The position numbers were made by a program, and so were the translations under genes. The notes under the pieces are model-generated. The model had not been told where the DNA came from. It made no database searches and saw nothing but the letters and a program-made list of their open reading frames with translations. DNA of 64,000 nt from Brachyspira murdochii DSM 12563 (lineage in GTDB: Bacteria > Spirochaetota > Brachyspiria > Brachyspirales > Brachyspiraceae), in assembly GCF_000092845.1 (NCBI RefSeq), contig NC_014150.1:2727510-2791509 (forward strand), read 5' to 3'. Position 1 is the first letter of the stretch. Each line of letters starts with the position of its first letter. Below are positions 1 to 64,000 of the stretch, in pieces.

Positions 1-1
1 A

Positions 2-2029
2 GAGTTTTTTAATGATTTTTTTGAGAACATAGTATTTAAAAATGATGATATAGATTATATAGAAGAGGATAATCTTCAGTATAGTAAAGAATCTAAAGAT
101 AAATCAGTATCTCTTCTTATATTAAACAGAAATATAGAAAATGAAAATATAGATTTAAATATAGAAAAAAGAACAGAATTAGAATCCTATTCAATAGCAA
201 AATACATAAAAAAATATTATAACAATAACTATAAAAATGTAGTAATACTTCTTCAAACATTTAAAAGATTAAATGTATACTTAAAGGCATTATCTGATTT
301 TCAAATACCTTATTATATTGACGGCGGAAATGGTTTTTATGAAAGAGAAGAGATTGTTTTAATAAAAACATTTTTAGAATATTTAATACTTAGAGATCAT
401 GCAAAATTGCCTTCACTGCTTAGAAGCGAATTATTTGATATAGATATAAACAATTTATCAGACTTTTTATTCAGCTTATTTATAAACGGGCTTGATATTA
501 ATGACTATTTTCCAAAAAATATAAATAATGAAGATAATTATAAAAAAATATCAGAAATAGCCTCTTCAAAAAGTTATTATGCTCAATTAAAGGAGGCAAA
601 AGAGCTTTTAAACTCAATAGAGAGCAAAGTATCTATGATGAACGCATCTGATATAATAGAGACTATATGTATTGATACAAACTTTTATAATTATTTAATG
701 ACTATGGAAGATGCTGAGCTTTCATATGCCAATATAGAAAAATTAAAAAAGATAGCCGATGAGTTTGAGAATCAGACCGGTAATAATGTTTATGATTTTG
801 TATTAAATTTGCAGAATGCCGGAGGAAATGAAGCCTATTCTTCAATACCTAAATTATCAGTAGATGCTGTAAAGATTATGACTATACATAAATCTAAGGG
901 TTTGGAATTTGAAAATGTATTTTTAGCTGGAATGGGTCATTATATGTCTCCTAAATATAAAGATTTTGATTTTATAGAGGATTATCCTTTTATAAGACTT
1001 CCAGTATATGAAAAAAATAAATATTATACATTAGATTTTTCATTCTTTGATAAAAGCTATAATGCTGAAAGTGAAGAGGCTGAAAAAAAAAGACTTCTTT
1101 ATGTAGCTTTGACACGTGCTTCTAACAATTTAATACTTTCAGGGGAGCATTCAAGAGGAAATAGCTACATGTCTTATATCAATAATTATATTTCTTATGA
1201 TGCTAAAAAACATCACACTGATATAAAAAGTGAAGAAAATGATGATTTTGTAATAGAAAATAGTTTGACTAATAAATTTATTAATTCATATTTATACGGA
1301 ATTGCCTTTGAGCCTAAAGATATAGTTAATAATACAGAAGCGGATATAGAAGATATGGTAAAAAAAATGGAAAGTATCAAAGAAAATAAAAATGAACTAA
1401 AAGCTAAAACTATATCAAATATTATGCCTTCTTTGAGAAATAAGTATGATAATCATTATAGTGATTTTGATATATCAAGTCTTCTTGACAGGAAAATATT
1501 AGAGCTTGAAAATTATATAAATAATGATGAAGAAGATTATGATGATGAAAATGTATTATTTATATCATTTAAAGATTTGGGTATTATAATACATAAAATG
1601 CTTGAACATTTTGATTATAATAAATATCTTAAAGAAAAAGATTTATATTTAGAAAAAGTTAAAACATTTGTGTTAAAAAGCAATATTCAGTACAATCAAA
1701 AGCAGTTATCTGATAGTTTAGATACAGCATTTAAAAAGTTATTTGAAAATGAACATATAAATAATATATTAAAAGGCGATGAAGAGATAGTATCAAGAGA
1801 GCATACATTTCAGGACTATGACGGAGAATATAGAACTACTGGAAAGATTGATATTATAACAAAGAATAAAAATGGAGAGTATTTTATTTTGGATTATAAA
1901 GTATCTAAGTTTAGCGAAGAGAGTATAAATTTTTATAAGCCTCAATTAGAAAGCTATAAATATATGTTTCAAAAGTCTTTTAATATAGATGAAAGCAAAA
2001 TAAATACTGGTATTATATTCTTAAAATAG
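2..2029 (+). CDS. addA: AddA-type ATP-dependent helicase/nuclease, C-terminal part (5' truncated by window edge)
   Basis: The frame is open from base 2, so the start lies outside the window; the TTG at 407 is internal. What remains is the C-terminal half of a UvrD/RecB-family helicase. Motif V appears as TIHKSKGLEFENVFL (about 881-925) and motif VI as RLLYVALTRASNNL (about 1093-1134). The end carries a RecB/AddA-type PD-(D/E)XK nuclease core, GKID followed by FILDYK (about 1840-1905). In this family the helicase and nuclease act with AddB in double-strand break processing and recombination. AddB would have to lie upstream, outside the window. The helicase plus C-terminal nuclease layout supports AddA over UvrD or PcrA, which lack the nuclease. 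The AddA/RecB distinction cannot be settled from this part. Confidence 0.8.
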   Translation, partial: EFFNDFFENIVFKNDDIDYIEEDNLQYSKESKDKSVSLLILNRNIENENIDLNIEKRTELESYSIAKYIKKYYNNNYKNVVILLQTFKRLNVYLKALSDFQIPYYIDGGNGFYEREEIVLIKTFLEYLILRDHAKLPSLLRSELFDIDINNLSDFLFSLFINGLDINDYFPKNINNEDNYKKISEIASSKSYYAQLKEAKELLNSIESKVSMMNASDIIETICIDTNFYNYLMTMEDAELSYANIEKLKKIADEFENQTGNNVYDFVLNLQNAGGNEAYSSIPKLSVDAVKIMTIHKSKGLEFENVFLAGMGHYMSPKYKDFDFIEDYPFIRLPVYEKNKYYTLDFSFFDKSYNAESEEAEKKRLLYVALTRASNNLILSGEHSRGNSYMSYINNYISYDAKKHHTDIKSEENDDFVIENSLTNKFINSYLYGIAFEPKDIVNNTEADIEDMVKKMESIKENKNELKAKTISNIMPSLRNKYDNHYSDFDISSLLDRKILELENYINNDEEDYDDENVLFISFKDLGIIIHKMLEHFDYNKYLKEKDLYLEKVKTFVLKSNIQYNQKQLSDSLDTAFKKLFENEHINNILKGDEEIVSREHTFQDYDGEYRTTGKIDIITKNKNGEYFILDYKVSKFSEESINFYKPQLESYKYMFQKSFNIDESKINTGIIFLK

Positions 2030-2263
2030 ATATTTATTATATGTAAAAATAAATAATTTATAATTTTTATACAGAAATATTTGCAGTATATTTAAATTTA
2101 ATAAAAGTCTGAATGATGCTTAATATTAGCTAATAATACGGAAATATAGTGTTTTTATATATTATCTTTGCATATTTTTATCAATTATATTCTATTGTAT
2201 TAATAATTTTCTTTACTTTTTTCTATTATAATGTATATATTATAATTATAAGGAAAAGAATTA

Positions 2264-2980
2264 ATGAAAAAAAGTGTAAAATATTTTTTATTATTAATAA
2301 TTTGTTTTGTATTAATGATATCATGTAATACTCAGGTTTTTCAAAACAGGTTTAAATTAAATAAAGCATATTCTCTGTATGAAAAAGGAAAAAATGCAGA
2401 TGATGATAAAGCCCTGCTTGATATAACTTCTACATATAATGATATTATTAATCAAAAAATATACGCTCAGGATAGGCTTGCTGCAGTATACCGAACATTA
2501 GCAGAGAGAAGTTTGGTAAAACAGCAGTACGGCTATTCGGCAAAATATTTTTCTGAAGCATTAAAAATACTTCCTAACAGTCCTTATTTAAGATACGGTC
2601 TTGGTATATCTTATGCTAATTTGGCAGAGAGTGCAGATACTGAAGAGAAGAAAACAAATTTTTTACAGAGAGCTGAAAATAATATTAATTTTGCCATTAG
2701 TAAAGATCCTAATAATGCTAACTATTATGCAGCTTTAGCATCTTTGAAAGGCTTGCAGCAAAATGATTATGAAGCAGCATTTGAAAGTATAAAAAAAGCA
2801 GTGGAGATGAATCCCAATAATGTAGACTATTTATTTATATTGGCTAGAATACAGTACAGCAGGGGGAATTATAATGAGGCGATAGCTGCATATAGGAAAA
2901 TATCAAATATTGCAGCGGAAAATAATATAAAACAAACTGCATTAAATAACATTAATCAAATAATAGGACAGCAAAATTGA
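2264..2980 (+). CDS. TPR-repeat lipoprotein
   Basis: A 238-residue exported protein. Its N-terminus is a typical lipoprotein signal: basic start, hydrophobic stretch, then ISC with Cys at about residue 21. The mature part is built of tetratricopeptide repeats, clearest as SAKYFSEALKILPNSPYLRYGLGISYANLA and EAAFESIKKAVEMNPNNVDYLFILARIQYSRGNYNEAI. TPR lipoproteins usually scaffold envelope complexes; no partner can be named here. An AAGGAAAAG ribosome site precedes the ATG. The stop codon overlaps the TTG start of dprA by four bases, which implies translational coupling. Confidence 0.75.
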   Translation: MKKSVKYFLLLIICFVLMISCNTQVFQNRFKLNKAYSLYEKGKNADDDKALLDITSTYNDIINQKIYAQDRLAAVYRTLAERSLVKQQYGYSAKYFSEALKILPNSPYLRYGLGISYANLAESADTEEKKTNFLQRAENNINFAISKDPNNANYYAALASLKGLQQNDYEAAFESIKKAVEMNPNNVDYLFILARIQYSRGNYNEAIAAYRKISNIAAENNIKQTALNNINQIIGQQN

Positions 2981-4257
2981 GTACAGATAATAATGATATC
3001 AAAACATATTTGATTGCCTTAAATCAAATTGATAAAGTAGGAGATAAAAGAATATCTGAGCTTATTAACCATTATGAATCTGTAGAAAATATTTTTGAAG
3101 ATAAAGAAGAAAATATAAAAGATTTGCTTAAAAAGAAATTCAAATCTCAAATAGGAAATTTTTATAAAAATGAAATATTAGATAAAGCAAATGAAATAGT
3201 AAATAAATCAAGAGATTACGGGATAGGGATATTAAGTTTATTTGATGAAGAATATCCTTTTAACTTAAAACAAATAGATAATCCTCCTTATATACTTTAT
3301 TACAAAGGAGATTTAAAAAAGTTAAGAAGAAATGCTATTGCAATAGTAGGAACAAGGGAGCCTGCTAATGAAAGCCGCAAATATTCCTTTGAGCTTGCAA
3401 GTAAATTATCTTCTTTAAATATTACTGTAGTATCCGGAATGGCTAAGGGGGTAGACAGAGAGGCACATCTTGGAGCGATATCATCTCTTGTTAATACTGC
3501 TGCTGTTTTGGGAAACGGAATAGACACTGTTTATCCTTCTGAAAACTTAAAAATATATAATAAATTAATAGAAAAAGGCATAATAGTAAGCGAGTTTGAA
3601 ATAGGAAGAAAACCAGATAGAATGAATTTCCCTAGAAGAAACAGAATTATATCAGGGCTTTCATATGCTGTTGTTATGGTTGAAGCAGCAAGCAAGTCTG
3701 GTGCTTTGATTACAGTTGATTATGCTCTTAATCAGGGAAGAGATGTTTATATAGCTCCTTATGATGAGAAAAATAATGCTTATTTCGGAAATCATAAATT
3801 ATATAAAGATGGTGCTAAAATAGCATATGGAGTACAGGATATATTAGAAGATTTTGATTCTATATTTTCAAACGATGATGATTATTTGAAAATGAAATTA
3901 AAATATTTTGAAGGCGGAGATATAAGTAATAAATCCAAAGAAAAAAATAAAAAAGAAGAAAATAGAGAGAAAAAAGAAAATAAAAAATATAAAGAACAAA
4001 CTGCAGAAATTAATAAAAAACATGACAAAAAAAATGATAATAAAATTAAAGAAAAAAATAATGAACTTATCAGTAATTTGAATAATGAAGAAACTTCGCT
4101 TTACAATATAATAAAAAAATCGGATAAAATACATATAGATGATATAGTAGAAGAGAGTAATATAAAAGTGCATACAGCAGCATCAGTTTTAATGCAGCTT
4201 GAAATTAAGGGTATTATAAAACAGTTATCTGGAAAATATTATACTATAGAAAAATAA
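2977..4257 (+). CDS. dprA: DNA-processing protein DprA (Smf)
   Basis: DprA binds incoming single-stranded DNA and loads RecA during transformation or recombination. The Rossmann-like core is clear: IAIVGTREPA (residues about 121-130), SGMAKGVDREAH (about 153-164), and downstream NFPRRNRIISGLS and KSGALITVDYALNQGRDVY. A strongly Lys/Glu/Asn-rich linker (about 305-365) leads to a C-terminal winged-helix domain (about 365-426) ending in QLEIKGIIKQLSGKYY. At 426 residues it is longer than many DprA proteins because of the linker. The start is TTG, overlapping the preceding lipoprotein stop. topA follows after 38 bases, a common dprA-topA order. Natural transformation is not shown by this gene alone. 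Confidence 0.93.
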   Translation: MSTDNNDIKTYLIALNQIDKVGDKRISELINHYESVENIFEDKEENIKDLLKKKFKSQIGNFYKNEILDKANEIVNKSRDYGIGILSLFDEEYPFNLKQIDNPPYILYYKGDLKKLRRNAIAIVGTREPANESRKYSFELASKLSSLNITVVSGMAKGVDREAHLGAISSLVNTAAVLGNGIDTVYPSENLKIYNKLIEKGIIVSEFEIGRKPDRMNFPRRNRIISGLSYAVVMVEAASKSGALITVDYALNQGRDVYIAPYDEKNNAYFGNHKLYKDGAKIAYGVQDILEDFDSIFSNDDDYLKMKLKYFEGGDISNKSKEKNKKEENREKKENKKYKEQTAEINKKHDKKNDNKIKEKNNELISNLNNEETSLYNIIKKSDKIHIDDIVEESNIKVHTAASVLMQLEIKGIIKQLSGKYYTIEK

Positions 4258-4295
4258 AAATTATAACTTTTTAGGATATTAAAGGAGATTTAACT

Positions 4296-6443
4296 ATGTC
4301 TGATACAACAACAGAAGCAAAAGTAAAAAAAACAGCAGGCAGAAAATCTAAAAAAGAGTCTAAGAAGAAGAAACTTGTTATTGTAGAGTCTCCTGCAAAA
4401 GCTAAAACTATTAACAGATATTTAGGATCTGATTATCTTGTAATGTCATCAATGGGGCATTTAATAGACTTGCCTAGAAGCAGACTTGCTATAGATGTTG
4501 ATCATGGATTTGAACCTGAATATATTACAATAAGAGGAAGAGCTAAAATATTAAATGATTTAAAAAAAGAAGCTAAAAAGGCAGAAGAAGTTTTACTAGC
4601 AGCTGACGATGATAGAGAGGGAGAAAGCATTGCTTGGCATATAGGAAATAAAATCAGAGGAGTAAACTCTGCTGTACCTATAAAAAGAATAGTTTTTCAT
4701 GAGATAACTAAAGATGCATTAAAAGAAGCAATAGATCAGCCTAGAGATATAGATATTTCAAAAGTAAATGCTCAAAAGGCAAGAAGGGTATTAGACAGGC
4801 TTATCGGTTATAATCTTAGTCCTTTGCTTTGGGAAAAGATAAAAAGAGGACTTTCAGCCGGACGTGTACAAAATGTTGCTCTACTTATAATATGCAATAG
4901 AGAAGATGAAATTGAAACTTTTGTTCCAGTAGAATATTGGACATTCGGAGTATTTTTAAAGCATAAAAATAAAGAGTTTTTAGCAGATCTCCAGAAATAT
5001 AAAGGGGAAAAACCAGATTTAAAAACAAAACAAGATGTTGAAGATATAATGGAACATCTTAAAGATAAAACATATACAGTTTCAAGCATAGAGGTAAAAG
5101 ACAGACTAAGAAATCCAACAGCCCCATATACTACAAGTAAACTTCAGCAGGCAGCGAGCAGTGCATTAGGATACAGTGCTTCAAAAACTATGCAGGTGGC
5201 TCAGTCGCTTTATGAAGGGGTAGATATAGCAGGAGAGGCAACAGGGTTAATAACTTATATGCGTACTGATAGTGTTAGAATATCTCCAGTGGCACAGGAA
5301 CAGGCAAGAGAGTTTATAGGAAAAGAGTATGGAAGTAATTATTTGCCTGCAGAACCTCCTGCATACTCAGTAAAAAAGAATGCCCAAGACGCACACGAAG
5401 CTATAAGACCTACTAATGTATTTTTAACTCCAGACAGCATTAAAGAATATTTAAAAACAGATCAATATAAACTGTATAAACTTATATGGGAGAGATTTGT
5501 ATCTTCTCAAATGCTTCCAGCCAAAATGAAAAATACAAGAGCTATTATAACAGCAGGCGACTGCGAGTTTTCATTATCTTCATCAAAAATAGAGTTTGAC
5601 GGATTTATGAAAGTTCTTACAATAGATAAAGAAGATAAAGAAAAGGCTTCAAAAATGCCTAATTTGTCAAAAGATGATGTTTGCGAATTTGTTGAAAATA
5701 ATCCGCAGCAGCATTTTACAACTCCTCCTCCTAGATATACTGATGCTTCTCTCGTTAAAATATTAGAAGAATCAGGTATAGGAAGACCTTCTACTTATGC
5801 TCCTACAATAAAAACTATCATATCAAGGCACTATGTACAGAGAAAAGGTAAGCAGTTAGTACCTACAGAATTAGGTAAATTAGTTAATGAACTTATAAGC
5901 GAAAACTTCCCAGAACTCGTTAATATTAACTTTACAGCTGATATGGAAAGTAAACTTGATAAAATAGAAGACGATAATATAGAATGGAATAATATATTAA
6001 AAGAATTCTATCCTCATTTTTTGGATACATTGAAAACAGCTACTGAAAATATCAACAATATGAAAGACTTTTTCAATGAAGAAACAGATTTTATATGCGA
6101 GAAATGCGGTAAGAAGATGATTAAGCGTTTGGGAAGATACGGGTATTTTATAGCATGTTCCGGATTTCCTGAATGCAAAAACACTAAAGGTATATCATTC
6201 GGTATTTGTCCTAAATGCGGAGGTGATATAACTTTGAAACGTTCAAAAAGAGGAAGAGAATTTTACGGCTGTTCCAATTATCCTAAATGCGATTTTGTAA
6301 GCTGGGATAAACCTCTTCAAGAGCCTTGTCCTAAATGCGGAGGACTTATGGTTGAGAAGAATATTAAAAACAAAGGATTGTTTAAAGTTTGTATCAAGGA
6401 AGATTGCGGTTATTCAGAGGAGATAAAAGAAGACGAAGAATAA
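4296..6443 (+). CDS. topA: DNA topoisomerase I (type IA)
   Basis: Relaxes negatively supercoiled DNA. A Lys-rich N-terminal tail (residues 1-27) precedes the TOPRIM domain (KLVIVESPAKAKTI, then DDDREGE). The active-site tyrosine sits in LITYMRTDSVRIS at about residue 321. Gate residues follow in AHEAIRPT and GIGRPSTYAPTI. The C-terminus has three zinc-ribbon modules of the type CxxCG...C...C, the first starting CEKCGKKM, the second CPKCGGDI and the third CPKCGGLM; in the third the spacing of the second Cys pair is wider. Total length of 715 fits the family. AAAGGAGA lies about ten bases before the ATG. The 3' end overlaps the amidase frame. Confidence 0.97.
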   Translation: MSDTTTEAKVKKTAGRKSKKESKKKKLVIVESPAKAKTINRYLGSDYLVMSSMGHLIDLPRSRLAIDVDHGFEPEYITIRGRAKILNDLKKEAKKAEEVLLAADDDREGESIAWHIGNKIRGVNSAVPIKRIVFHEITKDALKEAIDQPRDIDISKVNAQKARRVLDRLIGYNLSPLLWEKIKRGLSAGRVQNVALLIICNREDEIETFVPVEYWTFGVFLKHKNKEFLADLQKYKGEKPDLKTKQDVEDIMEHLKDKTYTVSSIEVKDRLRNPTAPYTTSKLQQAASSALGYSASKTMQVAQSLYEGVDIAGEATGLITYMRTDSVRISPVAQEQAREFIGKEYGSNYLPAEPPAYSVKKNAQDAHEAIRPTNVFLTPDSIKEYLKTDQYKLYKLIWERFVSSQMLPAKMKNTRAIITAGDCEFSLSSSKIEFDGFMKVLTIDKEDKEKASKMPNLSKDDVCEFVENNPQQHFTTPPPRYTDASLVKILEESGIGRPSTYAPTIKTIISRHYVQRKGKQLVPTELGKLVNELISENFPELVNINFTADMESKLDKIEDDNIEWNNILKEFYPHFLDTLKTATENINNMKDFFNEETDFICEKCGKKMIKRLGRYGYFIACSGFPECKNTKGISFGICPKCGGDITLKRSKRGREFYGCSNYPKCDFVSWDKPLQEPCPKCGGLMVEKNIKNKGLFKVCIKEDCGYSEEIKEDEE

Positions 6444-7333
6444 CATTAATTTTTATTTTGGTATTAATTCTATTTAATACATGCTTTTTATACAGTCAGA
6501 ATAATGACAAAATAAAGTTAAACAATTTAAATATAAAGCCTGAAGATTTAAAAAATGCTTTTAATCCTGCTGTAAATAAATTTAATGAAAAAACTATATC
6601 TACTATTATAATAGACCCCGGACATGGCGGAAAAGACCCCGGAGCCATTGGAGTAAATAAATTGTTTGAAAAAGATGTAGTTTTGTCTTTTTCGCTTGAA
6701 TTAAAAAAAGAGTTAGAAGAATTACTTCCAGATGTAAGAATAGTTTTAACGCGTACTAATGACATATATCCTACACTTGAAGAGCGTTTTAAGATAGCAA
6801 ATGAGGCTGCTAAAATAAATACTGATAAATCCAAAAATGCATTATTTGTGAGTGTGCATGCTAATGCATCTTTTAGTACTAGTGCCAGAGGTTTTGAGGC
6901 TTATTTTGTAAGTGCTCAGGAATCAAGCGAATATGCTAGGGCAGTGTCTATGTTTGAAAATAATGCCTTAGTAAAGTTTGATAATATAGATACTTCAAGA
7001 TACGAAAATGATTCCTCACAGATAACACATAATTATATGCTTATAGAGCAGTATCAAAAAGAAAGCCGATTATTAGCAGAATCAATTACAGAAGAAGTGC
7101 TTAAAGTATCTGGGGTAGCAAGGAGAACTAAACCAGTACAGAATGCTTTATTTTATGTATTAAAAGGTGCTATTATGCCTTCTACTTTAATAGAGTTAGG
7201 TTTTATTACCAACCCGGAAGACGCCAAACTTATGAATACAAAAGAGACAAGGCTAAAAATGGTAAAAGCTGCTGCCAATGGTATAAAAAAATATATAGAA
7301 CTCTTTGAAAAAACTAAAGGTTTTACAAAATAA
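6389..7333 (+). CDS. N-acetylmuramoyl-L-alanine amidase (AmiC/CwlD family), exported
   Basis: A zinc amidase that cuts between MurNAc and the stem peptide, for cell separation or wall turnover. Catalytic-domain motifs are IIIDPGHGGKDPGAIG (zinc His), an acidic ELxxxL region, SVHANAS (second zinc His) and LIELGFITNPEDAKLM (catalytic Glu). An Arg-rich segment and a hydrophobic stretch (RRRRITLIFILVLILF) form the signal peptide, probably cleaved near LYSQ. The start is uncertain. No ATG lies before the signal peptide, so TTG at 6389 or TTG at 6404 (inside topA, the latter after AAGGA) must be used. This gives a 40-55 base overlap with topA and points to coupling. Confidence 0.88.
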   Translation: MYQGRLRLFRGDKRRRRITLIFILVLILFNTCFLYSQNNDKIKLNNLNIKPEDLKNAFNPAVNKFNEKTISTIIIDPGHGGKDPGAIGVNKLFEKDVVLSFSLELKKELEELLPDVRIVLTRTNDIYPTLEERFKIANEAAKINTDKSKNALFVSVHANASFSTSARGFEAYFVSAQESSEYARAVSMFENNALVKFDNIDTSRYENDSSQITHNYMLIEQYQKESRLLAESITEEVLKVSGVARRTKPVQNALFYVLKGAIMPSTLIELGFITNPEDAKLMNTKETRLKMVKAAANGIKKYIELFEKTKGFTK

Positions 7334-7387
7334 TTTTTTGAATATATAATAATATCATAAATCATTTAATAATAACTTGGAATAAAT

Positions 7388-8716
7388 ATGGAACTTCAAT
7401 TAAGAAATATAGGAATGATAAAAGAAGCTGATATAGTATTAGATGGGCTTACTTTGATAGCAGGAGAAAATGATACGGGAAAAAGCACAGTAGGAAAGGC
7501 TTTATATGCTGTAGTTGCTGGGTTGAATAATGCTGAAAAAAACTATAAAGAATATGTTGAAGAAATAAAAATATATCCAATAACAAGAAATATAATAAGA
7601 AAATTAGAAAATGAGTTTATAAAAAAAATGAATGATAAAAACTCTTTGGTTAGAAAAAATAAATTAGATATTAATGATTTTCAAGAAAAAATAAATGAAA
7701 TAAGAAGATTTTTTAATTTTAATACAGATAATTTAGATAAATATTATTATGTATTTGAGGAATTTAAAAATTTACTTCAAACATATGATTTATACAACTG
7801 TATAGAAGAAGATATTCAAGAATATTTTAATATATTAATAAATAAACCAAATATTAATGAAATAAAACATTATAGTGTTAAACAGCATATATTAAATGAA
7901 TTAAAAAATAATATACAATCTTTTAATGCTGAAAAATCAAATATATCTATATTGGAAGATAATAATAAAATTATAAATATAGATATTATCAATAATCAAT
8001 TTAATGATGATGAATTGATAGGAAATGTATATGCATCTGACATAACATATATAGAAACTCCATTTATATTTAATATGATAGAAAATAATATTTTTTATTA
8101 TAAATTAAGAAACTATAAGGTTGATAATCATTTAGTAGATTTAGGAACAAAAATAATTGAAAATAGAAGAAAATATATAACAGACAATAATTATTTTCTT
8201 TTTGAAGAATTAAATAAAACAAAAAAATTATCAGATAGTATACAAAAAAATATAAATGGCTCTGTAGAATATGACAGAAGCAAAGATTTAATTTTATTTA
8301 AAAGAAATAATAACTATATAGAACTTTCAAATACTGCAGTTGGTATAAAATCTTTCGCTATAATAGATTTGCTGCTTAAATCTGGTATTTTTAATGATAA
8401 ACATATTTTGATACTTGATGAGCCTGAAGTACATTTGCATCCTAAATGGCAGATTGAATATGCTAAACTTATGGTTAAAATGGCTGAAGAATTGGATATA
8501 CAAATTTTAATAAATTCTCATAGTCCTTATTTTATAGAGGCTATACAAAAGTATTCTGAAAAGTCAGAAAAAATTGCTGATAAAACTAACTTTTATTTAA
8601 GTGAAAAACAAGATGATGGTTATGCTTTGATAAAAAATGTTAATGGTAATTTGAAATTAATATATGATACCTTATATGAAGCATATGATATTTTAGACAA
8701 GGATATGCTTAATTGA
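7388..8716 (+). CDS. AAA/ABC-type ATPase of the OLD-like (AAA_21) family, possible defence ATPase
   Basis: A 442-residue soluble ATPase related to SMC/RecF/OLD proteins. Walker A is GENDTGKST (residues 26-34). A long, variable, Asn/Lys-rich middle part follows. LSNTAVGIKSF (about 317-327) stands in the ABC-signature position, Walker B is ILILDEPEVHLHP (about 339-351), and INSHSPYFIEAI gives the switch His. There is no TOPRIM nuclease domain after the ATPase, unlike classical OLD. The neighbour 8720-9319 starts four bases after the stop-codon end and carries a nuclease-like motif. ATPase plus separate nuclease is the layout of defence pairs such as Septu, but the partner here is not an HNH protein. 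Function is inferred from family and context only. Confidence 0.8.
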   Translation: MELQLRNIGMIKEADIVLDGLTLIAGENDTGKSTVGKALYAVVAGLNNAEKNYKEYVEEIKIYPITRNIIRKLENEFIKKMNDKNSLVRKNKLDINDFQEKINEIRRFFNFNTDNLDKYYYVFEEFKNLLQTYDLYNCIEEDIQEYFNILINKPNINEIKHYSVKQHILNELKNNIQSFNAEKSNISILEDNNKIINIDIINNQFNDDELIGNVYASDITYIETPFIFNMIENNIFYYKLRNYKVDNHLVDLGTKIIENRRKYITDNNYFLFEELNKTKKLSDSIQKNINGSVEYDRSKDLILFKRNNNYIELSNTAVGIKSFAIIDLLLKSGIFNDKHILILDEPEVHLHPKWQIEYAKLMVKMAEELDIQILINSHSPYFIEAIQKYSEKSEKIADKTNFYLSEKQDDGYALIKNVNGNLKLIYDTLYEAYDILDKDMLN

Positions 8717-8719
8717 ATT

Positions 8720-9319
8720 ATGATTGATTATAATGAAATAAAAAGAAGATTAGAAAATAATTATAAAGATTGCTATAGCACTATAACAGAAATTTCTTCA
8801 GATAATAGAGATAAAAACAAAACAATATTATTTATTGTAAATAATAAAATATCGATTAACTTTGATGCGAAATTATCAAAAAAATTTAAATCTGAAAATG
8901 AGACTCAAGGAAATACTGAATTCAAATCTGTAGATATGCTGCATATAAAAAATGATACCATAGATTTAATTGAGTTTAAAAATATTACAAGTAAAAAAGA
9001 TAATTATTATAATAAATTAAAAGTTCAAGGAATAGAAAGTTTAATAGTATTATTTAAATTGTTAAAAAAAGAGAAGTTAATAGAAACATTTAATCAGTTA
9101 TTTGATTTTAATTTTATTAAAATCAATTACTATATAATAGTACCAGATGATTTATCACCAAATCAATATTCAGATAATAATAGAAATAGAAACAGATTGC
9201 AAAAAATATGTTTATTTTCAAGATTAGAAAGTGAGTACAGCGGTAAATTTTTTTATGATGTATCATCATATACGGCAAACTCATTTAATAAAAATTATAT
9301 TGATGTGTATATAAATTGA
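8720..9319 (+). CDS. Hypothetical protein with PD-(D/E)XK-like motif, partner of the ATPase
   Basis: I do not recognise a named family. The protein has 199 residues, no signal peptide and no membrane segment. Residues 67-87 contain a possible PD-(D/E)XK nuclease core: E67, then D72 in VDMLHI, then E85-x-K87 in IDLIEFKN, at the spacing expected for a beta-hairpin carrying D...ExK. The rest is Lys/Asn-rich with alternating strand and helix character. The ATG is three bases after the ATPase stop, so the two are almost certainly co-translated. The gene ends 15 bases before the convergent glycosyltransferase stop. A nuclease role is an inference from the motif and pairing; no known effector was matched. 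Confidence 0.65.
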   Translation: MIDYNEIKRRLENNYKDCYSTITEISSDNRDKNKTILFIVNNKISINFDAKLSKKFKSENETQGNTEFKSVDMLHIKNDTIDLIEFKNITSKKDNYYNKLKVQGIESLIVLFKLLKKEKLIETFNQLFDFNFIKINYYIIVPDDLSPNQYSDNNRNRNRLQKICLFSRLESEYSGKFFYDVSSYTANSFNKNYIDVYIN

Positions 9320-9334
9320 TCTAATATTTTATAA

Positions 9335-10417
9335 TCAGCATTTCTCAAAGTCTTCAAGAGTTTTTTTGAACTTTTCTAAATCTATAGAAAAATTATATCT
9401 ATCTCTATCCTTTATATTGTAAAAATAATGTATATTTTTAGGATTATCTTCTACATACTCAAAGTATTTCATCCCTTTTATATTGCATATATATCTATGA
9501 CAATCCTCATAACGTACATTAGCTACTATACCAAGTACAGAAGTTTTATCATCACAGCATACTATATTAGTTAATCCGCTTCCCAAAACAGATATTATTT
9601 TTTTAGCTTTATTAAATAAACAAAATTGTTCTGCTATAGAATAGTCTTCAGGATATATAACTTTATATCCCAAAGGTAGAAGTACATCAAGTAATTCTTT
9701 CTCATTTATAATATTTCTAGTTTTTACTTTTTTACGGCTTATATATACTTTATCATGAAATTCAATATTACATTTATTTAATAATCCTTCAGTAAACTCT
9801 AAAAACTTGTCGCATTCCCATTTAAAAGGTTTTGAAGGTACTAAACAAGGAAAAGAACTAAAAAATAAATGTTCGCATTCTATCTTTTTTTCATCTGGAA
9901 CATTAATAACATTTTTAACTCCGAATAATTCAAGACTTTCTTTATAAAATTTAGCTTTACAGCCTTCACTTATAATAAAATTATCTATTTTATCAAATAA
10001 TCCAGAATCTTTTAGTATAAATAATCTTGATAATATATCATGAACCCAATGTCCGTAATATTCCTGAGCCGCAGATTTTAAAGCAAAAATATTACCTTTA
10101 ATTCTAATTTTTCTGCGTAAATTAAAAAATAGAAATCTCCCTGATAACTGTGCACTAGGTTCTATCATATCATCATGTAAATTATCTTTTATCAATTTGT
10201 CATCTTTAGTAAATATGAATCCGCAGTCTGAATAAATTACAGCATTCTTTATAGAACATATATAATCAATTTTATTAGATGAGTTATATTGTATAGGTAT
10301 ATAATTTGTATATTCTGAATCTTTAGCATTAATTGATTTTTTTTTCAAATCGTCAGATATTTTTTTGGATAACTTATTTCTTATACTAGAATGCAATAAT
10401 TTATTAAATATAGGCAT
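9335..10417 (-). CDS. Glycosyltransferase family 61 (DUF563) protein
   Basis: Probably transfers sugars onto a surface glycan. Family marks are EYYGHWVHDILSRLFIL (residues about 115-131), the Arg/Asn block VYISRKKVKTRNIINEKEL (about 223-241), and the C-terminal IAEQFCLFNKAKKIISVLGSGLTNIVCC (about 260-287), matching the GT61 pattern of a Gln-rich helix followed by a GxGxxN loop. There is no signal peptide, so it should act in the cytoplasm. It has AGGAG six bases before its ATG. Upstream on the same strand lie a promoter (10710-10739) and a repeat-containing leader ORF (10558-10668), so expression may be phase variable. Confidence 0.82.
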   Translation of the reverse strand: MPIFNKLLHSSIRNKLSKKISDDLKKKSINAKDSEYTNYIPIQYNSSNKIDYICSIKNAVIYSDCGFIFTKDDKLIKDNLHDDMIEPSAQLSGRFLFFNLRRKIRIKGNIFALKSAAQEYYGHWVHDILSRLFILKDSGLFDKIDNFIISEGCKAKFYKESLELFGVKNVINVPDEKKIECEHLFFSSFPCLVPSKPFKWECDKFLEFTEGLLNKCNIEFHDKVYISRKKVKTRNIINEKELLDVLLPLGYKVIYPEDYSIAEQFCLFNKAKKIISVLGSGLTNIVCCDDKTSVLGIVANVRYEDCHRYICNIKGMKYFEYVEDNPKNIHYFYNIKDRDRYNFSIDLEKFKKTLEDFEKC

Positions 10418-10557
10418 TATTGCTCCTAAAGACTTTATTAAAACTTATTGAATTAAAAATACTGCTAAAAAAATATTTTATATAATTTTCTAACTTAATA
10501 TAATATTTTACAATTAGGTATTGTATGATATAAAAATTAATAATATAAGAAATTAAT

Positions 10558-10668
10558 TTATTTAGATGCGATGCGATGCGATGCGATGCGATGCGATGCG
10601 ATGCGATGCGATGCGATGCGATGCGATGCGATGCGATGCGATGCGATGCGATGCGATGCGATGAACAT
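10558..10668 (-). CDS. Small leader ORF made of five-base repeats, upstream of the glycosyltransferase
   Basis: Starts at ATG 10668, seven bases after an AGGA ribosome site (10676-10679) and downstream of the promoter at 10710-10739. It reads Met-Phe, then six copies of Ile-Ala-Ser-His-Arg and Ile-Ala-Ser-Lys, and stops at 10558-10560 (36 codons). The repeats are 19 ATCGC units plus ATC. One extra unit, or any change bringing the count to 2 mod 3, moves reading into a frame that stays open until TAA at 10404-10406, overlapping the glycosyltransferase start by 14 bases. The third frame stops at once. Whether it is translated is inference. Confidence 0.45.
   Translation of the reverse strand: MFIASHRIASHRIASHRIASHRIASHRIASHRIASK
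10565..10663. repeat. Pentanucleotide tandem repeat (GATGC, about 19.8 copies)
   Basis: 99 bases of perfect five-base repeat, with GATGC on the plus strand and ATCGC/GCATC on the minus strand. It stands out sharply from the AT-rich surroundings. It lies between the divergent glycosyltransferase (minus) and MATE exporter (plus). The unit length is not a multiple of three, so slipped-strand gains or losses shift any reading frame through it. Confidence 0.97.
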
Positions 10669-10709
10669 GTAAAAATCCTATATATTAATTATTTTTTAAG
10701 AATTATTTA

Positions 10710-10739
10710 ATAATATACATTAATTTGAAAAATTGTCAA
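10710..10739 (-). promoter_or_regulatory. Sigma-70 type promoter for leader ORF and glycosyltransferase
   Basis: On the minus strand TTGACA (10739-10734) and TATTAT (10715-10710) are separated by 18 bases. Transcription would start near 10703 and run through the ribosome site, leader ORF and repeat tract into the glycosyltransferase at 10417. This places the repeats inside the transcript. Confidence 0.6.
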
Positions 10740-10801
10740 TAAAATACATTATTTTAATATTTTATTTATTTTACTTTTATATAAAAAATTATTAAAACAT
10801 A

Positions 10802-10829
10802 TTGACAAATATATAATTAATTATATATT
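10802..10829 (+). promoter_or_regulatory. Sigma-70 type promoter for the MATE exporter
   Basis: TTGACA (10802-10807), 16-base spacer, TATATT (10824-10829), about 46 bases before the ATG at 10876. The repeat tract is 139 bases further upstream, so it is less likely to control this gene than the glycosyltransferase. Confidence 0.55.
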
Positions 10830-10875
10830 ACTTCACGTTTTTATTTATCAGAATAATTTTTTTAGAGATTATATT

Positions 10876-12261
10876 ATGAATTCTATTAATAAAAAGAAAA
10901 CACTCTTTGGAAATTTTGACTTTTATAAATTATGCATATCTATTGCAGTACCGGTAATGCTTCAGCAGCTTATAATGGGTATGGTATCATTAATAGATAA
11001 TTTCATGGTGGCAGAACTAGGCGATATAAAAATGGCTGCCGTAAATGTATCTAATCAGTTAAACTTTATATATCTTGTTATACTCAATACCTGTTATGGG
11101 GCAGGCGGAATATATATGGCTCAGAATAATGGGGCTGATAATAAAGAAGGTATGCAGCAGGCTTTCAGATTTAAAGTTATACTTCCGCTTGTTATTTCTA
11201 TTATCTATATGGTATTAATGCTTATTAATCCGGAAATATTTATGCGTTTAATGACTAGAGGAAATACTTCTCAGGAAGCTATACTTGTATCAAGTACAAA
11301 ATATATGAGTATAATAGCTTTTACATTTATACCAATATCTATATCTGGTGCTATAGGTTCTTCATACAGAGAAATAGGAAAACCGCATATACCGCTTATA
11401 ATATCTGTTATAGCTACATTATGCAATACTCTTGGAAACTATATATTAATATACGGTAATTTAGGAGCTCCAAGACTAGAAGAGAGAGGGGCTGCTATCG
11501 CCACACTCATAGCTAGAATAATAGAGATGGTACTATTCATAGCTTATATAAAACTCCATAAAGAGAAGTTTTATGTTAGAACTAGAGAAATATTAAAAGT
11601 AAAATTAAATGTATTTTATTCTATGCTCAAAAAATCTAGTTTGATATTTTTAAGCGAGATAAGCTGGGGTTTAAGCGAGATGTTTATGACAGCACTTTAT
11701 AATAGTAGGGGAGGGGCTGAAACAGTTGCTGGAATGGCTTCTGGTTTTACAATAGCTAATATATTTTATCTTGTGTTTCAAGGTGTATTTGTTTCTACTA
11801 TGGTTATAGTAGGCGGTACACTTGGAAGAGGGGAGCTTGAAGAGGCTAAAGATAAGGCAAGGTGGATTATGAATGGTGCTATTATAGCTGGTTTGATTGT
11901 AGGGCTTGTACAAATGTCATCAACTTTACTTATTCCAGTAATATTCTCAAAACTTACTGCTGATGCCCAAGCAATTACTAGAAATTTAGTTATATTAATA
12001 TCATGCTATATGCCGGTATGGACTTATATTAATTCTCAGTTTGCAGTTTCTAGAGCTGGAGGAGATACAGTATTTGGTTTTGCTGTGGATGTACCTGTAT
12101 CTTTATTTATGTTTGCTCCTTTGGCTTTGATACTTGCTAAATTTACTTCTGTAGGTCCTGTTGCTATGTTTGGTATAGCAAAATTAACTGACTTTGCTAA
12201 AATTACAATAGGTGTAATAATGCTTAAAAAAGAAAGATGGGTTAGAAAGCTTACAGAGTAA
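10876..12261 (+). CDS. MATE family multidrug/organic cation efflux protein
   Basis: A 461-residue inner-membrane antiporter with about twelve hydrophobic segments in two similar halves. The start region (FYKLCISIAVPVMLQQLIMGMVSLIDNFMVAELGD) and the RGAAIATLIARIIE segment are typical of the NorM/DinF group, as are the substrate-pore residues in the first helix. MATE proteins export cationic drugs or metabolites in exchange for sodium or protons; the substrate cannot be read from the sequence. A promoter lies just upstream. The ribosome site is weak (AGAG). Confidence 0.9.
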   Translation: MNSINKKKTLFGNFDFYKLCISIAVPVMLQQLIMGMVSLIDNFMVAELGDIKMAAVNVSNQLNFIYLVILNTCYGAGGIYMAQNNGADNKEGMQQAFRFKVILPLVISIIYMVLMLINPEIFMRLMTRGNTSQEAILVSSTKYMSIIAFTFIPISISGAIGSSYREIGKPHIPLIISVIATLCNTLGNYILIYGNLGAPRLEERGAAIATLIARIIEMVLFIAYIKLHKEKFYVRTREILKVKLNVFYSMLKKSSLIFLSEISWGLSEMFMTALYNSRGGAETVAGMASGFTIANIFYLVFQGVFVSTMVIVGGTLGRGELEEAKDKARWIMNGAIIAGLIVGLVQMSSTLLIPVIFSKLTADAQAITRNLVILISCYMPVWTYINSQFAVSRAGGDTVFGFAVDVPVSLFMFAPLALILAKFTSVGPVAMFGIAKLTDFAKITIGVIMLKKERWVRKLTE

Positions 12262-12469
12262 AATATTTTCGTATTTGTATCAAAAAATAATGATAAAATA
12301 TACAGTATGTAATGCTGAAAATTATTGCAAGCTAGGTAAATACTTAATAAACTAATTCCGATTATATAAACGATATTTTATTTTTTAGTTAATTTTATTT
12401 TTTTCATACTTTTAATATCTTAAAATTAACTTATAATATATTGTAAATTGATTTAATTGTAGAGGATTT

Positions 12470-14404
12470 ATGAATTACAATTTTTCTCTTATAACATTAG
12501 AATTAGGAATTCCAGTTATAGCAACTATTATATCTATTGTAGGTATAATATTATATGCTTATATATATTTTCAATTGTATGAAGAAACGCAGGCTATTAT
12601 ATTGTCTTTAGGTTTTTTATGTTTTGTATTTTCTGCTTTAGAAGCAATAAATATAATCATATCATTATATAGTCCTAATCACCCATTAACATTAAATTTA
12701 TATAAATTTGAGCAATTAGCCTTATCTCTTACTATTATCCCTTGGCTTGCCTACATAAGAACCCAGCTTACATTAAGTGAGAAATTTCATTTTGTATTAG
12801 ATAAGCTTTATATAGCAATTGTATTTATATTTATATTATTGTCTGCTATAGCCTTATTATATCCTCAGGCTTTTATATCTTCTAATAATCCTATAACTAC
12901 TTTAAATGATACTATGAAACACAGTATAAAAAGCAGAGGAGAGTTAGGTCCTGTATATGTTTTCAGAGATTTTATATTTACAATATATTGTTTTGTTATT
13001 ATATGTGCTTTTATATATGAAATGACTGTAAATAAAAAAGTTAAGAAAAATATACATTTTCTTGTTTTAATATCATTAATCTCTTTGGCATTTTTTGATG
13101 ATTTTAATGGCGTATCAATATATAGAGAATATTCAAGTAATTTTTTGTTTTTTTCAAATTTAACTTTTTCAAGAATCACATTAGTATATGCTGTATTTAA
13201 TGTTATAATGATATATTTTTCTGTAAGCAGATTTATTTCAGCGATACATAGGAAAACTACTCAGTCTTATGATTTGGAAAGCATAAAAGCTCAGGATTCT
13301 ATTATTATTAATACAGCAATAAACACTTCTGAAAAATTATCAGAACTAAAAGATAATTTTGCAGACTCTGTAAATAATTTGGTAAGCAGAGTTGAAAACA
13401 CATATTCAACAATTAATAATTTGAAAAATGATATAAATAAGGTTATAGAGTATACTAATGAATTTATAACTATAGAAAATTTCCAAATTAATGATGGCAA
13501 AATCAATGTAGATAAAATTAACGAATTAGTAGAGACTTATCCTAATTTGCAGATATCTGTAGAACTGCAGAAGAAAGCACTTGAAGAATCAAATTTAAAA
13601 CTTCAGGAATCTGTAGAAAAAATATATAAGCTTCAGGCAGAAAGCAGAGATACAGTGAGTTTATTTGAAGATTTCCAAAAAAAACTTGAAGAGGAAAAAA
13701 ATAATTTTATTAAAGAGTTTAGTAAATCAGAATCTTTTAATCAATTAAGTTTTCAAATTAATAGAATTATTTCTTTTATGACAAATATGTCTGATAAAAC
13801 TAAGACTCTTGCCATAAACTCAAGTATACAGGCTTCAAAGGCTGGAGAATGGTATAATAATTTTTCTGTTGTATCTAAAGAGGTAGCAGAATTAGTATTT
13901 GAAACTTCTGATGCTACAAATAATATGCAAAAATTATTGTTTCAAATAGAGGATATATTTAAAAAGTTTAATTATTCAAGCAATAATATTACTAATAATG
14001 TATCTTTGCTTATAGAAGAGATGAAAAATCATTATGACAGGCTTAATAAATTTAATAAAAATATGGAAAAACAAAATGATTACAATATGAATATAATAAA
14101 AAATACTGATAAGATGTATAATTCAATATCAAATATGACTAATATTATTATTAATGAAGAGAATGATTTTCTTAATATAAAAAGCAAGATAGAAGAAATT
14201 AATGCTTATATATTGGATATATCAGAAAAAGCTTCTATAGAAAATAATGAGGTAAAAAATCTTATGAGAGATATGAATAAATTATTGGCTACTTCTAATG
14301 ATTTAGAATCTGTTACTAGCAAACTTAATGAGGAGATGAAAAGATTCTTAGAATATACTAATGATTTAGAAGATAAGGTTGATGAATATTCTAAAGTAAT
14401 TTAA
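12470..14404 (+). CDS. Methyl-accepting-type receptor with 7TM N-terminus (first paralogue)
   Basis: 644 residues. The first about 260 hold seven hydrophobic segments, a 7TM sensor in place of the usual periplasmic loop. A long coiled-coil stretch follows (about 275-430, Glu/Lys/Asn-rich). Residues about 440-485 (SDKTKTLAINSSIQASKAGE and then FSVVSKEVAELVFETSDAT) match the chemoreceptor hairpin tip that binds CheA/CheW (family consensus ...TNLLALNAAIEAARAGE...FAVVADEVRKLAE), with several substitutions. There is no HAMP domain. It probably signals to the chemotaxis system from the inner membrane. The next gene, 12 bases on, is a paralogue. AGAGGA precedes the ATG. Confidence 0.78.
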   Translation: MNYNFSLITLELGIPVIATIISIVGIILYAYIYFQLYEETQAIILSLGFLCFVFSALEAINIIISLYSPNHPLTLNLYKFEQLALSLTIIPWLAYIRTQLTLSEKFHFVLDKLYIAIVFIFILLSAIALLYPQAFISSNNPITTLNDTMKHSIKSRGELGPVYVFRDFIFTIYCFVIICAFIYEMTVNKKVKKNIHFLVLISLISLAFFDDFNGVSIYREYSSNFLFFSNLTFSRITLVYAVFNVIMIYFSVSRFISAIHRKTTQSYDLESIKAQDSIIINTAINTSEKLSELKDNFADSVNNLVSRVENTYSTINNLKNDINKVIEYTNEFITIENFQINDGKINVDKINELVETYPNLQISVELQKKALEESNLKLQESVEKIYKLQAESRDTVSLFEDFQKKLEEEKNNFIKEFSKSESFNQLSFQINRIISFMTNMSDKTKTLAINSSIQASKAGEWYNNFSVVSKEVAELVFETSDATNNMQKLLFQIEDIFKKFNYSSNNITNNVSLLIEEMKNHYDRLNKFNKNMEKQNDYNMNIIKNTDKMYNSISNMTNIIINEENDFLNIKSKIEEINAYILDISEKASIENNEVKNLMRDMNKLLATSNDLESVTSKLNEEMKRFLEYTNDLEDKVDEYSKVI

Positions 14405-14416
14405 TAAGGAACAGAT

Positions 14417-16369
14417 ATGAATATATTATCAAATTTAATATTAGGATATAATATAACAATACTAAAATTATTAGTGCCTATTATTGGTATTTCTTTAATG
14501 TCCGTATTTATTATGTTATATTTATTACTTTCTATTAAAACGAAAAAGGCTATATATATTACTATTTCTGTTACACTTACATTTATACTCATTTATAATA
14601 TTATATCTCTTATTATAATATTTTTTGAATTGTATGGTATCAATAAAACTATAGCTTTGAATATGTATACTGCCAATAGTATATTAATACTGATTGCTGT
14701 AATGCTTATGCCTATAAATACAAAGAGTTTTATATCTGGGAATAAAACTTTATCAAATGTAAATAATGTAGTTTTTATAACTGGTATAGTTTTATCGGTT
14801 GTATTAATAATTTTTACTATAATATATCCAAGCAGATTTTTGTCAGTTACTATTAATTATTATGATTCTTCCAGCGTATCATATTTCTTAAGACCTAGAG
14901 GTTTATTTTTCTTACTTAGAACTTGTATTATATTATTTGTATTTTTTGTAATGTTTATATCTTCTTTATCAGATATGATAATGAATTATAATTATAAAGT
15001 AAATATACCTATGATTATAGCAAATTCAATATCATTAATTTTAATAGTAAGATATTTATATGTGGATAAAACTTTAAATGGTCTTGATTATGATAGAATA
15101 GGGCTTGCTATAATAATATCATCTTCTTTTAGGTCTATATCAATATTTTCTTCATTTGCCAAAAATGCCCTTGATTCTATAAAGAGAGAGAGTATATTAA
15201 ATAATAAACTTCATCTTAATTTAAAGACATTAAATAATATAGATAGAATCTCAGAGGAGCTAAATAATATAGATAAAAATTTAATGGATACGTCTATGTT
15301 TGTATTTGAGATAGATAAAGAAACTAAAGATGCATATAATATTATTAGTTCTAAGATAGATGCTATATTAGATGCTAATGATAAATTAATAGAAGCAAAA
15401 AATAGTAAGAAAAATCTTATTAAAGACGGATTAAAATATACAAATACCATCTTTACATTTTTTGATAAATATAAATCTCAAATGCAGGAACATTTTAGAG
15501 TATTAAGCCAGACAATATCAAATTTGAAAGAATCTGATTTTTCTAATGAACAAATAATGACTTTAAAAAATGAGTTAAGACTTATAAAAGAAAGTTTAAT
15601 TGAAACATCTAATAGATTTCTTTCTATTATATTAGAATCAGCAGATCAGTTTAAAGATGTAAGCACAATAACAGAGGCAATATACAGCACAATAGAATAT
15701 ATAAAAGCCATTACAAATAAAACAAACCTTTTATCCATAAATGCCGGAATACAGGCATCTAAAGCTGGTTTTTATGGAAAGAGTTTTTCTGTTGTGGCAA
15801 AGGAGATAGGTGCTTTATCTTTTGAAATATCTAAAGGAACAGAAGCAATAGAAAAAATGCTTACTGATATATTTGCAGGACTTGTTGTAATAGAAAACTC
15901 TTCATTTTATATACATGATCACTGCAAGATTATTTCAGAAGAGGTAAGCAGTATTGCAGAAAATATAGACAATCTTATTAATGAAATAGAAAATGATATC
16001 AGCAGCGATTCTAAAAAGTTGAGTAATTTTAAATCTTTAGAGCAGTATAATGAAGTTATGTCTAATATTTTGGTAAATCAGAATTTGATAGTTTTATCTA
16101 TAAAAGAAAATATTGCTGCTATGCTTGATGTTCAGAATAATTTAAATGCAAAAATAGAATATCAAAATCAAGATGTATATAAAATATTTAATAATTTTAA
16201 TACTATAATAAAAACTAAAGATGAGCTTAACGATATAACTAAAAAAATAGGAAGTTATTCTTCATTTTCTCATACTGATATAGAGGCATTATCAAATATT
16301 ATAAATACACATAGAAAGAAGAGCAGCTTCACATTTGCCCCTATTATAGCATTACTAAAGAAATCATAA
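14417..16369 (+). CDS. Methyl-accepting-type receptor with 7TM N-terminus (second paralogue)
   Basis: 650 residues, with the same architecture and order as the preceding gene: about seven N-terminal membrane helices (to about 255), a coiled coil, then a receptor tip (NKTNLLSINAGIQASKAGF and FSVVAKEIGALSFEISKGTEAIE, about 434-480) closer to the classical consensus than its neighbour. More coiled coil and a short basic tail follow. The pair probably arose by duplication and could form mixed dimers or receptor arrays, which is an inference. Its TAA shares its last base with the ATG of the CvpA-like gene (TAATG), so the three genes should be co-translated. Confidence 0.78.
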   Translation: MNILSNLILGYNITILKLLVPIIGISLMSVFIMLYLLLSIKTKKAIYITISVTLTFILIYNIISLIIIFFELYGINKTIALNMYTANSILILIAVMLMPINTKSFISGNKTLSNVNNVVFITGIVLSVVLIIFTIIYPSRFLSVTINYYDSSSVSYFLRPRGLFFLLRTCIILFVFFVMFISSLSDMIMNYNYKVNIPMIIANSISLILIVRYLYVDKTLNGLDYDRIGLAIIISSSFRSISIFSSFAKNALDSIKRESILNNKLHLNLKTLNNIDRISEELNNIDKNLMDTSMFVFEIDKETKDAYNIISSKIDAILDANDKLIEAKNSKKNLIKDGLKYTNTIFTFFDKYKSQMQEHFRVLSQTISNLKESDFSNEQIMTLKNELRLIKESLIETSNRFLSIILESADQFKDVSTITEAIYSTIEYIKAITNKTNLLSINAGIQASKAGFYGKSFSVVAKEIGALSFEISKGTEAIEKMLTDIFAGLVVIENSSFYIHDHCKIISEEVSSIAENIDNLINEIENDISSDSKKLSNFKSLEQYNEVMSNILVNQNLIVLSIKENIAAMLDVQNNLNAKIEYQNQDVYKIFNNFNTIIKTKDELNDITKKIGSYSSFSHTDIEALSNIINTHRKKSSFTFAPIIALLKKS

Positions 16370-16839
16370 TGATTAATATTGATACATTATTGATTATAAT
16401 ATTGACCATATTATTTATATATGGTTTTAAAAAGGGACTTATATCTATTATTATACCTATTGCTGCTGTGATAGTTTCTTTTATAATAGCTCCTATTATA
16501 TATAATCATATGTCGAAATATTTTGATCATTCTATTATTTTGAAGATTATATCTTTAATAGTTACTTACTCTGTTATAAGGATAATACTTTCAAAGGTAG
16601 AAAAAAGTGTAAAAGATATTTTGAAAATAATATATTTATCTTGGGTTGATAGGATTATTGGTGCTGCTATAGTTTTATTTGCTGCATGCATTATTATTTA
16701 TTTTTTATCTTCGATAATTATGTATTATCTTCCGGAATATTTTAATTATATAGAAAAATCAAAAGTGATTAATTTAATATTTGAATTATTTAAAAATAAT
16801 TATATATCAGATTTTATTAATAATAGTGATATATTATAA
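16369..16839 (+). CDS. CvpA family inner-membrane protein
   Basis: 156 residues with four hydrophobic segments. The short motif WVDRIIGAAIVLF in the middle corresponds to the conserved DRLLGallG segment of CvpA proteins, and the N-terminal FIYGFKKGLISIIIPIAAVIVSFIIA matches their first helices. CvpA proteins occur near colicin-production or envelope-stress genes; the biochemical role is not established. Coupling to the two receptors by a one-base overlap is notable. A hairpin at 16842-16879 ends the transcript. Confidence 0.75.
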   Translation: MINIDTLLIIILTILFIYGFKKGLISIIIPIAAVIVSFIIAPIIYNHMSKYFDHSIILKIISLIVTYSVIRIILSKVEKSVKDILKIIYLSWVDRIIGAAIVLFAACIIIYFLSSIIMYYLPEYFNYIEKSKVINLIFELFKNNYISDFINNSDIL

Positions 16840-16841
16840 AA

Positions 16842-16879
16842 TTAAATGCTTATTTTTGTAATAAAAACCAAGCATTTAA
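16842..16879. terminator. Hairpin between convergent cvpA-like gene and DUF3343 gene
   Basis: TTAAATGCTT (16842-16851) pairs with AAGCATTTAA (16870-16879), and the inner TTTTT/AAAAA runs extend the stem. It lies three bases after one stop codon and nine bases from the other, so it can serve both strands. Confidence 0.6.
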
Positions 16880-16887
16880 ATATTTTG

Positions 16888-17109
16888 TTAATTTTCAGTA
16901 TCTTTTACTTTTACAACCAAACCAGCTGCCTCAAGCAATGATACAATATATACTTTATCATTATCCTCTATATCTATAGCCATATTGCATACACCGAATA
17001 CAGGCTCAGGTGCAGGTCTTACAACTACTTCTATTCCAGCATCAAGCAAAATTTTTTCTGCTTTAATTAAATCTCTAGGTGTTTGTAAATAACAAAAACT
17101 CTTTACCAT
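16888..17109 (-). CDS. DUF3343 protein (putative Se/S carrier-like)
   Basis: A 73-residue protein with the features of DUF3343: FCYLQTPRDLIKAEKILLDAGIEVVVRPAPEPVFGVCNMAIDI. Family members have an N-terminal sensor-like beta strand and a Cys near the middle, and often sit next to selenium-metabolism genes such as yedF and a selenocysteine-lyase-like aminotransferase, exactly as here. The start overlaps the end of the aminotransferase gene by seven bases, so it is the last gene of a three-gene operon. The catalytic role is unknown. Confidence 0.75.
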   Translation of the reverse strand: MVKSFCYLQTPRDLIKAEKILLDAGIEVVVRPAPEPVFGVCNMAIDIEDNDKVYIVSLLEAAGLVVKVKDTEN

Positions 17110-18221
17110 AATTCATTTCCTAATGTATTGATTAAATATTTTAAATCTTCTTTTGTAGTATACGGTGAGAAAGAAAATCTTATAGCACCATTATCATTTT
17201 TATAAAAATTATGTGCTAAAAAAGCACAATGAAAACCATATCGGCATTCTATATTATAGTCTTCATATAGTTTATGAGCTAAATCTGACATACTTATAGA
17301 ATTAGTAGTTATAGAAAATACAAACCCCTGCGTATTTTTATTTTTAGACCATACAGTTTTATATTTCTTGAGATTTTCTATTTTGTTTATTGTGTCTATC
17401 AAATCTTCCGTAGTAATATTCCAATCAGGTCTGTGTTTTAGTGCCGCCAAGAGTCCTATAATTCCTACAGTATTGGGAGTTCCTGCTTCATATATTTCCG
17501 GTACACTATATGGGGTTTCATATCCATCTCCAAAACCGCCTCCGAAGTATGCAGGATTTAGGTTTTCTGGATTTTTCACATAAAAACCGCCTGTTCCGGT
17601 AGGTCCTAAAAGTCCTTTATGACCAGTAAATGCTATAAAATCAACATTCCATTCATCAGCTTTTATTTCATGCACTCCTACTGCCTGAGTAGCGTCAGCA
17701 AGCATCGGTATATCGCCTATGGTTTCTTTAATTTTAGCTATAGGCTGTATTACTCCGCTTATATTACTCTCCATATTAACTATAACTAATGATATTTTCT
17801 CTTTTTTTATTATACTTTTAAGAGCATCTGTATCTATTATACCGCCTTCTATTGAAGGTATTATTTTATATTCCACATTATTATTTTTATTTAACTTGTA
17901 TACAGGTCTAAGCACTGCATTATGCTCCAAAGCAGATATCAATATTTTACAATCATGCAGGTTCAAACCTATAAGTATATCATTTACAGATCTAGTAGCC
18001 CCAGAAGTAAATATTATATTGGCGTCATTTTTAGTGCCTATAAATTTTTTAGCTAATATTTCTCTGCATTCTTCTATCTTCTGAGTGGTTTCTTTTCCTC
18101 TTTTTGTGTTAACTCTTCCGTAAGTGCCGCCTACATTCATTATAAAATTATACATCTCTTCGGCAACTTCCTTAGGTTTAGGAAAACTAGTTGTAGAATT
18201 ATCAAAATAATAATTTTTCAT
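17103..18221 (-). CDS. Class V aminotransferase, cysteine desulfurase / selenocysteine lyase-like
   Basis: 372-residue PLP enzyme. FDNSTTSFPKPKEVAEEMYNF opens the family fold. ADATQAVGVHEIKADEWNVDFIAFTGHKGLLGPTGTGGFYV contains the conserved Asp/Gln and the PLP-binding Lys in TGHKG. YGFHCAFLAHNFY near the C-terminus holds the Cys (RYGFHCA) that takes up sulfur or selenium. It mobilises S or Se from (seleno)cysteine. It sits between yedF (14-base gap upstream) and the DUF3343 gene, which favours a role in selenium or sulfur trafficking over Fe-S assembly. Confidence 0.87.
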   Translation of the reverse strand: MKNYYFDNSTTSFPKPKEVAEEMYNFIMNVGGTYGRVNTKRGKETTQKIEECREILAKKFIGTKNDANIIFTSGATRSVNDILIGLNLHDCKILISALEHNAVLRPVYKLNKNNNVEYKIIPSIEGGIIDTDALKSIIKKEKISLVIVNMESNISGVIQPIAKIKETIGDIPMLADATQAVGVHEIKADEWNVDFIAFTGHKGLLGPTGTGGFYVKNPENLNPAYFGGGFGDGYETPYSVPEIYEAGTPNTVGIIGLLAALKHRPDWNITTEDLIDTINKIENLKKYKTVWSKNKNTQGFVFSITTNSISMSDLAHKLYEDYNIECRYGFHCAFLAHNFYKNDNGAIRFSFSPYTTKEDLKYLINTLGNELW

Positions 18222-18235
18222 AATAAAAATAAGTT

Positions 18236-18805
18236 TTATGCCCTTATTACAGCAGAAGCATTAGCCATAGCCTCTATAATTCCAAGCATATTGGTTTGCT
18301 CTTCTACTTTAATTCCTTCTAATTCATAAAATTTAACACAAGTACCACAGAAAAATATTTTTATTCCTGCATCTCTTAATTCCTGAAGTAAAGTTTTATA
18401 AGGCTCTTCAATACCCAAATAAACTCCGCCGTTATAGCAATATAAAGCTTCAGGTTTTGGATTTGCATCTTTTAAAGCACCTAAAAATGCCTTTAATAAT
18501 AATTCTCCAAGCTCATCATTTCCAAGTCCCATAACTTTTTTATCAACTACTGCTATTACAGGTCCTGATGATTTTTCTTTGCTGTTATTTAATGACAATT
18601 CTTTATTTTTTACAATTTTAAAGTTTTGACCTTCATTAGTGTATGTTATGCCATTATTTTTTAAGAAGTCTGTGATATTGTGAAAAGCAACATCATCATC
18701 TATAAGAACTTCTATTTCTTCGTTTAATGCAGCATTGTTTAGAGCAGTTTTAGTTAGAATTAATGGTTTTGGGCAAGGCACGCCTCTAGCATCTATAGTT
18801 TTCAT
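18236..18805 (-). CDS. yedF: YedF-type selenium/sulfur transfer protein
   Basis: 189 residues in two parts. Residues 1-75 are a TusA/SirA-like domain beginning MKTIDARGVPCPKPLILTK, with the catalytic CPxP Cys. Residues 85-189 are a DsrE-like domain with LYCYNGGVYLGIEEPYKTLLQEL and a second Cys pair in IFFCGTCVKFYELEGI. This TusA-DsrE fusion is the hallmark of the selenium-metabolism protein YedF. It is the first gene of the operon and has its own promoter (18846-18874). Confidence 0.88.
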   Translation of the reverse strand: MKTIDARGVPCPKPLILTKTALNNAALNEEIEVLIDDDVAFHNITDFLKNNGITYTNEGQNFKIVKNKELSLNNSKEKSSGPVIAVVDKKVMGLGNDELGELLLKAFLGALKDANPKPEALYCYNGGVYLGIEEPYKTLLQELRDAGIKIFFCGTCVKFYELEGIKVEEQTNMLGIIEAMANASAVIRA

Positions 18806-18845
18806 AATCTTACTTCCTTAAATAATTTTGTAGATAATGATAATA

Positions 18846-18874
18846 ATAATATATCAAAATTACTTTATTGTCAA
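18846..18874 (-). promoter_or_regulatory. Sigma-70 promoter of the yedF operon
   Basis: Minus-strand TTGACA (18874-18869), 17-base spacer, TATTAT (18851-18846). It gives a leader of about 35 bases before the yedF ATG at 18805. It lies right after the metal-permease stop, which separates the selenium genes from the metal importer. Confidence 0.65.
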
Positions 18875-18894
18875 TTATGTATTATAAACTAATA

Positions 18895-19701
18895 TTATTT
18901 CTTAAAAGACGGTAATGATTTTATCAAAAGTATGGCTATAAAAGTTATTATGCTTATCAAAACTATGGTAGCACCGGGTTTTAATCCTTTATAGTATGAA
19001 ATAAATATTCCTAGTATTGTAAAAAATAAATTGAAAATCACAGCATAAATAATAGTTTTTTTATAGCTGTTTGCAATCTGCATAGAGCATGCAGCAGGAA
19101 CTACCATCATTGACGATACTATTAAAGAGCCTATCGTTCTTGCTGATATTGATACGGCGGCAGCTGTAAGTATTGTAAATATGAAGTTTATCCTATTAAC
19201 TGGAACACCTGATAATTTAGCTAATCTTTCATTAAATGTTATATAGAAAATCTCTTTATATAAAAGTATAAAAACAAGTATAGATATTAAACTTATTAAT
19301 ATTATTAACTTTAATTCAAAATCACTTATAGCTACTATACTTCCGAATAAAAAACTGTTAAAATTAGCATTGTTGGAAACAAACCCTGAGAGTACTCCTG
19401 CAATTCCTATTGATAAAGACATTATAATTGATATAGACATTTCTCCATATTTTGATATTTTTTTTCTGATAAACTCAATGGATAAAGCCGCCAATATACA
19501 AAATACAATTGAGGCTGCTATAGGATTAATATTAAATACAAGCCCGAAAGCAACACCTGCAAGAGAGGTATGAGATATGGCATCTCCTATCATAGAAAGC
19601 CTTTTTAATACAACTACAACACCTATGCATGGTATAATTACAGCAAGCATAATACCTACTATAAAAGCCTTACGCATAAAATCATACTGAAATATTTCCA
19701 T
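18895..19701 (-). CDS. Metal (Zn/Mn) ABC transporter permease, ZnuB/TroC family
   Basis: 268 residues with eight to nine membrane helices. Family signatures are GDAISHTSLAGVAFGL near residues 37-52 and RTIGSLIVSSMMVVPAACSMQIANS near 185-210. It would carry Zn or Mn across the inner membrane with the ATPase at 21022-21762 and the binding lipoprotein at 21794-22699. It is separated from those genes by the vsp gene and a terminator (19772-19797), so it may need its own weak promoter (a TATAAT-like -10 around 19740) or read-through. No frameshift is visible. Confidence 0.9.
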   Translation of the reverse strand: MEIFQYDFMRKAFIVGIMLAVIIPCIGVVVVLKRLSMIGDAISHTSLAGVAFGLVFNINPIAASIVFCILAALSIEFIRKKISKYGEMSISIIMSLSIGIAGVLSGFVSNNANFNSFLFGSIVAISDFELKLIILISLISILVFILLYKEIFYITFNERLAKLSGVPVNRINFIFTILTAAAVSISARTIGSLIVSSMMVVPAACSMQIANSYKKTIIYAVIFNLFFTILGIFISYYKGLKPGATIVLISIITFIAILLIKSLPSFKK

Positions 19702-19771
19702 ATAAGTTTTCCAAAAATCAATGATAATTGAAGATATTATACTATAATTATTTTAAAATGAAAGTTTATAA

Positions 19772-19797
19772 AAGGGCTTATTTAAATATAAGCCCTT
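19772..19797 (-). terminator. Terminator downstream of the vsp gene
   Basis: AAGGGCTTAT (19772-19781) and ATAAGCCCTT (19788-19797) form a perfect 10-bp stem with a six-base loop. On the minus strand it is followed by TTTTATAAA. It falls between the vsp stop and the permease start. Confidence 0.75.
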
Positions 19798-19819
19798 AAT
19801 ATAATAAAATTATATATTA

Positions 19820-20905
19820 TTATTCATTACCAAAAGAAGGTAAGTACCAAGTGATTCCAGTAGTAGTTTCAAAATATACAGGTATAGAATTTCCGTTTGG
19901 AGCATAATCTCCATTAATGTCCATCTCAAAATACCATTCTAAATCTTCAACTGGAGTAATATAAAGCTCAGTATATGCAGACCAAGCTAAAGCATGAATT
20001 AGACCAGAACCTTTAAATCCCTCATCAATAATAGAGTATCCCAAACCCGGTTCCATATATAAAGTAATTATATCGCTGCTCGCTTCTAATCCTAAAGTAG
20101 GAAGTATTGATAATTGATAAGTCTCTCTTTCAAGCAAATCAGTACCTACACTTGTTGGTATTATTACACTGTCTGAATATACTTCATAACTTCCTAAAGT
20201 TTTTCCCTTAGCACCTAAAGAAGTATCATAAGTAACTTTAATAAACGGAGTAAGAGAAACGTTTCCAACTACTGCTCCAAAATATAGTCTGAAATCAAAA
20301 CCGAATGATGAAGCTGTGTATGTAGAATAGGTATCTTTAGTCTGATTAATTCCGTATTTTAATGTCAATCTGAATTCTTTAAAAATATCTGAATCACTAT
20401 AATATCTTATTTGCGGGTCAAGGCTTATACCTGTATATTTATAATTATTAACGTTAAATAGAGAATCTGTTACAGCAATTTGTACCGGAACTACTATTCT
20501 TAGGTTATTGTTTAAGGCATTAACAGCCAAAACAGGAGTATGTATACCAAAATTTTTATGCGAATTTAGAATTTCATCTATTAACGGCATAGTGTAATTG
20601 TATCCTATACCTATGCCTATCAAGTCTGAAGTATATCCTATACCAGCAGATATAGTTGCATCCAAATTAAAATTATTATCTGAAGAAACTAGTATTGAGC
20701 CTAAATAACCAGTATTAGCTCTAAAACCAAATGTACCTTTAATGGTATCATTTCCTAATGTAAAGCCTAATTGATCCATTCTGGCTCTGAATTGATTTCC
20801 ATCTGTGAGAAAGTCAATCCAATCATTATTATTGCCGTACATACCAAAAACTAATGCATTGCTTATAGATAGTACAGCAATTACAGTAAATAAAACTTTT
20901 TTCAT
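19820..20905 (-). CDS. Brachyspira Vsp-like outer-membrane protein
   Basis: 361 residues with a signal peptide (MKKVLFTVIAVLSISNALVFG). The mature protein alternates short amphipathic strands with Gly and aromatic residues and ends in a strand of the kind seen in beta-barrels. The segment after the signal (MYGNNNDWIDFLTDGNQFRARMDQLGF) resembles, from memory, the start of Brachyspira variable surface proteins (about 39 kDa outer-membrane proteins). It is placed between the ATPase and permease genes of a metal importer but has its own promoter (20936-20964) and terminator (19772-19797). It may be an inserted surface-protein copy or an outer-membrane entry point for the metal. Confidence 0.75.
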   Translation of the reverse strand: MKKVLFTVIAVLSISNALVFGMYGNNNDWIDFLTDGNQFRARMDQLGFTLGNDTIKGTFGFRANTGYLGSILVSSDNNFNLDATISAGIGYTSDLIGIGIGYNYTMPLIDEILNSHKNFGIHTPVLAVNALNNNLRIVVPVQIAVTDSLFNVNNYKYTGISLDPQIRYYSDSDIFKEFRLTLKYGINQTKDTYSTYTASSFGFDFRLYFGAVVGNVSLTPFIKVTYDTSLGAKGKTLGSYEVYSDSVIIPTSVGTDLLERETYQLSILPTLGLEASSDIITLYMEPGLGYSIIDEGFKGSGLIHALAWSAYTELYITPVEDLEWYFEMDINGDYAPNGNSIPVYFETTTGITWYLPSFGNE

Positions 20906-20935
20906 AGTTTGAATTCTCCTAAAAAAATTTAGGAA

Positions 20936-20964
20936 ATTATATATATTATATACTAAAAAATCAA
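20936..20964 (-). promoter_or_regulatory. Sigma-70 promoter of the vsp gene
   Basis: Minus-strand TTGATT (20964-20959), 17-base spacer, TATAAT (20941-20936), with the ATG at 20905. Near the start point CCTAAA and TTTAGG can pair around a TTTT loop, taking in the AGG of the AGGAG ribosome site; this could damp translation. Confidence 0.6.
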
Positions 20965-21021
20965 ATTTATTTTACATTAAAATATATTTTTGTTAATTAA
21001 TATTATAAAATGTAATCAAAA

Positions 21022-21762
21022 TCAGCATGAACAAGCATTATCACTATTAGGGTGTTTATGCTTATGAGAAAGCTCTATATCTATTTGATTCTTTTCAAGT
21101 TCTATTAAAGTACCGTCCTCAAAACAAAATATTCTATTTGATATTTTTGACATTCTTTCCACATCATGTGTAACCATTATTATAGATACATTTTCATTTT
21201 TATTTAAATTATAAAGTATATTGTATATTAGTTCTGTTGTTTCTCTGTCAACTCCATTAGTAGGTTCATCGAGTACAAGCAAATTTGGTTTTGATATTAA
21301 AGTTCTTGCTAAAAATACTCTCTGAACCTGACCGCCTGAAAGTTTATATATCATTCTGTCTTTATAATTTTCCATACCCAAAAGTTTTAAGGCTTCTATA
21401 ACTTTATTATGATGTTTTTTATTAGGAAATCTAAATAACCCTATATCAGCAAAATTATTAGACATTACAATTTCATAAACTGTTGCTGGAAAATTCATTA
21501 TTTTAGAATATGCATTTTGTTCTAAATATCCGATTTTTTTCCAATCTTTAAAATTATTTATATCTTCTCCGTATAGTTTTATACTTCCTTTATATTGATG
21601 AAGTTCGCCTAGTATAAGTTTTAATATAGTACTTTTTCCAACTCCGTTAGAGCCTATTATAGATACAAAATCACCTTTATTTATATCGAAACTTATGCAT
21701 CTTAATATGTCCTCTGAAGTATATCCAAAATGTACATTTTTAAACTCTATAACTTTATCCAT
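21022..21762 (-). CDS. Metal (Zn/Mn) ABC transporter ATP-binding protein, ZnuC/TroB family
   Basis: 246 residues. Walker A is GSNGVGKST (about 37-45), the Q-loop is in YLEQNAYSK, the signature is LSGGQVQRV (about 141-149), Walker B is LLVLDEPT (about 160-167) and the switch His is in VTHDVERM. The C-terminal tail is rich in His and Cys (SHKHKHPNSDNACSC), suited to metal sensing or binding. It is the second gene after the binding lipoprotein (31-base gap). The next gene downstream is the vsp gene, not the permease. Confidence 0.92.
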   Translation of the reverse strand: MDKVIEFKNVHFGYTSEDILRCISFDINKGDFVSIIGSNGVGKSTILKLILGELHQYKGSIKLYGEDINNFKDWKKIGYLEQNAYSKIMNFPATVYEIVMSNNFADIGLFRFPNKKHHNKVIEALKLLGMENYKDRMIYKLSGGQVQRVFLARTLISKPNLLVLDEPTNGVDRETTELIYNILYNLNKNENVSIIMVTHDVERMSKISNRIFCFEDGTLIELEKNQIDIELSHKHKHPNSDNACSC

Positions 21763-21793
21763 AATATTATTCTTTATATTTATATTTGATATC

Positions 21794-22699
21794 TTATTGA
21801 TTAAGACCGTTAGTTAATGATATAAGATTTTTTTCCATTACAGAAAAATAGTCTTCGCCATTTTTTATATCTTCTTCGCTTAAAGATTCTATTGGGTTTA
21901 GAGTGTATGTTAAAGCTTGAGTTTCTTTAGCTATAGAATCCACCAATTTTGAACTTGAAAACTCTTCATAAAATATAGCTTTTATATTATTATCTTTCAT
22001 AAAACTTATTGTTTCTGACATAGCTTTAGGGTCAGCTTCATCTCTTGCAATAGCCACCTGATTTAAAGAATATTCTTTACAGAAATGACCGAAAGCAGGG
22101 TGTGTTACTATAAGATTGGTGTTCTTTATATTAGATAAATTATCTTTGAATTTTTTATCAAGCTCATCTAAACGTACAGCGTATATATTGTAATTAGAAT
22201 TATAATAGCCGGCATTATCTTTATCTATTTCTGAGAGAGCATTTTTGATATTTTCCATTTGTTTTTTTGCTTTTATAGGAGAAAGCCAAAAATGAGGGTC
22301 TAATTCTTCTTTTTCTATACCATATGAAGTTTCTAAATAATTTAAATCATTTATACTTTCTTTTACAGTATCAGCCCAATGTTCCATTCCGCCTCCGTTA
22401 TATACAAAAAGGTCTGCTTTAGTTAAATTACCCATATCTTTTGAAGTTATTTCAAAGTCATGAGGTTCTGAACCTGATGAAGTCATGTTATAAACATCTG
22501 CTTTTTCTCCGCCTATTTTTTTAGCAAAGTCATATATAGGGTATATACTAGCATAAATCTGAAGTTTTTCAGCATTTGATTTTGGCTTATTTATTACGAG
22601 ATAATTTTCTTCTGATTGACTGTTATTATCTTTTTTGGCATTATTATTACAGCTAATAATTAATATTAATATAAAAATAGTTGTTATAATTTTATTCAT
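21794..22699 (-). CDS. Metal-binding lipoprotein of Zn/Mn ABC transporter, ZnuA/TroA family
   Basis: 301 residues. The lipobox LIISC puts Cys at residue 17. Cluster A-I features are YPIYDFAKKIGGEKADVYNMTSSGSEPHDFEITSKDM (metal-binding His in EPHDF), DPHFWLSPIKAKKQ (second His), VTHPAFGHFCKEY (third His) and IKAIFYEEFSSSKLVDSIAKE. A long helix joins the two lobes. There is no strongly His-rich loop, so zinc and manganese cannot be separated. First gene of the importer group; AAAGGA stands before the ATG. Confidence 0.92.
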   Translation of the reverse strand: MNKIITTIFILILIISCNNNAKKDNNSQSEENYLVINKPKSNAEKLQIYASIYPIYDFAKKIGGEKADVYNMTSSGSEPHDFEITSKDMGNLTKADLFVYNGGGMEHWADTVKESINDLNYLETSYGIEKEELDPHFWLSPIKAKKQMENIKNALSEIDKDNAGYYNSNYNIYAVRLDELDKKFKDNLSNIKNTNLIVTHPAFGHFCKEYSLNQVAIARDEADPKAMSETISFMKDNNIKAIFYEEFSSSKLVDSIAKETQALTYTLNPIESLSEEDIKNGEDYFSVMEKNLISLTNGLNQ

Positions 22700-22880
22700 A
22701 TGTTAAAAATCCTTTAATAAATAATTGATAAATATTATTTTAATATTATAATACTATAATTGTCAAATTTCAACATGTTTTAAAGCACTAACATTTGGAT
22801 AATATATAAAAATACATATTTAAATATAAAAACTTTTTACCGACAATAATAACAGCATTATAAATTAAATTAGGATAATT

Positions 22881-23288
22881 ATGAAGTATATTGTACAGGT
22901 TTTAGCTATATTATTAATTATATTATCTTGTTCAACTACAAAATCTGTTACCCATACAGAAATTAATACTGATGATAGTCTTAATGGAAGAAAATTTAAA
23001 TTGATAAGTATTTATCCGGAAATGAATATCACTATAGAGTTTACTCCAGACACTATTTTTGGATTTTCTGCTGTTAATAATTATTCATCATCATATATGC
23101 TTGACGGTGATATATTTAATGTATTATCTATATCTATGACAAAAAAGACTGGAAGCAGAGAGAAAATTGCAGCTGAAATTGAATATCTTAATATGCTTAA
23201 AAATGCAACTTCATATGAGATTAAAGGAAAAAAATTAACAATATATACATTGTTGTCAAATAATAATTTAGTGTTTGAAGAAATATAA
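22881..23288 (+). CDS. META-domain lipoprotein (HslJ-like), first copy
   Basis: 135 residues. The signal peptide ends in a lipobox (ILSCS, Cys at about 18). The rest is one META domain: LNGRKFKLIS, ITIEFTPDTIFGFSAVNNYSSSY, a Met/Thr-containing middle and LTIYT...NNLVFEE. HslJ-type META domains occur in heat-shock and surface lipoproteins of unknown biochemistry. A similar gene follows 16 bases later. A weak promoter-like pair (TTTACC, 17 bases, TATAAA) lies upstream and AGGA precedes the ATG. Confidence 0.78.
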   Translation: MKYIVQVLAILLIILSCSTTKSVTHTEINTDDSLNGRKFKLISIYPEMNITIEFTPDTIFGFSAVNNYSSSYMLDGDIFNVLSISMTKKTGSREKIAAEIEYLNMLKNATSYEIKGKKLTIYTLLSNNNLVFEEI

Positions 23289-23304
23289 TTATTGGGATAT
23301 TTTA

Positions 23305-23715
23305 ATGGTAAGAAATTTTGTATTAATATTTAGTTTTATTATGATAATTTTTATAAGCTCCTGTGCTTCATCAAAGAAATCAATAGCAGTATCTACAAGT
23401 ACGCTTAATGGAAAAACATTTCAGCTTACTAATATGTTTGAAGGAAGAGGTATTACTATATCTTTTTATAATGAAGAGTTTTACGGATACAGCGGTTTTA
23501 ATACTTATTTAGGAAAGTATGAAATGAGAAGAGGCGATATGATTATATTTAAAGATATGGTTGTTACAAAAATGGGCGGAGAATCAGAAGCTATTGAGGC
23601 AGAGAGACAATATATTGAATTATTAAATAAAGCATCTTCAATAGAGCTTACAAGCAATATGCTTACCATAATAACATTAGATGAGGAAAGACTTGTATTT
23701 AAAAGAATAAAATAA
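23305..23715 (+). CDS. META-domain lipoprotein (HslJ-like), second copy
   Basis: I take ATG 23305 as the start, because from there the protein has a clean lipoprotein signal (MVRNFVLIFSFIMIIFISSCAS). A longer frame from TTG 23275 would add a polar segment and overlap the previous gene. The mature part repeats the pattern of its neighbour: LNGKTFQLTN, ITISFYNEEFYGYSGFNTY, GDMIIFKDMVVTKMGG, LTIITLDEERLVFKRI. The pair is a tandem duplication that has diverged. Seven bases later the ABC permease begins, so all four genes up to 25127 may share a transcript. Confidence 0.76.
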   Translation: MVRNFVLIFSFIMIIFISSCASSKKSIAVSTSTLNGKTFQLTNMFEGRGITISFYNEEFYGYSGFNTYLGKYEMRRGDMIIFKDMVVTKMGGESEAIEAERQYIELLNKASSIELTSNMLTIITLDEERLVFKRIK

Positions 23716-23722
23716 AAATGAA

Positions 23723-24451
23723 ATGAATAATAAAAAAATTATATATATATTATTTGGTATAATTATCTTTATTTTGTTATGGTGCTTTATTTCTATTAAA
23801 ATCAATTCTGAAATAATATTTCCAAATATATTTACAATAATAAAAAAGTTAGGTGATATTGTATTAGAAAAATCATTTTATAAAGATTTGATGTATAGTA
23901 TAGTTAGGGTATTTGCGGCATTTATTTTGTCATTTTTGTCTGCTTTTTTATTCGGGGTATTATCGGGTATATTTTTACCTTTAAGATATATACTTATGCC
24001 TATAATAAATTTTATACGTACTATACCTACAATACCTCTTATATTAGTTGCTGTAATATGGTTTGATAATGATACTGTGCCTATATTTGTATCTATGCTA
24101 GTTATATTTCCTATAATATATGATGCTATTACTAACGGCATTATAAATGTTGATAAAAATCTTATAGAAATGTCTTTGTCTTACAATGTATCTTTAAAAA
24201 ATCAGATAATTAATCTTTATATACCTTATATAAAACCTTATGTTTTAACTGCTTTATCACAGTCTATGGGTATTACTTGGAAAAGCATATTAGCGGCTGA
24301 AATATTGGCACTTCCTAGCTTTGGTATAGGAAGCAGACTTTATGAGTCGCATTTATATTTGGATACTGTAAGTTTATTTGCCTACTCTCTTATTGCTGTG
24401 ATATTTAATGCTGTTTTGGAAATCATTATAAGGATTACTCATGACAGATAA
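23723..24451 (+). CDS. ABC transporter permease, SsuC/TauC (nitrate/sulfonate/taurine-type) family
   Basis: 242 residues with six membrane helices. The EAA loop region is DKNLIEMSLSYNVSLKNQIINLYIPYIKPYVLTALSQSMGITWKSILAAEIL (about residues 149-200), as in SsuC, TauC and ThiX-type permeases. The partner ATPase overlaps by 11 bases. No periplasmic binding protein is encoded beside it; the two preceding META lipoproteins are unrelated to known binding proteins. The substrate is unknown. Confidence 0.85.
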   Translation: MNNKKIIYILFGIIIFILLWCFISIKINSEIIFPNIFTIIKKLGDIVLEKSFYKDLMYSIVRVFAAFILSFLSAFLFGVLSGIFLPLRYILMPIINFIRTIPTIPLILVAVIWFDNDTVPIFVSMLVIFPIIYDAITNGIINVDKNLIEMSLSYNVSLKNQIINLYIPYIKPYVLTALSQSMGITWKSILAAEILALPSFGIGSRLYESHLYLDTVSLFAYSLIAVIFNAVLEIIIRITHDR

Positions 24452-25127
24452 AATATTTAAATTAGAAAATATAAATCTATCATATAAAGATTTAATAGTG
24501 TTTAAGAATTTCAATATAGATTTTCATTTAAACAGTATAAATATAATATTAGGTTCTTCAGGTTCTGGAAAAACTTCACTTTTAAATATAATCTCTTCAC
24601 ATATCGCTAAAGATGATAAAGCATTTGTATATCAGGATCCTAGACTTCTTAATTATTTTAACTGCTACAAAAATATAGAATATGTGCTGAAAGATAAAAT
24701 AAAAGAGAAAGATAAAAAAAACAAAATAGATAAACAAATAAAATATGCTTTAGAAATGGTAGGGCTAACAAAAAATATATATTCAAAACCAAGCGAATTA
24801 AGCGGAGGAATGAGGCAGAGATTATCACTTGCAAGGGCTTTAGCCTATGATTCAAATTTTATACTTATGGACGAGCCATTACAGGGGCAGGATATAAAAA
24901 AGAAGAAAGAACTTATTGATATAATAAAAAAAATACAGCTAAATACAAATAAAACTTTTTTCTATGTTACTCATGATGTATCTGAAGCTGTTATGCTTGG
25001 AGATTATTTGTATGTGCTTTCAAATAAATACGGATATACTAAACTTATATATGAAAGAGAAATAAAAAATAATTATTTAAATAGTGCATTACAGTCAGAA
25101 TTAATAGAGGTTTTGATTGATAGCTAA
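24441..25127 (+). CDS. ABC transporter ATP-binding protein, SsuB/TauB-like
   Basis: 228 residues. Walker A is GSSGSGKTS (about 38-46), the Q-loop is in VYQDPRLLNYF, the signature is LSGGMRQRLS (about 127-136), Walker B is FILMDEPLQGQD and the switch His is in YVTHDVSEAV. It powers the overlapping permease. At 228 residues it is shorter than most family members, with a reduced helical region. The stop lies inside the left arm of the hairpin at 25121-25146. Confidence 0.88.
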   Translation: MTDKIFKLENINLSYKDLIVFKNFNIDFHLNSINIILGSSGSGKTSLLNIISSHIAKDDKAFVYQDPRLLNYFNCYKNIEYVLKDKIKEKDKKNKIDKQIKYALEMVGLTKNIYSKPSELSGGMRQRLSLARALAYDSNFILMDEPLQGQDIKKKKELIDIIKKIQLNTNKTFFYVTHDVSEAVMLGDYLYVLSNKYGYTKLIYEREIKNNYLNSALQSELIEVLIDS

Positions 25128-25146
25128 AAAATTTATTTTTTAGCTA
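25121..25146 (+). terminator. Hairpin at the end of the ABC transporter operon
   Basis: TAGCTAAAAAA (25121-25131) pairs perfectly with TTTTTTAGCTA (25136-25146) around a TTTA loop. The stop codon lies within the left arm. The U-rich part is inside the stem, so efficiency is uncertain. Confidence 0.55.
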
Positions 25147-25202
25147 TATACTGTAACAATTTTATTTTGTTAACTTATGCATTTTATACATAATTATTAA
25201 CT

Positions 25203-25436
25203 TTTTTCATGGCTTCTCCAAAGTTTTACCATAGGCAAGCTTCATGAAAAACGTAATTATGAGAGCTTTATGTTTTATATGTATGTATTAAATTTAGCAT
25301 ATAACATAAATTTAAACTACCCATAAAGATAGACTTCGTCAAATGCAGTTCTTTTGGTTCTTTCATACAACGCCGCCGGCTGATAGACGTCATAAAAGAA
25401 CTTGGCTATAAGGCAAAGTCACAAATATTAAAAACA
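25203..25436. other. Non-coding segment with two inverted-repeat structures
   Basis: This part of the 358-base gap (25128-25485) has no convincing gene. TTTTTCATG near 25204 pairs with CATGAAAAA near 25243. Further on, AGTTCTTTT near 25347 pairs with AAAAGAACT near 25394, enclosed by GACTT/AAGTC and topped by a GC-rich stretch (CGCCGCCGGC) unusual for this genome. It may be a dispersed palindromic repeat or a structured RNA. Nothing identifies which. Confidence 0.4.
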
Positions 25437-25485
25437 AAATATAACTTTATTTTTTACAAACTTGTTTATGTGTATACTGCAATAT

Positions 25486-26160
25486 TCACAATAAAGAAGC
25501 CCTGTTGTAATCTGTTATATCCGTTCCTATTTTTTGAGCTAATTCTTTTACTGTTATTTTTTTGTCATATATAGCATTAAGTTCGCTGTCAGTTGCTCCG
25601 ACAAGCTCAACAAAAATAACTTTTCCATTAGGTGTGTCTATTTCGCCTGCTTCATCTGGTATCGTTATGAATCCAGTTATTTTAGATTTTTGTTTTGAGT
25701 CTATTCCTTCTTTTTGTTTAGTCCATATATATTGGTATGGATTGAATATTGATCCGCTTTCAAATACATATCCTGCCAGTTGCTGTAAAAATCCTACTGC
25801 TGACTTTATTTCATCATCTGAAGCGTCTTCGTCTTTGGTATTATAAGCTTGTTTTTCATTCATTTTTAATTTAAAAGTAAGTTCAAAACCAAATCCGCTG
25901 TATTCTTTATCTTCAGATTCTTTTTCATAAAGTTCACTAAATCCGTAAGTAACAAAATGATAATATCCATCACACCTGTAAACGCTTACTCCGTCAAGAG
26001 GGTCTTTTCCTCCAAGTTCATAGCTTATTATAGGTCTGTAGTGTAAAGGCTCTTTTTGTTCTTTGTATATTTTTTCAAAAGTTTTAGTTATGGCATCAAA
26101 ACCAGAAGTGTTTATTTCTTCGTTATTTAAATCATTATTGTTTAAATTTTCTTTGCTCAT
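25486..26160 (-). CDS. Suppressor-of-fused (SUFU) domain protein, likely immunity-type
   Basis: ATG 26160 is the start: GGAG lies about seven bases before it, whereas the longer frame from TTG 26172 would include that ribosome site. The protein (224 residues) begins with an Asn-rich tail, then the SUFU core: PIISYELGGKDPLDGVSVYRC, HFVTYGFSELYE, SGFGFELTFKLK, AVGFLQQLAGYVFESGSIFNP. The end (FVELVGATDSELNAIY) matches the family's C-terminal part. Bacterial SUFU proteins are often immunity proteins for polymorphic or contact-dependent toxins, but no toxin lies next to it. Confidence 0.82.
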   Translation of the reverse strand: MSKENLNNNDLNNEEINTSGFDAITKTFEKIYKEQKEPLHYRPIISYELGGKDPLDGVSVYRCDGYYHFVTYGFSELYEKESEDKEYSGFGFELTFKLKMNEKQAYNTKDEDASDDEIKSAVGFLQQLAGYVFESGSIFNPYQYIWTKQKEGIDSKQKSKITGFITIPDEAGEIDTPNGKVIFVELVGATDSELNAIYDKKITVKELAQKIGTDITDYNRASLL

Positions 26161-26304
26161 AATATTCTCCAATTATTATGTTAATTATTAAAATTTAGTA
26201 TAACAGATAGAATTTATATATCAAGATATTTTCATTATTACTGCTTGAAAAATTATAAAAATATTCTAATATACAAATTATAAATTGATATTCAGGATAA
26301 ATGA

Positions 26305-28368
26305 ATGATAAAAAAAGAAGTACAGCAATTATTTGAATTAGGAAAAAATGCTTTTAAAGAAAAAAGATATGAAGAGGCTATTTATAACTTAGAAAAGATA
26401 ATTGATATTTATAATAAAGATTTAGTTTTTTATTCTGATAATGAATATATTATTTATAATGAAGATGATACTGATAATATACATGCTCTTTTGGCTAATA
26501 CTTATTATAATATAGGAGCTTCCAAGCATAATCTTAAAAATTATAATGAGGCTATAGAATATTTTAATAAGACTTTAGAATTGGATTCTTCTTTTTTTGA
26601 TGTTTATTACAGTAGGGGAGTAGCTGAGTATCATTTGAAATTTTACGAAAATGCCGTTTCTGATTTTACTAAGGCTTTAGAAGTTAATCCTAATTTGCAG
26701 AATGCATATTATATAAGGGCTTTATGCTATGCTAAGATAAATAAACATAAAAAGGCTATTGAAGATTTTGATACATTGCTTAACAGTTTCGATGAAATAA
26801 ATTATATTTACTATTATTACAGAGGACTTTCAAAGTTTCATTTGAATTTATTTGAAGAAGCTGTAAAGGATTTTGATATTGCTGCCTACTATTTACCTAA
26901 TGAAGGATATATTTATTATGATAGGGCATTAAGTTATTCTAAATTAAATATGTTTGATAAGTCTATAAGAGATTATACAAAGGCTATAGAAATAAATAAA
27001 AATGAGATAGACGCTTATTATAATAGAGCTTCATCATACTGTGAAATAGAAGAATATTACAAGGCAATAGAAGATTATAATAAAGTTATAGAATTAAATC
27101 CTGATGATGATGAGGCTTATTATAATAGGGCTTTAACATACTCAAAAATAGAAGCATACGATAAGGCAATAGAAGATTATGATAAAGTTATAGAATTAAA
27201 TCATAATGATAAAGAAGCTGTTTATAATAGAGCTTTATGCAAACAGAGCGTGAATTTATTTGAAGAGGCAATAAAAGATTTTAATGCTATAATTAATTAT
27301 GATAATATATTTGTTTATTATAATTTGGGTATTTGTTATTTGGAATTAGAGAGATACGAAGAATCTGTTAATAATTTTGATCTATTTATAGAGGTTAATC
27401 CTGATTTTGCTGATGCATATTATTATAGAGGAAATGCCAAGTATGGTTTAGGATATTATGATGAGTCTATTGAAGATTATAATAAAACTTTGGAATTGGA
27501 TAATGTTTATATAGATGCTTATTATGAAAGGGCTAAGGTAAAAATTGAGCTTAGCATGTATGATGAAGCTATGAAAGATTTTGACGAAGCATTATTTTAT
27601 ATAGAATCAGATTCTGATAGAGCTTATTTATATACTTTGAAAGCAACTTTAAATGAAATATCAAAAAAATATGATGATGCTATAGAAAATTATACTAATG
27701 CTATAGAACTTGGAAATGAATGTTATTATAAAATGGCTATTGCCAAACATAATGCAGGATTAATAAAAGATGCTCTTAATGATTATAATAAGGCTATAGA
27801 ATTAGAACCTTATAATTATGAAATATATGGTTATAGGGGAAATGCTGAACTTGATTTATATTTATATAAAGAGGCTATCGAAGATTTTAATAAAGCTATA
27901 GAGTTAAATCCAAATTATGATGAGGCATATTATAATAGGGGTATTGCAAATGAGGCATTGAAAAATTATGATGAGGCTTTTAGAGATTATGAAACTACTG
28001 TGAAATTAAATCATAAACATGATTATGCTTTTAATAATTTGGGAAGCTGTTATGTAAAATTAAAAGAATATGACAAGGCATTAGAAAATTTTTATAAAGC
28101 ATTAGAAATAAATTCTGAACTTGCCATTCCTACTAACAATATAGGAGAGGTGAAATCAAGATTGGCTTTAAAAGAAAAAAACAATATAGAAAATTATAAT
28201 AAATTAAATAGTGAAGCATTAGAATATTTTAATAAATCATATCAAACAGCTTTAAAAAATAATGATGAATATGAAATAAATGCAATTATGGATAACATGA
28301 AAGAATTAGCCCTTGAAAATATAGATCCTGCAATAGAGTTCTTAAAAAATAATAATATTGATTATTAA
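26305..28368 (+). CDS. Long tetratricopeptide-repeat protein
   Basis: 687 residues, almost entirely TPR units of 34 residues with the pattern AYYNRA...Y.KAIEDY.KVIELNP (about 17 units between residues 60 and 640). There is no signal peptide or membrane segment, so it should be cytoplasmic. AGGA stands seven bases before the ATG. Neighbouring repeats around 27050-27230 are nearly identical at DNA level, so unit number may vary between strains. The stop overlaps the stop of the convergent DUF285-DUF4132 gene. The partner is unknown. Confidence 0.85.
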   Translation: MIKKEVQQLFELGKNAFKEKRYEEAIYNLEKIIDIYNKDLVFYSDNEYIIYNEDDTDNIHALLANTYYNIGASKHNLKNYNEAIEYFNKTLELDSSFFDVYYSRGVAEYHLKFYENAVSDFTKALEVNPNLQNAYYIRALCYAKINKHKKAIEDFDTLLNSFDEINYIYYYYRGLSKFHLNLFEEAVKDFDIAAYYLPNEGYIYYDRALSYSKLNMFDKSIRDYTKAIEINKNEIDAYYNRASSYCEIEEYYKAIEDYNKVIELNPDDDEAYYNRALTYSKIEAYDKAIEDYDKVIELNHNDKEAVYNRALCKQSVNLFEEAIKDFNAIINYDNIFVYYNLGICYLELERYEESVNNFDLFIEVNPDFADAYYYRGNAKYGLGYYDESIEDYNKTLELDNVYIDAYYERAKVKIELSMYDEAMKDFDEALFYIESDSDRAYLYTLKATLNEISKKYDDAIENYTNAIELGNECYYKMAIAKHNAGLIKDALNDYNKAIELEPYNYEIYGYRGNAELDLYLYKEAIEDFNKAIELNPNYDEAYYNRGIANEALKNYDEAFRDYETTVKLNHKHDYAFNNLGSCYVKLKEYDKALENFYKALEINSELAIPTNNIGEVKSRLALKEKNNIENYNKLNSEALEYFNKSYQTALKNNDEYEINAIMDNMKELALENIDPAIEFLKNNNIDY

Positions 28369-30734
28369 AACGTTTCTGTTAATCTTAAATCCCATATTAA
28401 GAGTATAAGCCAAGTATATATAAATCTGTTACTTGAATTATTGAACTCTATATTAATTTTTATTTTATCATTATAATTGGTTTCAGTATTGATAATTTTT
28501 GTTTTTATATAAAAATCTTGATTATTGTATGAATCTTTATAAGAATATCCGTTAATTTCATAATAACTTTTATGTTCCATATTCATATCATATCTTTGAG
28601 AAAATGCTTTTATTGTACCATAGCTTATTTCTATATTTTGTAATTTGTTTAACACTTCTTCTAAATTATTTATTTGTATATTTGTAAACTGCATTATCGG
28701 CTGTGATAATTCATAGTCTTCAAGCTGTTTTTTCCATTTTGATATAATACTCTTTTCCATTTCTATAGGGCTTGATAAACTTACAAAATAATTGTCATTT
28801 ATATTTACTGTATTATCATCGTAGTTTGTATAACTACCATCGTCTGAATATCTGAATGTTGTTATAAAATTATTATTTTCATCAAATAAATTCCAAACTA
28901 AATTAACAGCAAATTTATTCATTATTGGATTATCAATAAATACTTCTTTAAAAAAATTGAAATCATACTTTTTTCCTGTTAATAGAATTTTTATCAAATT
29001 TCTACTCTGATTTTTTATAATATTTGGAATTTCTTTTTTTATGTATTTAATTTCTTCTTTTATACTATCATCAAAGTTTTTAGGTATTTGTTTTAATATT
29101 TTATTTTCTTTAATATCAAAATAATCTATAGTATAATCATGTTTCAAAATTATTTTATATTGATTATTATTTATTATTTTCTCTCCGTTTCTATCAAATC
29201 CGAAATTTGGTATAGCTTTTAATCCGAATTCATAAACACTCAAATTATTTTCTTTTGCTATATCTTCAACAATTTTTTCTGTCATCTCTTTTACTTCAGA
29301 TTTTTTGCTTTTTTTGAACACATTATAAAGCATGTTAATAGCATATTTACTGTTTTTATTGATAGAAAATATAATCAAACATAATTTTGAATCTTTTTCT
29401 TTTTTGTAAATCTCTCTTAATGCTTCATCGCCTCCATATATTCCATAGATAATAGCTGAGGTTTCTTTGTTGGTGTTTATGTATATTGTTTTTATTGCAT
29501 TTATAAAAAATTTTTCATCAATTAAATTTATAATATAATCTATCTGTTTTATTCTGTAGGCTTCTCTTTTTAATTCTAAATATGATAAGTAAATATATTT
29601 TATTATTCTTTTATCTATATTTTCAATTTTTATATCATCTATAAATTGTACTTTTTTATCATCTTTTTTATTATAGTTTTTATCTATATAATTATAAACC
29701 TCTTCTATGCTATTAAAACTTTCAATATAATTTGGTATTAACTCTTTTAATTCATTATAAAAATTATTTATTAAATATCTTTTAAGAAAATTAACTTTTT
29801 TATTTTTATGATTTTCTATAATTTCATATATCTTTTTTACATTGTTTTTTATAAAATCATTTAAATTATTTTTTTCTTCTTTATCCAAAGTCAATGCATA
29901 TAAATAAGTCTTGAATTTAAAAGTTAATTCTAATGCAGAATCTTTATTAAAATTACTCATATCTGAAAGATTATCAATATTCCAATCATCTAAATTTTGA
30001 TTGAATGCTGATGTATTTGAAAACATACTTCCTGCATCTTTTAATTTTTTTGTATTCCAATTATTAATAGGTCTATTAAAATCTCTTGCAAACATAAACA
30101 TGCATCTCATATTAGTAACGTTACTTACATTCCAATTATTAAGAGACTGATTAAATGCATAAGCCAATGAAAACATACCAGACATCTCTTTCACTTTAGA
30201 AGTATTCCATTTAAATAAAGGCTGATTAAATTTATGAGCAGATGAAAACATATGATTCATATTTTCTACATTACTTACATTCCAGTCATTTATATTTTGA
30301 TTAAAACTTTCAGCACAATGAAACATATCGCTCATACTTTGAACTTTACCTACATTCCAATTATCAAGAGGCTGATTGAAACTTTTAGCATTCATGAACA
30401 TACTATTCATATTTATCACATTACTTACGTCCCAATCATTCAAAGGTTGATTAAATTTTTCAGCCAAGAAAAACATATAAGCTGTATTTTTTACTTTAGA
30501 AACATTCCATTTACTAATATCCTTATTAAAATTCCTATTAGCAGAAAACATACCAGCCATATTTTCTACATTAGAAGTGTCCCAATTCTCTATACCATCA
30601 TAATTATCTCTATTAAAAAAATCGAATAAGTTTGCCATATCAGTTATTAAGCTGGTATCAATATCACCTAAATAAATACTTTCATCTGTTATTAAATCTT
30701 TTAATTCTTTTTTGGAAGTAGGCTTGTATTTCAT
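28365..30734 (-). CDS. DUF285 repeat - DUF4132 fusion protein
   Basis: 789 residues. Residues about 30-270 contain nine repeats of about 25 residues of the DUF285/BspA type (MFxxAxxFNQPLxxWNVSNVxxM). From about 330 to the end the protein resembles DUF4132 (WGR/MolR-linked): NNLSVYEFGLKAIPNFGFDRNG, IPKNFDDSIKEEIKYIKKEI, MNKFAVNLVWNLFDENN and SKWKKQLEDYELSQPIMQF. There is no signal peptide, unlike surface BspA proteins, so it is probably cytoplasmic. It is last in a series with mtaB, DUF262 and SUKH genes (gaps of 22-32 bases). Function is unknown. Confidence 0.72.
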   Translation of the reverse strand: MKYKPTSKKELKDLITDESIYLGDIDTSLITDMANLFDFFNRDNYDGIENWDTSNVENMAGMFSANRNFNKDISKWNVSKVKNTAYMFFLAEKFNQPLNDWDVSNVINMNSMFMNAKSFNQPLDNWNVGKVQSMSDMFHCAESFNQNINDWNVSNVENMNHMFSSAHKFNQPLFKWNTSKVKEMSGMFSLAYAFNQSLNNWNVSNVTNMRCMFMFARDFNRPINNWNTKKLKDAGSMFSNTSAFNQNLDDWNIDNLSDMSNFNKDSALELTFKFKTYLYALTLDKEEKNNLNDFIKNNVKKIYEIIENHKNKKVNFLKRYLINNFYNELKELIPNYIESFNSIEEVYNYIDKNYNKKDDKKVQFIDDIKIENIDKRIIKYIYLSYLELKREAYRIKQIDYIINLIDEKFFINAIKTIYINTNKETSAIIYGIYGGDEALREIYKKEKDSKLCLIIFSINKNSKYAINMLYNVFKKSKKSEVKEMTEKIVEDIAKENNLSVYEFGLKAIPNFGFDRNGEKIINNNQYKIILKHDYTIDYFDIKENKILKQIPKNFDDSIKEEIKYIKKEIPNIIKNQSRNLIKILLTGKKYDFNFFKEVFIDNPIMNKFAVNLVWNLFDENNNFITTFRYSDDGSYTNYDDNTVNINDNYFVSLSSPIEMEKSIISKWKKQLEDYELSQPIMQFTNIQINNLEEVLNKLQNIEISYGTIKAFSQRYDMNMEHKSYYEINGYSYKDSYNNQDFYIKTKIINTETNYNDKIKINIEFNNSSNRFIYTWLILLIWDLRLTETF

Positions 30735-30758
30735 CTTTATTCCTAATGGTATATTATT

Positions 30759-32147
30759 TTAATAATTAAATATTCTTTTTGAAGTATTGCTAATAAAGTC
30801 AATTATGTATTTATCTTGAGGCTCATTTACTTTATAATATTCTAATAATTTTTGATATTCTGTTTTTATTGTGTTTATTATTTCTTTTTTATATTTTTTA
30901 TTATTTTTCAAAATATTTTCTAAGTATGATGTTGTATTTCTTATTTTTTCTGTGTTTTTATTTGAACATGCTTTTATAAATTCGTCTATATAAATATTGA
31001 ATATATTATCATTTTCTAAACTGCTGATAGATAGAAGATACAATATAGTAGAGTTTCTGTTATTAATAAATATATCAAACTCGTTAAAATCGATTAAATT
31101 ATTTTTATATAGATATAAAGCCATGTTTATAAAAATACTAAAGTTATTTTTCTTATTTTCTTCATTAGATAATTTTTTGTAATATTCCAATGCCAATTTT
31201 ATTTCATCTGTCCAATCAAAGATTTCTTTTTTAAAATTACTTATATATAAATCAGTTTCTGCATGAACTTTGAAATATAAAACTCTAACATAAGAATCTA
31301 TAATATCTTTGTTTTTAAATGCTTCTTTTATATGTTTTTCTATTTTTTTGTAATTATGATTTATTAATAAAACAGCAAATAGTAGTTTATAATTTTCATC
31401 TTTTTCCAAATTGTATAAATTATATATTTCATTTAGATATTTTTCTTCTAATAATTTGTATTTATGCATCGTTGTTATGATACTTTGTTTATTTATAAAA
31501 ATTTCTTCTTTTGTATTGTTATTTAATATATTATAATAGCTTTTTATTAAATCATCAATTTCAAGTTTTAGCCTTATTCCAAAAGAACCCATATTATAAT
31601 TAAGAGATGTTTCCAAAGCCCAATTTTCGTAATAATCTACAAAATTATCATAACATGTTATAAAAGGTTCTTCATAAAACTCTTCATCATAATAAACAAC
31701 TTTTCCTCTATTTTCTCCAGTTACTATTAATCCTATAGAAGATGAACAGCCCAAAGTACCAAACCTTAATATTCCGTAATATTCAAAGTCTGTATTTTCT
31801 ATATCATTAGCATTTCCTTCATTTACTTTTTTTGAATATTCTCTCATCAAATCTATTCTGCTGTCATATTTCAAATAATCAAAATACATATCTTCAAATT
31901 TATCCATACTATATCCATGACAAGCACCTCCGTTTCCTACTTCAGTTATAAACCAAAAATAATCTTCTGGCAGTTTGAATTCATATTTATTTTCTAATTC
32001 TATAACTTTATTTTTACTTATAGGAGGATTTAATTTATATTCATGGCTTTCTGATGCAAATTGTTTAAAGTTTTTATCGGTTTCTTTGCATTTTTTTAAT
32101 AGATTAAGAATGTTTTGTTTGCGTTCATTATTCAGTTTTTTAATCAT
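30759..32147 (-). CDS. SMI1/KNR4 (SUKH) domain protein
   Basis: 462 residues. The N-terminal about 165 residues are a SUKH domain: KVIELENKYEFKLPEDYFWFITEVGNGG, FGTLGCSSSIGLIVTGENRGKVVYYDEE, CYDNFVDYYENWALE. SUKH proteins are mostly immunity proteins against nuclease or deaminase toxins, or partners in protein complexes. The remaining about 290 residues are Asn/Lys-rich and helical, with no recognised domain. It starts 32 bases after the DUF262 gene and ends 24 bases before the DUF285-DUF4132 gene. No toxin gene is visible nearby. Confidence 0.78.
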   Translation of the reverse strand: MIKKLNNERKQNILNLLKKCKETDKNFKQFASESHEYKLNPPISKNKVIELENKYEFKLPEDYFWFITEVGNGGACHGYSMDKFEDMYFDYLKYDSRIDLMREYSKKVNEGNANDIENTDFEYYGILRFGTLGCSSSIGLIVTGENRGKVVYYDEEFYEEPFITCYDNFVDYYENWALETSLNYNMGSFGIRLKLEIDDLIKSYYNILNNNTKEEIFINKQSIITTMHKYKLLEEKYLNEIYNLYNLEKDENYKLLFAVLLINHNYKKIEKHIKEAFKNKDIIDSYVRVLYFKVHAETDLYISNFKKEIFDWTDEIKLALEYYKKLSNEENKKNNFSIFINMALYLYKNNLIDFNEFDIFINNRNSTILYLLSISSLENDNIFNIYIDEFIKACSNKNTEKIRNTTSYLENILKNNKKYKKEIINTIKTEYQKLLEYYKVNEPQDKYIIDFISNTSKRIFNY

Positions 32148-32179
32148 TTAATATTACTCTTCATTTTTTTGAAACAATT

Positions 32180-34000
32180 TTATGAGAACATATTTTTATT
32201 CCATATTATGTTAAATAATTTTATTAATAATTTGGTTCGTTTTTCTATTTCTATTTTTCCAAATTTTGAATAGTGCTCAAAATTAATATTATATTCATTT
32301 TGAAATTGTTTAAATTGCGGATTATTTTTATAAGTTATTATATTTAAAGATGAAGCATATATATTTTCTTGTGAATATTTTTTTATCTTTTCTTCATAAT
32401 TACTATCATTTAAACTTGCGTTGATGCTTTTAGGTAATAATAGTAACGCTCCGATTTTATTTCTGTAATTTTCAAATTCTTCTTTACTTGAATATTCATT
32501 TTTAAACCATTCATAATGATTAGATATAATATGTTCTATTTCATAAGGATTTTTAGTTTCATTATTCATATAATTAACATAATTTTCAGGCTGTGAAATT
32601 TTTTCTTCTATAAATGAAATTATATGTGCTAAGAAATGTTTTAAATATTTTTTATTAAAATTATTTAAATATAAATTATTTAATGTTTCAGAAATATTTA
32701 ACTTTAAAGTTTTGTATTCTATTTTTAAAGTATTTTTTAATACGTTTATATTAGAATTAGAGTTTCTTATATTTTTTGTTATATTAAATATAGTATATTT
32801 TATTGTATTATATGTAACTCTGCTGTAATTAAGTGTTCTTGATAAAATATAAAATTCTATAAATTTAGAAACTAATATTATTTTTTGAGATACGGTTTGC
32901 ATATCATCTTTATAACATATAGAAGCAAGTAATAATTGCATTTGAAAAGTAAAATCAAGTTTATCATTATAAAATATATATTTGTATTTTTTATTATATG
33001 TACATTCATAATTTTTTATTGTTTTATATATATCAGCAAAATATAAAAATTTTTCAATAAAATCTTTATAATCTTTAGATATTTTTAATCCTAATTTATC
33101 TTTTTCATCACGAACCCATTTATGAAATTCGCCACCTATAATTTCAAAATCTTTATTTTCAGCACCTGATTTACCCTGACGAATAGTATCAGCATATTGG
33201 GATCTTAACCATACTTTTATGAATGTTTCATCTTCTTTATTATCATTTTCTTTTAAACTGAGTATTTTTTCTTTCCATTTTAAATTAAGTTCTTCTCTTT
33301 CTTTATCATCTTTTATTTCAGAAAGTATGTATCCTTTAAGCATTTCTGTAGAAGTTAAACTTAAACCTCTGTCATTCATACTTATAAATATTTTGTGAGC
33401 ATCTTGTTCAGTAGAAGCAACAATTTCAATGAAAAAAAGTTTTTCTATAAGCCAATCACAAAAATGTAGTAAATTTTTTTCTGTAATATCATCTGGAAAT
33501 ATATCACTTATATATTGATAACCTTTATATAAATTTTTTACTGATTCATTAGAATTGATTGTATCAAATTCCTTATTGTTAAAAATTGCCTCCATACATT
33601 CTTTTCTTTCATCTATATTTATGTTAAATGATTTTATTCCAAAAGACTGAGAAAATATCATAAAAGGAATACTATCATGAGTTTCATTTATTTCTTTTAA
33701 CTTATTATTAAGATAAATTAATAATAATGTTAAAGATGATAAACGCTGCTGACCATCAATTATGGCGTTTTCTCTTCCTGCTAAAACAATTGAACCCATG
33801 AAATATCCGCCATAATTTGCTACATCTTGACGCGTATGTACATCTTTATAATATTCTAAAAATTCTGATGTAATATCTTCAATTAATTCACCTATATGTT
33901 TTTCTTGCCACATATATTCTCTTTGATAATAATGGATAGTATATTTTGTATTTTGCAATAATTCTTTTAATGTTTTAGGTTTACCTTCTATTTTATTCAT
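32180..34000 (-). CDS. DUF262/DUF1524 protein (GmrSD-like, type IV restriction family)
   Basis: ATG 34000 is the start: AAGGA lies about ten bases upstream, and the longer frame to 34051 would run into the mtaB end. 606 residues. The N-terminal DUF262 part (ParB/Srx-like NTPase-nickase fold) shows YYQREYMWQEKHI, GGYFMGSIVL and IDGQQRLSSLTLLL (about residues 20-100). The C-terminal DUF1524 part has an HNH-type centre, NPYEIEHIISNHYEWF followed by NKIGALLLLPKSINASLND (about 490-560). GmrSD proteins cut modified phage DNA. It lies 22 bases after mtaB, in a likely shared transcript. Confidence 0.85.
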   Translation of the reverse strand: MNKIEGKPKTLKELLQNTKYTIHYYQREYMWQEKHIGELIEDITSEFLEYYKDVHTRQDVANYGGYFMGSIVLAGRENAIIDGQQRLSSLTLLLIYLNNKLKEINETHDSIPFMIFSQSFGIKSFNINIDERKECMEAIFNNKEFDTINSNESVKNLYKGYQYISDIFPDDITEKNLLHFCDWLIEKLFFIEIVASTEQDAHKIFISMNDRGLSLTSTEMLKGYILSEIKDDKEREELNLKWKEKILSLKENDNKEDETFIKVWLRSQYADTIRQGKSGAENKDFEIIGGEFHKWVRDEKDKLGLKISKDYKDFIEKFLYFADIYKTIKNYECTYNKKYKYIFYNDKLDFTFQMQLLLASICYKDDMQTVSQKIILVSKFIEFYILSRTLNYSRVTYNTIKYTIFNITKNIRNSNSNINVLKNTLKIEYKTLKLNISETLNNLYLNNFNKKYLKHFLAHIISFIEEKISQPENYVNYMNNETKNPYEIEHIISNHYEWFKNEYSSKEEFENYRNKIGALLLLPKSINASLNDSNYEEKIKKYSQENIYASSLNIITYKNNPQFKQFQNEYNINFEHYSKFGKIEIEKRTKLLIKLFNIIWNKNMFS

Positions 34001-34022
34001 AATTATTATCCTTATATTGTAT

Positions 34023-35276
34023 TCAGTTGCAGAGCATAATACCTCCTTCATATTTTAATGCCTTTACACTTGTAAGTTCTTTTTTATTTAGAGAGGATTC
34101 ACTATGAAGTTTGCATTTTAAGTATTCGCCACTTGTACCTATATAGTTATTGTCTGATAAAGTTTTTTCTATGACTATTTTTAAATCTCTTCCTTCAGCA
34201 TTTTTGTAATATAAATCTTTTAATTTACCATTTAGAGTATTTAATATTTTAGCTCTTTTTAATTTTGTTCTGTATCCTACTTGAGAGTCCATTTTTGATG
34301 AAGGGGTGTTTTCTCTGTTAGAATATCTAAATATGTGAATCTTTATAAATTTTGACTTTTCGCATAAATCATAAGTATCATTAAAATCTGTATTTTCTTC
34401 ATGAGGAAAACCTACCATTACATCGCTGCTTATTGCCATATTGGAATTAGTTTTATATAGTTTTTCTGTAACTGAGAGATAATCTTCTCTTGTGTATCTT
34501 CTGTTCATTAGTTTAAGTATTTTGTTGCTTCCAGACTGAAGAGGTATATGTGCATGCGGACAAAGTACATCATCATTTTTAAATAGACTTATAAGGTTGT
34601 CATCAAAATAAAGAGGTTCTACAGATGAAAGCCTTATTCTAATGCCGTATTTTGAAGAATGTTCTAATATTTGAGTGAGTATATTATAGAAGCTAATTTC
34701 ATTGTTATAGTTGTATGACCCCAAATTAAGACCAGTTAATACTATCTCCTTATATCCGTAATCATTAGCCATTTTTACAGCATCAAATATTTTTTGAGGC
34801 TCTACGCTTCTATGACTTCCCCTTACTCTTGAAACTATGCAGTATGTACAGAATACTTCGCATCCGTCCTGTATTTTTAAATATGCTCTGCTTTGCTCTT
34901 GAGGAAAAAATATTGGATTATTTATTTTATTTTCAGAGTTGTTATGCATAGTATTAAATATTATTTCAGAAGCCTCTTCTTTTTTTTCATTTGGTATAAG
35001 TATAATATTGTCCTTTATAATGGAAGAATCTTTATCTTTTTTTGAAACATAGCAGCCTATTAAAAATACTTTTTTTTGTGATAAATCTCCAAGTTTCTCT
35101 AAATATGCAATGAGTTTTTTATCACTGTCATTAGTAACAGTGCATGTATTTATAGCTATTGCCTCGGCATTATCTAATTCGGTGATGTTGGCACCCATAT
35201 TTTTTAATTCATATGAAATTTTTTCGCTTTCATATTGATTTAGTCGGCATCCGAAAGTATGTAAATGTATGTTCAT
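34023..35276 (-). CDS. mtaB: tRNA threonylcarbamoyladenosine methylthiotransferase MtaB
   Basis: 417 residues. Adds a methylthio group to t6A37 of tRNAs. The N-terminal UPF0004 domain starts MNIHLHTFGCRLNQYESEK with conserved Cys residues (FGC, NTCTVT, IGCYV). The radical-SAM cluster site is CEVFCTYCIVSRVRGSHRS (CxxxCxxC, about 139-157). A C-terminal TRAM-like part follows. The start motif GCRLNQYE separates MtaB from MiaB and RimO. It appears to head a transcript including the DUF262, SUKH and DUF285-DUF4132 genes. Confidence 0.93.
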   Translation of the reverse strand: MNIHLHTFGCRLNQYESEKISYELKNMGANITELDNAEAIAINTCTVTNDSDKKLIAYLEKLGDLSQKKVFLIGCYVSKKDKDSSIIKDNIILIPNEKKEEASEIIFNTMHNNSENKINNPIFFPQEQSRAYLKIQDGCEVFCTYCIVSRVRGSHRSVEPQKIFDAVKMANDYGYKEIVLTGLNLGSYNYNNEISFYNILTQILEHSSKYGIRIRLSSVEPLYFDDNLISLFKNDDVLCPHAHIPLQSGSNKILKLMNRRYTREDYLSVTEKLYKTNSNMAISSDVMVGFPHEENTDFNDTYDLCEKSKFIKIHIFRYSNRENTPSSKMDSQVGYRTKLKRAKILNTLNGKLKDLYYKNAEGRDLKIVIEKTLSDNNYIGTSGEYLKCKLHSESSLNKKELTSVKALKYEGGIMLCN

Positions 35277-35552
35277 AAATTTCTCTTTTATTGTAAATAG
35301 TATTAATTCTCTATTAGTATATATTAAAATCTATAATAACTCAAATATTTTAAAAATATTTAATTAACATAATAATTTTTTGTTATATAAGAATAGAATA
35401 TTCCGATTAACATAATAAGATATTTTTTTATTTTTGCTACTTGCAGAATTTGACAATTATGTTAATATAATTATGTTTATTAAATAAAATATGAGTATAG
35501 TATCAATTTTCTAAATTTGATAAATATATATTATAACTTTTAGGAGTAGGCA

Positions 35553-37547
35553 ATGAATCCTAACTATCGTATAGAGTTGGCAGATAACAATAAAGGGAGA
35601 GAAAAAATGACATTTAATAATAGTCCTTCTTTGGATACAGTAATAAAAGTAATAGGAGTCGGAAACGGCGGCTGTAATGCTGTAAACAGAATGATAGAAG
35701 AGGGATTAGAAAATGTTGAATTTATTGCTATGAATACAGATGCTCAGGCACTTTCCCGTTCTAATGCTCCTACTAGAGTGGTTTTAGGCGACAGAATAAC
35801 TCAGGGATTAGGTGCTGGTACCGACCCGGAAAAAGGTGCTGAAGCTGCAAGAGAAGATATTGCTAAAATAGAAGAACTTGTAAATGGTGCTAATTTAGTA
35901 TTTATAGCAAGCAGTTTCGGAGGCGGTACTGGAACAGGAGCAAGCCCAGTTGTTGCAGAGGCAGCTAAAAAGGCTGGAGCTTTAACTATAGGTGTCGTTA
36001 CTAAACCTTTTGATTATGAGGGCAAATTAAAAATGAGCCGTGCTGAATCTGGTATAGATAAAATGCTTACTGTAGTGGATTCTCTTATAATAATACCTAA
36101 TGAAAACCTATATGATATGGTTGATATGGATAATTACAGCTATGAACAGGCTTTATCAGTTGTAGATGATATACTTCGTCAGGGAGTTCAGGGAATATCC
36201 GATATAATTACTCAAACTGGATTTATCAATGTAGACTTTGCCGATGTAAAAACTATGATATCTCTTTCTAATGGAAGGGCTCATTTAGGCATAGGTGTTG
36301 GAAAAGGTGATGACAGACTTCAAAAAGCTATTACTAATGCATTTGAAAATCCGCTTTTAGATGTATCAAGCATAAAAAATGCAAGAGGTATACTTGCAAA
36401 TATAGTATGTCCTAAAGATTTTGCTATGAAAGAATACAGAGAAGCAAGCAAAATTATTAATAATTATGCTAATGAAAATGCTAATATAAAAATAGGTGTT
36501 TGTCCTAAAGAAGAACTTAAAGATGAAATTATTGTTACTATAGTAGCTACTGGTTTTGATGCTAATATACAAAAAGATTATGATGAAAAAAATAATGATG
36601 AAAATGCTAATGACAGATTTAATATATCAAGAAATACGTCTTATAATAACAGCTCCTCTGTTAATAATTCTAATAATTCATTATCTTCTAAATCTTCTAA
36701 TAGTGAAGTCACCAATAAAAAAGAAATTGATACAGAAATAAAAAAAGAAGTTGAAGAAGTTAAAGAAAATAAAATAGAAGAAAATGAAACTTCCGATAAT
36801 ATAGCAGATGCTGATAATACAGTAAATAAATTATTTCAGGAAGAAAACACTAAAAAAATATATACTGATGAAAAAATTGCATCTGAAAGTAAAATATTAT
36901 CAGATAATAGAACAGAAAATATTACTGAAATAGACAGCATTAATACAATAGTTAAAGAACCAGAGGCAGAAAAGGAAGTTGAATTGAATACTTCTAATAA
37001 TACTCTTGAAGTAAAAGATGAGATTAAGAAAGAAGAAATTAAAGCTGATATAATAAAAGAAGAAATAGTAAAAGAACAAATAATAATAGATGAAAAAAAT
37101 CCGGAACATTATAGTTTTGAGAATAAGATAAAAACTCTTAGAAAACCTCTTATAACTAAATCAAATAGATTTACTAATATGAATGAGAATATATATAGTA
37201 ATGGTGAAGAGGCAGAATATAATATTAGAGAAGAAATTATGAAAGAGGAGTTTAATAGAACAGCTGCTGATAATACTCAAAGATATGAAACTAAAAGATC
37301 TACTATTCATAGCATAGCAGCCGAAAAAATAGCGGAGGAAATGCGTTTTGAAGATGAGGAAAAACATAATAACCCTCATTCTGATTACAAAAGACCGTTT
37401 GATATAGTATCAGATGATTATATGGATAAACATAATAAATTGGGTTCAAAAATGGCTATATTTGGAGAGACAGCCGTAACCGATACAGATTTGGAAAAGC
37501 CTGCTTTCTTAAGACGCCAAATACAAGCAAGAAATACTATGAGATAA
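35553..37547 (+). CDS. ftsZ: Cell division protein FtsZ with long C-terminal linker
   Basis: Tubulin-like GTPase that forms the division ring. Motifs are VIGVGNGGCNAVNRM (about 33-47), the GTP loop FGGGTGTGASP (about 123-133) and the T7 catalytic loop NVDFADVKTM (about 225). The globular part ends near 345. About 300 residues of charged, Asn/Glu/Lys-rich linker follow, and then the conserved tail LEKPAFLRRQ (about 648-657), which binds FtsA-like partners. At 664 residues it is far longer than usual (350-400). Two starts have good ribosome sites: ATG 35553 after AGGAG and ATG 35607 after GGGAGAG. First gene of a four-gene operon. Confidence 0.96.
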   Translation: MNPNYRIELADNNKGREKMTFNNSPSLDTVIKVIGVGNGGCNAVNRMIEEGLENVEFIAMNTDAQALSRSNAPTRVVLGDRITQGLGAGTDPEKGAEAAREDIAKIEELVNGANLVFIASSFGGGTGTGASPVVAEAAKKAGALTIGVVTKPFDYEGKLKMSRAESGIDKMLTVVDSLIIIPNENLYDMVDMDNYSYEQALSVVDDILRQGVQGISDIITQTGFINVDFADVKTMISLSNGRAHLGIGVGKGDDRLQKAITNAFENPLLDVSSIKNARGILANIVCPKDFAMKEYREASKIINNYANENANIKIGVCPKEELKDEIIVTIVATGFDANIQKDYDEKNNDENANDRFNISRNTSYNNSSSVNNSNNSLSSKSSNSEVTNKKEIDTEIKKEVEEVKENKIEENETSDNIADADNTVNKLFQEENTKKIYTDEKIASESKILSDNRTENITEIDSINTIVKEPEAEKEVELNTSNNTLEVKDEIKKEEIKADIIKEEIVKEQIIIDEKNPEHYSFENKIKTLRKPLITKSNRFTNMNENIYSNGEEAEYNIREEIMKEEFNRTAADNTQRYETKRSTIHSIAAEKIAEEMRFEDEEKHNNPHSDYKRPFDIVSDDYMDKHNKLGSKMAIFGETAVTDTDLEKPAFLRRQIQARNTMR

Positions 37548-37562
37548 GGTGTTATTTTTGAT

Positions 37563-39500
37563 ATGAAGAAAAATATTATGAAGAAAAATAATAAAAGATT
37601 ATTAATAAATCTTTTTATTTTCTGTATATTTAGTTTTTCAGCTTTTTCTCAGAATACTGTAGAAAATGCTTTAAAACTATACAATGAAAGAAATTATGAA
37701 GATTCTATAAATATATTAGAAGCTCTTAATGTTAAGCCTAGTGATTTAGACGCTTATTTGCTTCTAATAGATAATTATATAAAACTTAATAATTTCTCTA
37801 TGGCGGAAACCTTAATATCAGATGCAGAACGTTATCATTCAAGAAATTACAGGCTCCTTGAAAGAAAACTTACTATAGAACTTTTAAACAATAGAAACTC
37901 AGAAGCTAGAACTACTGCCAATACAATAAAGAATTTAGACAGTAAAAACTATCTTGCAAGTTATGCTGAAGGAGTATTAAGCGAAAGGGCAGGATATTAT
38001 AAAACTGCTATGAGTATGTATGAAAGAGCTAGAGTTATAGACAGAGTAAGACCAGAAGCTACAACGGCTTTAGCTTATTTATATCTTGCTATAGGAAGCA
38101 ATGAAACGGCTTTGAATCTTTTTAATGAAAATATGACTAATAATCCTAGAATGGCAGAGTCGTACTATCATTTGGCTAATTACCGTTATTTAAATAAACA
38201 ATACAATGCCGCTTTAAATGAAGTAAATAATGCATTATTTTATTATACAAATTATAGTGATGCTGAAATATTAAAAGCAAATATATTAATTTCTTTAAAT
38301 AGATATGATGAAGCTATCGCTATATTAGAATATATGCCTGATACTAGTTTTAGAAATAATTATAAATATTATTATATAGGCAGCGTTTATGAGGGAGCTG
38401 ACAATTATGTAAGGGCTAAAGGTGCATATATAAATTATCTTAAAGCTAAACCGGAAGATGAGCTTGGAAGGCTTGCTTATGAAAGAGTGCTTATTCATAC
38501 AAATCCTACCCCAGATTATGAAAGAGACAGAGCCGCATTATACTATGGTAATTTGGCTTCTTATTATACAAGACTTGCAGATAATGTAAGAGCTCAGGCT
38601 TATTTAAAACATATGTTGAGATTAAATCCGGCTAATACTTATGCTAGATTAATGCTTTCTGATGTATATAGAAGAATGGGTTTGGAAGAGAAGTCTTTGG
38701 AAGAATTGGAAATAGCTAAAAATGTAAATCCAGAAGAGAAATCTATTATATATAAATATGACAGCTATAAAAGAAGATTAGACAAAAATATAGCGTCAAA
38801 ATCTTGGGGTATAGAGCAGTACAATATAGAAAAATCAGGTTTTACTGTTGCTATAGCTGATACAATTACTGCTCAGAAAGATAGTCCTATGTTTTTGAAT
38901 ACTTCATTATATCAAACTTTATCATATGTATTACCTCAGTTTGGAAGATTTAATGTAATTGATATGTATACTAATTATTATGAAACTAGAGATTTATACA
39001 GAGAATTAAATACAAGAAATGCTGATTATTTTTTGAAAGGATCTGTTTTTCAGAATGATGATACTTTTACTATTATGCTTGATTTAGTTGATGTAAAAAG
39101 TGAAAAGTCTATTACTAATTTCACTATTACTACTAGAGGCAGAGAAAAAATGATGGGTGCGGCTGTTATGGCTGGAAGAGTTATCAATAATTCTATACCT
39201 TTCTATTCTAAAATAATAAAGATTCATAATGATAATATATATATAAATGCTGGTAAAATGCAGGGCATAAGCAATAATATGAATATGCTTGTATATAATA
39301 CAACAGAACCTAGAACTGATTTAGCAGACAGAGGATACAACAGTTCTATAGGTATGATAAAAATTATAACAGCAGATGAAAATGTATCTTTGGCTAAACT
39401 TATAGACGGAAGGCTTTTAAATAAAATTAACTTAAATCAAATAGTTATGCCTTATATAACAAATACATCTGTTCAGAGTACAAATACAAATATGCAGTAA
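37563..39500 (+). CDS. Exported TPR protein with C-terminal CsgG/LpoB-like region
   Basis: 645 residues. A signal peptide (to about residue 29, ending AFSQ) is followed by many TPR units (about 35-390). Residues about 420-560 (VAIADTITAQKD, LPQFGRFNVIDMYTNYYE, ADYFLKGSVFQNDDTFTIMLDLVDV) resemble the CsgG/FlgO-type fold of lipoprotein assembly factors. The last part is unassigned. It follows ftsZ by 15 bases and precedes coaE by two, so it belongs to the ftsZ operon and may act in envelope constriction; this is inference. Confidence 0.7.
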   Translation: MKKNIMKKNNKRLLINLFIFCIFSFSAFSQNTVENALKLYNERNYEDSINILEALNVKPSDLDAYLLLIDNYIKLNNFSMAETLISDAERYHSRNYRLLERKLTIELLNNRNSEARTTANTIKNLDSKNYLASYAEGVLSERAGYYKTAMSMYERARVIDRVRPEATTALAYLYLAIGSNETALNLFNENMTNNPRMAESYYHLANYRYLNKQYNAALNEVNNALFYYTNYSDAEILKANILISLNRYDEAIAILEYMPDTSFRNNYKYYYIGSVYEGADNYVRAKGAYINYLKAKPEDELGRLAYERVLIHTNPTPDYERDRAALYYGNLASYYTRLADNVRAQAYLKHMLRLNPANTYARLMLSDVYRRMGLEEKSLEELEIAKNVNPEEKSIIYKYDSYKRRLDKNIASKSWGIEQYNIEKSGFTVAIADTITAQKDSPMFLNTSLYQTLSYVLPQFGRFNVIDMYTNYYETRDLYRELNTRNADYFLKGSVFQNDDTFTIMLDLVDVKSEKSITNFTITTRGREKMMGAAVMAGRVINNSIPFYSKIIKIHNDNIYINAGKMQGISNNMNMLVYNTTEPRTDLADRGYNSSIGMIKIITADENVSLAKLIDGRLLNKINLNQIVMPYITNTSVQSTNTNMQ

Positions 39501-39502
39501 AA

Positions 39503-40123
39503 ATGGATAATAATAAAAATATCATAGGTGTATACGGGCTTATATGTTCGGGCAAGAGTTCTTTTTCTAAAATGCTTGCCAAAGAGATGAATGCTTTATA
39601 TATTGATGCTGATTTAATAGGTCATGAGGCATTAATAAATAATAAAGATAATATAGTAGGCGAGTTTTCATCAGATATATTAGATGGCAGCGGTAATATA
39701 GACAGAAAAAAATTAGGTGCTGTTGTATTTAATAATTTTAAAAAATTAAGAAGATTAGAAGAAATTAATTATCCTTATATAGAAAATAGAGTAAAGGAAT
39801 TGATAGATTCCTCTTGCAAAGATGTTGTTATAGAAGCAGCACTTATTATGAGAAGTAAAATACGCTTTATGTGCACAAGTCTTATATATGTTAATTCTAA
39901 AACTTCTGATATCATAAAGAGAATGAAAAAAAGCAGAAATATTTCTGAACATGAAGCAAGAAAGCGTCTAAAAATGCAAAGAGATGTTAAAAATAATAAG
40001 TTCAATGCCGATATTCTAATAAACAACATGAAAGATTATAATAATTTAATTATAATCTCAAAAAAATTAGGAAGGCATTATGGAGTTAAATCAAAACACA
40101 GAAGAAAAAGGATCTTCTACTAA
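39503..40123 (+). CDS. coaE: Dephospho-CoA kinase
   Basis: 206 residues. Last step of CoA synthesis (ATP plus dephospho-CoA). The P-loop GLICSGKSSFSK starts near residue 12, the substrate part is LYIDADLIGHEAL, and the late motif ARKRLKMQ is a typical CoaE lid end. The P-loop has GLICSGKS in place of the usual GGIGSGKS. The last 44 bases overlap the SPOR-domain gene. Confidence 0.87.
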   Translation: MDNNKNIIGVYGLICSGKSSFSKMLAKEMNALYIDADLIGHEALINNKDNIVGEFSSDILDGSGNIDRKKLGAVVFNNFKKLRRLEEINYPYIENRVKELIDSSCKDVVIEAALIMRSKIRFMCTSLIYVNSKTSDIIKRMKKSRNISEHEARKRLKMQRDVKNNKFNADILINNMKDYNNLIIISKKLGRHYGVKSKHRRKRIFY

Positions 40124-40886
40124 TAATACTAATCAATTTAGCAGAAGAAAAACTCTTTATATAGTCAATTTTACACCTATAAGATTATTGGTATTTTCTA
40201 TTAGTGCTGCAGCTTTGATACTATTTATTTTTGTATTAGGTTTTCATTTGGGCGGATCTAAACCTGTACAAGTGAGTAATACTTCAAGCGATTCTATTGA
40301 AGCATTAATGAGAGGAGCTGAGCAGTCTGAAAGTATGTCTACAGAAATAAGCACTGCTGATGTTCCTAATAATAATACTGCTGCTTTAAGCGAATATGAT
40401 AATTCAAGCATTATAAGAGAGGGCAATACTTCTGCTGACAGATATAATGAGTATACTCAGAATTTAGCTTCAGAATTAGATGCTATTAACGAAGATATTA
40501 AAGAAAAAGAAACAGCAGGTCAAGCACCTAACACCACATACACACCTCCTCAGCAGCTTGCAAGCATAGCACCTGTTACATCGACATCAAGCTCTGCTAC
40601 TACTAGAGTACCTTATACAAGATCATCATCTTCTGACTCTATATACTTTATACAAGTTGCAGTTGGTTATGATAAAGATAATACTTACTCAGCAAGAGAT
40701 AGTTTGAAATCTAAATTTCCTAAGGCTTTTATTAAAGAAGAAACTATGTCTGACGGTAAGGTTATGTATAAATTAAAAGTTGGAAGATATGATACACGCG
40801 AAGAAGCTCAAAAGGCTTTGTCTGAAATAAAAAAGATACCAGCTTATAAAGATAGTTATATTTATTCCGATAAGAAAGTAAGTTAA
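40080..40886 (+). CDS. SPOR-domain membrane protein
   Basis: 268 residues. One membrane helix (residues about 38-57, LLVFSISAAALILFIFVLGF), a Ser/Thr/Asn-rich periplasmic linker, and a C-terminal SPOR domain (about 190-268: YFIQVAVGYDKDNTYSARDSLKSKFP, MYKLKVGRYDTREEAQKALSEIK). SPOR domains bind denuded glycan at division sites, in line with its place in the ftsZ operon. The ATG follows GGAAGG inside coaE. A terminator hairpin (40914-40946) follows. Confidence 0.88.
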   Translation: MELNQNTEEKGSSTNNTNQFSRRKTLYIVNFTPIRLLVFSISAAALILFIFVLGFHLGGSKPVQVSNTSSDSIEALMRGAEQSESMSTEISTADVPNNNTAALSEYDNSSIIREGNTSADRYNEYTQNLASELDAINEDIKEKETAGQAPNTTYTPPQQLASIAPVTSTSSSATTRVPYTRSSSSDSIYFIQVAVGYDKDNTYSARDSLKSKFPKAFIKEETMSDGKVMYKLKVGRYDTREEAQKALSEIKKIPAYKDSYIYSDKKVS

Positions 40887-40913
40887 ATAAAAATATCCTA
40901 AAAGTTATAGTGG

Positions 40914-40946
40914 TGCCCTTATAAGTAATATTTATTTATAAGGGCA
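40914..40946. terminator. Bidirectional terminator between SPOR gene and PP-loop gene
   Basis: TGCCCTTATAA (40914-40924) and TTATAAGGGCA (40936-40946) form an 11-bp perfect stem between two convergent genes. Confidence 0.75.
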
Positions 40947-40954
40947 TTACTATT

Positions 40955-42013
40955 TTATACTATTTGCTGAAACACAGTATTTTTTGCATCTTCTTTATTT
41001 ATATCAATGTTTTCATTTTTATATTCATTGCCGTTTTTGTAGTATGAAGTATTTATAGATAGAGTATCTTTATCCTCTTTTGAGAAATAGCCCATTATCG
41101 TAGCTGATTTTAATACATCATCATAATTTACATTTTCAATATTATCATAAACCTCCAAATATCCGAAAGGTCCTTTATTATAATTGGGTTTTAATATTAT
41201 GCAGTTTTCTCTTTTTCTTTTCTCTAATGCATCATTTTCTTTTTCATTTCTTCCTAGTATAAGTTTAAGATTTTTATTTATTCTTATATGTCTTCCTATA
41301 GCAAGATACTGCATAAGTTCTAAATTTAATATTTCCTTCCCGTTATTTGAAATTAAATCATTGTATCTTCTAGCATATCCCTTATCTACTATAGAACAGC
41401 CTGCTCCTGCGGGTTCAGGATAATCAGTTATGCCAAACTCTTTTGCTAATTGCATTTGCATATGTCTGGATCTTCCATATATATCATATAGATTTTCTCT
41501 GTTTATAAGTCCTTCTTCTTCAGCTTTTGTTATAGGCAGAAGTTTTGCAGATAATGGTCTTAACAATCTTCCTTCAAGTCCGCTTTCTCTTATTGCATTT
41601 ATAAGATCTTGAGATTTCTGACTCATAGGTCTTTGCCCGCTTACTTCTCCCGTTGCTATAAAATCAAATCCTTCTTCTTCCATAATTTTTTTAGCAGTTT
41701 TAAGCATTAATATATGGCAGTCCAAGCAAGGATTAATAGCACTTCCGTAACCGTATTTAGGATTTAAAAACATATCCAAATAAACGTCTTTTAATGAAAC
41801 AAATCTTATTGGTATATTAAGAAAATCTGCAGCTTTTTTAGCAGGATCTTCATTATATATATTTAAAAGCTCTTCTTTTATAACAGAATATTCCAGTCCG
41901 GTAACAAATCTCAAAGCAAGAACATCAATATTTTCTCTTTTTAATATAGCTCCCACAAGCATACTGTCTAATCCGCCTGACAATAGTAAAATAGCCTTTG
42001 CTTTTTTATTCAT
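40955..42013 (-). CDS. PP-loop ATP pyrophosphatase, MnmA/ThiI-like (probable tRNA or sulfur-transfer enzyme)
   Basis: 352 residues. The PP-loop SGGLDSMLV (about 12-20) adenylates a substrate. A conserved Cys pair is seen in INPCLDCHILMLKTAKK (about 92-108), as in MnmA. ATGEVSGQRPMSQ and EPAGAGCSIVDKGYARR (second reactive Cys) complete the pattern. It is distinct from the true MnmA at 51325-52383. The family is commonly annotated as a thiouridylase-like or DUF814-neighbour protein; the substrate is not settled. The last about 90 residues are Asn/Lys-rich. A ribosome site (AAGGAAA) precedes the ATG. Confidence 0.72.
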   Translation of the reverse strand: MNKKAKAILLLSGGLDSMLVGAILKRENIDVLALRFVTGLEYSVIKEELLNIYNEDPAKKAADFLNIPIRFVSLKDVYLDMFLNPKYGYGSAINPCLDCHILMLKTAKKIMEEEGFDFIATGEVSGQRPMSQKSQDLINAIRESGLEGRLLRPLSAKLLPITKAEEEGLINRENLYDIYGRSRHMQMQLAKEFGITDYPEPAGAGCSIVDKGYARRYNDLISNNGKEILNLELMQYLAIGRHIRINKNLKLILGRNEKENDALEKRKRENCIILKPNYNKGPFGYLEVYDNIENVNYDDVLKSATIMGYFSKEDKDTLSINTSYYKNGNEYKNENIDINKEDAKNTVFQQIV

Positions 42014-42161
42014 TATATTTTCCTTTATATATGTTTTATTATTTATATATAATAATAACTATAAAATTAAAATTGTCAAAATAATTTAAATCTTATTTTG
42101 ATTATATAACTAAACAAATATAGTTTGTAAAAAAAATAATTTTTTAAATTTAGATTTGCAG

Positions 42162-42223
42162 GTACTTGATAATGTTAGGTAAGCAGCAATGTGGCAAAAA
42201 AGTTGATAATTATCATAAAGTAC
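42162..42223. ncRNA. Possible structured RNA: long hairpin in intergenic region
   Basis: GTACTT (42162-42167) pairs with AAGTAC (42218-42223), and GATAAT (42168-42173) pairs with ATTATC (42209-42214), with a three-base bulge and a 35-base apical loop. It lies in the 312-base gap between the PP-loop gene and the lipoprotein gene, and no ORF uses it. The strand and function are unknown; it may be a small RNA or chance. Confidence 0.3.
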
Positions 42224-42252
42224 ATCAGTTGATAAAATAAAATTATTTCAGC

Positions 42253-42304
42253 ATATATACCCAAACAACTAAAAATTATAAAATATAATTATTTGGGTAT
42301 ATAT
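42253..42304 (-). terminator. Terminator downstream of the repeat-led lipoprotein gene
   Basis: ATATATACCCAAA (42253-42265) and TTTGGGTATATAT (42292-42304) form a perfect 13-bp stem 21 bases beyond the lipoprotein stop at 42326. Confidence 0.65.
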
Positions 42305-42325
42305 TTATAAAATTTAACAATATTG

Positions 42326-43564
42326 CTATTTAATATTAATAAATTCTATTACATAATGAGTTAATGCTTTATTAGGTGAAATATATTCATTACCTTGTAA
42401 TCCTCCCATTTTTGTTGCAACATCATAAAAGTATTGATTAACTTTATAATTAGCATCAGCTTTTATAGATTCATAGCAGGCTTGTTCTATTTCTGATTGA
42501 GGTTTGTCTGAAGCAACAGCAGCTAATGCTTTTGATAATGCATTTTGAGCTTCTGTTTTATATTTATTTATTTCTGTTTGTAATCCTGATTTAGTATATG
42601 CCCCTCCGCCATTACAATGTTCTACAAATCTGATTAAATAATCTTTACCGTCTTTTTTTACAGGCATTAACCATATTTGATGCGGAGATTGTTTTCCTAT
42701 CCATACATAATTTGTATCATTTTCAATATATTCTGTGGGGTTTATTCTAAAATCAGCAGCGGTTCCTGCTGAAGAGTTTATTCCTATATCAAACATATGA
42801 TGATTGTTAAAATCTTCTTCATTAAATGTGAACTTTGTTTCTAATCTTTGAGCTAACTGTTTCATTCTATCATCTAGCCTTTGTATACTGAATTGAAGTC
42901 CTCCTCCTGTGTAAACGTAAGTATAAGTTACACCGTTATCAGCAGTAATCTGCACTCTATTTAAATCTACAGCTTCCATTTTTGTAGTTCCTGCAGGCTG
43001 TGTAGTGCTTAATGTATCAGTCCAGCTTTTGAAGTCGGAAGTTTTAAAATAATTTCCTGCTGATGAGTCCTGCACATATACATATGTACCGTCTTGATAT
43101 GCATTTCCTTGAGATATTTTAGCTATCCTTGTATATTCATTATTATTTCTTCCTAGATTTATATTAACTTCTTTCATTTTGAAGTTATCATTAACATCTA
43201 TTTCCAATATATGACCATTGGGTTTTTCCATTAAATTATTATTAGCAATCCATATTACTTCATTATTATTATTGTAAGTATATTTATATGCTGCTGTAAG
43301 ATAGTAATGCCCGTTAAACTCAAAATAATGCTCAAAGTGTCCGTAAACTACTTTACCTCCAACAGGAGTATCTGTATTATTAATTGAAGATTCAATAGGC
43401 ATAACCTTAACTGTTGCATCTTTAGAAGGTATGCTCAAATTGGCTATTGGGTCTTCTACAAATTCTGTCATTGGAGGTATACTTGGATTAAATACATTTC
43501 TTCTGCAGGAAAAAGAAAATGAAATTAATAAGACAAAAGATATAATTATTGATATTTTATTCAT
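42326..43564 (-). CDS. Hypothetical lipoprotein
   Basis: 412 residues, not recognised. The signal peptide ends SFSFSC with Cys at about 20 and is followed by Arg-Arg, then a Pro-rich stretch. The middle contains strand-rich Gly/Asn/Tyr-rich repeats (VVYGHFEHYFEFNGHYYLTAAYKY, AYQDGTYVYVQDSSAG, YTYVYTGGGLQFSIQRLDD) and the end is helical (EINKYKTEAQNALSKALAAVASDKPQ). It is probably surface exposed. Upstream on the same strand lie a promoter and the AACAG-repeat leader ORF, one frame of which ends in an ATGA overlap with this start. Confidence 0.72.
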   Translation of the reverse strand: MNKISIIISFVLLISFSFSCRRNVFNPSIPPMTEFVEDPIANLSIPSKDATVKVMPIESSINNTDTPVGGKVVYGHFEHYFEFNGHYYLTAAYKYTYNNNNEVIWIANNNLMEKPNGHILEIDVNDNFKMKEVNINLGRNNNEYTRIAKISQGNAYQDGTYVYVQDSSAGNYFKTSDFKSWTDTLSTTQPAGTTKMEAVDLNRVQITADNGVTYTYVYTGGGLQFSIQRLDDRMKQLAQRLETKFTFNEEDFNNHHMFDIGINSSAGTAADFRINPTEYIENDTNYVWIGKQSPHQIWLMPVKKDGKDYLIRFVEHCNGGGAYTKSGLQTEINKYKTEAQNALSKALAAVASDKPQSEIEQACYESIKADANYKVNQYFYDVATKMGGLQGNEYISPNKALTHYVIEFINIK

Positions 43565-43730
43565 AAATAATATTCTCCTAATATTTTTTTATATTTAATT
43601 TTTTTTGAAAAATACTTTAATACTGATGCAATAACATAGATATTATGCTTTATATTTTTTATATTTATTATATTTTTTAATTTTTGTTTTTGATAAGATT
43701 TTTTGCAATGACTATATAGAAAAGAATTTA

Positions 43731-43811
43731 TTAATGAATATATAAAATTTGGAGTATTATCTGTTCTGTTCTGTTCTGTTCTGTTCTGTTCTGTTCTGTT
43801 CTGTTCTTCAT
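43731..43811 (-). CDS. Small leader ORF with AACAG repeats, upstream of lipoprotein
   Basis: Starts at ATG 43811, 15 bases after AGGAG (43827-43831). It reads Met-Lys, then three copies of Asn-Arg-Thr-Glu-Gln (nine AACAG units), then nine more codons to TAA at 43731-43733. With 8 or 11 units (2 mod 3) the frame would instead stay open for about 65 codons after the repeats and end in TGA at 43561-43563, overlapping the lipoprotein ATG as ATGA. With 10 units it stops at the repeat edge. The ribosome-site spacing is long, so translation is unproven. Confidence 0.4.
   Translation of the reverse strand: MKNRTEQNRTEQNRTEQIILQILYIH
43761..43805. repeat. Pentanucleotide tandem repeat (CTGTT, nine copies)
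   Basis: Nine perfect CTGTT units (AACAG on the minus strand), 45 bases. It lies 196 bases upstream of the lipoprotein start, in the 401-base gap between that gene and queH. The unit length is not a multiple of three. Confidence 0.97.
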
Positions 43812-43850
43812 AATTAAGATAAATAACTCCTAAAATATATACACATTTTC

Positions 43851-43878
43851 ATCATATCATAATTTTAAATATTTTCAA
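43851..43878 (-). promoter_or_regulatory. Promoter for leader ORF and lipoprotein
   Basis: Minus-strand TTGAAA (43878-43873), 16-base spacer, TATGAT (43856-43851). The predicted start near 43844 lies before the AGGAG and the repeat ORF, so the repeats would be in the transcript. Confidence 0.5.
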
Positions 43879-43965
43879 GCATTTTATTAATTTGAAGTTA
43901 TAAATATAACATTAAATAATTTATCAAAATTACATATCAATAGATTTAAAAACAATTATAATATT

Positions 43966-44508
43966 TTAACTGCGTATGCTGAACTCACACCCGCAGTAAT
44001 GCTGCCTGTAAAGACCTGCATTATTCGCTATAATATTTGTTTTTTTGAATCCGTCTTTTTTCTTAAAGTCAAAGTGAAGATATTGTATTTCTTTGTATTC
44101 ATCTGCTAAAGAATTGCCTATCATCTCTATAACTTTACTGTTTTTATGGGGGCTTACCGTCATTACAGTAGTAACATACTTAGCATTGATATTTTTAGCA
44201 TATTCAAAAGCTCTTTTAATTCTATGCTTAAAACAAATACTGCATCTTGCACCTTTTTCAGGTTCATTTTCAAATCCTTTTATATCATCATACCAATTTG
44301 AAACAGAATTATCTTCTTCTTCAACATAAGTTTTTATTCCCAAACTATCAGCATAATTGATAAATTCATCTCTTCTTCTTTTATACTCTTCTATAGGATA
44401 TATATTAGGATTATAAAAATAAAATATACTGTCATAATCTTCAAGTATAGTACGCGGATATGACATACAAACTCCGCAGCAAGTGTGAACTACTAATTTT
44501 TCTTTCAT
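43966..44508 (-). CDS. queH: Epoxyqueuosine reductase QueH
   Basis: 180 residues. Final step of queuosine synthesis in tRNA. Cluster-binding Cys are in VVHTCCGVCMSYP (residues 7-19), GARCSICFKHRI and the C-terminal QHYCGCEFS, the DUF208/QueH pattern. YFYNPNIYPIEEYKRR and TTVMTVSPHKN are also typical. It follows the FlgT-like gene by 11 bases. Confidence 0.93.
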   Translation of the reverse strand: MKEKLVVHTCCGVCMSYPRTILEDYDSIFYFYNPNIYPIEEYKRRRDEFINYADSLGIKTYVEEEDNSVSNWYDDIKGFENEPEKGARCSICFKHRIKRAFEYAKNINAKYVTTVMTVSPHKNSKVIEMIGNSLADEYKEIQYLHFDFKKKDGFKKTNIIANNAGLYRQHYCGCEFSIRS

Positions 44509-44519
44509 AAATAATTATT

Positions 44520-45752
44520 CTACCTCTTATTTGCTTTTAAAGTAATAGTTTTATCATCAAAGCTGCTTATTATAATTTGATATCCCATGCTTCCAGCCTT
44601 TGAATTGATATCAACAGCCAAATCTCTGCTGCTTCCTATATAAGTAACAACATATTTAGATGAAGAGCCTGATACTCCTCTGTTGTAAACACTTTTTAAG
44701 TTTCCTATATTTTTCTTTAATGCCTCTTCAAAACCTATGGAATCATTAAAATCAAGCCCATTAACATATATAGTGTATTCTGTTCCATTTTGAACTTCAC
44801 TCTGCCATTTTTGTACTATTTGATTAACAAAATCATCTGATATATAGTCGGCAGATTTAACTAATGCAATAGAATGAGCGTCTTTATCGCTTCCTCCTAC
44901 ACCGCCTGCCTGATGAGTAGCACGTGCTATTGTACTGTAATCGGATATATTAACAGCAGTAATTGCAACATCGCTTCTGTAGCTTTTCATAGCAGTACCT
45001 TTTATAGAAGTAAAGAAAGAAGCACCAGCTTTTCCTAATATTACTATTTGTGCACCTGTTGCATTAGCTATTTTTTTTATAGAGTCCGAAGAGCGGGAAG
45101 TATCTTCATATGTTATATTTTCTTTTCTCATGGCATTTTTTAGAGATGAAGCACTTACAAATTTAAATCCTTTTTCGCTCATATTTTTTTCAAGCTCTGT
45201 ATTAAAAGATTCGCTTAAATTACCAGTTTCATCTACTACAAGCGTAACTATAAGAGGCATATTTTTTCTGTCCATAAGTATGCCCATAGCCTGCAGATTG
45301 TCCTGAAGCATATCTACACCAACAGTAGCCTCTATTTTTGAATACCATACACTTCCGCTTTTTGCAATATTAATAACTTTATATGATGATATATAACCTG
45401 TAGTATTATCATATATTTTTGAGCTTATAAGTTTATTATTTTCTACTAATGTACTTCCCTGTACTATGGAACCCACTGCCTGTTCTACAGCATTTCTTTT
45501 AGCACTTTCTATTGATCTTTCTATGGCATCAGCTTCGCCTCTTCCGTCAGCAGAGGCAAATCCTTCAGCAGTTATCTTTGTTGTTTTTCCGCCTTTAAAA
45601 TCCGGATTTTTCCAGTTATTAACTATTCCTATTTCTCCTGTATCTTCTCCTACATATACGCCGCTTGATGAACTGTTTGATGTTGTGGCACAGGAGATAA
45701 AAAATGATGATATGGCAATTATCACATATATATTTATTAATTTTATTTTCAT
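44520..45752 (-). CDS. FlgT/LPP20-like lipoprotein
   Basis: 410 residues with lipobox FISCA. After the signal, ITAEGFASADGRGEADAIERSIESAKRNAVEQAVGSIVQGSTLVENN and YISSYKVINIAKSGSVWYSKIEATVGV match the N-terminal domain of FlgT and LPP20-type proteins (flagellar or outer-membrane assembly). The middle resembles a CsgG-like fold. The role is inferred: a periplasmic-flagellum or envelope accessory factor. First gene of a pair with queH. Confidence 0.68.
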   Translation of the reverse strand: MKIKLINIYVIIAISSFFISCATTSNSSSSGVYVGEDTGEIGIVNNWKNPDFKGGKTTKITAEGFASADGRGEADAIERSIESAKRNAVEQAVGSIVQGSTLVENNKLISSKIYDNTTGYISSYKVINIAKSGSVWYSKIEATVGVDMLQDNLQAMGILMDRKNMPLIVTLVVDETGNLSESFNTELEKNMSEKGFKFVSASSLKNAMRKENITYEDTSRSSDSIKKIANATGAQIVILGKAGASFFTSIKGTAMKSYRSDVAITAVNISDYSTIARATHQAGGVGGSDKDAHSIALVKSADYISDDFVNQIVQKWQSEVQNGTEYTIYVNGLDFNDSIGFEEALKKNIGNLKSVYNRGVSGSSSKYVVTYIGSSRDLAVDINSKAGSMGYQIIISSFDDKTITLKANKR

Positions 45753-45886
45753 ATTTCATAAGCCTCTGTTAATATAATTTTATACTGGTTACTATTTTAT
45801 AATAAAGTGATATTTTTTCAAGAAAGAATTTATTATTGCTGTACGATTTATATAATGAATAAAATTGAATTATTATTTATTATTGA

Positions 45887-45900
45887 GGGGAATTATCCCC
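45887..45900 (-). terminator. Short GC hairpin after the ferredoxin gene
   Basis: GGGG (45887-45890) and CCCC (45897-45900) with a six-base loop, 38 bases after the ferredoxin stop. It is compact but GC-rich against a very AT-rich background. Confidence 0.5.
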
Positions 45901-45937
45901 CCAAATATAAAAAATAGTTAAAAAACAGAAAAAATAA

Positions 45938-46753
45938 TTAAATGATACTTCCATCTATAGAAATAGTATATTCTTTTATAATGATGTTTTTTTGAGCGAT
46001 TTCAAGAGCCTTTCTTACGACTGTTTCCACTCCTCCGCAGCAAGGAACTTCCATTCTTACTATAGTTACAGAATTGATATTTTTCTCAGTAAATATATTC
46101 GCTAGTTTGCTTATATATCCGTCTATATCTGAATCAAGTTTAGGGCAGAACATTAATAAAGTTTTGTCTTTTAAAAATCTTGAATGGAAATTAGGATATG
46201 AAAAAGGCACACAATCAGCAACTATTAACAAATCAGAATTGTCAAAATAATTGGCATTAGGATTTACTAATTTTAATTGTATAGGCCAGTTTCTTAATTC
46301 AGAATGCATTTGAACATTACTGTTATTATTTTCTCCTCTAAACTGATTTCTTAAATCTCTCTGCATACTTCCCGGACATCCGCAGGCTTTATTTTCTTCC
46401 ATATTAGGCACCTCCAAATTATTATCTTTTAAGTATTTTACAGCTTCATCAAAGAGCTTATTTTCTCCATGGTCTTTTAAATGTTTTAAATGTGCTTTTA
46501 TAACATTAACTCCGCCTTTAACTATATTTACCATAACTTTACTTTCATTATATTCTTCAGCTTCTCTTTCTTCTATTTCCATAGCATTTTCAGGACATGC
46601 TTTTATGCACGCTCCCAATCCGTCACAGAATAAATCGCTTATAAGTCTTGCCTTACCGTCTATTACTTGCAAAGCTCCTTCAGGACAGTCTGGAATACAT
46701 ATACCGCAGCCTGTACATTTATCTTCATCTATCTTTATAATTCTTCTTTTCAT
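45938..46753 (-). CDS. 4Fe-4S ferredoxin-domain protein
   Basis: I place the start at ATG 46753, since AAAGGAAG sits just before it; the longer frame to 46807 adds a hydrophobic segment without a ribosome site. 271 residues. Two cluster motifs are seen: CTGCGICIPDCPEGA (about 12-26) and CDGLGACIKACPENA. Further Cys groups follow in KACGCPGSMQ, ADCVPFSYPN, LMFCPKLDSD and VPCCGGVETVV, which is the layout of a known family of anaerobe ferredoxin proteins of unknown electron partner. Confidence 0.82.
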   Translation of the reverse strand: MKRRIIKIDEDKCTGCGICIPDCPEGALQVIDGKARLISDLFCDGLGACIKACPENAMEIEEREAEEYNESKVMVNIVKGGVNVIKAHLKHLKDHGENKLFDEAVKYLKDNNLEVPNMEENKACGCPGSMQRDLRNQFRGENNNSNVQMHSELRNWPIQLKLVNPNANYFDNSDLLIVADCVPFSYPNFHSRFLKDKTLLMFCPKLDSDIDGYISKLANIFTEKNINSVTIVRMEVPCCGGVETVVRKALEIAQKNIIIKEYTISIDGSII

Positions 46754-46919
46754 TAAACTTCCTTTAATATTGAATTTTATAAAGATAATAGTAGAATATT
46801 CTAACAAAAAAATCTATTGCTATGGCAACAGAGAGAATAAAATTAATAATTCTATATAAATTTATGATTAGTATTACATTAAATACATATTTATGGTTAT
46901 TTATATCAAAATGATACTA

Positions 46920-46947
46920 TTGATATTATACTAAATATAGGTATAAT
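46920..46947 (+). promoter_or_regulatory. Promoter of the bat operon
   Basis: TTGATA (46920-46925), 16-base spacer, TATAAT (46942-46947), with a leader of about 20 bases before batB. Confidence 0.6.
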
Positions 46948-46974
46948 ATTACAAATTTAAAAAATGGAAATATA

Positions 46975-47991
46975 ATGTTTTTTGGTGATTTTAAGTTTAT
47001 AGTTTTATATGTATTAATACCAGTACTTATAATATTATTTGTTATATCAAGAATGAGAGTGCATAAGGTATTATCTTTATTTACAAGAAATTTAAGTTTT
47101 CAAAATGATAAAGCTTATAAAAGAATATCAAATTTGAGGATATTTTCTATAATATTTATGATACTTTCAGCAGCTGTACTAATATTTGCATTAATGCAGC
47201 CTAAATGGGGTATAATAGAGCAGAAAATAAAAACTGATAATTATATGATAACAATAGCATTAGATTTGTCTAGGTCAATGGATGCTGATGATGTGTGGCC
47301 TTCAAGACTTGAAAGAGCAAAATTAGAAATAGAAAAATTTGTAAAAAATACTGACAATTTGGCTGTTTCATTAGTAGGATTTGCGGGAACTAGTTTTATA
47401 GCTTGTCCTTTTACTCAGGATATGGAAACTTTTTCCTATATACTTGATAATTTGAGTACGAAATCTGTTACTCTTCAGGGTACAAGAATAGCCGATGCTT
47501 TGGTTACTGCCAAAAATACTTTTAATGTAGATGCTGTAAGTAAAAAATCTATAGTATTAATAACTGACGGAGAGGATCATGGCGGTTATTTTGATGAGGT
47601 ATTAAAAGAGCTTAAAGATATGAATATAAGTGTATATACTATAGGGGTTGGAACTTCTCAGGGTGCTGCTATAAGTACAGATTTGGGAGTAAGAGAAAAA
47701 TCTGTTATTTCAAAAAGAGATGATAATACATTAAAATTAATAGCAGATTCTACACTTGGAAAAAGCTATATTGCAGAAAATGTTTCATTAGAAAGCATAT
47801 TTGATGATATGAAAAAAAATATGGATAGTGTTTCTGCTGTTAGAAATAATAGAAGCTATAAAGAGAGATTTCAAATATTTTTGGGTATTTCTGTGATTTT
47901 TATAATGATATCAGGAATACTTAATATATTAACGCAGATAAGAATAAAACCTGAAAAAATTAGCATTAAAAAAGAAAAGTTGTATCAGTAG
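46975..47991 (+). CDS. batB: BatB: von Willebrand factor A domain membrane protein
   Basis: 338 residues. Two N-terminal membrane helices, a vWA domain (about 90-270) with the metal site DLSRSMDADD and later TDGEDHGG, and a C-terminal helix. The N-terminal half has the BatA/BatB pattern (LMQPKWGIIEQKIKTDNYMITIALDLS). Bat proteins form an inner-membrane complex with MoxR-type ATPases in aerotolerance or envelope stress. No moxR or batA is present in the window before it; the order here is B-C-D-E. Confidence 0.88.
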   Translation: MFFGDFKFIVLYVLIPVLIILFVISRMRVHKVLSLFTRNLSFQNDKAYKRISNLRIFSIIFMILSAAVLIFALMQPKWGIIEQKIKTDNYMITIALDLSRSMDADDVWPSRLERAKLEIEKFVKNTDNLAVSLVGFAGTSFIACPFTQDMETFSYILDNLSTKSVTLQGTRIADALVTAKNTFNVDAVSKKSIVLITDGEDHGGYFDEVLKELKDMNISVYTIGVGTSQGAAISTDLGVREKSVISKRDDNTLKLIADSTLGKSYIAENVSLESIFDDMKKNMDSVSAVRNNRSYKERFQIFLGISVIFIMISGILNILTQIRIKPEKISIKKEKLYQ

Positions 47992-48039
47992 TATTTTTGT
48001 TATTATTTTTTATTATATTTTTTAATTAGGATTTGTATA

Positions 48040-48891
48040 ATGAGAAAACTTGCACTATTAATTTTTATATTTATTATATCTGTAAGCTATGCATATTCGT
48101 TTTCATTAAATGAATTAACTGCAAAGTTTGATGTAGACAGAGCAAACAGACTTATGAGAAAAGGAGATTATGAGGGTGCTGTAAGTTTGTATGAAAAGGC
48201 TTTAAGCAAAGTACCTAATTCTCCGGAAATATTTTATAACATGGGTACTACTATGTCTTCTATTGGTGAATTGGACAGTGCATTACAGTTATTTGATATG
48301 GCTAAAAAAAGTGCTGCAGAAAATACAAGCAAAGATATAAAAAGTGCTATTTATTATAATTCTGGAATAACAAAGATAGAAGGGCAGGATTATCAAGGTG
48401 CTATAGATGAATTAGTAGAATCGCTCGTTAATACTCCAAATGATAATAATGCAAAAAGGGCTTTAGAATATGCTTATAAAAAATTAGAAGAACAGCAGAA
48501 TCAAAATAATACAGGTCCTAGCAGTCAGCAGAATAATGAACAAAATCAAAGCGGTCAGAGTGATGATAATAATGGAAGCTCTGGCGATAATGATGAGAAT
48601 AATCAAAACAATGATAATCAGGGAAATCAAAACAATCAGAATAATCAGAACGATCAAAACAACAATGATAATCAAAATAATCAGGACAACCAAAACAATA
48701 ATGATAATCAAGACAATCAAAGCAGCAATAATAATCAGGATAATCAGAACAATAATAACAACAGCAATAATGATAATGAGGAAAGTAAATCTGATATTGA
48801 CAGGCTGCTCGAATCTTTAAGACAGCTTAGAAAAGATAAAGACAATGGAGATCAGTATTATGGCGGAGGAAGAATTGACAAAGATTGGTAA
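48040..48891 (+). CDS. batC: BatC: TPR protein with Asn/Gln-rich low-complexity tail
   Basis: 283 residues. Signal peptide, then three TPR units (about 30-150: ANRLMRKGDYEGAVSLYEKALSKVPNSPEIFYNMGTTMSS and following). Residues about 152-245 are almost entirely Asn, Gln and Asp, encoded by imperfect repeats of AAT/CAA/GAT codons. The end (DIDRLLESLRQLRKDKD...YGGGRIDKDW) matches the conserved C-terminal end of BatC proteins. It overlaps batD. Confidence 0.8.
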   Translation: MRKLALLIFIFIISVSYAYSFSLNELTAKFDVDRANRLMRKGDYEGAVSLYEKALSKVPNSPEIFYNMGTTMSSIGELDSALQLFDMAKKSAAENTSKDIKSAIYYNSGITKIEGQDYQGAIDELVESLVNTPNDNNAKRALEYAYKKLEEQQNQNNTGPSSQQNNEQNQSGQSDDNNGSSGDNDENNQNNDNQGNQNNQNNQNDQNNNDNQNNQDNQNNNDNQDNQSSNNNQDNQNNNNNSNNDNEESKSDIDRLLESLRQLRKDKDNGDQYYGGGRIDKDW

Positions 48892-50590
48892 TATTATTTT
48901 AAGATATACATTTGTGATATTTTTTATTATATGCCTGCCTCTTTTTCCGCAGACTAGTATTACGGCGAAATTCTCCGATGAAAAGATAGGTGTTGGAGAA
49001 GTATTCAGTTTGTCTGTAACTATTAACAATAATTCCGGAAGAGTTACAGTACCTGATATAGACGGTTTTACATTGAGAGGTACATCTCAAAGTGTCAATA
49101 TGATGTATTCTTCAGGATCATTTAAAACTATAAAAACATACATTTATACCTATATGGCAAATAAAGAAGGTGTTTATAATATAGATGATATAAGAGTAAA
49201 AGTAAATAATAATACCTATGTGGCAAATCCTGTAAAGATAGAAGTAGTTGACGCTCCTGTAAGAAACAGAGATGATAATTATACTCCAAATGGAAATCAG
49301 TTTGAAGATTTTATGAATTATGGAGATGATATATATGTTGATAATAATATAAATAAAAAAGAAGTTTATTTGTACGAGCCTGTATATATAACACAAAAAG
49401 CATATGTTCATGTTCCTGTAAATGTTTTAGGATTTTCAAAAATACCAGACAGAACAGATTTTATTTCATATTCTGAAACTTCCGAGTACAACTCTTTTAC
49501 TGAGATAATAGACGGCAAAAGAGTAAGTGCTATACCTTTGAAAACAGAAGTTTTATATCCTGTTAAAACTGGAGATAAAAGAATATTAACAACTCCTTTT
49601 GTTTTTGAAAAAGAGGGCAGATTTGTTTTTAATGAGCGTGTAGAATACGGAGAAGATGAGTTTACTGTTAAAGTTCTTCCTCTTCCAGAAAGAAATGAGG
49701 GTGATAATTTTTCCGGTGCTGTGGGGGATTTTAATTTTAATACAAAAGTAAATAAAACTAATGTTTCAGTTGGTGAAGAGGTATTAATAACAATGGAAGT
49801 AACTGGAGAGGGTAATACTTCTATAATAACTATGCCTAAAATTAATGATAATATAACTAATTATTTTTCTGTATATCAGCCTAAAGTATATGAAACAAAT
49901 TGGTTTGACGGTAAAAAAATGATGGGTAGAAAAGTCAAAGAGTATGTATTAGTTGCCAAAGATGAAGGAAGTTCTGTAATATCAAATATTAATTTTTGCT
50001 ATTTCTCTCCTAATGATAAAAGTTATAGCAATATATATTCTAATCCTATTAGTCTTATGGTATCAGGCACAAAACAAAACTTAAGCTCATTTATTAATAA
50101 TGACGGAGAAGAACTTAATATTATACCTATAAAAAATACTCTAGTTAAAGAGGATAAAGTATTTAAAATATTTAATATGAAAATTGTATATTTATATATA
50201 ATAATATTAATAGCTTTATCTTTTATAATTTATAATAATAATAAATTTGATAAACTAAAACTTTTATTTTCTAATATTAAAAAGAATAAGCATTCTGAAA
50301 CAGATGATATTATTAAATACTATAATGAAAATAATAGAAAAGAATACTGCAGGCTTATAGAAAATAGTTTAATTAATACTATAAAAAATAAGTTTAATAT
50401 AGACTATGATAATAATATATATAATAAATTAAATGATTATATTGAAAAAGAAAAAATTGATGAAATAAAATATATAATAAATAAATGCAGATATGAGCTT
50501 TATTCTGGAAAATCATCTGATAATGAAGATTATCATACTAAAGCAGCAGAATTAATAAAATATATAAAAGATTTAAAGATAAAAAAATAA
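48875..50590 (+). CDS. batD: BatD: surface/periplasmic domain protein
   Basis: The best start is TTG 48875: GGAGG (48865-48869) stands five bases before it. ATG 48845 would place that ribosome site inside the gene. From 48875 the protein has a basic start, a hydrophobic signal (YTFVIFFIICLPLFPQT) and about 430 residues of beta-rich BatD domain (SVTINNNSGRVTVPDIDGFTLRGTSQS, VGEEVLITMEVTGEGN). A membrane helix (about 438-458, VYLYIIILIALSFIIY) and a cytoplasmic helical tail follow. The start overlaps batC by 17 bases. Confidence 0.82.
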   Translation: MTKIGNIILRYTFVIFFIICLPLFPQTSITAKFSDEKIGVGEVFSLSVTINNNSGRVTVPDIDGFTLRGTSQSVNMMYSSGSFKTIKTYIYTYMANKEGVYNIDDIRVKVNNNTYVANPVKIEVVDAPVRNRDDNYTPNGNQFEDFMNYGDDIYVDNNINKKEVYLYEPVYITQKAYVHVPVNVLGFSKIPDRTDFISYSETSEYNSFTEIIDGKRVSAIPLKTEVLYPVKTGDKRILTTPFVFEKEGRFVFNERVEYGEDEFTVKVLPLPERNEGDNFSGAVGDFNFNTKVNKTNVSVGEEVLITMEVTGEGNTSIITMPKINDNITNYFSVYQPKVYETNWFDGKKMMGRKVKEYVLVAKDEGSSVISNINFCYFSPNDKSYSNIYSNPISLMVSGTKQNLSSFINNDGEELNIIPIKNTLVKEDKVFKIFNMKIVYLYIIILIALSFIIYNNNKFDKLKLLFSNIKKNKHSETDDIIKYYNENNRKEYCRLIENSLINTIKNKFNIDYDNNIYNKLNDYIEKEKIDEIKYIINKCRYELYSGKSSDNEDYHTKAAELIKYIKDLKIKK

Positions 50591-50614
50591 ATACGGGTAA
50601 TATAATAAATAAAT

Positions 50615-51298
50615 ATGAAAAAAATAATTATAATGTTTTTTATATTCCAGTCATGTTTTTTATATAGTCAGATAACTTCAAAAACTGATTTGGAAAAAAT
50701 AAATAATTTATTTGAAAGTGCTAATGAACTTTATAATGAAGGCAAATATTTAGAGGCTAATTATTTATATAAAGATATAGCATCCTCAAATGTTATTTCA
50801 AAAAATTTGTATTATAATTTGGCTTCTTCTTATGCTGCTATAGGAAGCAATGGTTATGCTGTTCTTTACTATGAAAAGGCACTTAATATTTCACCTTTTG
50901 ATAAAGAAATAAAATCAATGATAAGTTCAATTAATGGAAACAGTGATTATGATTCAGTGATTATTATATCCATGTATATGCTGTTAATATTGTTTTTAGT
51001 ATTTTTTACAATGCTTATAGTATTATTTATTAAAAAAAAGAAAATCAATAATTTTTTAATATTGCTTTCAATAGTATTTTTTATACCATTAATAATATTA
51101 AGCAGTTATGCAAACTCTGATTATATTGTAACTATTGATAATGCTAATTTATACAGCGGAAGCAGTACAAAATCGGATATAGTTTCGCAAATATCTGAAG
51201 GAGAAAAATTAAGGGTTATTGAAGAGCATGATAATTGGTATTATGCCGAGGGCAATTTTAGGGGCTGGATAAATAAAAGCTCTGCTGAAAAAATATAG
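50615..51298 (+). CDS. batE: BatE: TPR and SH3-domain protein
   Basis: 227 residues. Signal peptide (to about LYSQ), TPR pair (LFESANELYNEGKYLEANYLYKDIA, YYEKALNISP), two membrane helices (about 111-160), and a C-terminal bacterial SH3 domain (VTIDNANLYSGSSTKSDIVSQISEGEKLRVIEEHDNWYYAE...GWINKSS). This order is typical of BatE. It follows batD by 24 bases and precedes mnmA by 26. Confidence 0.82.
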   Translation: MKKIIIMFFIFQSCFLYSQITSKTDLEKINNLFESANELYNEGKYLEANYLYKDIASSNVISKNLYYNLASSYAAIGSNGYAVLYYEKALNISPFDKEIKSMISSINGNSDYDSVIIISMYMLLILFLVFFTMLIVLFIKKKKINNFLILLSIVFFIPLIILSSYANSDYIVTIDNANLYSGSSTKSDIVSQISEGEKLRVIEEHDNWYYAEGNFRGWINKSSAEKI

Positions 51299-51324
51299 AT
51301 GAATATAATAAAAGGAAATATAGT

Positions 51325-52383
51325 ATGGAGAAAATAGCGGTTGGTATGAGTGCAGGAGTGGATTCTACTACTACAGCAAAGATATTAAAAGAAAAAGGAA
51401 ATGAAGTATTTGGGGTTACTATGCTTCTTTGGAATGGAGATAAGAGAGCTCCTTTAAGCGGTTCATGCTACAGTCCTTCGCAGTTAAAGATGGTTGAAGA
51501 GTGCAGGAAATATGCTCAGGCTATAGGCATAGATTATTATGCTTTTGATGTGAGCGATATGTTTCAAAAAAAAGTTATAGATTATGTTGCTGAATCTTAC
51601 AAAAAAGGACTTACTCCTAATCCTTGTATTATGTGCAATAGTCAGATTAAATTTATGGCTTTATTTGAGGCTATAGAAAAACAGGGACTAGAATTTGATA
51701 AATTTGCTACTGGTCATTATGCTGGAATAAAATATGATGAAAAAACTAAAAGATATCTATTATTAAGAGGAAAAAATTTGATAAAAGATCAGTCATATTT
51801 TTTATATAGGCTCACTCAAAATCAATTATCAAAAATAATATTTCCAATGCATGAAAATACAAAAGAAGATACTAGAAAAATGGCAAGAGAGTATAATTTG
51901 GAAGTTGCAGAAAAAAGTGAGAGTCAGGATTTTTTTGCAGGCGAGTACAGCAGACTATTTGATGAAGATAGAGAAGGAGATATCATTAATATAGATACTA
52001 ATGAAATATTAGGACACCATAAGGGAATATGGCATTATACAGTAGGACAAAGAAAAGGTCTTGGAATAGCATATAAAGAGCCTTTATTTGTAGTATCATT
52101 AGACAGCAAAACAAATACTGTTTATGTTGGGAATAAAAATCATACATTTGTCAATGAAGTTACGGTATATGATGTTAATTGGATAGCAGAACCTAGGGAT
52201 AAAGAGTTTGAAGCTTTGGTAAAAACAAGAAGTGCTCATAAAGGAAGTATGGCGAGAGTTATACCAATAGAAGAAAATGTAATCAATATAAAATTTTTTG
52301 AACCTACTGGGATAGTTGCTAGGGGACAGTCATGCGTATGTTATGATGAAGATGTAACTTTATGCGGAGGAGTTGTTTATTAA
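51325..52383 (+). CDS. mnmA: tRNA 2-thiouridine synthesis enzyme MnmA
   Basis: 352 residues. Thiolates U34 of Lys/Glu/Gln tRNAs. The PP-loop is GMSAGVDSTTTAKIL, the catalytic Cys lies in NPCIMCNSQIKF, the tRNA segment is ATGHYAGIKYD and HYTVGQRKGLGIAYKEPLFVVSLD, and the second reactive Cys lies in ARGQSCVCYDEDVTLCGGVVY. AAAGGAAATA precedes the ATG. Confidence 0.95.
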   Translation: MEKIAVGMSAGVDSTTTAKILKEKGNEVFGVTMLLWNGDKRAPLSGSCYSPSQLKMVEECRKYAQAIGIDYYAFDVSDMFQKKVIDYVAESYKKGLTPNPCIMCNSQIKFMALFEAIEKQGLEFDKFATGHYAGIKYDEKTKRYLLLRGKNLIKDQSYFLYRLTQNQLSKIIFPMHENTKEDTRKMAREYNLEVAEKSESQDFFAGEYSRLFDEDREGDIINIDTNEILGHHKGIWHYTVGQRKGLGIAYKEPLFVVSLDSKTNTVYVGNKNHTFVNEVTVYDVNWIAEPRDKEFEALVKTRSAHKGSMARVIPIEENVINIKFFEPTGIVARGQSCVCYDEDVTLCGGVVY

Positions 52384-52701
52384 AGGTATGTTATCACTGA
52401 TTTGTAATTTACTATTTATATATATAAACAATTTATATCTTGCTAATATGTATTAAATGCGGTTTAATACAATAGATTTCTTTTAAAAGTATAATCTTTT
52501 CACAGAGTAAATCGTGTTGTGGGTAATCTTTGATATTTTATACAATCATACTTAATGATAGATACTTCGGTTGAAGTAGTTCTAAAATTAGTTTTGCTTC
52601 TAATATTATCTTAAAATTATATTTAATAAAAATCTTTAAGTATATTTACAGTTTTCCGACAAATTAACATAATATTTTAAAGAATTATAAGGAGGAATGA
52701 A
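52384..52701. other. Non-coding gap with small hairpins and a promoter
   Basis: 318 bases without a gene. Visible are a small hairpin TACTTC-GGTT-GAAGTA near 52563-52578 and a 5-bp ATTAG/CTAAT stem near 52590-52612. The promoter at 52645-52673 belongs to the next gene. No tRNA or known riboswitch was recognised. Confidence 0.4.
52645..52673 (+). promoter_or_regulatory. Promoter of the UPF0145/LOG operon
   Basis: TTTACA (52645-52650), 17-base spacer, CATAAT (52668-52673); GGAGG follows at 52691 before the ATG at 52702. Confidence 0.5.
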
Positions 52702-53028
52702 ATGAGTTCTGATATTAAAATGTTTTCTGTTGATTATTTGCCAAGCAATTATAATTATGAATTATTAGGTTTAGTAAAAGGAAATGTAGCTCAAGCTAAA
52801 CATATAGGTAAAGATTTGCTTGCAGGATTAAAAAATATAGTAGGCGGAGAGGTGGAAAGTTATACAGAAATGCTTAGTGAGGCTAGAGAAATAGCTACAA
52901 AAAGAATGATAGAAGAAGCTAAAAAATTAGGTGCTAATGCCATTATAGGTATAAATTATTCATCATCGTCTGTAATGGAAGGAACTACAGAAGTTATAGC
53001 TTATGGTACTGCTGTAATAATAAAATAA
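52702..53028 (+). CDS. UPF0145 (YbjQ/DUF74) family protein
   Basis: 108 residues. Family marks are LGLVKGNVAQAKHIGKD, GGEVESYTEMLSEAREIATKRMIEEAKKLGANAIIGINYSSSS and EVIAYGTAVII. The proteins form small oligomers; the biochemical role is unknown. It leads an apparent three-gene unit with LOG and an exported protein. The ribosome site is strong (GGAGG). Confidence 0.9.
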   Translation: MSSDIKMFSVDYLPSNYNYELLGLVKGNVAQAKHIGKDLLAGLKNIVGGEVESYTEMLSEAREIATKRMIEEAKKLGANAIIGINYSSSSVMEGTTEVIAYGTAVIIK

Positions 53029-53045
53029 AATATATCGGAGAATGT

Positions 53046-53708
53046 ATGAGAAGAGAAACTTATGAACTTCAGAATTCTGATATGCCTAATGAATCTTGGC
53101 GTATATTTAGAATAATGGGCGAATTTGTAGAAGGTTTTGAAACTATGTCTTATTATAAGAATGCGGTTTCAATGTTTGGAAGTGCAAGAACTTCAGAAAA
53201 TCATCCGCATTATAAATTAGCTTATGAAACAGCTAAATTATTGGGTGAAAATAAATATGATATAATAACAGGAGGCGGTCCCGGTATTATGGAGGCCGGC
53301 AATAGGGGAGCTTTTGATGCTGGTTCTGGTTCTATAGGATTATGCATAGAACTTCCTTTTGAGCAGAAAACTAATCCTTATGTAAAAGAAGAACTTAAAT
53401 TCAGATATTTTTTTGCAAGAAAGGTTATGTTTTTAAAATATGCTAAGGCTGTTATAATATTTCCGGGCGGATTTGGTACTATGGACGAATGGTTTGAAAC
53501 TTTAACTTTGATACAGACTAAAGTTCTTCAAAGAATGCCTCTTATTGTTATGAATAAAAATTATTATTCTGACCTTATTGAATGGCTAAAAAAAGACATG
53601 GTTAAAGAAAGTTATATAGATATTTCTGATTTAGATTTAATGCAGTATGCTGAAAAGGCAGAGGAAGTATTGGATATTATTAACGGTTTTTATAAAGATA
53701 GTAAATAG
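53046..53708 (+). CDS. LOG family protein (nucleotide 5'-monophosphate phosphoribohydrolase)
   Basis: 220 residues. Rossmann-type fold with the family signatures GGGPGIMEAGNRGAFDAG (about 77-94) and PGGFGTMDEWFE (about 140-151), which form the active site that releases the base from nucleoside 5'-monophosphates. In bacteria the substrate is often AMP or a modified form; plant cytokinin activation is the model case. CGGAG stands before the ATG; 17 bases separate it from the preceding gene. Confidence 0.9.
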   Translation: MRRETYELQNSDMPNESWRIFRIMGEFVEGFETMSYYKNAVSMFGSARTSENHPHYKLAYETAKLLGENKYDIITGGGPGIMEAGNRGAFDAGSGSIGLCIELPFEQKTNPYVKEELKFRYFFARKVMFLKYAKAVIIFPGGFGTMDEWFETLTLIQTKVLQRMPLIVMNKNYYSDLIEWLKKDMVKESYIDISDLDLMQYAEKAEEVLDIINGFYKDSK

Positions 53709-53710
53709 AA

Positions 53711-54298
53711 ATGAAATATATAATAGTAATTTTATTAATAAGTGCTAATATCATGTTTGCACAATTGCCTGAACTTTTTGAGCTTAATGGTTATAAAGAT
53801 TTAAAATTTGGCATGAGTATTGATGAGGTTAATAATAAAATTACTAATTATAATTTAAATGTATATGCTGATTTTTTAGAATCATTTGAACTTAAAAATA
53901 ATAGAGTTATTAATATATATAAAAATGATACTGAAAAATTAGCGTATTATTTATATTTTTATAATAATGAACTTTACAGAATAGAAATATGCAATCATAT
54001 AGGGGATATTTATAATAATCCTTCATTTTATAATCCTGCCTCTTTAGCAGAAATTGATGATATAAAAGAAAAACTCAAATTTAAATACGGTGAAATAACA
54101 AAAACAGATGTAAAATATTATTCATTCAATAAAAAACCTTTTGAAGAATATACTATATGGTGGTCATCGGATTTGGCTAGTGTGTCTTTGTATGTAAAAC
54201 CAGATTTGGATAGTTTGGATAGAGTTATTAAACTTTATTCTTACAGGATATCTTTTTATGATGAGATAAGATTGAAAAATATATATTCATCAAATTAA
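53711..54298 (+). CDS. Hypothetical exported protein
   Basis: 195 residues, not recognised. A signal peptide (to about MFAQ) is followed by a mixed fold: FELNGYKDLKFGMSIDEVNNKITNYN, which resembles the short 'LkfGMs.deV' motif of various bacterial periplasmic proteins, then KLKFKYGEITKTDV. It follows LOG by two bases. Function cannot be named. Confidence 0.6.
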   Translation: MKYIIVILLISANIMFAQLPELFELNGYKDLKFGMSIDEVNNKITNYNLNVYADFLESFELKNNRVINIYKNDTEKLAYYLYFYNNELYRIEICNHIGDIYNNPSFYNPASLAEIDDIKEKLKFKYGEITKTDVKYYSFNKKPFEEYTIWWSSDLASVSLYVKPDLDSLDRVIKLYSYRISFYDEIRLKNIYSSN

Positions 54299-54451
54299 AC
54301 TTTTTATAAATTTTAGTTTACTAAAAATTTTTAAGTTTGCTAATAGGTTTATTTAACTTTTTCTCTGCCGCATACTTAATCGTACTTAAAATAACTAATA
54401 TTTACTTTAGCAAATTTAAAAATATAATATTTTAAACTTACAGCGTAAAAT

Positions 54452-54492
54452 AAAAAACGCACATTTAAAATATTTTTAAATGCACGTTTTTT
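54452..54492. terminator. Terminator between convergent genes
   Basis: The left arm AAAAAACG...ATTTAAAA (54452-54470) and right arm TTTTAAAT...CGTTTTTT (54474-54492) pair over 16 of 19 positions with a small internal mismatch. It is flanked by A and T runs on both strands. Confidence 0.65.
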
Positions 54493-54531
54493 GAGCTACT
54501 ATGAACGAAAAAATTATATATGAACTAAAAA

Positions 54532-55467
54532 TTATAATTGAACTTTTTTAATTAAACTAGTAGAAAGTTCTGGTATATATATAACATTATTAACTAAATC
54601 TATATCAGCAACACCGCTTAAAGAACCTTCTATTTTTTCTAATTGATTTTTAGTAGCTAAATCAAATACATATATGCATGCATTGTTATTAGCACCGTCT
54701 ACGCCCCAATCAGAAACATATAATTTACCATCAGCAATAGCTATACCGTCTAAAGCACCAGCACCTAATACTGAAGCTGTCCATTTAGTTAATCCAGTAC
54801 CGTCTATATTTAAAGTATAAATATCTCCGCCATTAGGATCTCCTCCGAATGTACTTCCAGCTATATATAATACGCCGTTATCTAAGAATATTCCATTAGC
54901 ACCAACTACGCCTGTTACTGATGAAGCTATAGATAAAGCAGAGTTATTATCAACTTTTATAAAATGAACTGTAGAAGCACCTGTATCAGTTAGAGCTACA
55001 GTTGTAGGGTCTATTACTACTGTATCATTTAAGAATTTAGAACCTTCTATAGGAAGTTTAGTAATTATTTTATTTTCTTTGATATTAGCTAATACCAAAT
55101 TTCCAGTTAAAGAACTGTCATTAACTTGGTCTGGTATAATAATAATATCATCAGTTAAGAAAGAAAAACCTTTAGGGCTGTCTAACTGACCTTCAAAAAG
55201 TTTTTGAGGGTTAGAGCCGTCTTCGTTAGCTACGATTATAAATCCGTCTGCTGGTGCATTAGGATCTCCTAAATTAGCTATATATAATTTTCCATTTCTG
55301 AATTTTACACTTTCTGGTGCAGCTGCTCCTTCAACATTTATGGTAACAGCTTCTTTTTTAGCAGCAGTATTTGAAGCAGTGTTATTGTTTGTTTTATCAG
55401 CATTATTTGAACATGATAGAGCAAATATGAAAGCAGATAAAACTATAGCATAGTAAAGCTTATTCAT
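54532..55467 (-). CDS. SMP-30/NHL-like beta-propeller lipoprotein
   Basis: 311 residues. Lipobox ALSCS (Cys at about 19), an Asn/Thr-rich linker, then repeated blades of the type GKLYIANLGDPNAPADGFIIV, GVLYIAGSTFGGDPNGGDIYTLNIDG, LDGIAIADGKLYVSDWG, VADIDLVNNVIYIPE, as in SMP-30/NHL propellers. The ligand is unknown. It diverges from the Rrf2 regulator, with the inverted repeat 55558-55578 between them, suggesting Rrf2 control. Confidence 0.78.
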   Translation of the reverse strand: MNKLYYAIVLSAFIFALSCSNNADKTNNNTASNTAAKKEAVTINVEGAAAPESVKFRNGKLYIANLGDPNAPADGFIIVANEDGSNPQKLFEGQLDSPKGFSFLTDDIIIIPDQVNDSSLTGNLVLANIKENKIITKLPIEGSKFLNDTVVIDPTTVALTDTGASTVHFIKVDNNSALSIASSVTGVVGANGIFLDNGVLYIAGSTFGGDPNGGDIYTLNIDGTGLTKWTASVLGAGALDGIAIADGKLYVSDWGVDGANNNACIYVFDLATKNQLEKIEGSLSGVADIDLVNNVIYIPELSTSLIKKVQL

Positions 55468-55511
55468 TTTAAAGTTCTCCTTATTAGTAATTTGTTTTAT
55501 TTAGGTATATA

Positions 55512-55539
55512 ATTTTATATGTTTTTTTATATATATCAA
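55512..55539 (-). promoter_or_regulatory. Promoter of the propeller lipoprotein
   Basis: Minus-strand TTGATA (55539-55534), 16-base spacer, TAAAAT (55517-55512); AAGGAGAA follows before the ATG at 55467. Confidence 0.5.
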
Positions 55540-55557
55540 CTAAAAACTAAAAAAATA

Positions 55558-55578
55558 TTGTTACTAAAGTTGTAACAA
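55558..55578. promoter_or_regulatory. Putative Rrf2 operator (TTGTTAC-N7-GTAACAA)
   Basis: A perfect 7-bp inverted repeat with a seven-base centre, lying between the divergent lipoprotein and rrf2-type promoters. The symmetry suits a dimeric regulator; the match to the neighbouring Rrf2 protein is inference. Confidence 0.5.
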
Positions 55579-55600
55579 CGTTTTTTTGTTTAATTAATTA

Positions 55601-55629
55601 TTGACTATAAATAATTTTTATTTTATGAT
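55601..55629 (+). promoter_or_regulatory. Promoter of the Rrf2 regulator, probably giving a leaderless transcript
   Basis: TTGACT (55601-55606), 17-base spacer, TATGAT (55624-55629). The ATG at 55639 is only ten bases after the -10 box and no ribosome site fits between. Confidence 0.55.
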
Positions 55630-55638
55630 TATATCACT

Positions 55639-56079
55639 ATGAAGATTAATACTAAATTATCAATAGCTGCTCATATAGTTTTATGCATAGCATTTTTTGA
55701 AAATGAAGGCACTACATCAAATTTACTTGCCAAAAGTGTAAGGACTAATCCTTCAGTTATAAGGAGAATACTATTAAAACTTCAGTCTGCTGGAATAGTA
55801 AAAACAGATAAAAAGGGAAGCAGGCTTATAAAAGATGAAGAGGATATAACACTTCTTTCTATATATGAAGCAGTATTTACAGAGGAGGAAAGGGGACTTT
55901 TTAATTTTCATGAGCCTAATCATGTATGCCCGGTAGGCTGTGCTATGTTTGATGTTTTGGGTGATGAGTTTAATAATGTGAGGCTTGATTTTGAGAAATC
56001 TATGTCAAATATAACTATAAAAAAGATAGCTGATGAGGTTAGAAATAGAAAAAAACATATTGATTTTATGAATAAATGA
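55639..56079 (+). CDS. Rrf2 family transcriptional regulator
   Basis: 146 residues. N-terminal winged helix (KLSIAAHIVLCIAFFEN, TTSNLLAKSVRTNPSVIRRILLKLQSAGIVKTDKKGS), then a dimer helix and a short Cys-containing loop CPVGC (about 95-99) with two nearby His. Many Rrf2 proteins bind Fe-S clusters through three Cys; only two appear here plus one near the start, so it may be of the cluster-less YwnA/CymR group or a redox sensor. Probably acts on the inverted repeat 55558-55578. Confidence 0.86.
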   Translation: MKINTKLSIAAHIVLCIAFFENEGTTSNLLAKSVRTNPSVIRRILLKLQSAGIVKTDKKGSRLIKDEEDITLLSIYEAVFTEEERGLFNFHEPNHVCPVGCAMFDVLGDEFNNVRLDFEKSMSNITIKKIADEVRNRKKHIDFMNK

Positions 56080-56106
56080 TATGGTTATTTATTTATAAGA
56101 TTTGTA

Positions 56107-56763
56107 TTATAATTTTATAATAGTTATTTTGCTGCCGTCTAGTTTTATAATATTTTCTTTTGATAATCTGTTTAATTCTCTTGATAATGCACTTCTGTCA
56201 GCTGATATAAACTCTGCAAGTTTGTCTCTGTTATAAGGTATTACAATATTTCTGCTTTTCTGTATATTCGACATATATTTTAAATATAATATAATTTTGC
56301 TTCTCAAACTTTTCTGGCTCAGAATATCATTTTTAAAGGCTAAAAATTTATTCTTATCAGATATTACCATTAATAAATTCTGTAAAAATATGTTTTTATC
56401 ATTGTTATTTGTGTTAAATATATTTTTTATATTTATTTTTAATATTTCAGTTTTATCTAATGATATAGCCTGTATAGATGATATTTTATTAGCAGAAAAT
56501 GCTAATGCTTCTGCAAATATATCTCCATAATTTAATATATTCACTATATTTTTTCTAGTATCATCATATTCTTTTGAAATTTCTACTTTTCCTTTTAAGA
56601 TAATATATATGCTGTCAATTTTATCTCCTGCATCTATTATAATATTATCTTTATCAAAATACTTTTTTTCAGATTTGAAATCTTCTAACAGAACTATTAT
56701 CTGTTTATCATTCATATTGCAAAATAGATTTGATTTTTTTATTATGTCTATATATTTTTCCAT
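56107..56763 (-). CDS. Crp/Fnr family transcriptional regulator
   Basis: 218 residues. Cyclic-nucleotide-like beta-roll domain (SNLFCNMNDKQIIVLLEDF, IDSIYIILKGKVEIS, NYGDIFAEALAFS; about 10-110), a dimer helix, and a C-terminal helix-turn-helix (NRDKLAEFISADRSALSRELNRLSKENII, about 178-206). The beta-roll lacks the RTA-type cAMP-binding residues in the phosphate cassette, so the ligand is unknown. No clear ribosome site is seen. Its targets cannot be named. Confidence 0.87.
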   Translation of the reverse strand: MEKYIDIIKKSNLFCNMNDKQIIVLLEDFKSEKKYFDKDNIIIDAGDKIDSIYIILKGKVEISKEYDDTRKNIVNILNYGDIFAEALAFSANKISSIQAISLDKTEILKINIKNIFNTNNNDKNIFLQNLLMVISDKNKFLAFKNDILSQKSLRSKIILYLKYMSNIQKSRNIVIPYNRDKLAEFISADRSALSRELNRLSKENIIKLDGSKITIIKL

Positions 56764-56967
56764 ATTAAAAACTAATATTTTTTATATATAGTAATATTTT
56801 TTTATAAAAAATCAATATGTATATAAAATTTCTGTATTATGTGTGTATTTTTTATATTAATATTATTAAATGTTATTACTTAAAGTATTTTAGCATATAT
56901 TTTTAGTTAGAAATTTCATTTTTTTTATGGTGAATTGTATTAAATTGTAATATTTTCTATTTTTTAA

Positions 56968-56996
56968 TTGACATTATAAATTTATTTGACTATAAT
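56968..56996 (+). promoter_or_regulatory. Consensus sigma-70 promoter of the symporter-mutarotase operon
   Basis: TTGACA (56968-56973), 17-base spacer, TATAAT (56991-56996): a perfect match to both consensus boxes. The operator 57001-57016 covers the expected start point. Confidence 0.85.
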
Positions 56997-57000
56997 ATAA

Positions 57001-57016
57001 TTGTTCACGTGAACAA
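57001..57016. promoter_or_regulatory. 16-base palindromic operator at the start point (TTGTTCACGTGAACAA)
   Basis: A perfect 16-base palindrome with central CG, placed just after the -10 box, so a bound protein would block initiation. The form fits a repressor of the LacI, GntR or similar dimeric type. The regulator is not encoded next to it. Confidence 0.75.
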
Positions 57017-57042
57017 AATATTATTTATAGGAGAACAAAACT

Positions 57043-58572
57043 ATGGCTTGGCATTGGTTTGACTGGGTAGTCATCGGACTATACTTTGTTGTAATGTTTT
57101 TAATTGGTATGTTCTTTGCCAGAAGAACAAAATCAACTGATGATTATTTCAAAGCAGGCGGAAGGGTTCCTGCTTTGGTAACAGCTATGAGTATTTACGC
57201 TACAGCTTTATCATCTATTTCATTTATAGCTATACCTGCTTCTGTTTATAATAACAGTTGGCTTTTAGGTATGGCTCCGTTAGGTATTATTTTAATAGTA
57301 TTATGGGTGGCTCCTACATTTGTACCATTCTTTAGAAGAGTTAATGTTACTACAGCTTATGAGTATTTAGGAAAAAGATTTAATAATTCTTTCAGATTAG
57401 TAGGAAGTTTAACATTCATACTTTTTCACGTTGTAAGAATGGCTATAGTAATTTATCTTCCTACTTTGGCTATACAGCAGGTACTTCCTTCTCTTAATCC
57501 TGTATTAATAACAGTTATTGTATCTATATTCTGCGTTGCTTATACTTCTATGGGCGGTATAGAGGCTGTATTATGGTCTGATGCTATACAAACTGTTGTA
57601 CTTCTTTTGGGAGCTTTCCTTATTATTATAGTAGGTTTTGCATCTGCTCCTGAGGGAATAGGTCAAGGTTTTCAGCTTTTAGCTGATGATGGAAAAATTA
57701 TAACTCCTGATTTCTTTACTTTTGATTTGTTTAAAACTAGTATATGGACTATCATAATTGGAGGGTTTGTTAACTCTATTTATTCTTATATAGGAAGCCA
57801 AGATATAGTTCAAAGATACGCTACTAATAAAGATGAACATGAAGCTAAAAAAAGTTTGTATATGAATATTCCTTTACTTTGTACTAGTATAGTAATATTT
57901 ATAGGTATGGGTTCTGCTTTGTATATTTATTTTCATTTCAAAACTCCTTTGCCTGAAAACGTTAATGGTAATGCTATACTTCCTTATTTTGTAGTAAATG
58001 CTTTGCCTGTTGGTATATCCGGACTTGTAATAGCTGCTATATTTGCTGCTGCTCAGTCTACAGTATCATCTAGTCTTAATTCTGTTTCTACTTGTATGAC
58101 TGCTGATATATTAGAGTTTTTAAAACCGGGTATGGAAGATGCTTCTAAATTAAAATTTGCAAGATTATCAAGCTGGATAGTAGGTATATTCAGTACTTTG
58201 CTTGCTATATACTTTATATATAATGGTCAGGGCGATATGTTCTTATATTTCCAAGCTATAACAGGTCTTTTAGGCGGTCCTATAGCTGCTGTATTCTTGG
58301 TAGGTATATTCTTTGATAAAATTGAAACTAAAGCTGTTTGGATAGGATTTATACTTTCTGTTATAGTGGCATTCTATATAAGCGATCCTGCAGGAATGCT
58401 TACTAAATTTATACCGGGATATACTAAACCAGAAATATTTGAGTTTATGCTTTCATTTATAATTATAGCAGTTGGAGTAATAGGTTCTTTCTTGGCTTCT
58501 TTTGCCTTTGGAAAACCATCTGCAGAAAAAATAAAAGGATTAACTTATTCTACAGTTATGAAAAATAAATAA
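57043..58572 (+). CDS. Sodium:solute symporter (SSS family), probable sialic acid transporter
   Basis: 509 residues with about thirteen membrane helices. Family regions are FARRTKSTDDYFKAGGRVPALVTAMSIYATALSSISFIAIP, VSIFCVAYTSMGGIEAVLWSDAIQTVVLL and AAIFAAAQSTVSSSLNSVSTCMTADI. The next gene is a NanM-like mutarotase lipoprotein; this pair is known in bacteria that import sialic acid. The substrate is inferred from that. AGGAG lies nine bases before the ATG. Transcription starts from the consensus promoter 56968-56996 under the palindrome. Confidence 0.87.
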   Translation: MAWHWFDWVVIGLYFVVMFLIGMFFARRTKSTDDYFKAGGRVPALVTAMSIYATALSSISFIAIPASVYNNSWLLGMAPLGIILIVLWVAPTFVPFFRRVNVTTAYEYLGKRFNNSFRLVGSLTFILFHVVRMAIVIYLPTLAIQQVLPSLNPVLITVIVSIFCVAYTSMGGIEAVLWSDAIQTVVLLLGAFLIIIVGFASAPEGIGQGFQLLADDGKIITPDFFTFDLFKTSIWTIIIGGFVNSIYSYIGSQDIVQRYATNKDEHEAKKSLYMNIPLLCTSIVIFIGMGSALYIYFHFKTPLPENVNGNAILPYFVVNALPVGISGLVIAAIFAAAQSTVSSSLNSVSTCMTADILEFLKPGMEDASKLKFARLSSWIVGIFSTLLAIYFIYNGQGDMFLYFQAITGLLGGPIAAVFLVGIFFDKIETKAVWIGFILSVIVAFYISDPAGMLTKFIPGYTKPEIFEFMLSFIIIAVGVIGSFLASFAFGKPSAEKIKGLTYSTVMKNK

Positions 58573-58584
58573 TGGGGAGATAAA

Positions 58585-59736
58585 ATGAAAAAAATATGTT
58601 TAATTTTATCTATTATATTTATAATAAGCTGTTCCGGAACTAACACAGCTAATAATAACACTAATATACTAGATTCAAAAACTGATAAAAAAATAGTTTG
58701 GGAAGTGGGAGGACATTTACCTGCTCAAACTGGAATGGATAAAAATATAGGTACAGCAGGAGTTTTATATGGTTCTTTGGCTGATAAATATATAGTTGTA
58801 GGCGGAGGTGCTAACTTCCCTGAAGAATCCGTATTAAACGGCGGAGCTAAAAGAACTTATTCTGATATCTATATGCTTGAAGATAAAAACGGCGTATTAG
58901 AAGCAGTAGAGCATATTAACTTAGAAAATGAAATAGGATATGGTGCGTCTGTAACTACTGATGATGGAATATATTATATAGGGGGATCTTCAAATCCTGA
59001 AGCTGATGATGATATACTATTTATTACATTAAAAGATAATAAATTAAATGTTGAAAAAATAGGTGATTTGCCTTTCACTTTGCAAAATGGAGCAGCTGTT
59101 TATAAAGATAGTAAATTATATATAATTACTGGTAAACAAGCAGGCAAAGGAAGTAATAAACTTTATGAATATGATTTAGCAGCTAAAGAAGCTAAAGAAT
59201 TAGCTCCAGTACCCGGAGAGGAAAGCAGAACTCAGGCTGTTGCTCAATTACTAAACGGCAATATATATGTATTTAGCGGCGGTGATTTAACAGCTTACAC
59301 TGACGGTTACAAATATGATTTTGCTAGTAATACTTGGACTCCTGTTGCTGAAGTAGCTCTTAATGGTGAAGGAATATCTTTACTTGGTGCTGCATCTGTT
59401 AAACTTAATGAAAGTGAAATGCTTGTTATAGGAGGATTTAATAAAGCTATTTATGATGATGCTGTTTATAATTTAGCTAATCTTCAAGGTGCTGAATTAG
59501 CTGATTTCAGATCCGGATATTTCGGAGCTGATCCTTATGAATTTAATTGGAACAGTAATATATTAATTTATAACTGCGACTCTAATACTTGGAAAACAAT
59601 AGGTGAGATTCCTTTTGATGCTCCTTGCGGAGAAGGTTTGATATTAATAGGAAATAAAATATATTCTATTAACGGAGAAATTAAACCCGGAGTAAGAACA
59701 GATAAAATGTATGTTGGTACAATTATTGCTAAATAA
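58585..59736 (+). CDS. NanM-like mutarotase (cyclically permuted Kelch propeller), lipoprotein
   Basis: 383 residues with lipobox ISCSG. The propeller begins IVWEVGGHLPAQTGMDKNIGTAGVLYGS, followed by VVGGGANFPEESVLNGGAKRTYSDIYML and further blades (YYIGGSSNPEADDDI, LYIITGKQAGKGSNKLYEYD, IYVFSGGDLT, VIGGFNKAIYDD, IYSINGEIKPGVRTDKMYVG). This is the N-acetylneuraminate epimerase/mutarotase pattern, here in the cyclically permuted form. It would convert the anomeric form of sialic acid for uptake by the symporter, 12 bases upstream. Confidence 0.85.
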   Translation: MKKICLILSIIFIISCSGTNTANNNTNILDSKTDKKIVWEVGGHLPAQTGMDKNIGTAGVLYGSLADKYIVVGGGANFPEESVLNGGAKRTYSDIYMLEDKNGVLEAVEHINLENEIGYGASVTTDDGIYYIGGSSNPEADDDILFITLKDNKLNVEKIGDLPFTLQNGAAVYKDSKLYIITGKQAGKGSNKLYEYDLAAKEAKELAPVPGEESRTQAVAQLLNGNIYVFSGGDLTAYTDGYKYDFASNTWTPVAEVALNGEGISLLGAASVKLNESEMLVIGGFNKAIYDDAVYNLANLQGAELADFRSGYFGADPYEFNWNSNILIYNCDSNTWKTIGEIPFDAPCGEGLILIGNKIYSINGEIKPGVRTDKMYVGTIIAK

Positions 59737-59789
59737 GATGGATAAAAATAATAATAAAGACATATCCAACTAAAAAGTTTTCCATAAAT

Positions 59790-59822
59790 AAGGGCTTATT
59801 TCTATAATTGGGAATAAGCCTT
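59790..59822 (+). terminator. Terminator of the symporter-mutarotase operon
   Basis: AAGGGCTTATTTC (59790-59802) pairs with GGAATAAGCCTT (59811-59822) with one bulged G, followed by TTATTATTT. Confidence 0.7.
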
Positions 59823-59920
59823 TATTATTTAATTTATTTATCTTGTTTATACAAAAAGTTATTGAAATTTTAATAAATTAATGTTATTTTATAAAAAATA
59901 TATTATAAGGCTTATGTTTT

Positions 59921-61075
59921 ATGGAAGATTTTATATCTAAAGAATTTGAATGCAGAAATAGTTTGACATCTGATAATAAAATTGTTAATTCTATCGTTGA
60001 TTTTTTAAGGACTATAGATGATAAAATTGAAATAGAAAATCAAAATGGAAAAATAGTTAATGCCAAATCTTTTGTAAAAATGATGGGGATTGATATAAAA
60101 TACGGATTTAGATTTAAATTATACGTTTATGGTAATGATAAAGAAAATAATCTTAAAAGAATAGAAGATATACTTGAAAAAAAAGAGTTCTATACTTTAG
60201 AAAAGATTGAGGAATTAGAAAGAGAAAAAGAAGATGAAGATAATAAATATATAGAAAAAGAAATATTATCTTTAACACCTGAAGACAAAAAAGAAATTGT
60301 AAAAAATGATATGGAAAATAAAGTAAGACTATTAAAAGAAAAAAGAGATTCTATTCATTTAGAAAGTCTGAATCTGGATAATAATATTTTGTATATTAAG
60401 GATAATGATAAAACAAAAATTGTTGATGTTATTAATAATAATATATACGATGTAATAAAGTATTTATCATCGCATTATGAAATACCTATAAATGAAATAA
60501 GAACAAAAGATTTTATTTCATATCTAATAAGTGTAGTAAAAGGGAAAGATATGAAATTCTTTTATATATATATGTTTTTTAATGACATAAAAAAATATTT
60601 TTATGATCAGTTTGATAAATTATTTATAGAAAAACTTATAGGTATAGAAGATTTGCATGAAGAATATGATACGGTTATAATTAATAATTTTGTTGAAGAA
60701 GCCATAAAAAATTTAGATTATGTTCTTGAAGATAAAAGAAAATCTGCAGATTATTCTATTAACATTTATATGATGGATGATATTAACTCAAACTCTAATA
60801 AATATAGAGTAATAAATATAGTACAGACTATAGGAAAGATTTATGAGATAAAAGGAAGTATTGTAGATAATATTATTGACAGGATAAAATCTGATTATGA
60901 ACCTTCCATTAATAATAAATATAATATAGATGAGTATAGTGATAATATAAAAGAGTTTAAGGATCTTTTACAAAAAGAATTTGAAAATATTTATACTTCT
61001 AAAGTATTAGAAAAAGATATTAGTAATTTAAATATAGATTATCATAATATATTAATACTTGCAAGGAGGCTTTAA
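59921..61075 (+). CDS. Hypothetical protein, Lys/Glu/Asn-rich
   Basis: 384 residues, not recognised. No signal peptide or membrane helix. A long charged helical part (about 75-130, EKKEFYTLEKIEELEREKEDEDNKY) is followed by mixed alpha/beta sequence. The phosphoesterase begins 14 bases after it, and a zinc-ribbon protein follows that, so the three probably work together. Function cannot be named. Confidence 0.6.
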   Translation: MEDFISKEFECRNSLTSDNKIVNSIVDFLRTIDDKIEIENQNGKIVNAKSFVKMMGIDIKYGFRFKLYVYGNDKENNLKRIEDILEKKEFYTLEKIEELEREKEDEDNKYIEKEILSLTPEDKKEIVKNDMENKVRLLKEKRDSIHLESLNLDNNILYIKDNDKTKIVDVINNNIYDVIKYLSSHYEIPINEIRTKDFISYLISVVKGKDMKFFYIYMFFNDIKKYFYDQFDKLFIEKLIGIEDLHEEYDTVIINNFVEEAIKNLDYVLEDKRKSADYSINIYMMDDINSNSNKYRVINIVQTIGKIYEIKGSIVDNIIDRIKSDYEPSINNKYNIDEYSDNIKEFKDLLQKEFENIYTSKVLEKDISNLNIDYHNILILARRL

Positions 61076-61089
61076 GGGAGGTTTTAAAA

Positions 61090-61785
61090 ATGAAAATATC
61101 CGTTATAGGTGATTTGCATGGAAAAGACTGCTGGAAGAAATTACTTGAAGGAAGATTTTCTGAATTTGATAAAATAATATTTATGGGAGATTACAGCGAT
61201 GACAGCTGGGTTCGCTTTGATGATGAAGAGATAATTAATAATCTTAAAGATGTGATAGAGTTTAAAAAAAATCATAATGATAATGTTGAACTTCTTATAG
61301 GCAATCATGATTTTCAGTATATAGTGGGGTATCCTACAGCAAGCAGATACAGAGAAAGTTATGCAAAAGAAATGAATAAAATATTTAATGATAATGCTAA
61401 TATATTTAAGCCTATACATATAGAAAATAATTATATTTTTACACATGCTGGAATAACAAATGGCTGGATTGATTATATAAAAAATAAATATAATATAGAT
61501 AATATAAATATTGATAATATTGAAAGCATTGTAAATATAGTATATAAGAATGATAAAGATGACTGTAATATAGCCTCTTTCAGACGAGGAGGATTAAGTA
61601 AATTTGCAGGTATTTTGTGGGCTGACACAGAGGATTTGACTGCTGATTCTTGGGTTGGATATAATCAGGTGGTAGGGCATAATAGGGTAAAGCCGTATAG
61701 TATTATAAAAAAAGATGATACCATTATTTACATGTCGGATCATTTTGACAGCGAACAGGATAAATTATTGGTATTAGATATATAG
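61090..61785 (+). CDS. Calcineurin-like metallophosphoesterase
   Basis: 231 residues. Metal-binding motifs in order: GDLHG (7-11), FMGDYSDD (about 31-38), LIGNHDFQY (about 69-77), FTHAGITNGW (about 117-126), and VVGHNRVKPY late in the chain. This is the GDxH-GDxxD-GNHD/E-H-GHxH pattern of two-metal phosphatases. Substrate is unknown. GGGAGG precedes the ATG. Confidence 0.87.
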   Translation: MKISVIGDLHGKDCWKKLLEGRFSEFDKIIFMGDYSDDSWVRFDDEEIINNLKDVIEFKKNHNDNVELLIGNHDFQYIVGYPTASRYRESYAKEMNKIFNDNANIFKPIHIENNYIFTHAGITNGWIDYIKNKYNIDNINIDNIESIVNIVYKNDKDDCNIASFRRGGLSKFAGILWADTEDLTADSWVGYNQVVGHNRVKPYSIIKKDDTIIYMSDHFDSEQDKLLVLDI

Positions 61786-61804
61786 TTTAAGGAGTTATTA
61801 ATAT

Positions 61805-62089
61805 ATGTTTCGAGATAAACCGCCTTTTTTTTATAAATGCACAAAATGCGGACATTATTTTAGTTCTGATAAAAACTTGCATGCTCCTTCTATTTTTTCT
61901 AGTATTCCATTAGATTTTGAGAATACTGAAATTTCAGAAAATGGAAATGTAATAATGAAAGTTAATTCAGATGATGATAATAAAAAAGATTCTTTTTTTA
62001 CAAAAATTATAAAAAATATTACTTACCCTAAATGTCCTAAATGCAAGGAACATGCTGTTGTGAGTATTGACAATATTATAGAAAAATGA
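61805..62089 (+). CDS. Small zinc-ribbon protein
   Basis: 94 residues. Two CxxC pairs, FYKCTKCGHYF near the start (Cys 12 and 15) and YPKCPKCKEHA near the end (about Cys 76 and 79), likely form one zinc site around a variable middle. Not assigned to a family. It sits 19 bases after the phosphoesterase. Confidence 0.6.
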   Translation: MFRDKPPFFYKCTKCGHYFSSDKNLHAPSIFSSIPLDFENTEISENGNVIMKVNSDDDNKKDSFFTKIIKNITYPKCPKCKEHAVVSIDNIIEK

Positions 62090-62161
62090 TTTAACTTATG
62101 TAATTGACTTTTATTAGTATTTAGATTATCATAAAAAGTAAATATTAGTTTGTTAGTTTTT

Positions 62162-63070
62162 ATGAAAAGAATAATTATTTTTATATTTTTATTTATTATA
62201 ATTATTGTATTTTCTTTTACCTTCATTAAGGTTAAAGAAAGTTATGGTATTAGTTTTGAATATGCAGATGGAAATTATACATCTGGAGAAACTATAACGT
62301 CAAAAAAAACTAATGATGTATTTTATTCAGCAGATATTAATTCTCCTAATATATCAGAACCTATATTAGATAATATTATAAAACCCATAGAAAGCAGTAA
62401 TTTTATAAGTATTATAATAGATGACAGCGGGAATACTCTTGATTATACAGAGCGATATTTTAAATTAGCTTATGAATACGGCATAACATTTGCGGTGCTT
62501 CCAGATTCTCCTCACAGCATTGATTTTTCTTATGCAGCATATAGTAATGATGTTGATGTTATTTTGCATATGCCTATGGAGGGCAGTGATTATTTCGGAG
62601 AGAAAACTATAATAAGAACTGGAATGAATAAAGATGAAGTTTTTAATTTACTGGATTATTCATTCTCAAAAGTTCCTTATGCTAATGGAATGAATAATCA
62701 TACAGGCTCTCTTGCTTGTAAGGATATTAATATAGTTTCTTATATGATTGACTATGCTAAAAATAACAATAAATATTTTGTTGATTCTTATACTTCTGCA
62801 GAAAGTTTGATATATGATTTGGCATTAGAAAATAATGTAAGAACGGCAAAGAGAAATGTATTTTTGGATAATGACAGAGATTATGACAGCATAATGAAGC
62901 AGTGGAGAGAGCTAATTAAATTATCAAAAGAGTACGGTATTGCTATTGGTATAGGTCATTATCAAAGTGAAGAGACATTAAAGGTTTTGGAAAATAATAT
63001 GCCTCTTCTTTATGAGTATAATATATTAAGCGTGAATATAACAGAAGTTTTAACTAAAAAACTTGAATAA
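62162..63070 (+). CDS. Divergent polysaccharide deacetylase (YibQ/DUF610 family), membrane-anchored
   Basis: I take ATG 62162 as start; a longer frame from TTG 62150 adds only four residues. 302 residues: a basic start, one N-terminal helix (IIIFIFLFIIIIVFSFTFI), then the catalytic fold: IIIDDSGNTLDYTERYFKL, ITFAVLPDSPHS, VILHMPMEGSDYF, GMNNHTGSLA and AIGIGHYQSEETLKVL. This is the divergent deacetylase family related to NodB proteins. The role is probably in envelope glycans. There is no visible ribosome site. Confidence 0.8.
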   Translation: MKRIIIFIFLFIIIIVFSFTFIKVKESYGISFEYADGNYTSGETITSKKTNDVFYSADINSPNISEPILDNIIKPIESSNFISIIIDDSGNTLDYTERYFKLAYEYGITFAVLPDSPHSIDFSYAAYSNDVDVILHMPMEGSDYFGEKTIIRTGMNKDEVFNLLDYSFSKVPYANGMNNHTGSLACKDINIVSYMIDYAKNNNKYFVDSYTSAESLIYDLALENNVRTAKRNVFLDNDRDYDSIMKQWRELIKLSKEYGIAIGIGHYQSEETLKVLENNMPLLYEYNILSVNITEVLTKKLE

Positions 63071-63107
63071 ATTATAAAAAATAATTAATAAAAATAGGAG
63101 CGGTATA

Positions 63108-64000
63108 ATGATAGGCTATAAAAATAATATATTAATGTGCGAGGATATTGATATAAGAGAACTTACAAAAGTTTACGGAAGTCCTTTTTATCTTTATTCA
63201 AAAAATGACATATTACAGAAAATAAGATTTTTGAAAGATATATTTTCATCTTTAGACGATGTATTAATAGCATATGCAGTTAAGGCTGAGAATAATTTGT
63301 CTATATTAAAAATGATGGTAGAAGAAGGAATTGGGGCAGATGTTGTTTCTATAGGGGAGAGTTTAAAATATATAAAAGCTGGAGGAGATGCCCGTAATAT
63401 AGTATTTTCTGGTGTAGCAAAAACGGAAGAAGAGATAAAAAAATCTATTGAGCTTAATATAAAACGTTTTAATATAGAATCAATTCCGGAAGCTGTAAGA
63501 ATTAATAATATAGCTAAAGAACTTAAAAAGAGAGTAAAATGTTCTATAAGAGTTAATCCTAATGTTGATGCCCATACTCATGAAAAGATTACTACTGGTG
63601 TAAATGGAAACAAGTTCGGAGTATGTATTAAAACTATAATAGAAAATTCTAATCTTTTAAAATCATTAGATAATATAGAAATAGAGTCATTATCAATGCA
63701 TATAGGCTCTCAAATGACAGATGCTGAGCCTTTTTACAGAGCAATTTTGGTAATGAGAGATTTGATTAATGAGGTTAATAGCATGGGATTTAATATAACC
63801 GATATCGATATAGGCGGCGGTTATGGGGTAAGGTATAATAAAGATCATTCTGGTTTTGATTTTGATAAGTTCAAAAATGAAAGCATAAATCTATTAAAGG
63901 AAATGAATCTTAAAGTAACAACTGAGCCCGGAAGATATTTTGTAGCAGAATCTGGTGCTTTGATAATGAGAGTAGAATATGTAAAAGAGGAGCTTGGAAG
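63108..64000 (+). CDS. lysA: Diaminopimelate decarboxylase LysA (3' truncated by window edge)
   Basis: Runs to the window end; the 297 codons present are in frame. Converts meso-diaminopimelate to lysine. PLP and fold motifs are YLYSKNDI, IAYAVKAENN (PLP Lys), GADVVSIGESLKYIKAG, VNPNVDAHTHEKITTGVNGNKFG, LSMHIGSQM, DIGGGYG and TTEPGRYFV. Peptidoglycan here may need both diaminopimelate and lysine balance, which cannot be seen. AGGAG stands before the ATG. Confidence 0.93.
   Translation, partial: MIGYKNNILMCEDIDIRELTKVYGSPFYLYSKNDILQKIRFLKDIFSSLDDVLIAYAVKAENNLSILKMMVEEGIGADVVSIGESLKYIKAGGDARNIVFSGVAKTEEEIKKSIELNIKRFNIESIPEAVRINNIAKELKKRVKCSIRVNPNVDAHTHEKITTGVNGNKFGVCIKTIIENSNLLKSLDNIEIESLSMHIGSQMTDAEPFYRAILVMRDLINEVNSMGFNITDIDIGGGYGVRYNKDHSGFDFDKFKNESINLLKEMNLKVTTEPGRYFVAESGALIMRVEYVKEELG

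Follow-up and report, generated by a model that had tools for sequence, protein, structure and literature searches.

The question raised by this locus is whether a long pentanucleotide repeat, placed in a small leader ORF and not in the gene that follows, can act as a phase switch for a glycosyltransferase gene. We addressed it by a comparative analysis of a 64,000-nucleotide stretch of Brachyspira murdochii DSM 12563 (the window), of the genome that contains it (a single contig of 3,241,804 bases) and of 26 genomes of the genus.

Anatomy of the repeat-bearing leaders

All elements of the locus lie on the minus strand of the window. The promoter (10710-10739) can be read as TTGACA-18-TATTAT or as TTGACA-16-TATATT ending at 10712, both matching the consensus in 11 of 12 positions. 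It precedes a Shine-Dalgarno (SD) sequence AGGA (10676-10679), which stands 7 nt before the leader start codon (ATG 10668), a spacing found unchanged in the orthologous loci L003 and L005. Next comes the tract, (ATCGC)19 plus ATC (10565-10662), with 19 perfect units; its TRF score of 198 at 100% identity, compared with mostly 40-70 for arrays of the AT-rich background, is far beyond chance. The downstream gene (9335-10417, ATG 10417) begins 147 nt from the tract, is preceded by its own SD sequence AGGAG (10423-10427) and encodes a 360-aa family-61 glycosyltransferase (GT61; PF04577 Glyco_transf_61, E 9.6e-27). An earlier note on this DNA had described the promoter, the AGGA, the start codon and the tract correctly to the base, and the Pfam match confirms the family that it had named.

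The length of the leader depends on the repeat count. At the present 19 units (1 mod 3) it comprises 36 codons plus a stop that ends at 10558 (10558-10668). At counts divisible by three it stops directly after the tract, following 33 codons (n=18) or 38 codons (n=21). Only at 2 mod 3 does it remain open through its continuation (10404-10564), giving 84, 89 or 94 codons for n=17, 20 or 23; it then crosses the glycosyltransferase SD sequence and meets a stop codon at 10406-10404, which lies 14 nt inside the gene. These three outcomes, obtained by frame arithmetic and, for the continuation, also borne out by orthologues and codon-position substitutions, are those that the earlier note had predicted. 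The open leader frame differs from that of the glycosyltransferase. An in-frame fusion of leader and glycosyltransferase is excluded, since the in-frame phase (0 mod 3) halts right behind the tract, and a promoter-spacing switch is excluded by the position of the tract, ~48 nt downstream of the -10 box. Several properties of contingency loci are met by this tract: it is long and perfect, its period is not divisible by three, and its count makes the leader frame complete or truncated. One property is lacking: neither the switched gene's own ORF nor its promoter contains the tract, which instead occupies a distinct leader ORF further downstream than the promoter.

The window contains another tract of this leader design, not listed in the earlier note, beside an unrelated gene and also on the minus strand. 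Here a promoter-like TTGAAA-16-TATGAT with an extended -10 (43851-43878, 10/12 consensus) precedes a leader with ATG 43811 and the tract (AACAG)9 plus A (43760-43805), as identified by a repeat scan and frame arithmetic. At the present count of 9 this leader has 26 codons and a stop at 43731, and at 2 mod 3 it extends over 81 or 86 codons (43561-43811), so that its TGA overlaps the next ATG (ATGA). The downstream gene (42326-43564) encodes a lipoprotein-like protein of 412 aa without a Pfam match, relatives of which carry tract leaders at L031 and L035. The leader also contains a recurring sequence, CATTGCAA (43703-43710), to which no role is assigned. The hallmark of a coupled gene pair, an upstream stop near the downstream start, is present at both loci in one of the three phases (+14 at the first tract, ATGA at the second). 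No intrinsic terminator or terminator-like hairpin was found in either window leader, and the criterion for an attenuator is not met.

We consider it probable, with real room for doubt, that the first tract is a slippage-driven phase switch acting via the leader ORF through translational coupling, and not via the gene's own frame. The sigma-70 promoter upstream of the tract would give one mRNA with the leader and the glycosyltransferase gene, and ribosomes would initiate at the leader ATG and translate the ATCGC tract. At two of three repeat counts they would halt at or just past the tract, leaving the ~140-nt spacer untranslated and the glycosyltransferase poorly translated (OFF, the present state). 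At 2 mod 3 they would cross the spacer, the SD sequence and the start of the glycosyltransferase gene, end 14 nt inside it, open the start region and restart on the gene (ON); this phase would perhaps also keep Rho off the leader. The leader ORF would serve as a track for ribosomes, its peptide having no conserved sequence. The coupling, the direction (open = ON) and the switching within populations are inferred, as there are no expression, transcript or population data. The glycosyltransferase has a good SD sequence of its own, and its translation independently of the leader is possible, which would speak against a switch by coupling.

The reading frame kept in family-61 relatives

Relatives of the GT61 gene were identified in 14 of the 26 genomes, the closest orthologue being that of B. 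innocens ATCC 29796 (93% identical). Five orthologues, including the window gene, possess a tract leader (ATCGC x19, x13 and x16; AACGC x10 and x10). In all five, exactly one phase crosses the glycosyltransferase start and stops 14-17 nt inside the gene, with spacers of ~97-198 nt. A paralogue (L017) has a 7-mer tract, (CCGTCAA)11, likewise with one phase crossing the start; it is open if read from its GTG (or an upstream ATG), and no other GT61 relative is read as ON, the other five tract-bearing genes being closed. The orthologues, compared between species, differ in copy number (19/13/16/10/10). At one locus where two species share 95.8% identity over 3 kb, the tract has 8.8 vs 7.8 units.

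A promoter upstream of the tract is retained in the orthologous loci L003, L005, L008 and L009. Among the tract-free genes, the B. pilosicoli gene (L007) has a promoter directly before it and two others (L004, L006) are located behind another gene; the leader is thus an add-on, and the gene itself does not need it. At L024, a similar promoter is followed by a spacer without a tract, and the glycosyltransferase gene is broken.

Even orthologues do not share a conserved leader peptide. Substitutions in the leaders of orthologous or duplicated pairs are distributed over the codon positions as 6/7/5, 13/12/11, 7/6/6 and 15/16/11, and this equality indicates that only the open frame is kept; it also excludes a conserved regulatory peptide. 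Random placement of the observed substitutions often introduces a stop; with the 42 substitutions of a duplicated pair with a 7-mer tract, the frame stayed open in 2-8% of trials. Since the longest frame was by definition taken as the ON frame, this simulation is supportive and not an independent proof.

Repeat tracts across the genome and the genus

A census of 1.264 Mb, ~39% of the B. murdochii genome, yielded 23 tracts, of period 5 (13 tracts), 7 (nine) and 4 (one); no tracts of periods 2, 3, 6 or 8-12 were found in this sample. By placement, nine belong to a leader ORF, five to the 5' portion of a long ORF, the position familiar from classical phase variation, and eight to the 3' ends of upstream genes; the remaining one is a short AT-only run. 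This distribution, with 22 of 23 tracts at sites where frame matters, argues against neutral microsatellites without a regulatory role; the absence of functional data leaves room for that reading, to which we give the least credence of all. Pattern scans for two composition classes detected pentanucleotide tracts in 20/26 and 23/26 genomes of the genus. The genes downstream are largely surface-related (GT2, GT8, GT61, MBOAT, polysaccharide enzymes and lipoproteins).

The tracts in the 5' part of ORFs are those at 462965, 408666, 559988, 1674464 and 624204. The only 4-mer of the sample, (AAAC)34 at 462965 (L126), stands directly behind the ATG and has one phase in frame with the long ORF; judged by its frames, it is a classical in-ORF switch. 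The open leader at 624204 shares the frame of its gene.

All nine leader-type tracts of the census have one phase stopping -1 to +37 nt from the gene start. At 69754, the relevant start is a TGATG overlap, which is in frame with, but upstream of, a start with a better SD sequence. As a control, we took 123 tract-free genes of the same genome, opened three frames at an equal upstream distance and scored stops near the start; for the genus-wide statistic, one locus was drawn per gene cluster and cases in the wrong orientation were retained. A stop at -5..+20 is found in 10.3 of 31 gene clusters vs 2.05 expected (p ~1e-5), and a stop at -40..+30 in 20.1 of 31 vs 8.1 expected (p ~8e-7), with the caveat that gene starts were picked by SD score. 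ATGA ends are also frequent in the tract-free control genes once the frame is open, which leaves no more than a modest to moderate excess of exact overlap over openness as such. The exceptions in the genus are L068 and L050, which have no phase near the gene, L055, which ends at -59, and L038, which ends at +71.

A tract could also act by its length or through RNA structure, with the open frame being incidental, and repeats in untranslated regions that tune expression through their length do exist in other bacteria. Against this, open phases end at gene starts far more often than in tract-free genes, the open phase is kept in the GT61 orthologues despite varying length and sequence of the spacer, and nearly all periods are 5 or 7, neither of which is divisible by three. 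The tract is, moreover, downstream of the promoter and leaves its spacing unaltered, and we regard an effect without the reading frame as quite improbable.

Promoters occupy the position that a switch via the leader ORF would require. Upstream of the tract, the best match reaches 10-12/12 consensus at 34 of 38 leader loci; in the spacer after the tract, such a match is seen at only 4 of 38. The leader starts form two classes, one with an SD sequence and ATG, as in the GT61 leader, and one with an ATG 6-9 nt past a -10 box. An ATG at this distance from a near-consensus -10 is seen at 13355, 69754, 1693531, 1766437 and 624204, as well as at L031, L033, L035, L042 and L048, and these loci probably give leaderless mRNAs in Brachyspira. 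Either class would place the tract within translated RNA. Predicted accessibility of the SD region is lower for the downstream genes than for tract-free ones (0.32 vs 0.43, p 0.002), which would fit a need for ribosome-driven opening, although this is suggestive only. The inference of the earlier note, a repeat-driven switch through the leader ORF, is therefore supported by evidence that is comparative only: the crossing phase in five of five orthologues and the 7-mer paralogue, the recurrence of the design before unrelated genes genus-wide, well above tract-free genes, the frame kept without its peptide, the promoters upstream of the tracts, and copy numbers that differ between close relatives.

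In the assembly, all nine leader tracts of the B. murdochii genome are closed (OFF if open = ON), and the lack of an ON allele among them counts against the proposed switch. The probability of this by chance is 2.6%; laboratory growth may thus favour OFF. A strong OFF bias is known for autB of Neisseria (PMC5118866). The same nine 'short' leaders would also suit the opposite sign, in which ribosomes crossing in the open phase block initiation on the glycosyltransferase gene and short leaders are ON. Geometry alone leaves the sign unfixed, and the gene has its own SD sequence. However, the stops lie at distances suitable for reinitiation (ATGA, TGATG, TAATG and +14), the open leader at 624204 is in frame with its gene, and the open phase of the tracts at gene 3' ends would disrupt terminators and so favour downstream expression. 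We consider the opposite sign improbable.

The eight tracts at gene 3' ends are all pentamers (145564-174158, 1677374 and 1681350; L084, L085, L100 and L101), several of them in a polysaccharide cluster. At most of these, translation in one phase ends ahead of an intrinsic terminator and leaves it free, and in another phase it enters the first arm or traverses the entire hairpin in the direction of the next gene, which suggests repeat-controlled antitermination. This geometry may be taken as a hint that the passage of ribosomes matters for transcription too. It bears on Rho-dependent polarity, a rival or companion of coupling, by which an early leader stop would let Rho load on untranslated RNA and end transcription before the glycosyltransferase gene, while ribosomes of the open phase shield the leader. 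Rho is encoded in the genome, the RNA of the tracts is A/C-rich (A41 C33 G15 T10 over 17 distinct sense-strand units) and unstructured, and shielding would remain effective where an open phase ends 10-40 nt short of the gene, as some do; the open phase at the 3'-end tracts mostly runs into or through the intrinsic terminator. On the other hand, the spacer of the GT61 leader is merely ~140 nt, the two window leaders lack a terminator-like hairpin, and the clustering of stops on the start codon is somewhat stronger than polarity would call for. As the sole explanation polarity is unlikely, yet it cannot be dismissed beside translational coupling.

The sequence CATTGCAA recurs 30-110 nt past the tract in leaders, in differing reading frames. 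It is present in the leaders at 69754, 79775, 647894, 1693531 and 1705486 of the B. murdochii genome, at L017, L032, L034, L038, L046 and L047, and in the second leader of the window. Seven of its nine intergenic sites in the 1.264 Mb are within 36-177 nt of one of the 23 tracts. The GT61 leader of the window lacks it.

A wider proposal, which we hold with no more than even confidence, is that Brachyspira possesses a genome-wide set of switches based on 5- and 7-base repeats, situated either in a dispensable, often leaderless, leader ORF or in the 3'-terminal part of the preceding gene. Slippage would set the passage of ribosomes over the spacer, and sometimes over a terminator, to the gene beyond; selection would act on the leader only to maintain one open phase, and many leaders would share CATTGCAA. 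This principle would be undescribed in these bacteria.

Relation to known systems

The small lex2A lies directly upstream of lex2B. In Haemophilus influenzae, lex2A carries tetranucleotide repeats and lex2B is a lipooligosaccharide glycosyltransferase gene (PMC3116884). This pair is the closest precedent, since in both cases a tandem repeat is located in an upstream reading frame beside a glycosyltransferase gene. The earlier note had recognised no other leader ORF with repeats coupled to a gene, a remark that must be softened in view of this older case. The differences are that lex2A/lex2B has a unit of 4 at one locus, whereas Brachyspira has units of 5 or 7 in a genus-wide series of unrelated genes.

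Haemophilus mod is a classical in-ORF contingency locus. In Neisseria autA/autB, AAGC repeats follow the start codon (PMC5118866). Such loci share with the leaders described here slippage tracts with a period not divisible by three, near a start codon and before surface genes, and the B. murdochii genome has loci of this type as well (the AAAC tract at 462965, and 559988, 1674464 and 408666). Unlike these, the leader tract does not belong to the ORF of the switched gene, and switching would pass via the end of the leader ORF. With translationally coupled pairs the open leaders share their ends (ATGA at the second tract, TGATG at 69754, 14 nt inside the gene at the first), but only one of the three repeat phases creates the overlap. 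As in regulatory uORFs and attenuators of the mgtA and topAI type, translation of a short leader ORF would set downstream expression; here, however, a heritable repeat count would take the place of a metabolite or antibiotic as the signal, and the two window leaders have no terminator. In Helicobacter pylori tlpB, a variable G-repeat in the mRNA leader is the target of the RepG sRNA and, as far as the part of the source available to us goes, does not act through the frame of a leader ORF (PMC8295292).

As read from the genomes, the design is real, conserved and genus-wide, and is a variant of the contingency locus with the tract outside the gene's ORF and promoter, its effect on expression and its switching being inferred. 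Our search found no literature on Brachyspira that deals with pentanucleotides, or with phase variation together with tandem repeats, although this is weak evidence because subscription papers were outside the search. Judged by title, none of the publications found on phase variation in Brachyspira treats repeat switches there, and a 2025 review of phase variation mentions neither coupling, upstream ORFs, spirochaetes nor lex2. VNTR typing exists for B. hyodysenteriae.

Brachyspira includes gut pathogens of pigs and birds. If our interpretation is true, the genus has a large repertoire of phase-variable surface genes that has escaped description until now, and standard screens for repeats within a gene's own ORF would miss most of it, since the switched gene looks intact. 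The loci would also form a natural series for the study of translational coupling, with many unrelated genes and three near-identical alleles of each, one repeat apart. It can be speculated that such switching could help to explain antigenic variety and uneven results of vaccines and serotyping.

Other repeats in the window are of different types. Asn/Gln-rich repeats at 48586-48771 on the plus strand, in ORF 48040-48891, have lengths of 27-63 bases, each divisible by three. Degenerate repeats of 75/150 bases are found at 30088-30513 in an ORF for a repeat protein (28365-30734, minus strand). Beside the GT61 gene, the plus strand (7388-9319) encodes an AAA-family ATPase (AAA_15/AAA_21, with an OLD/AbiEii-like Pfam match) followed directly by a 199-aa protein without a Pfam match, possibly a two-gene defence module.
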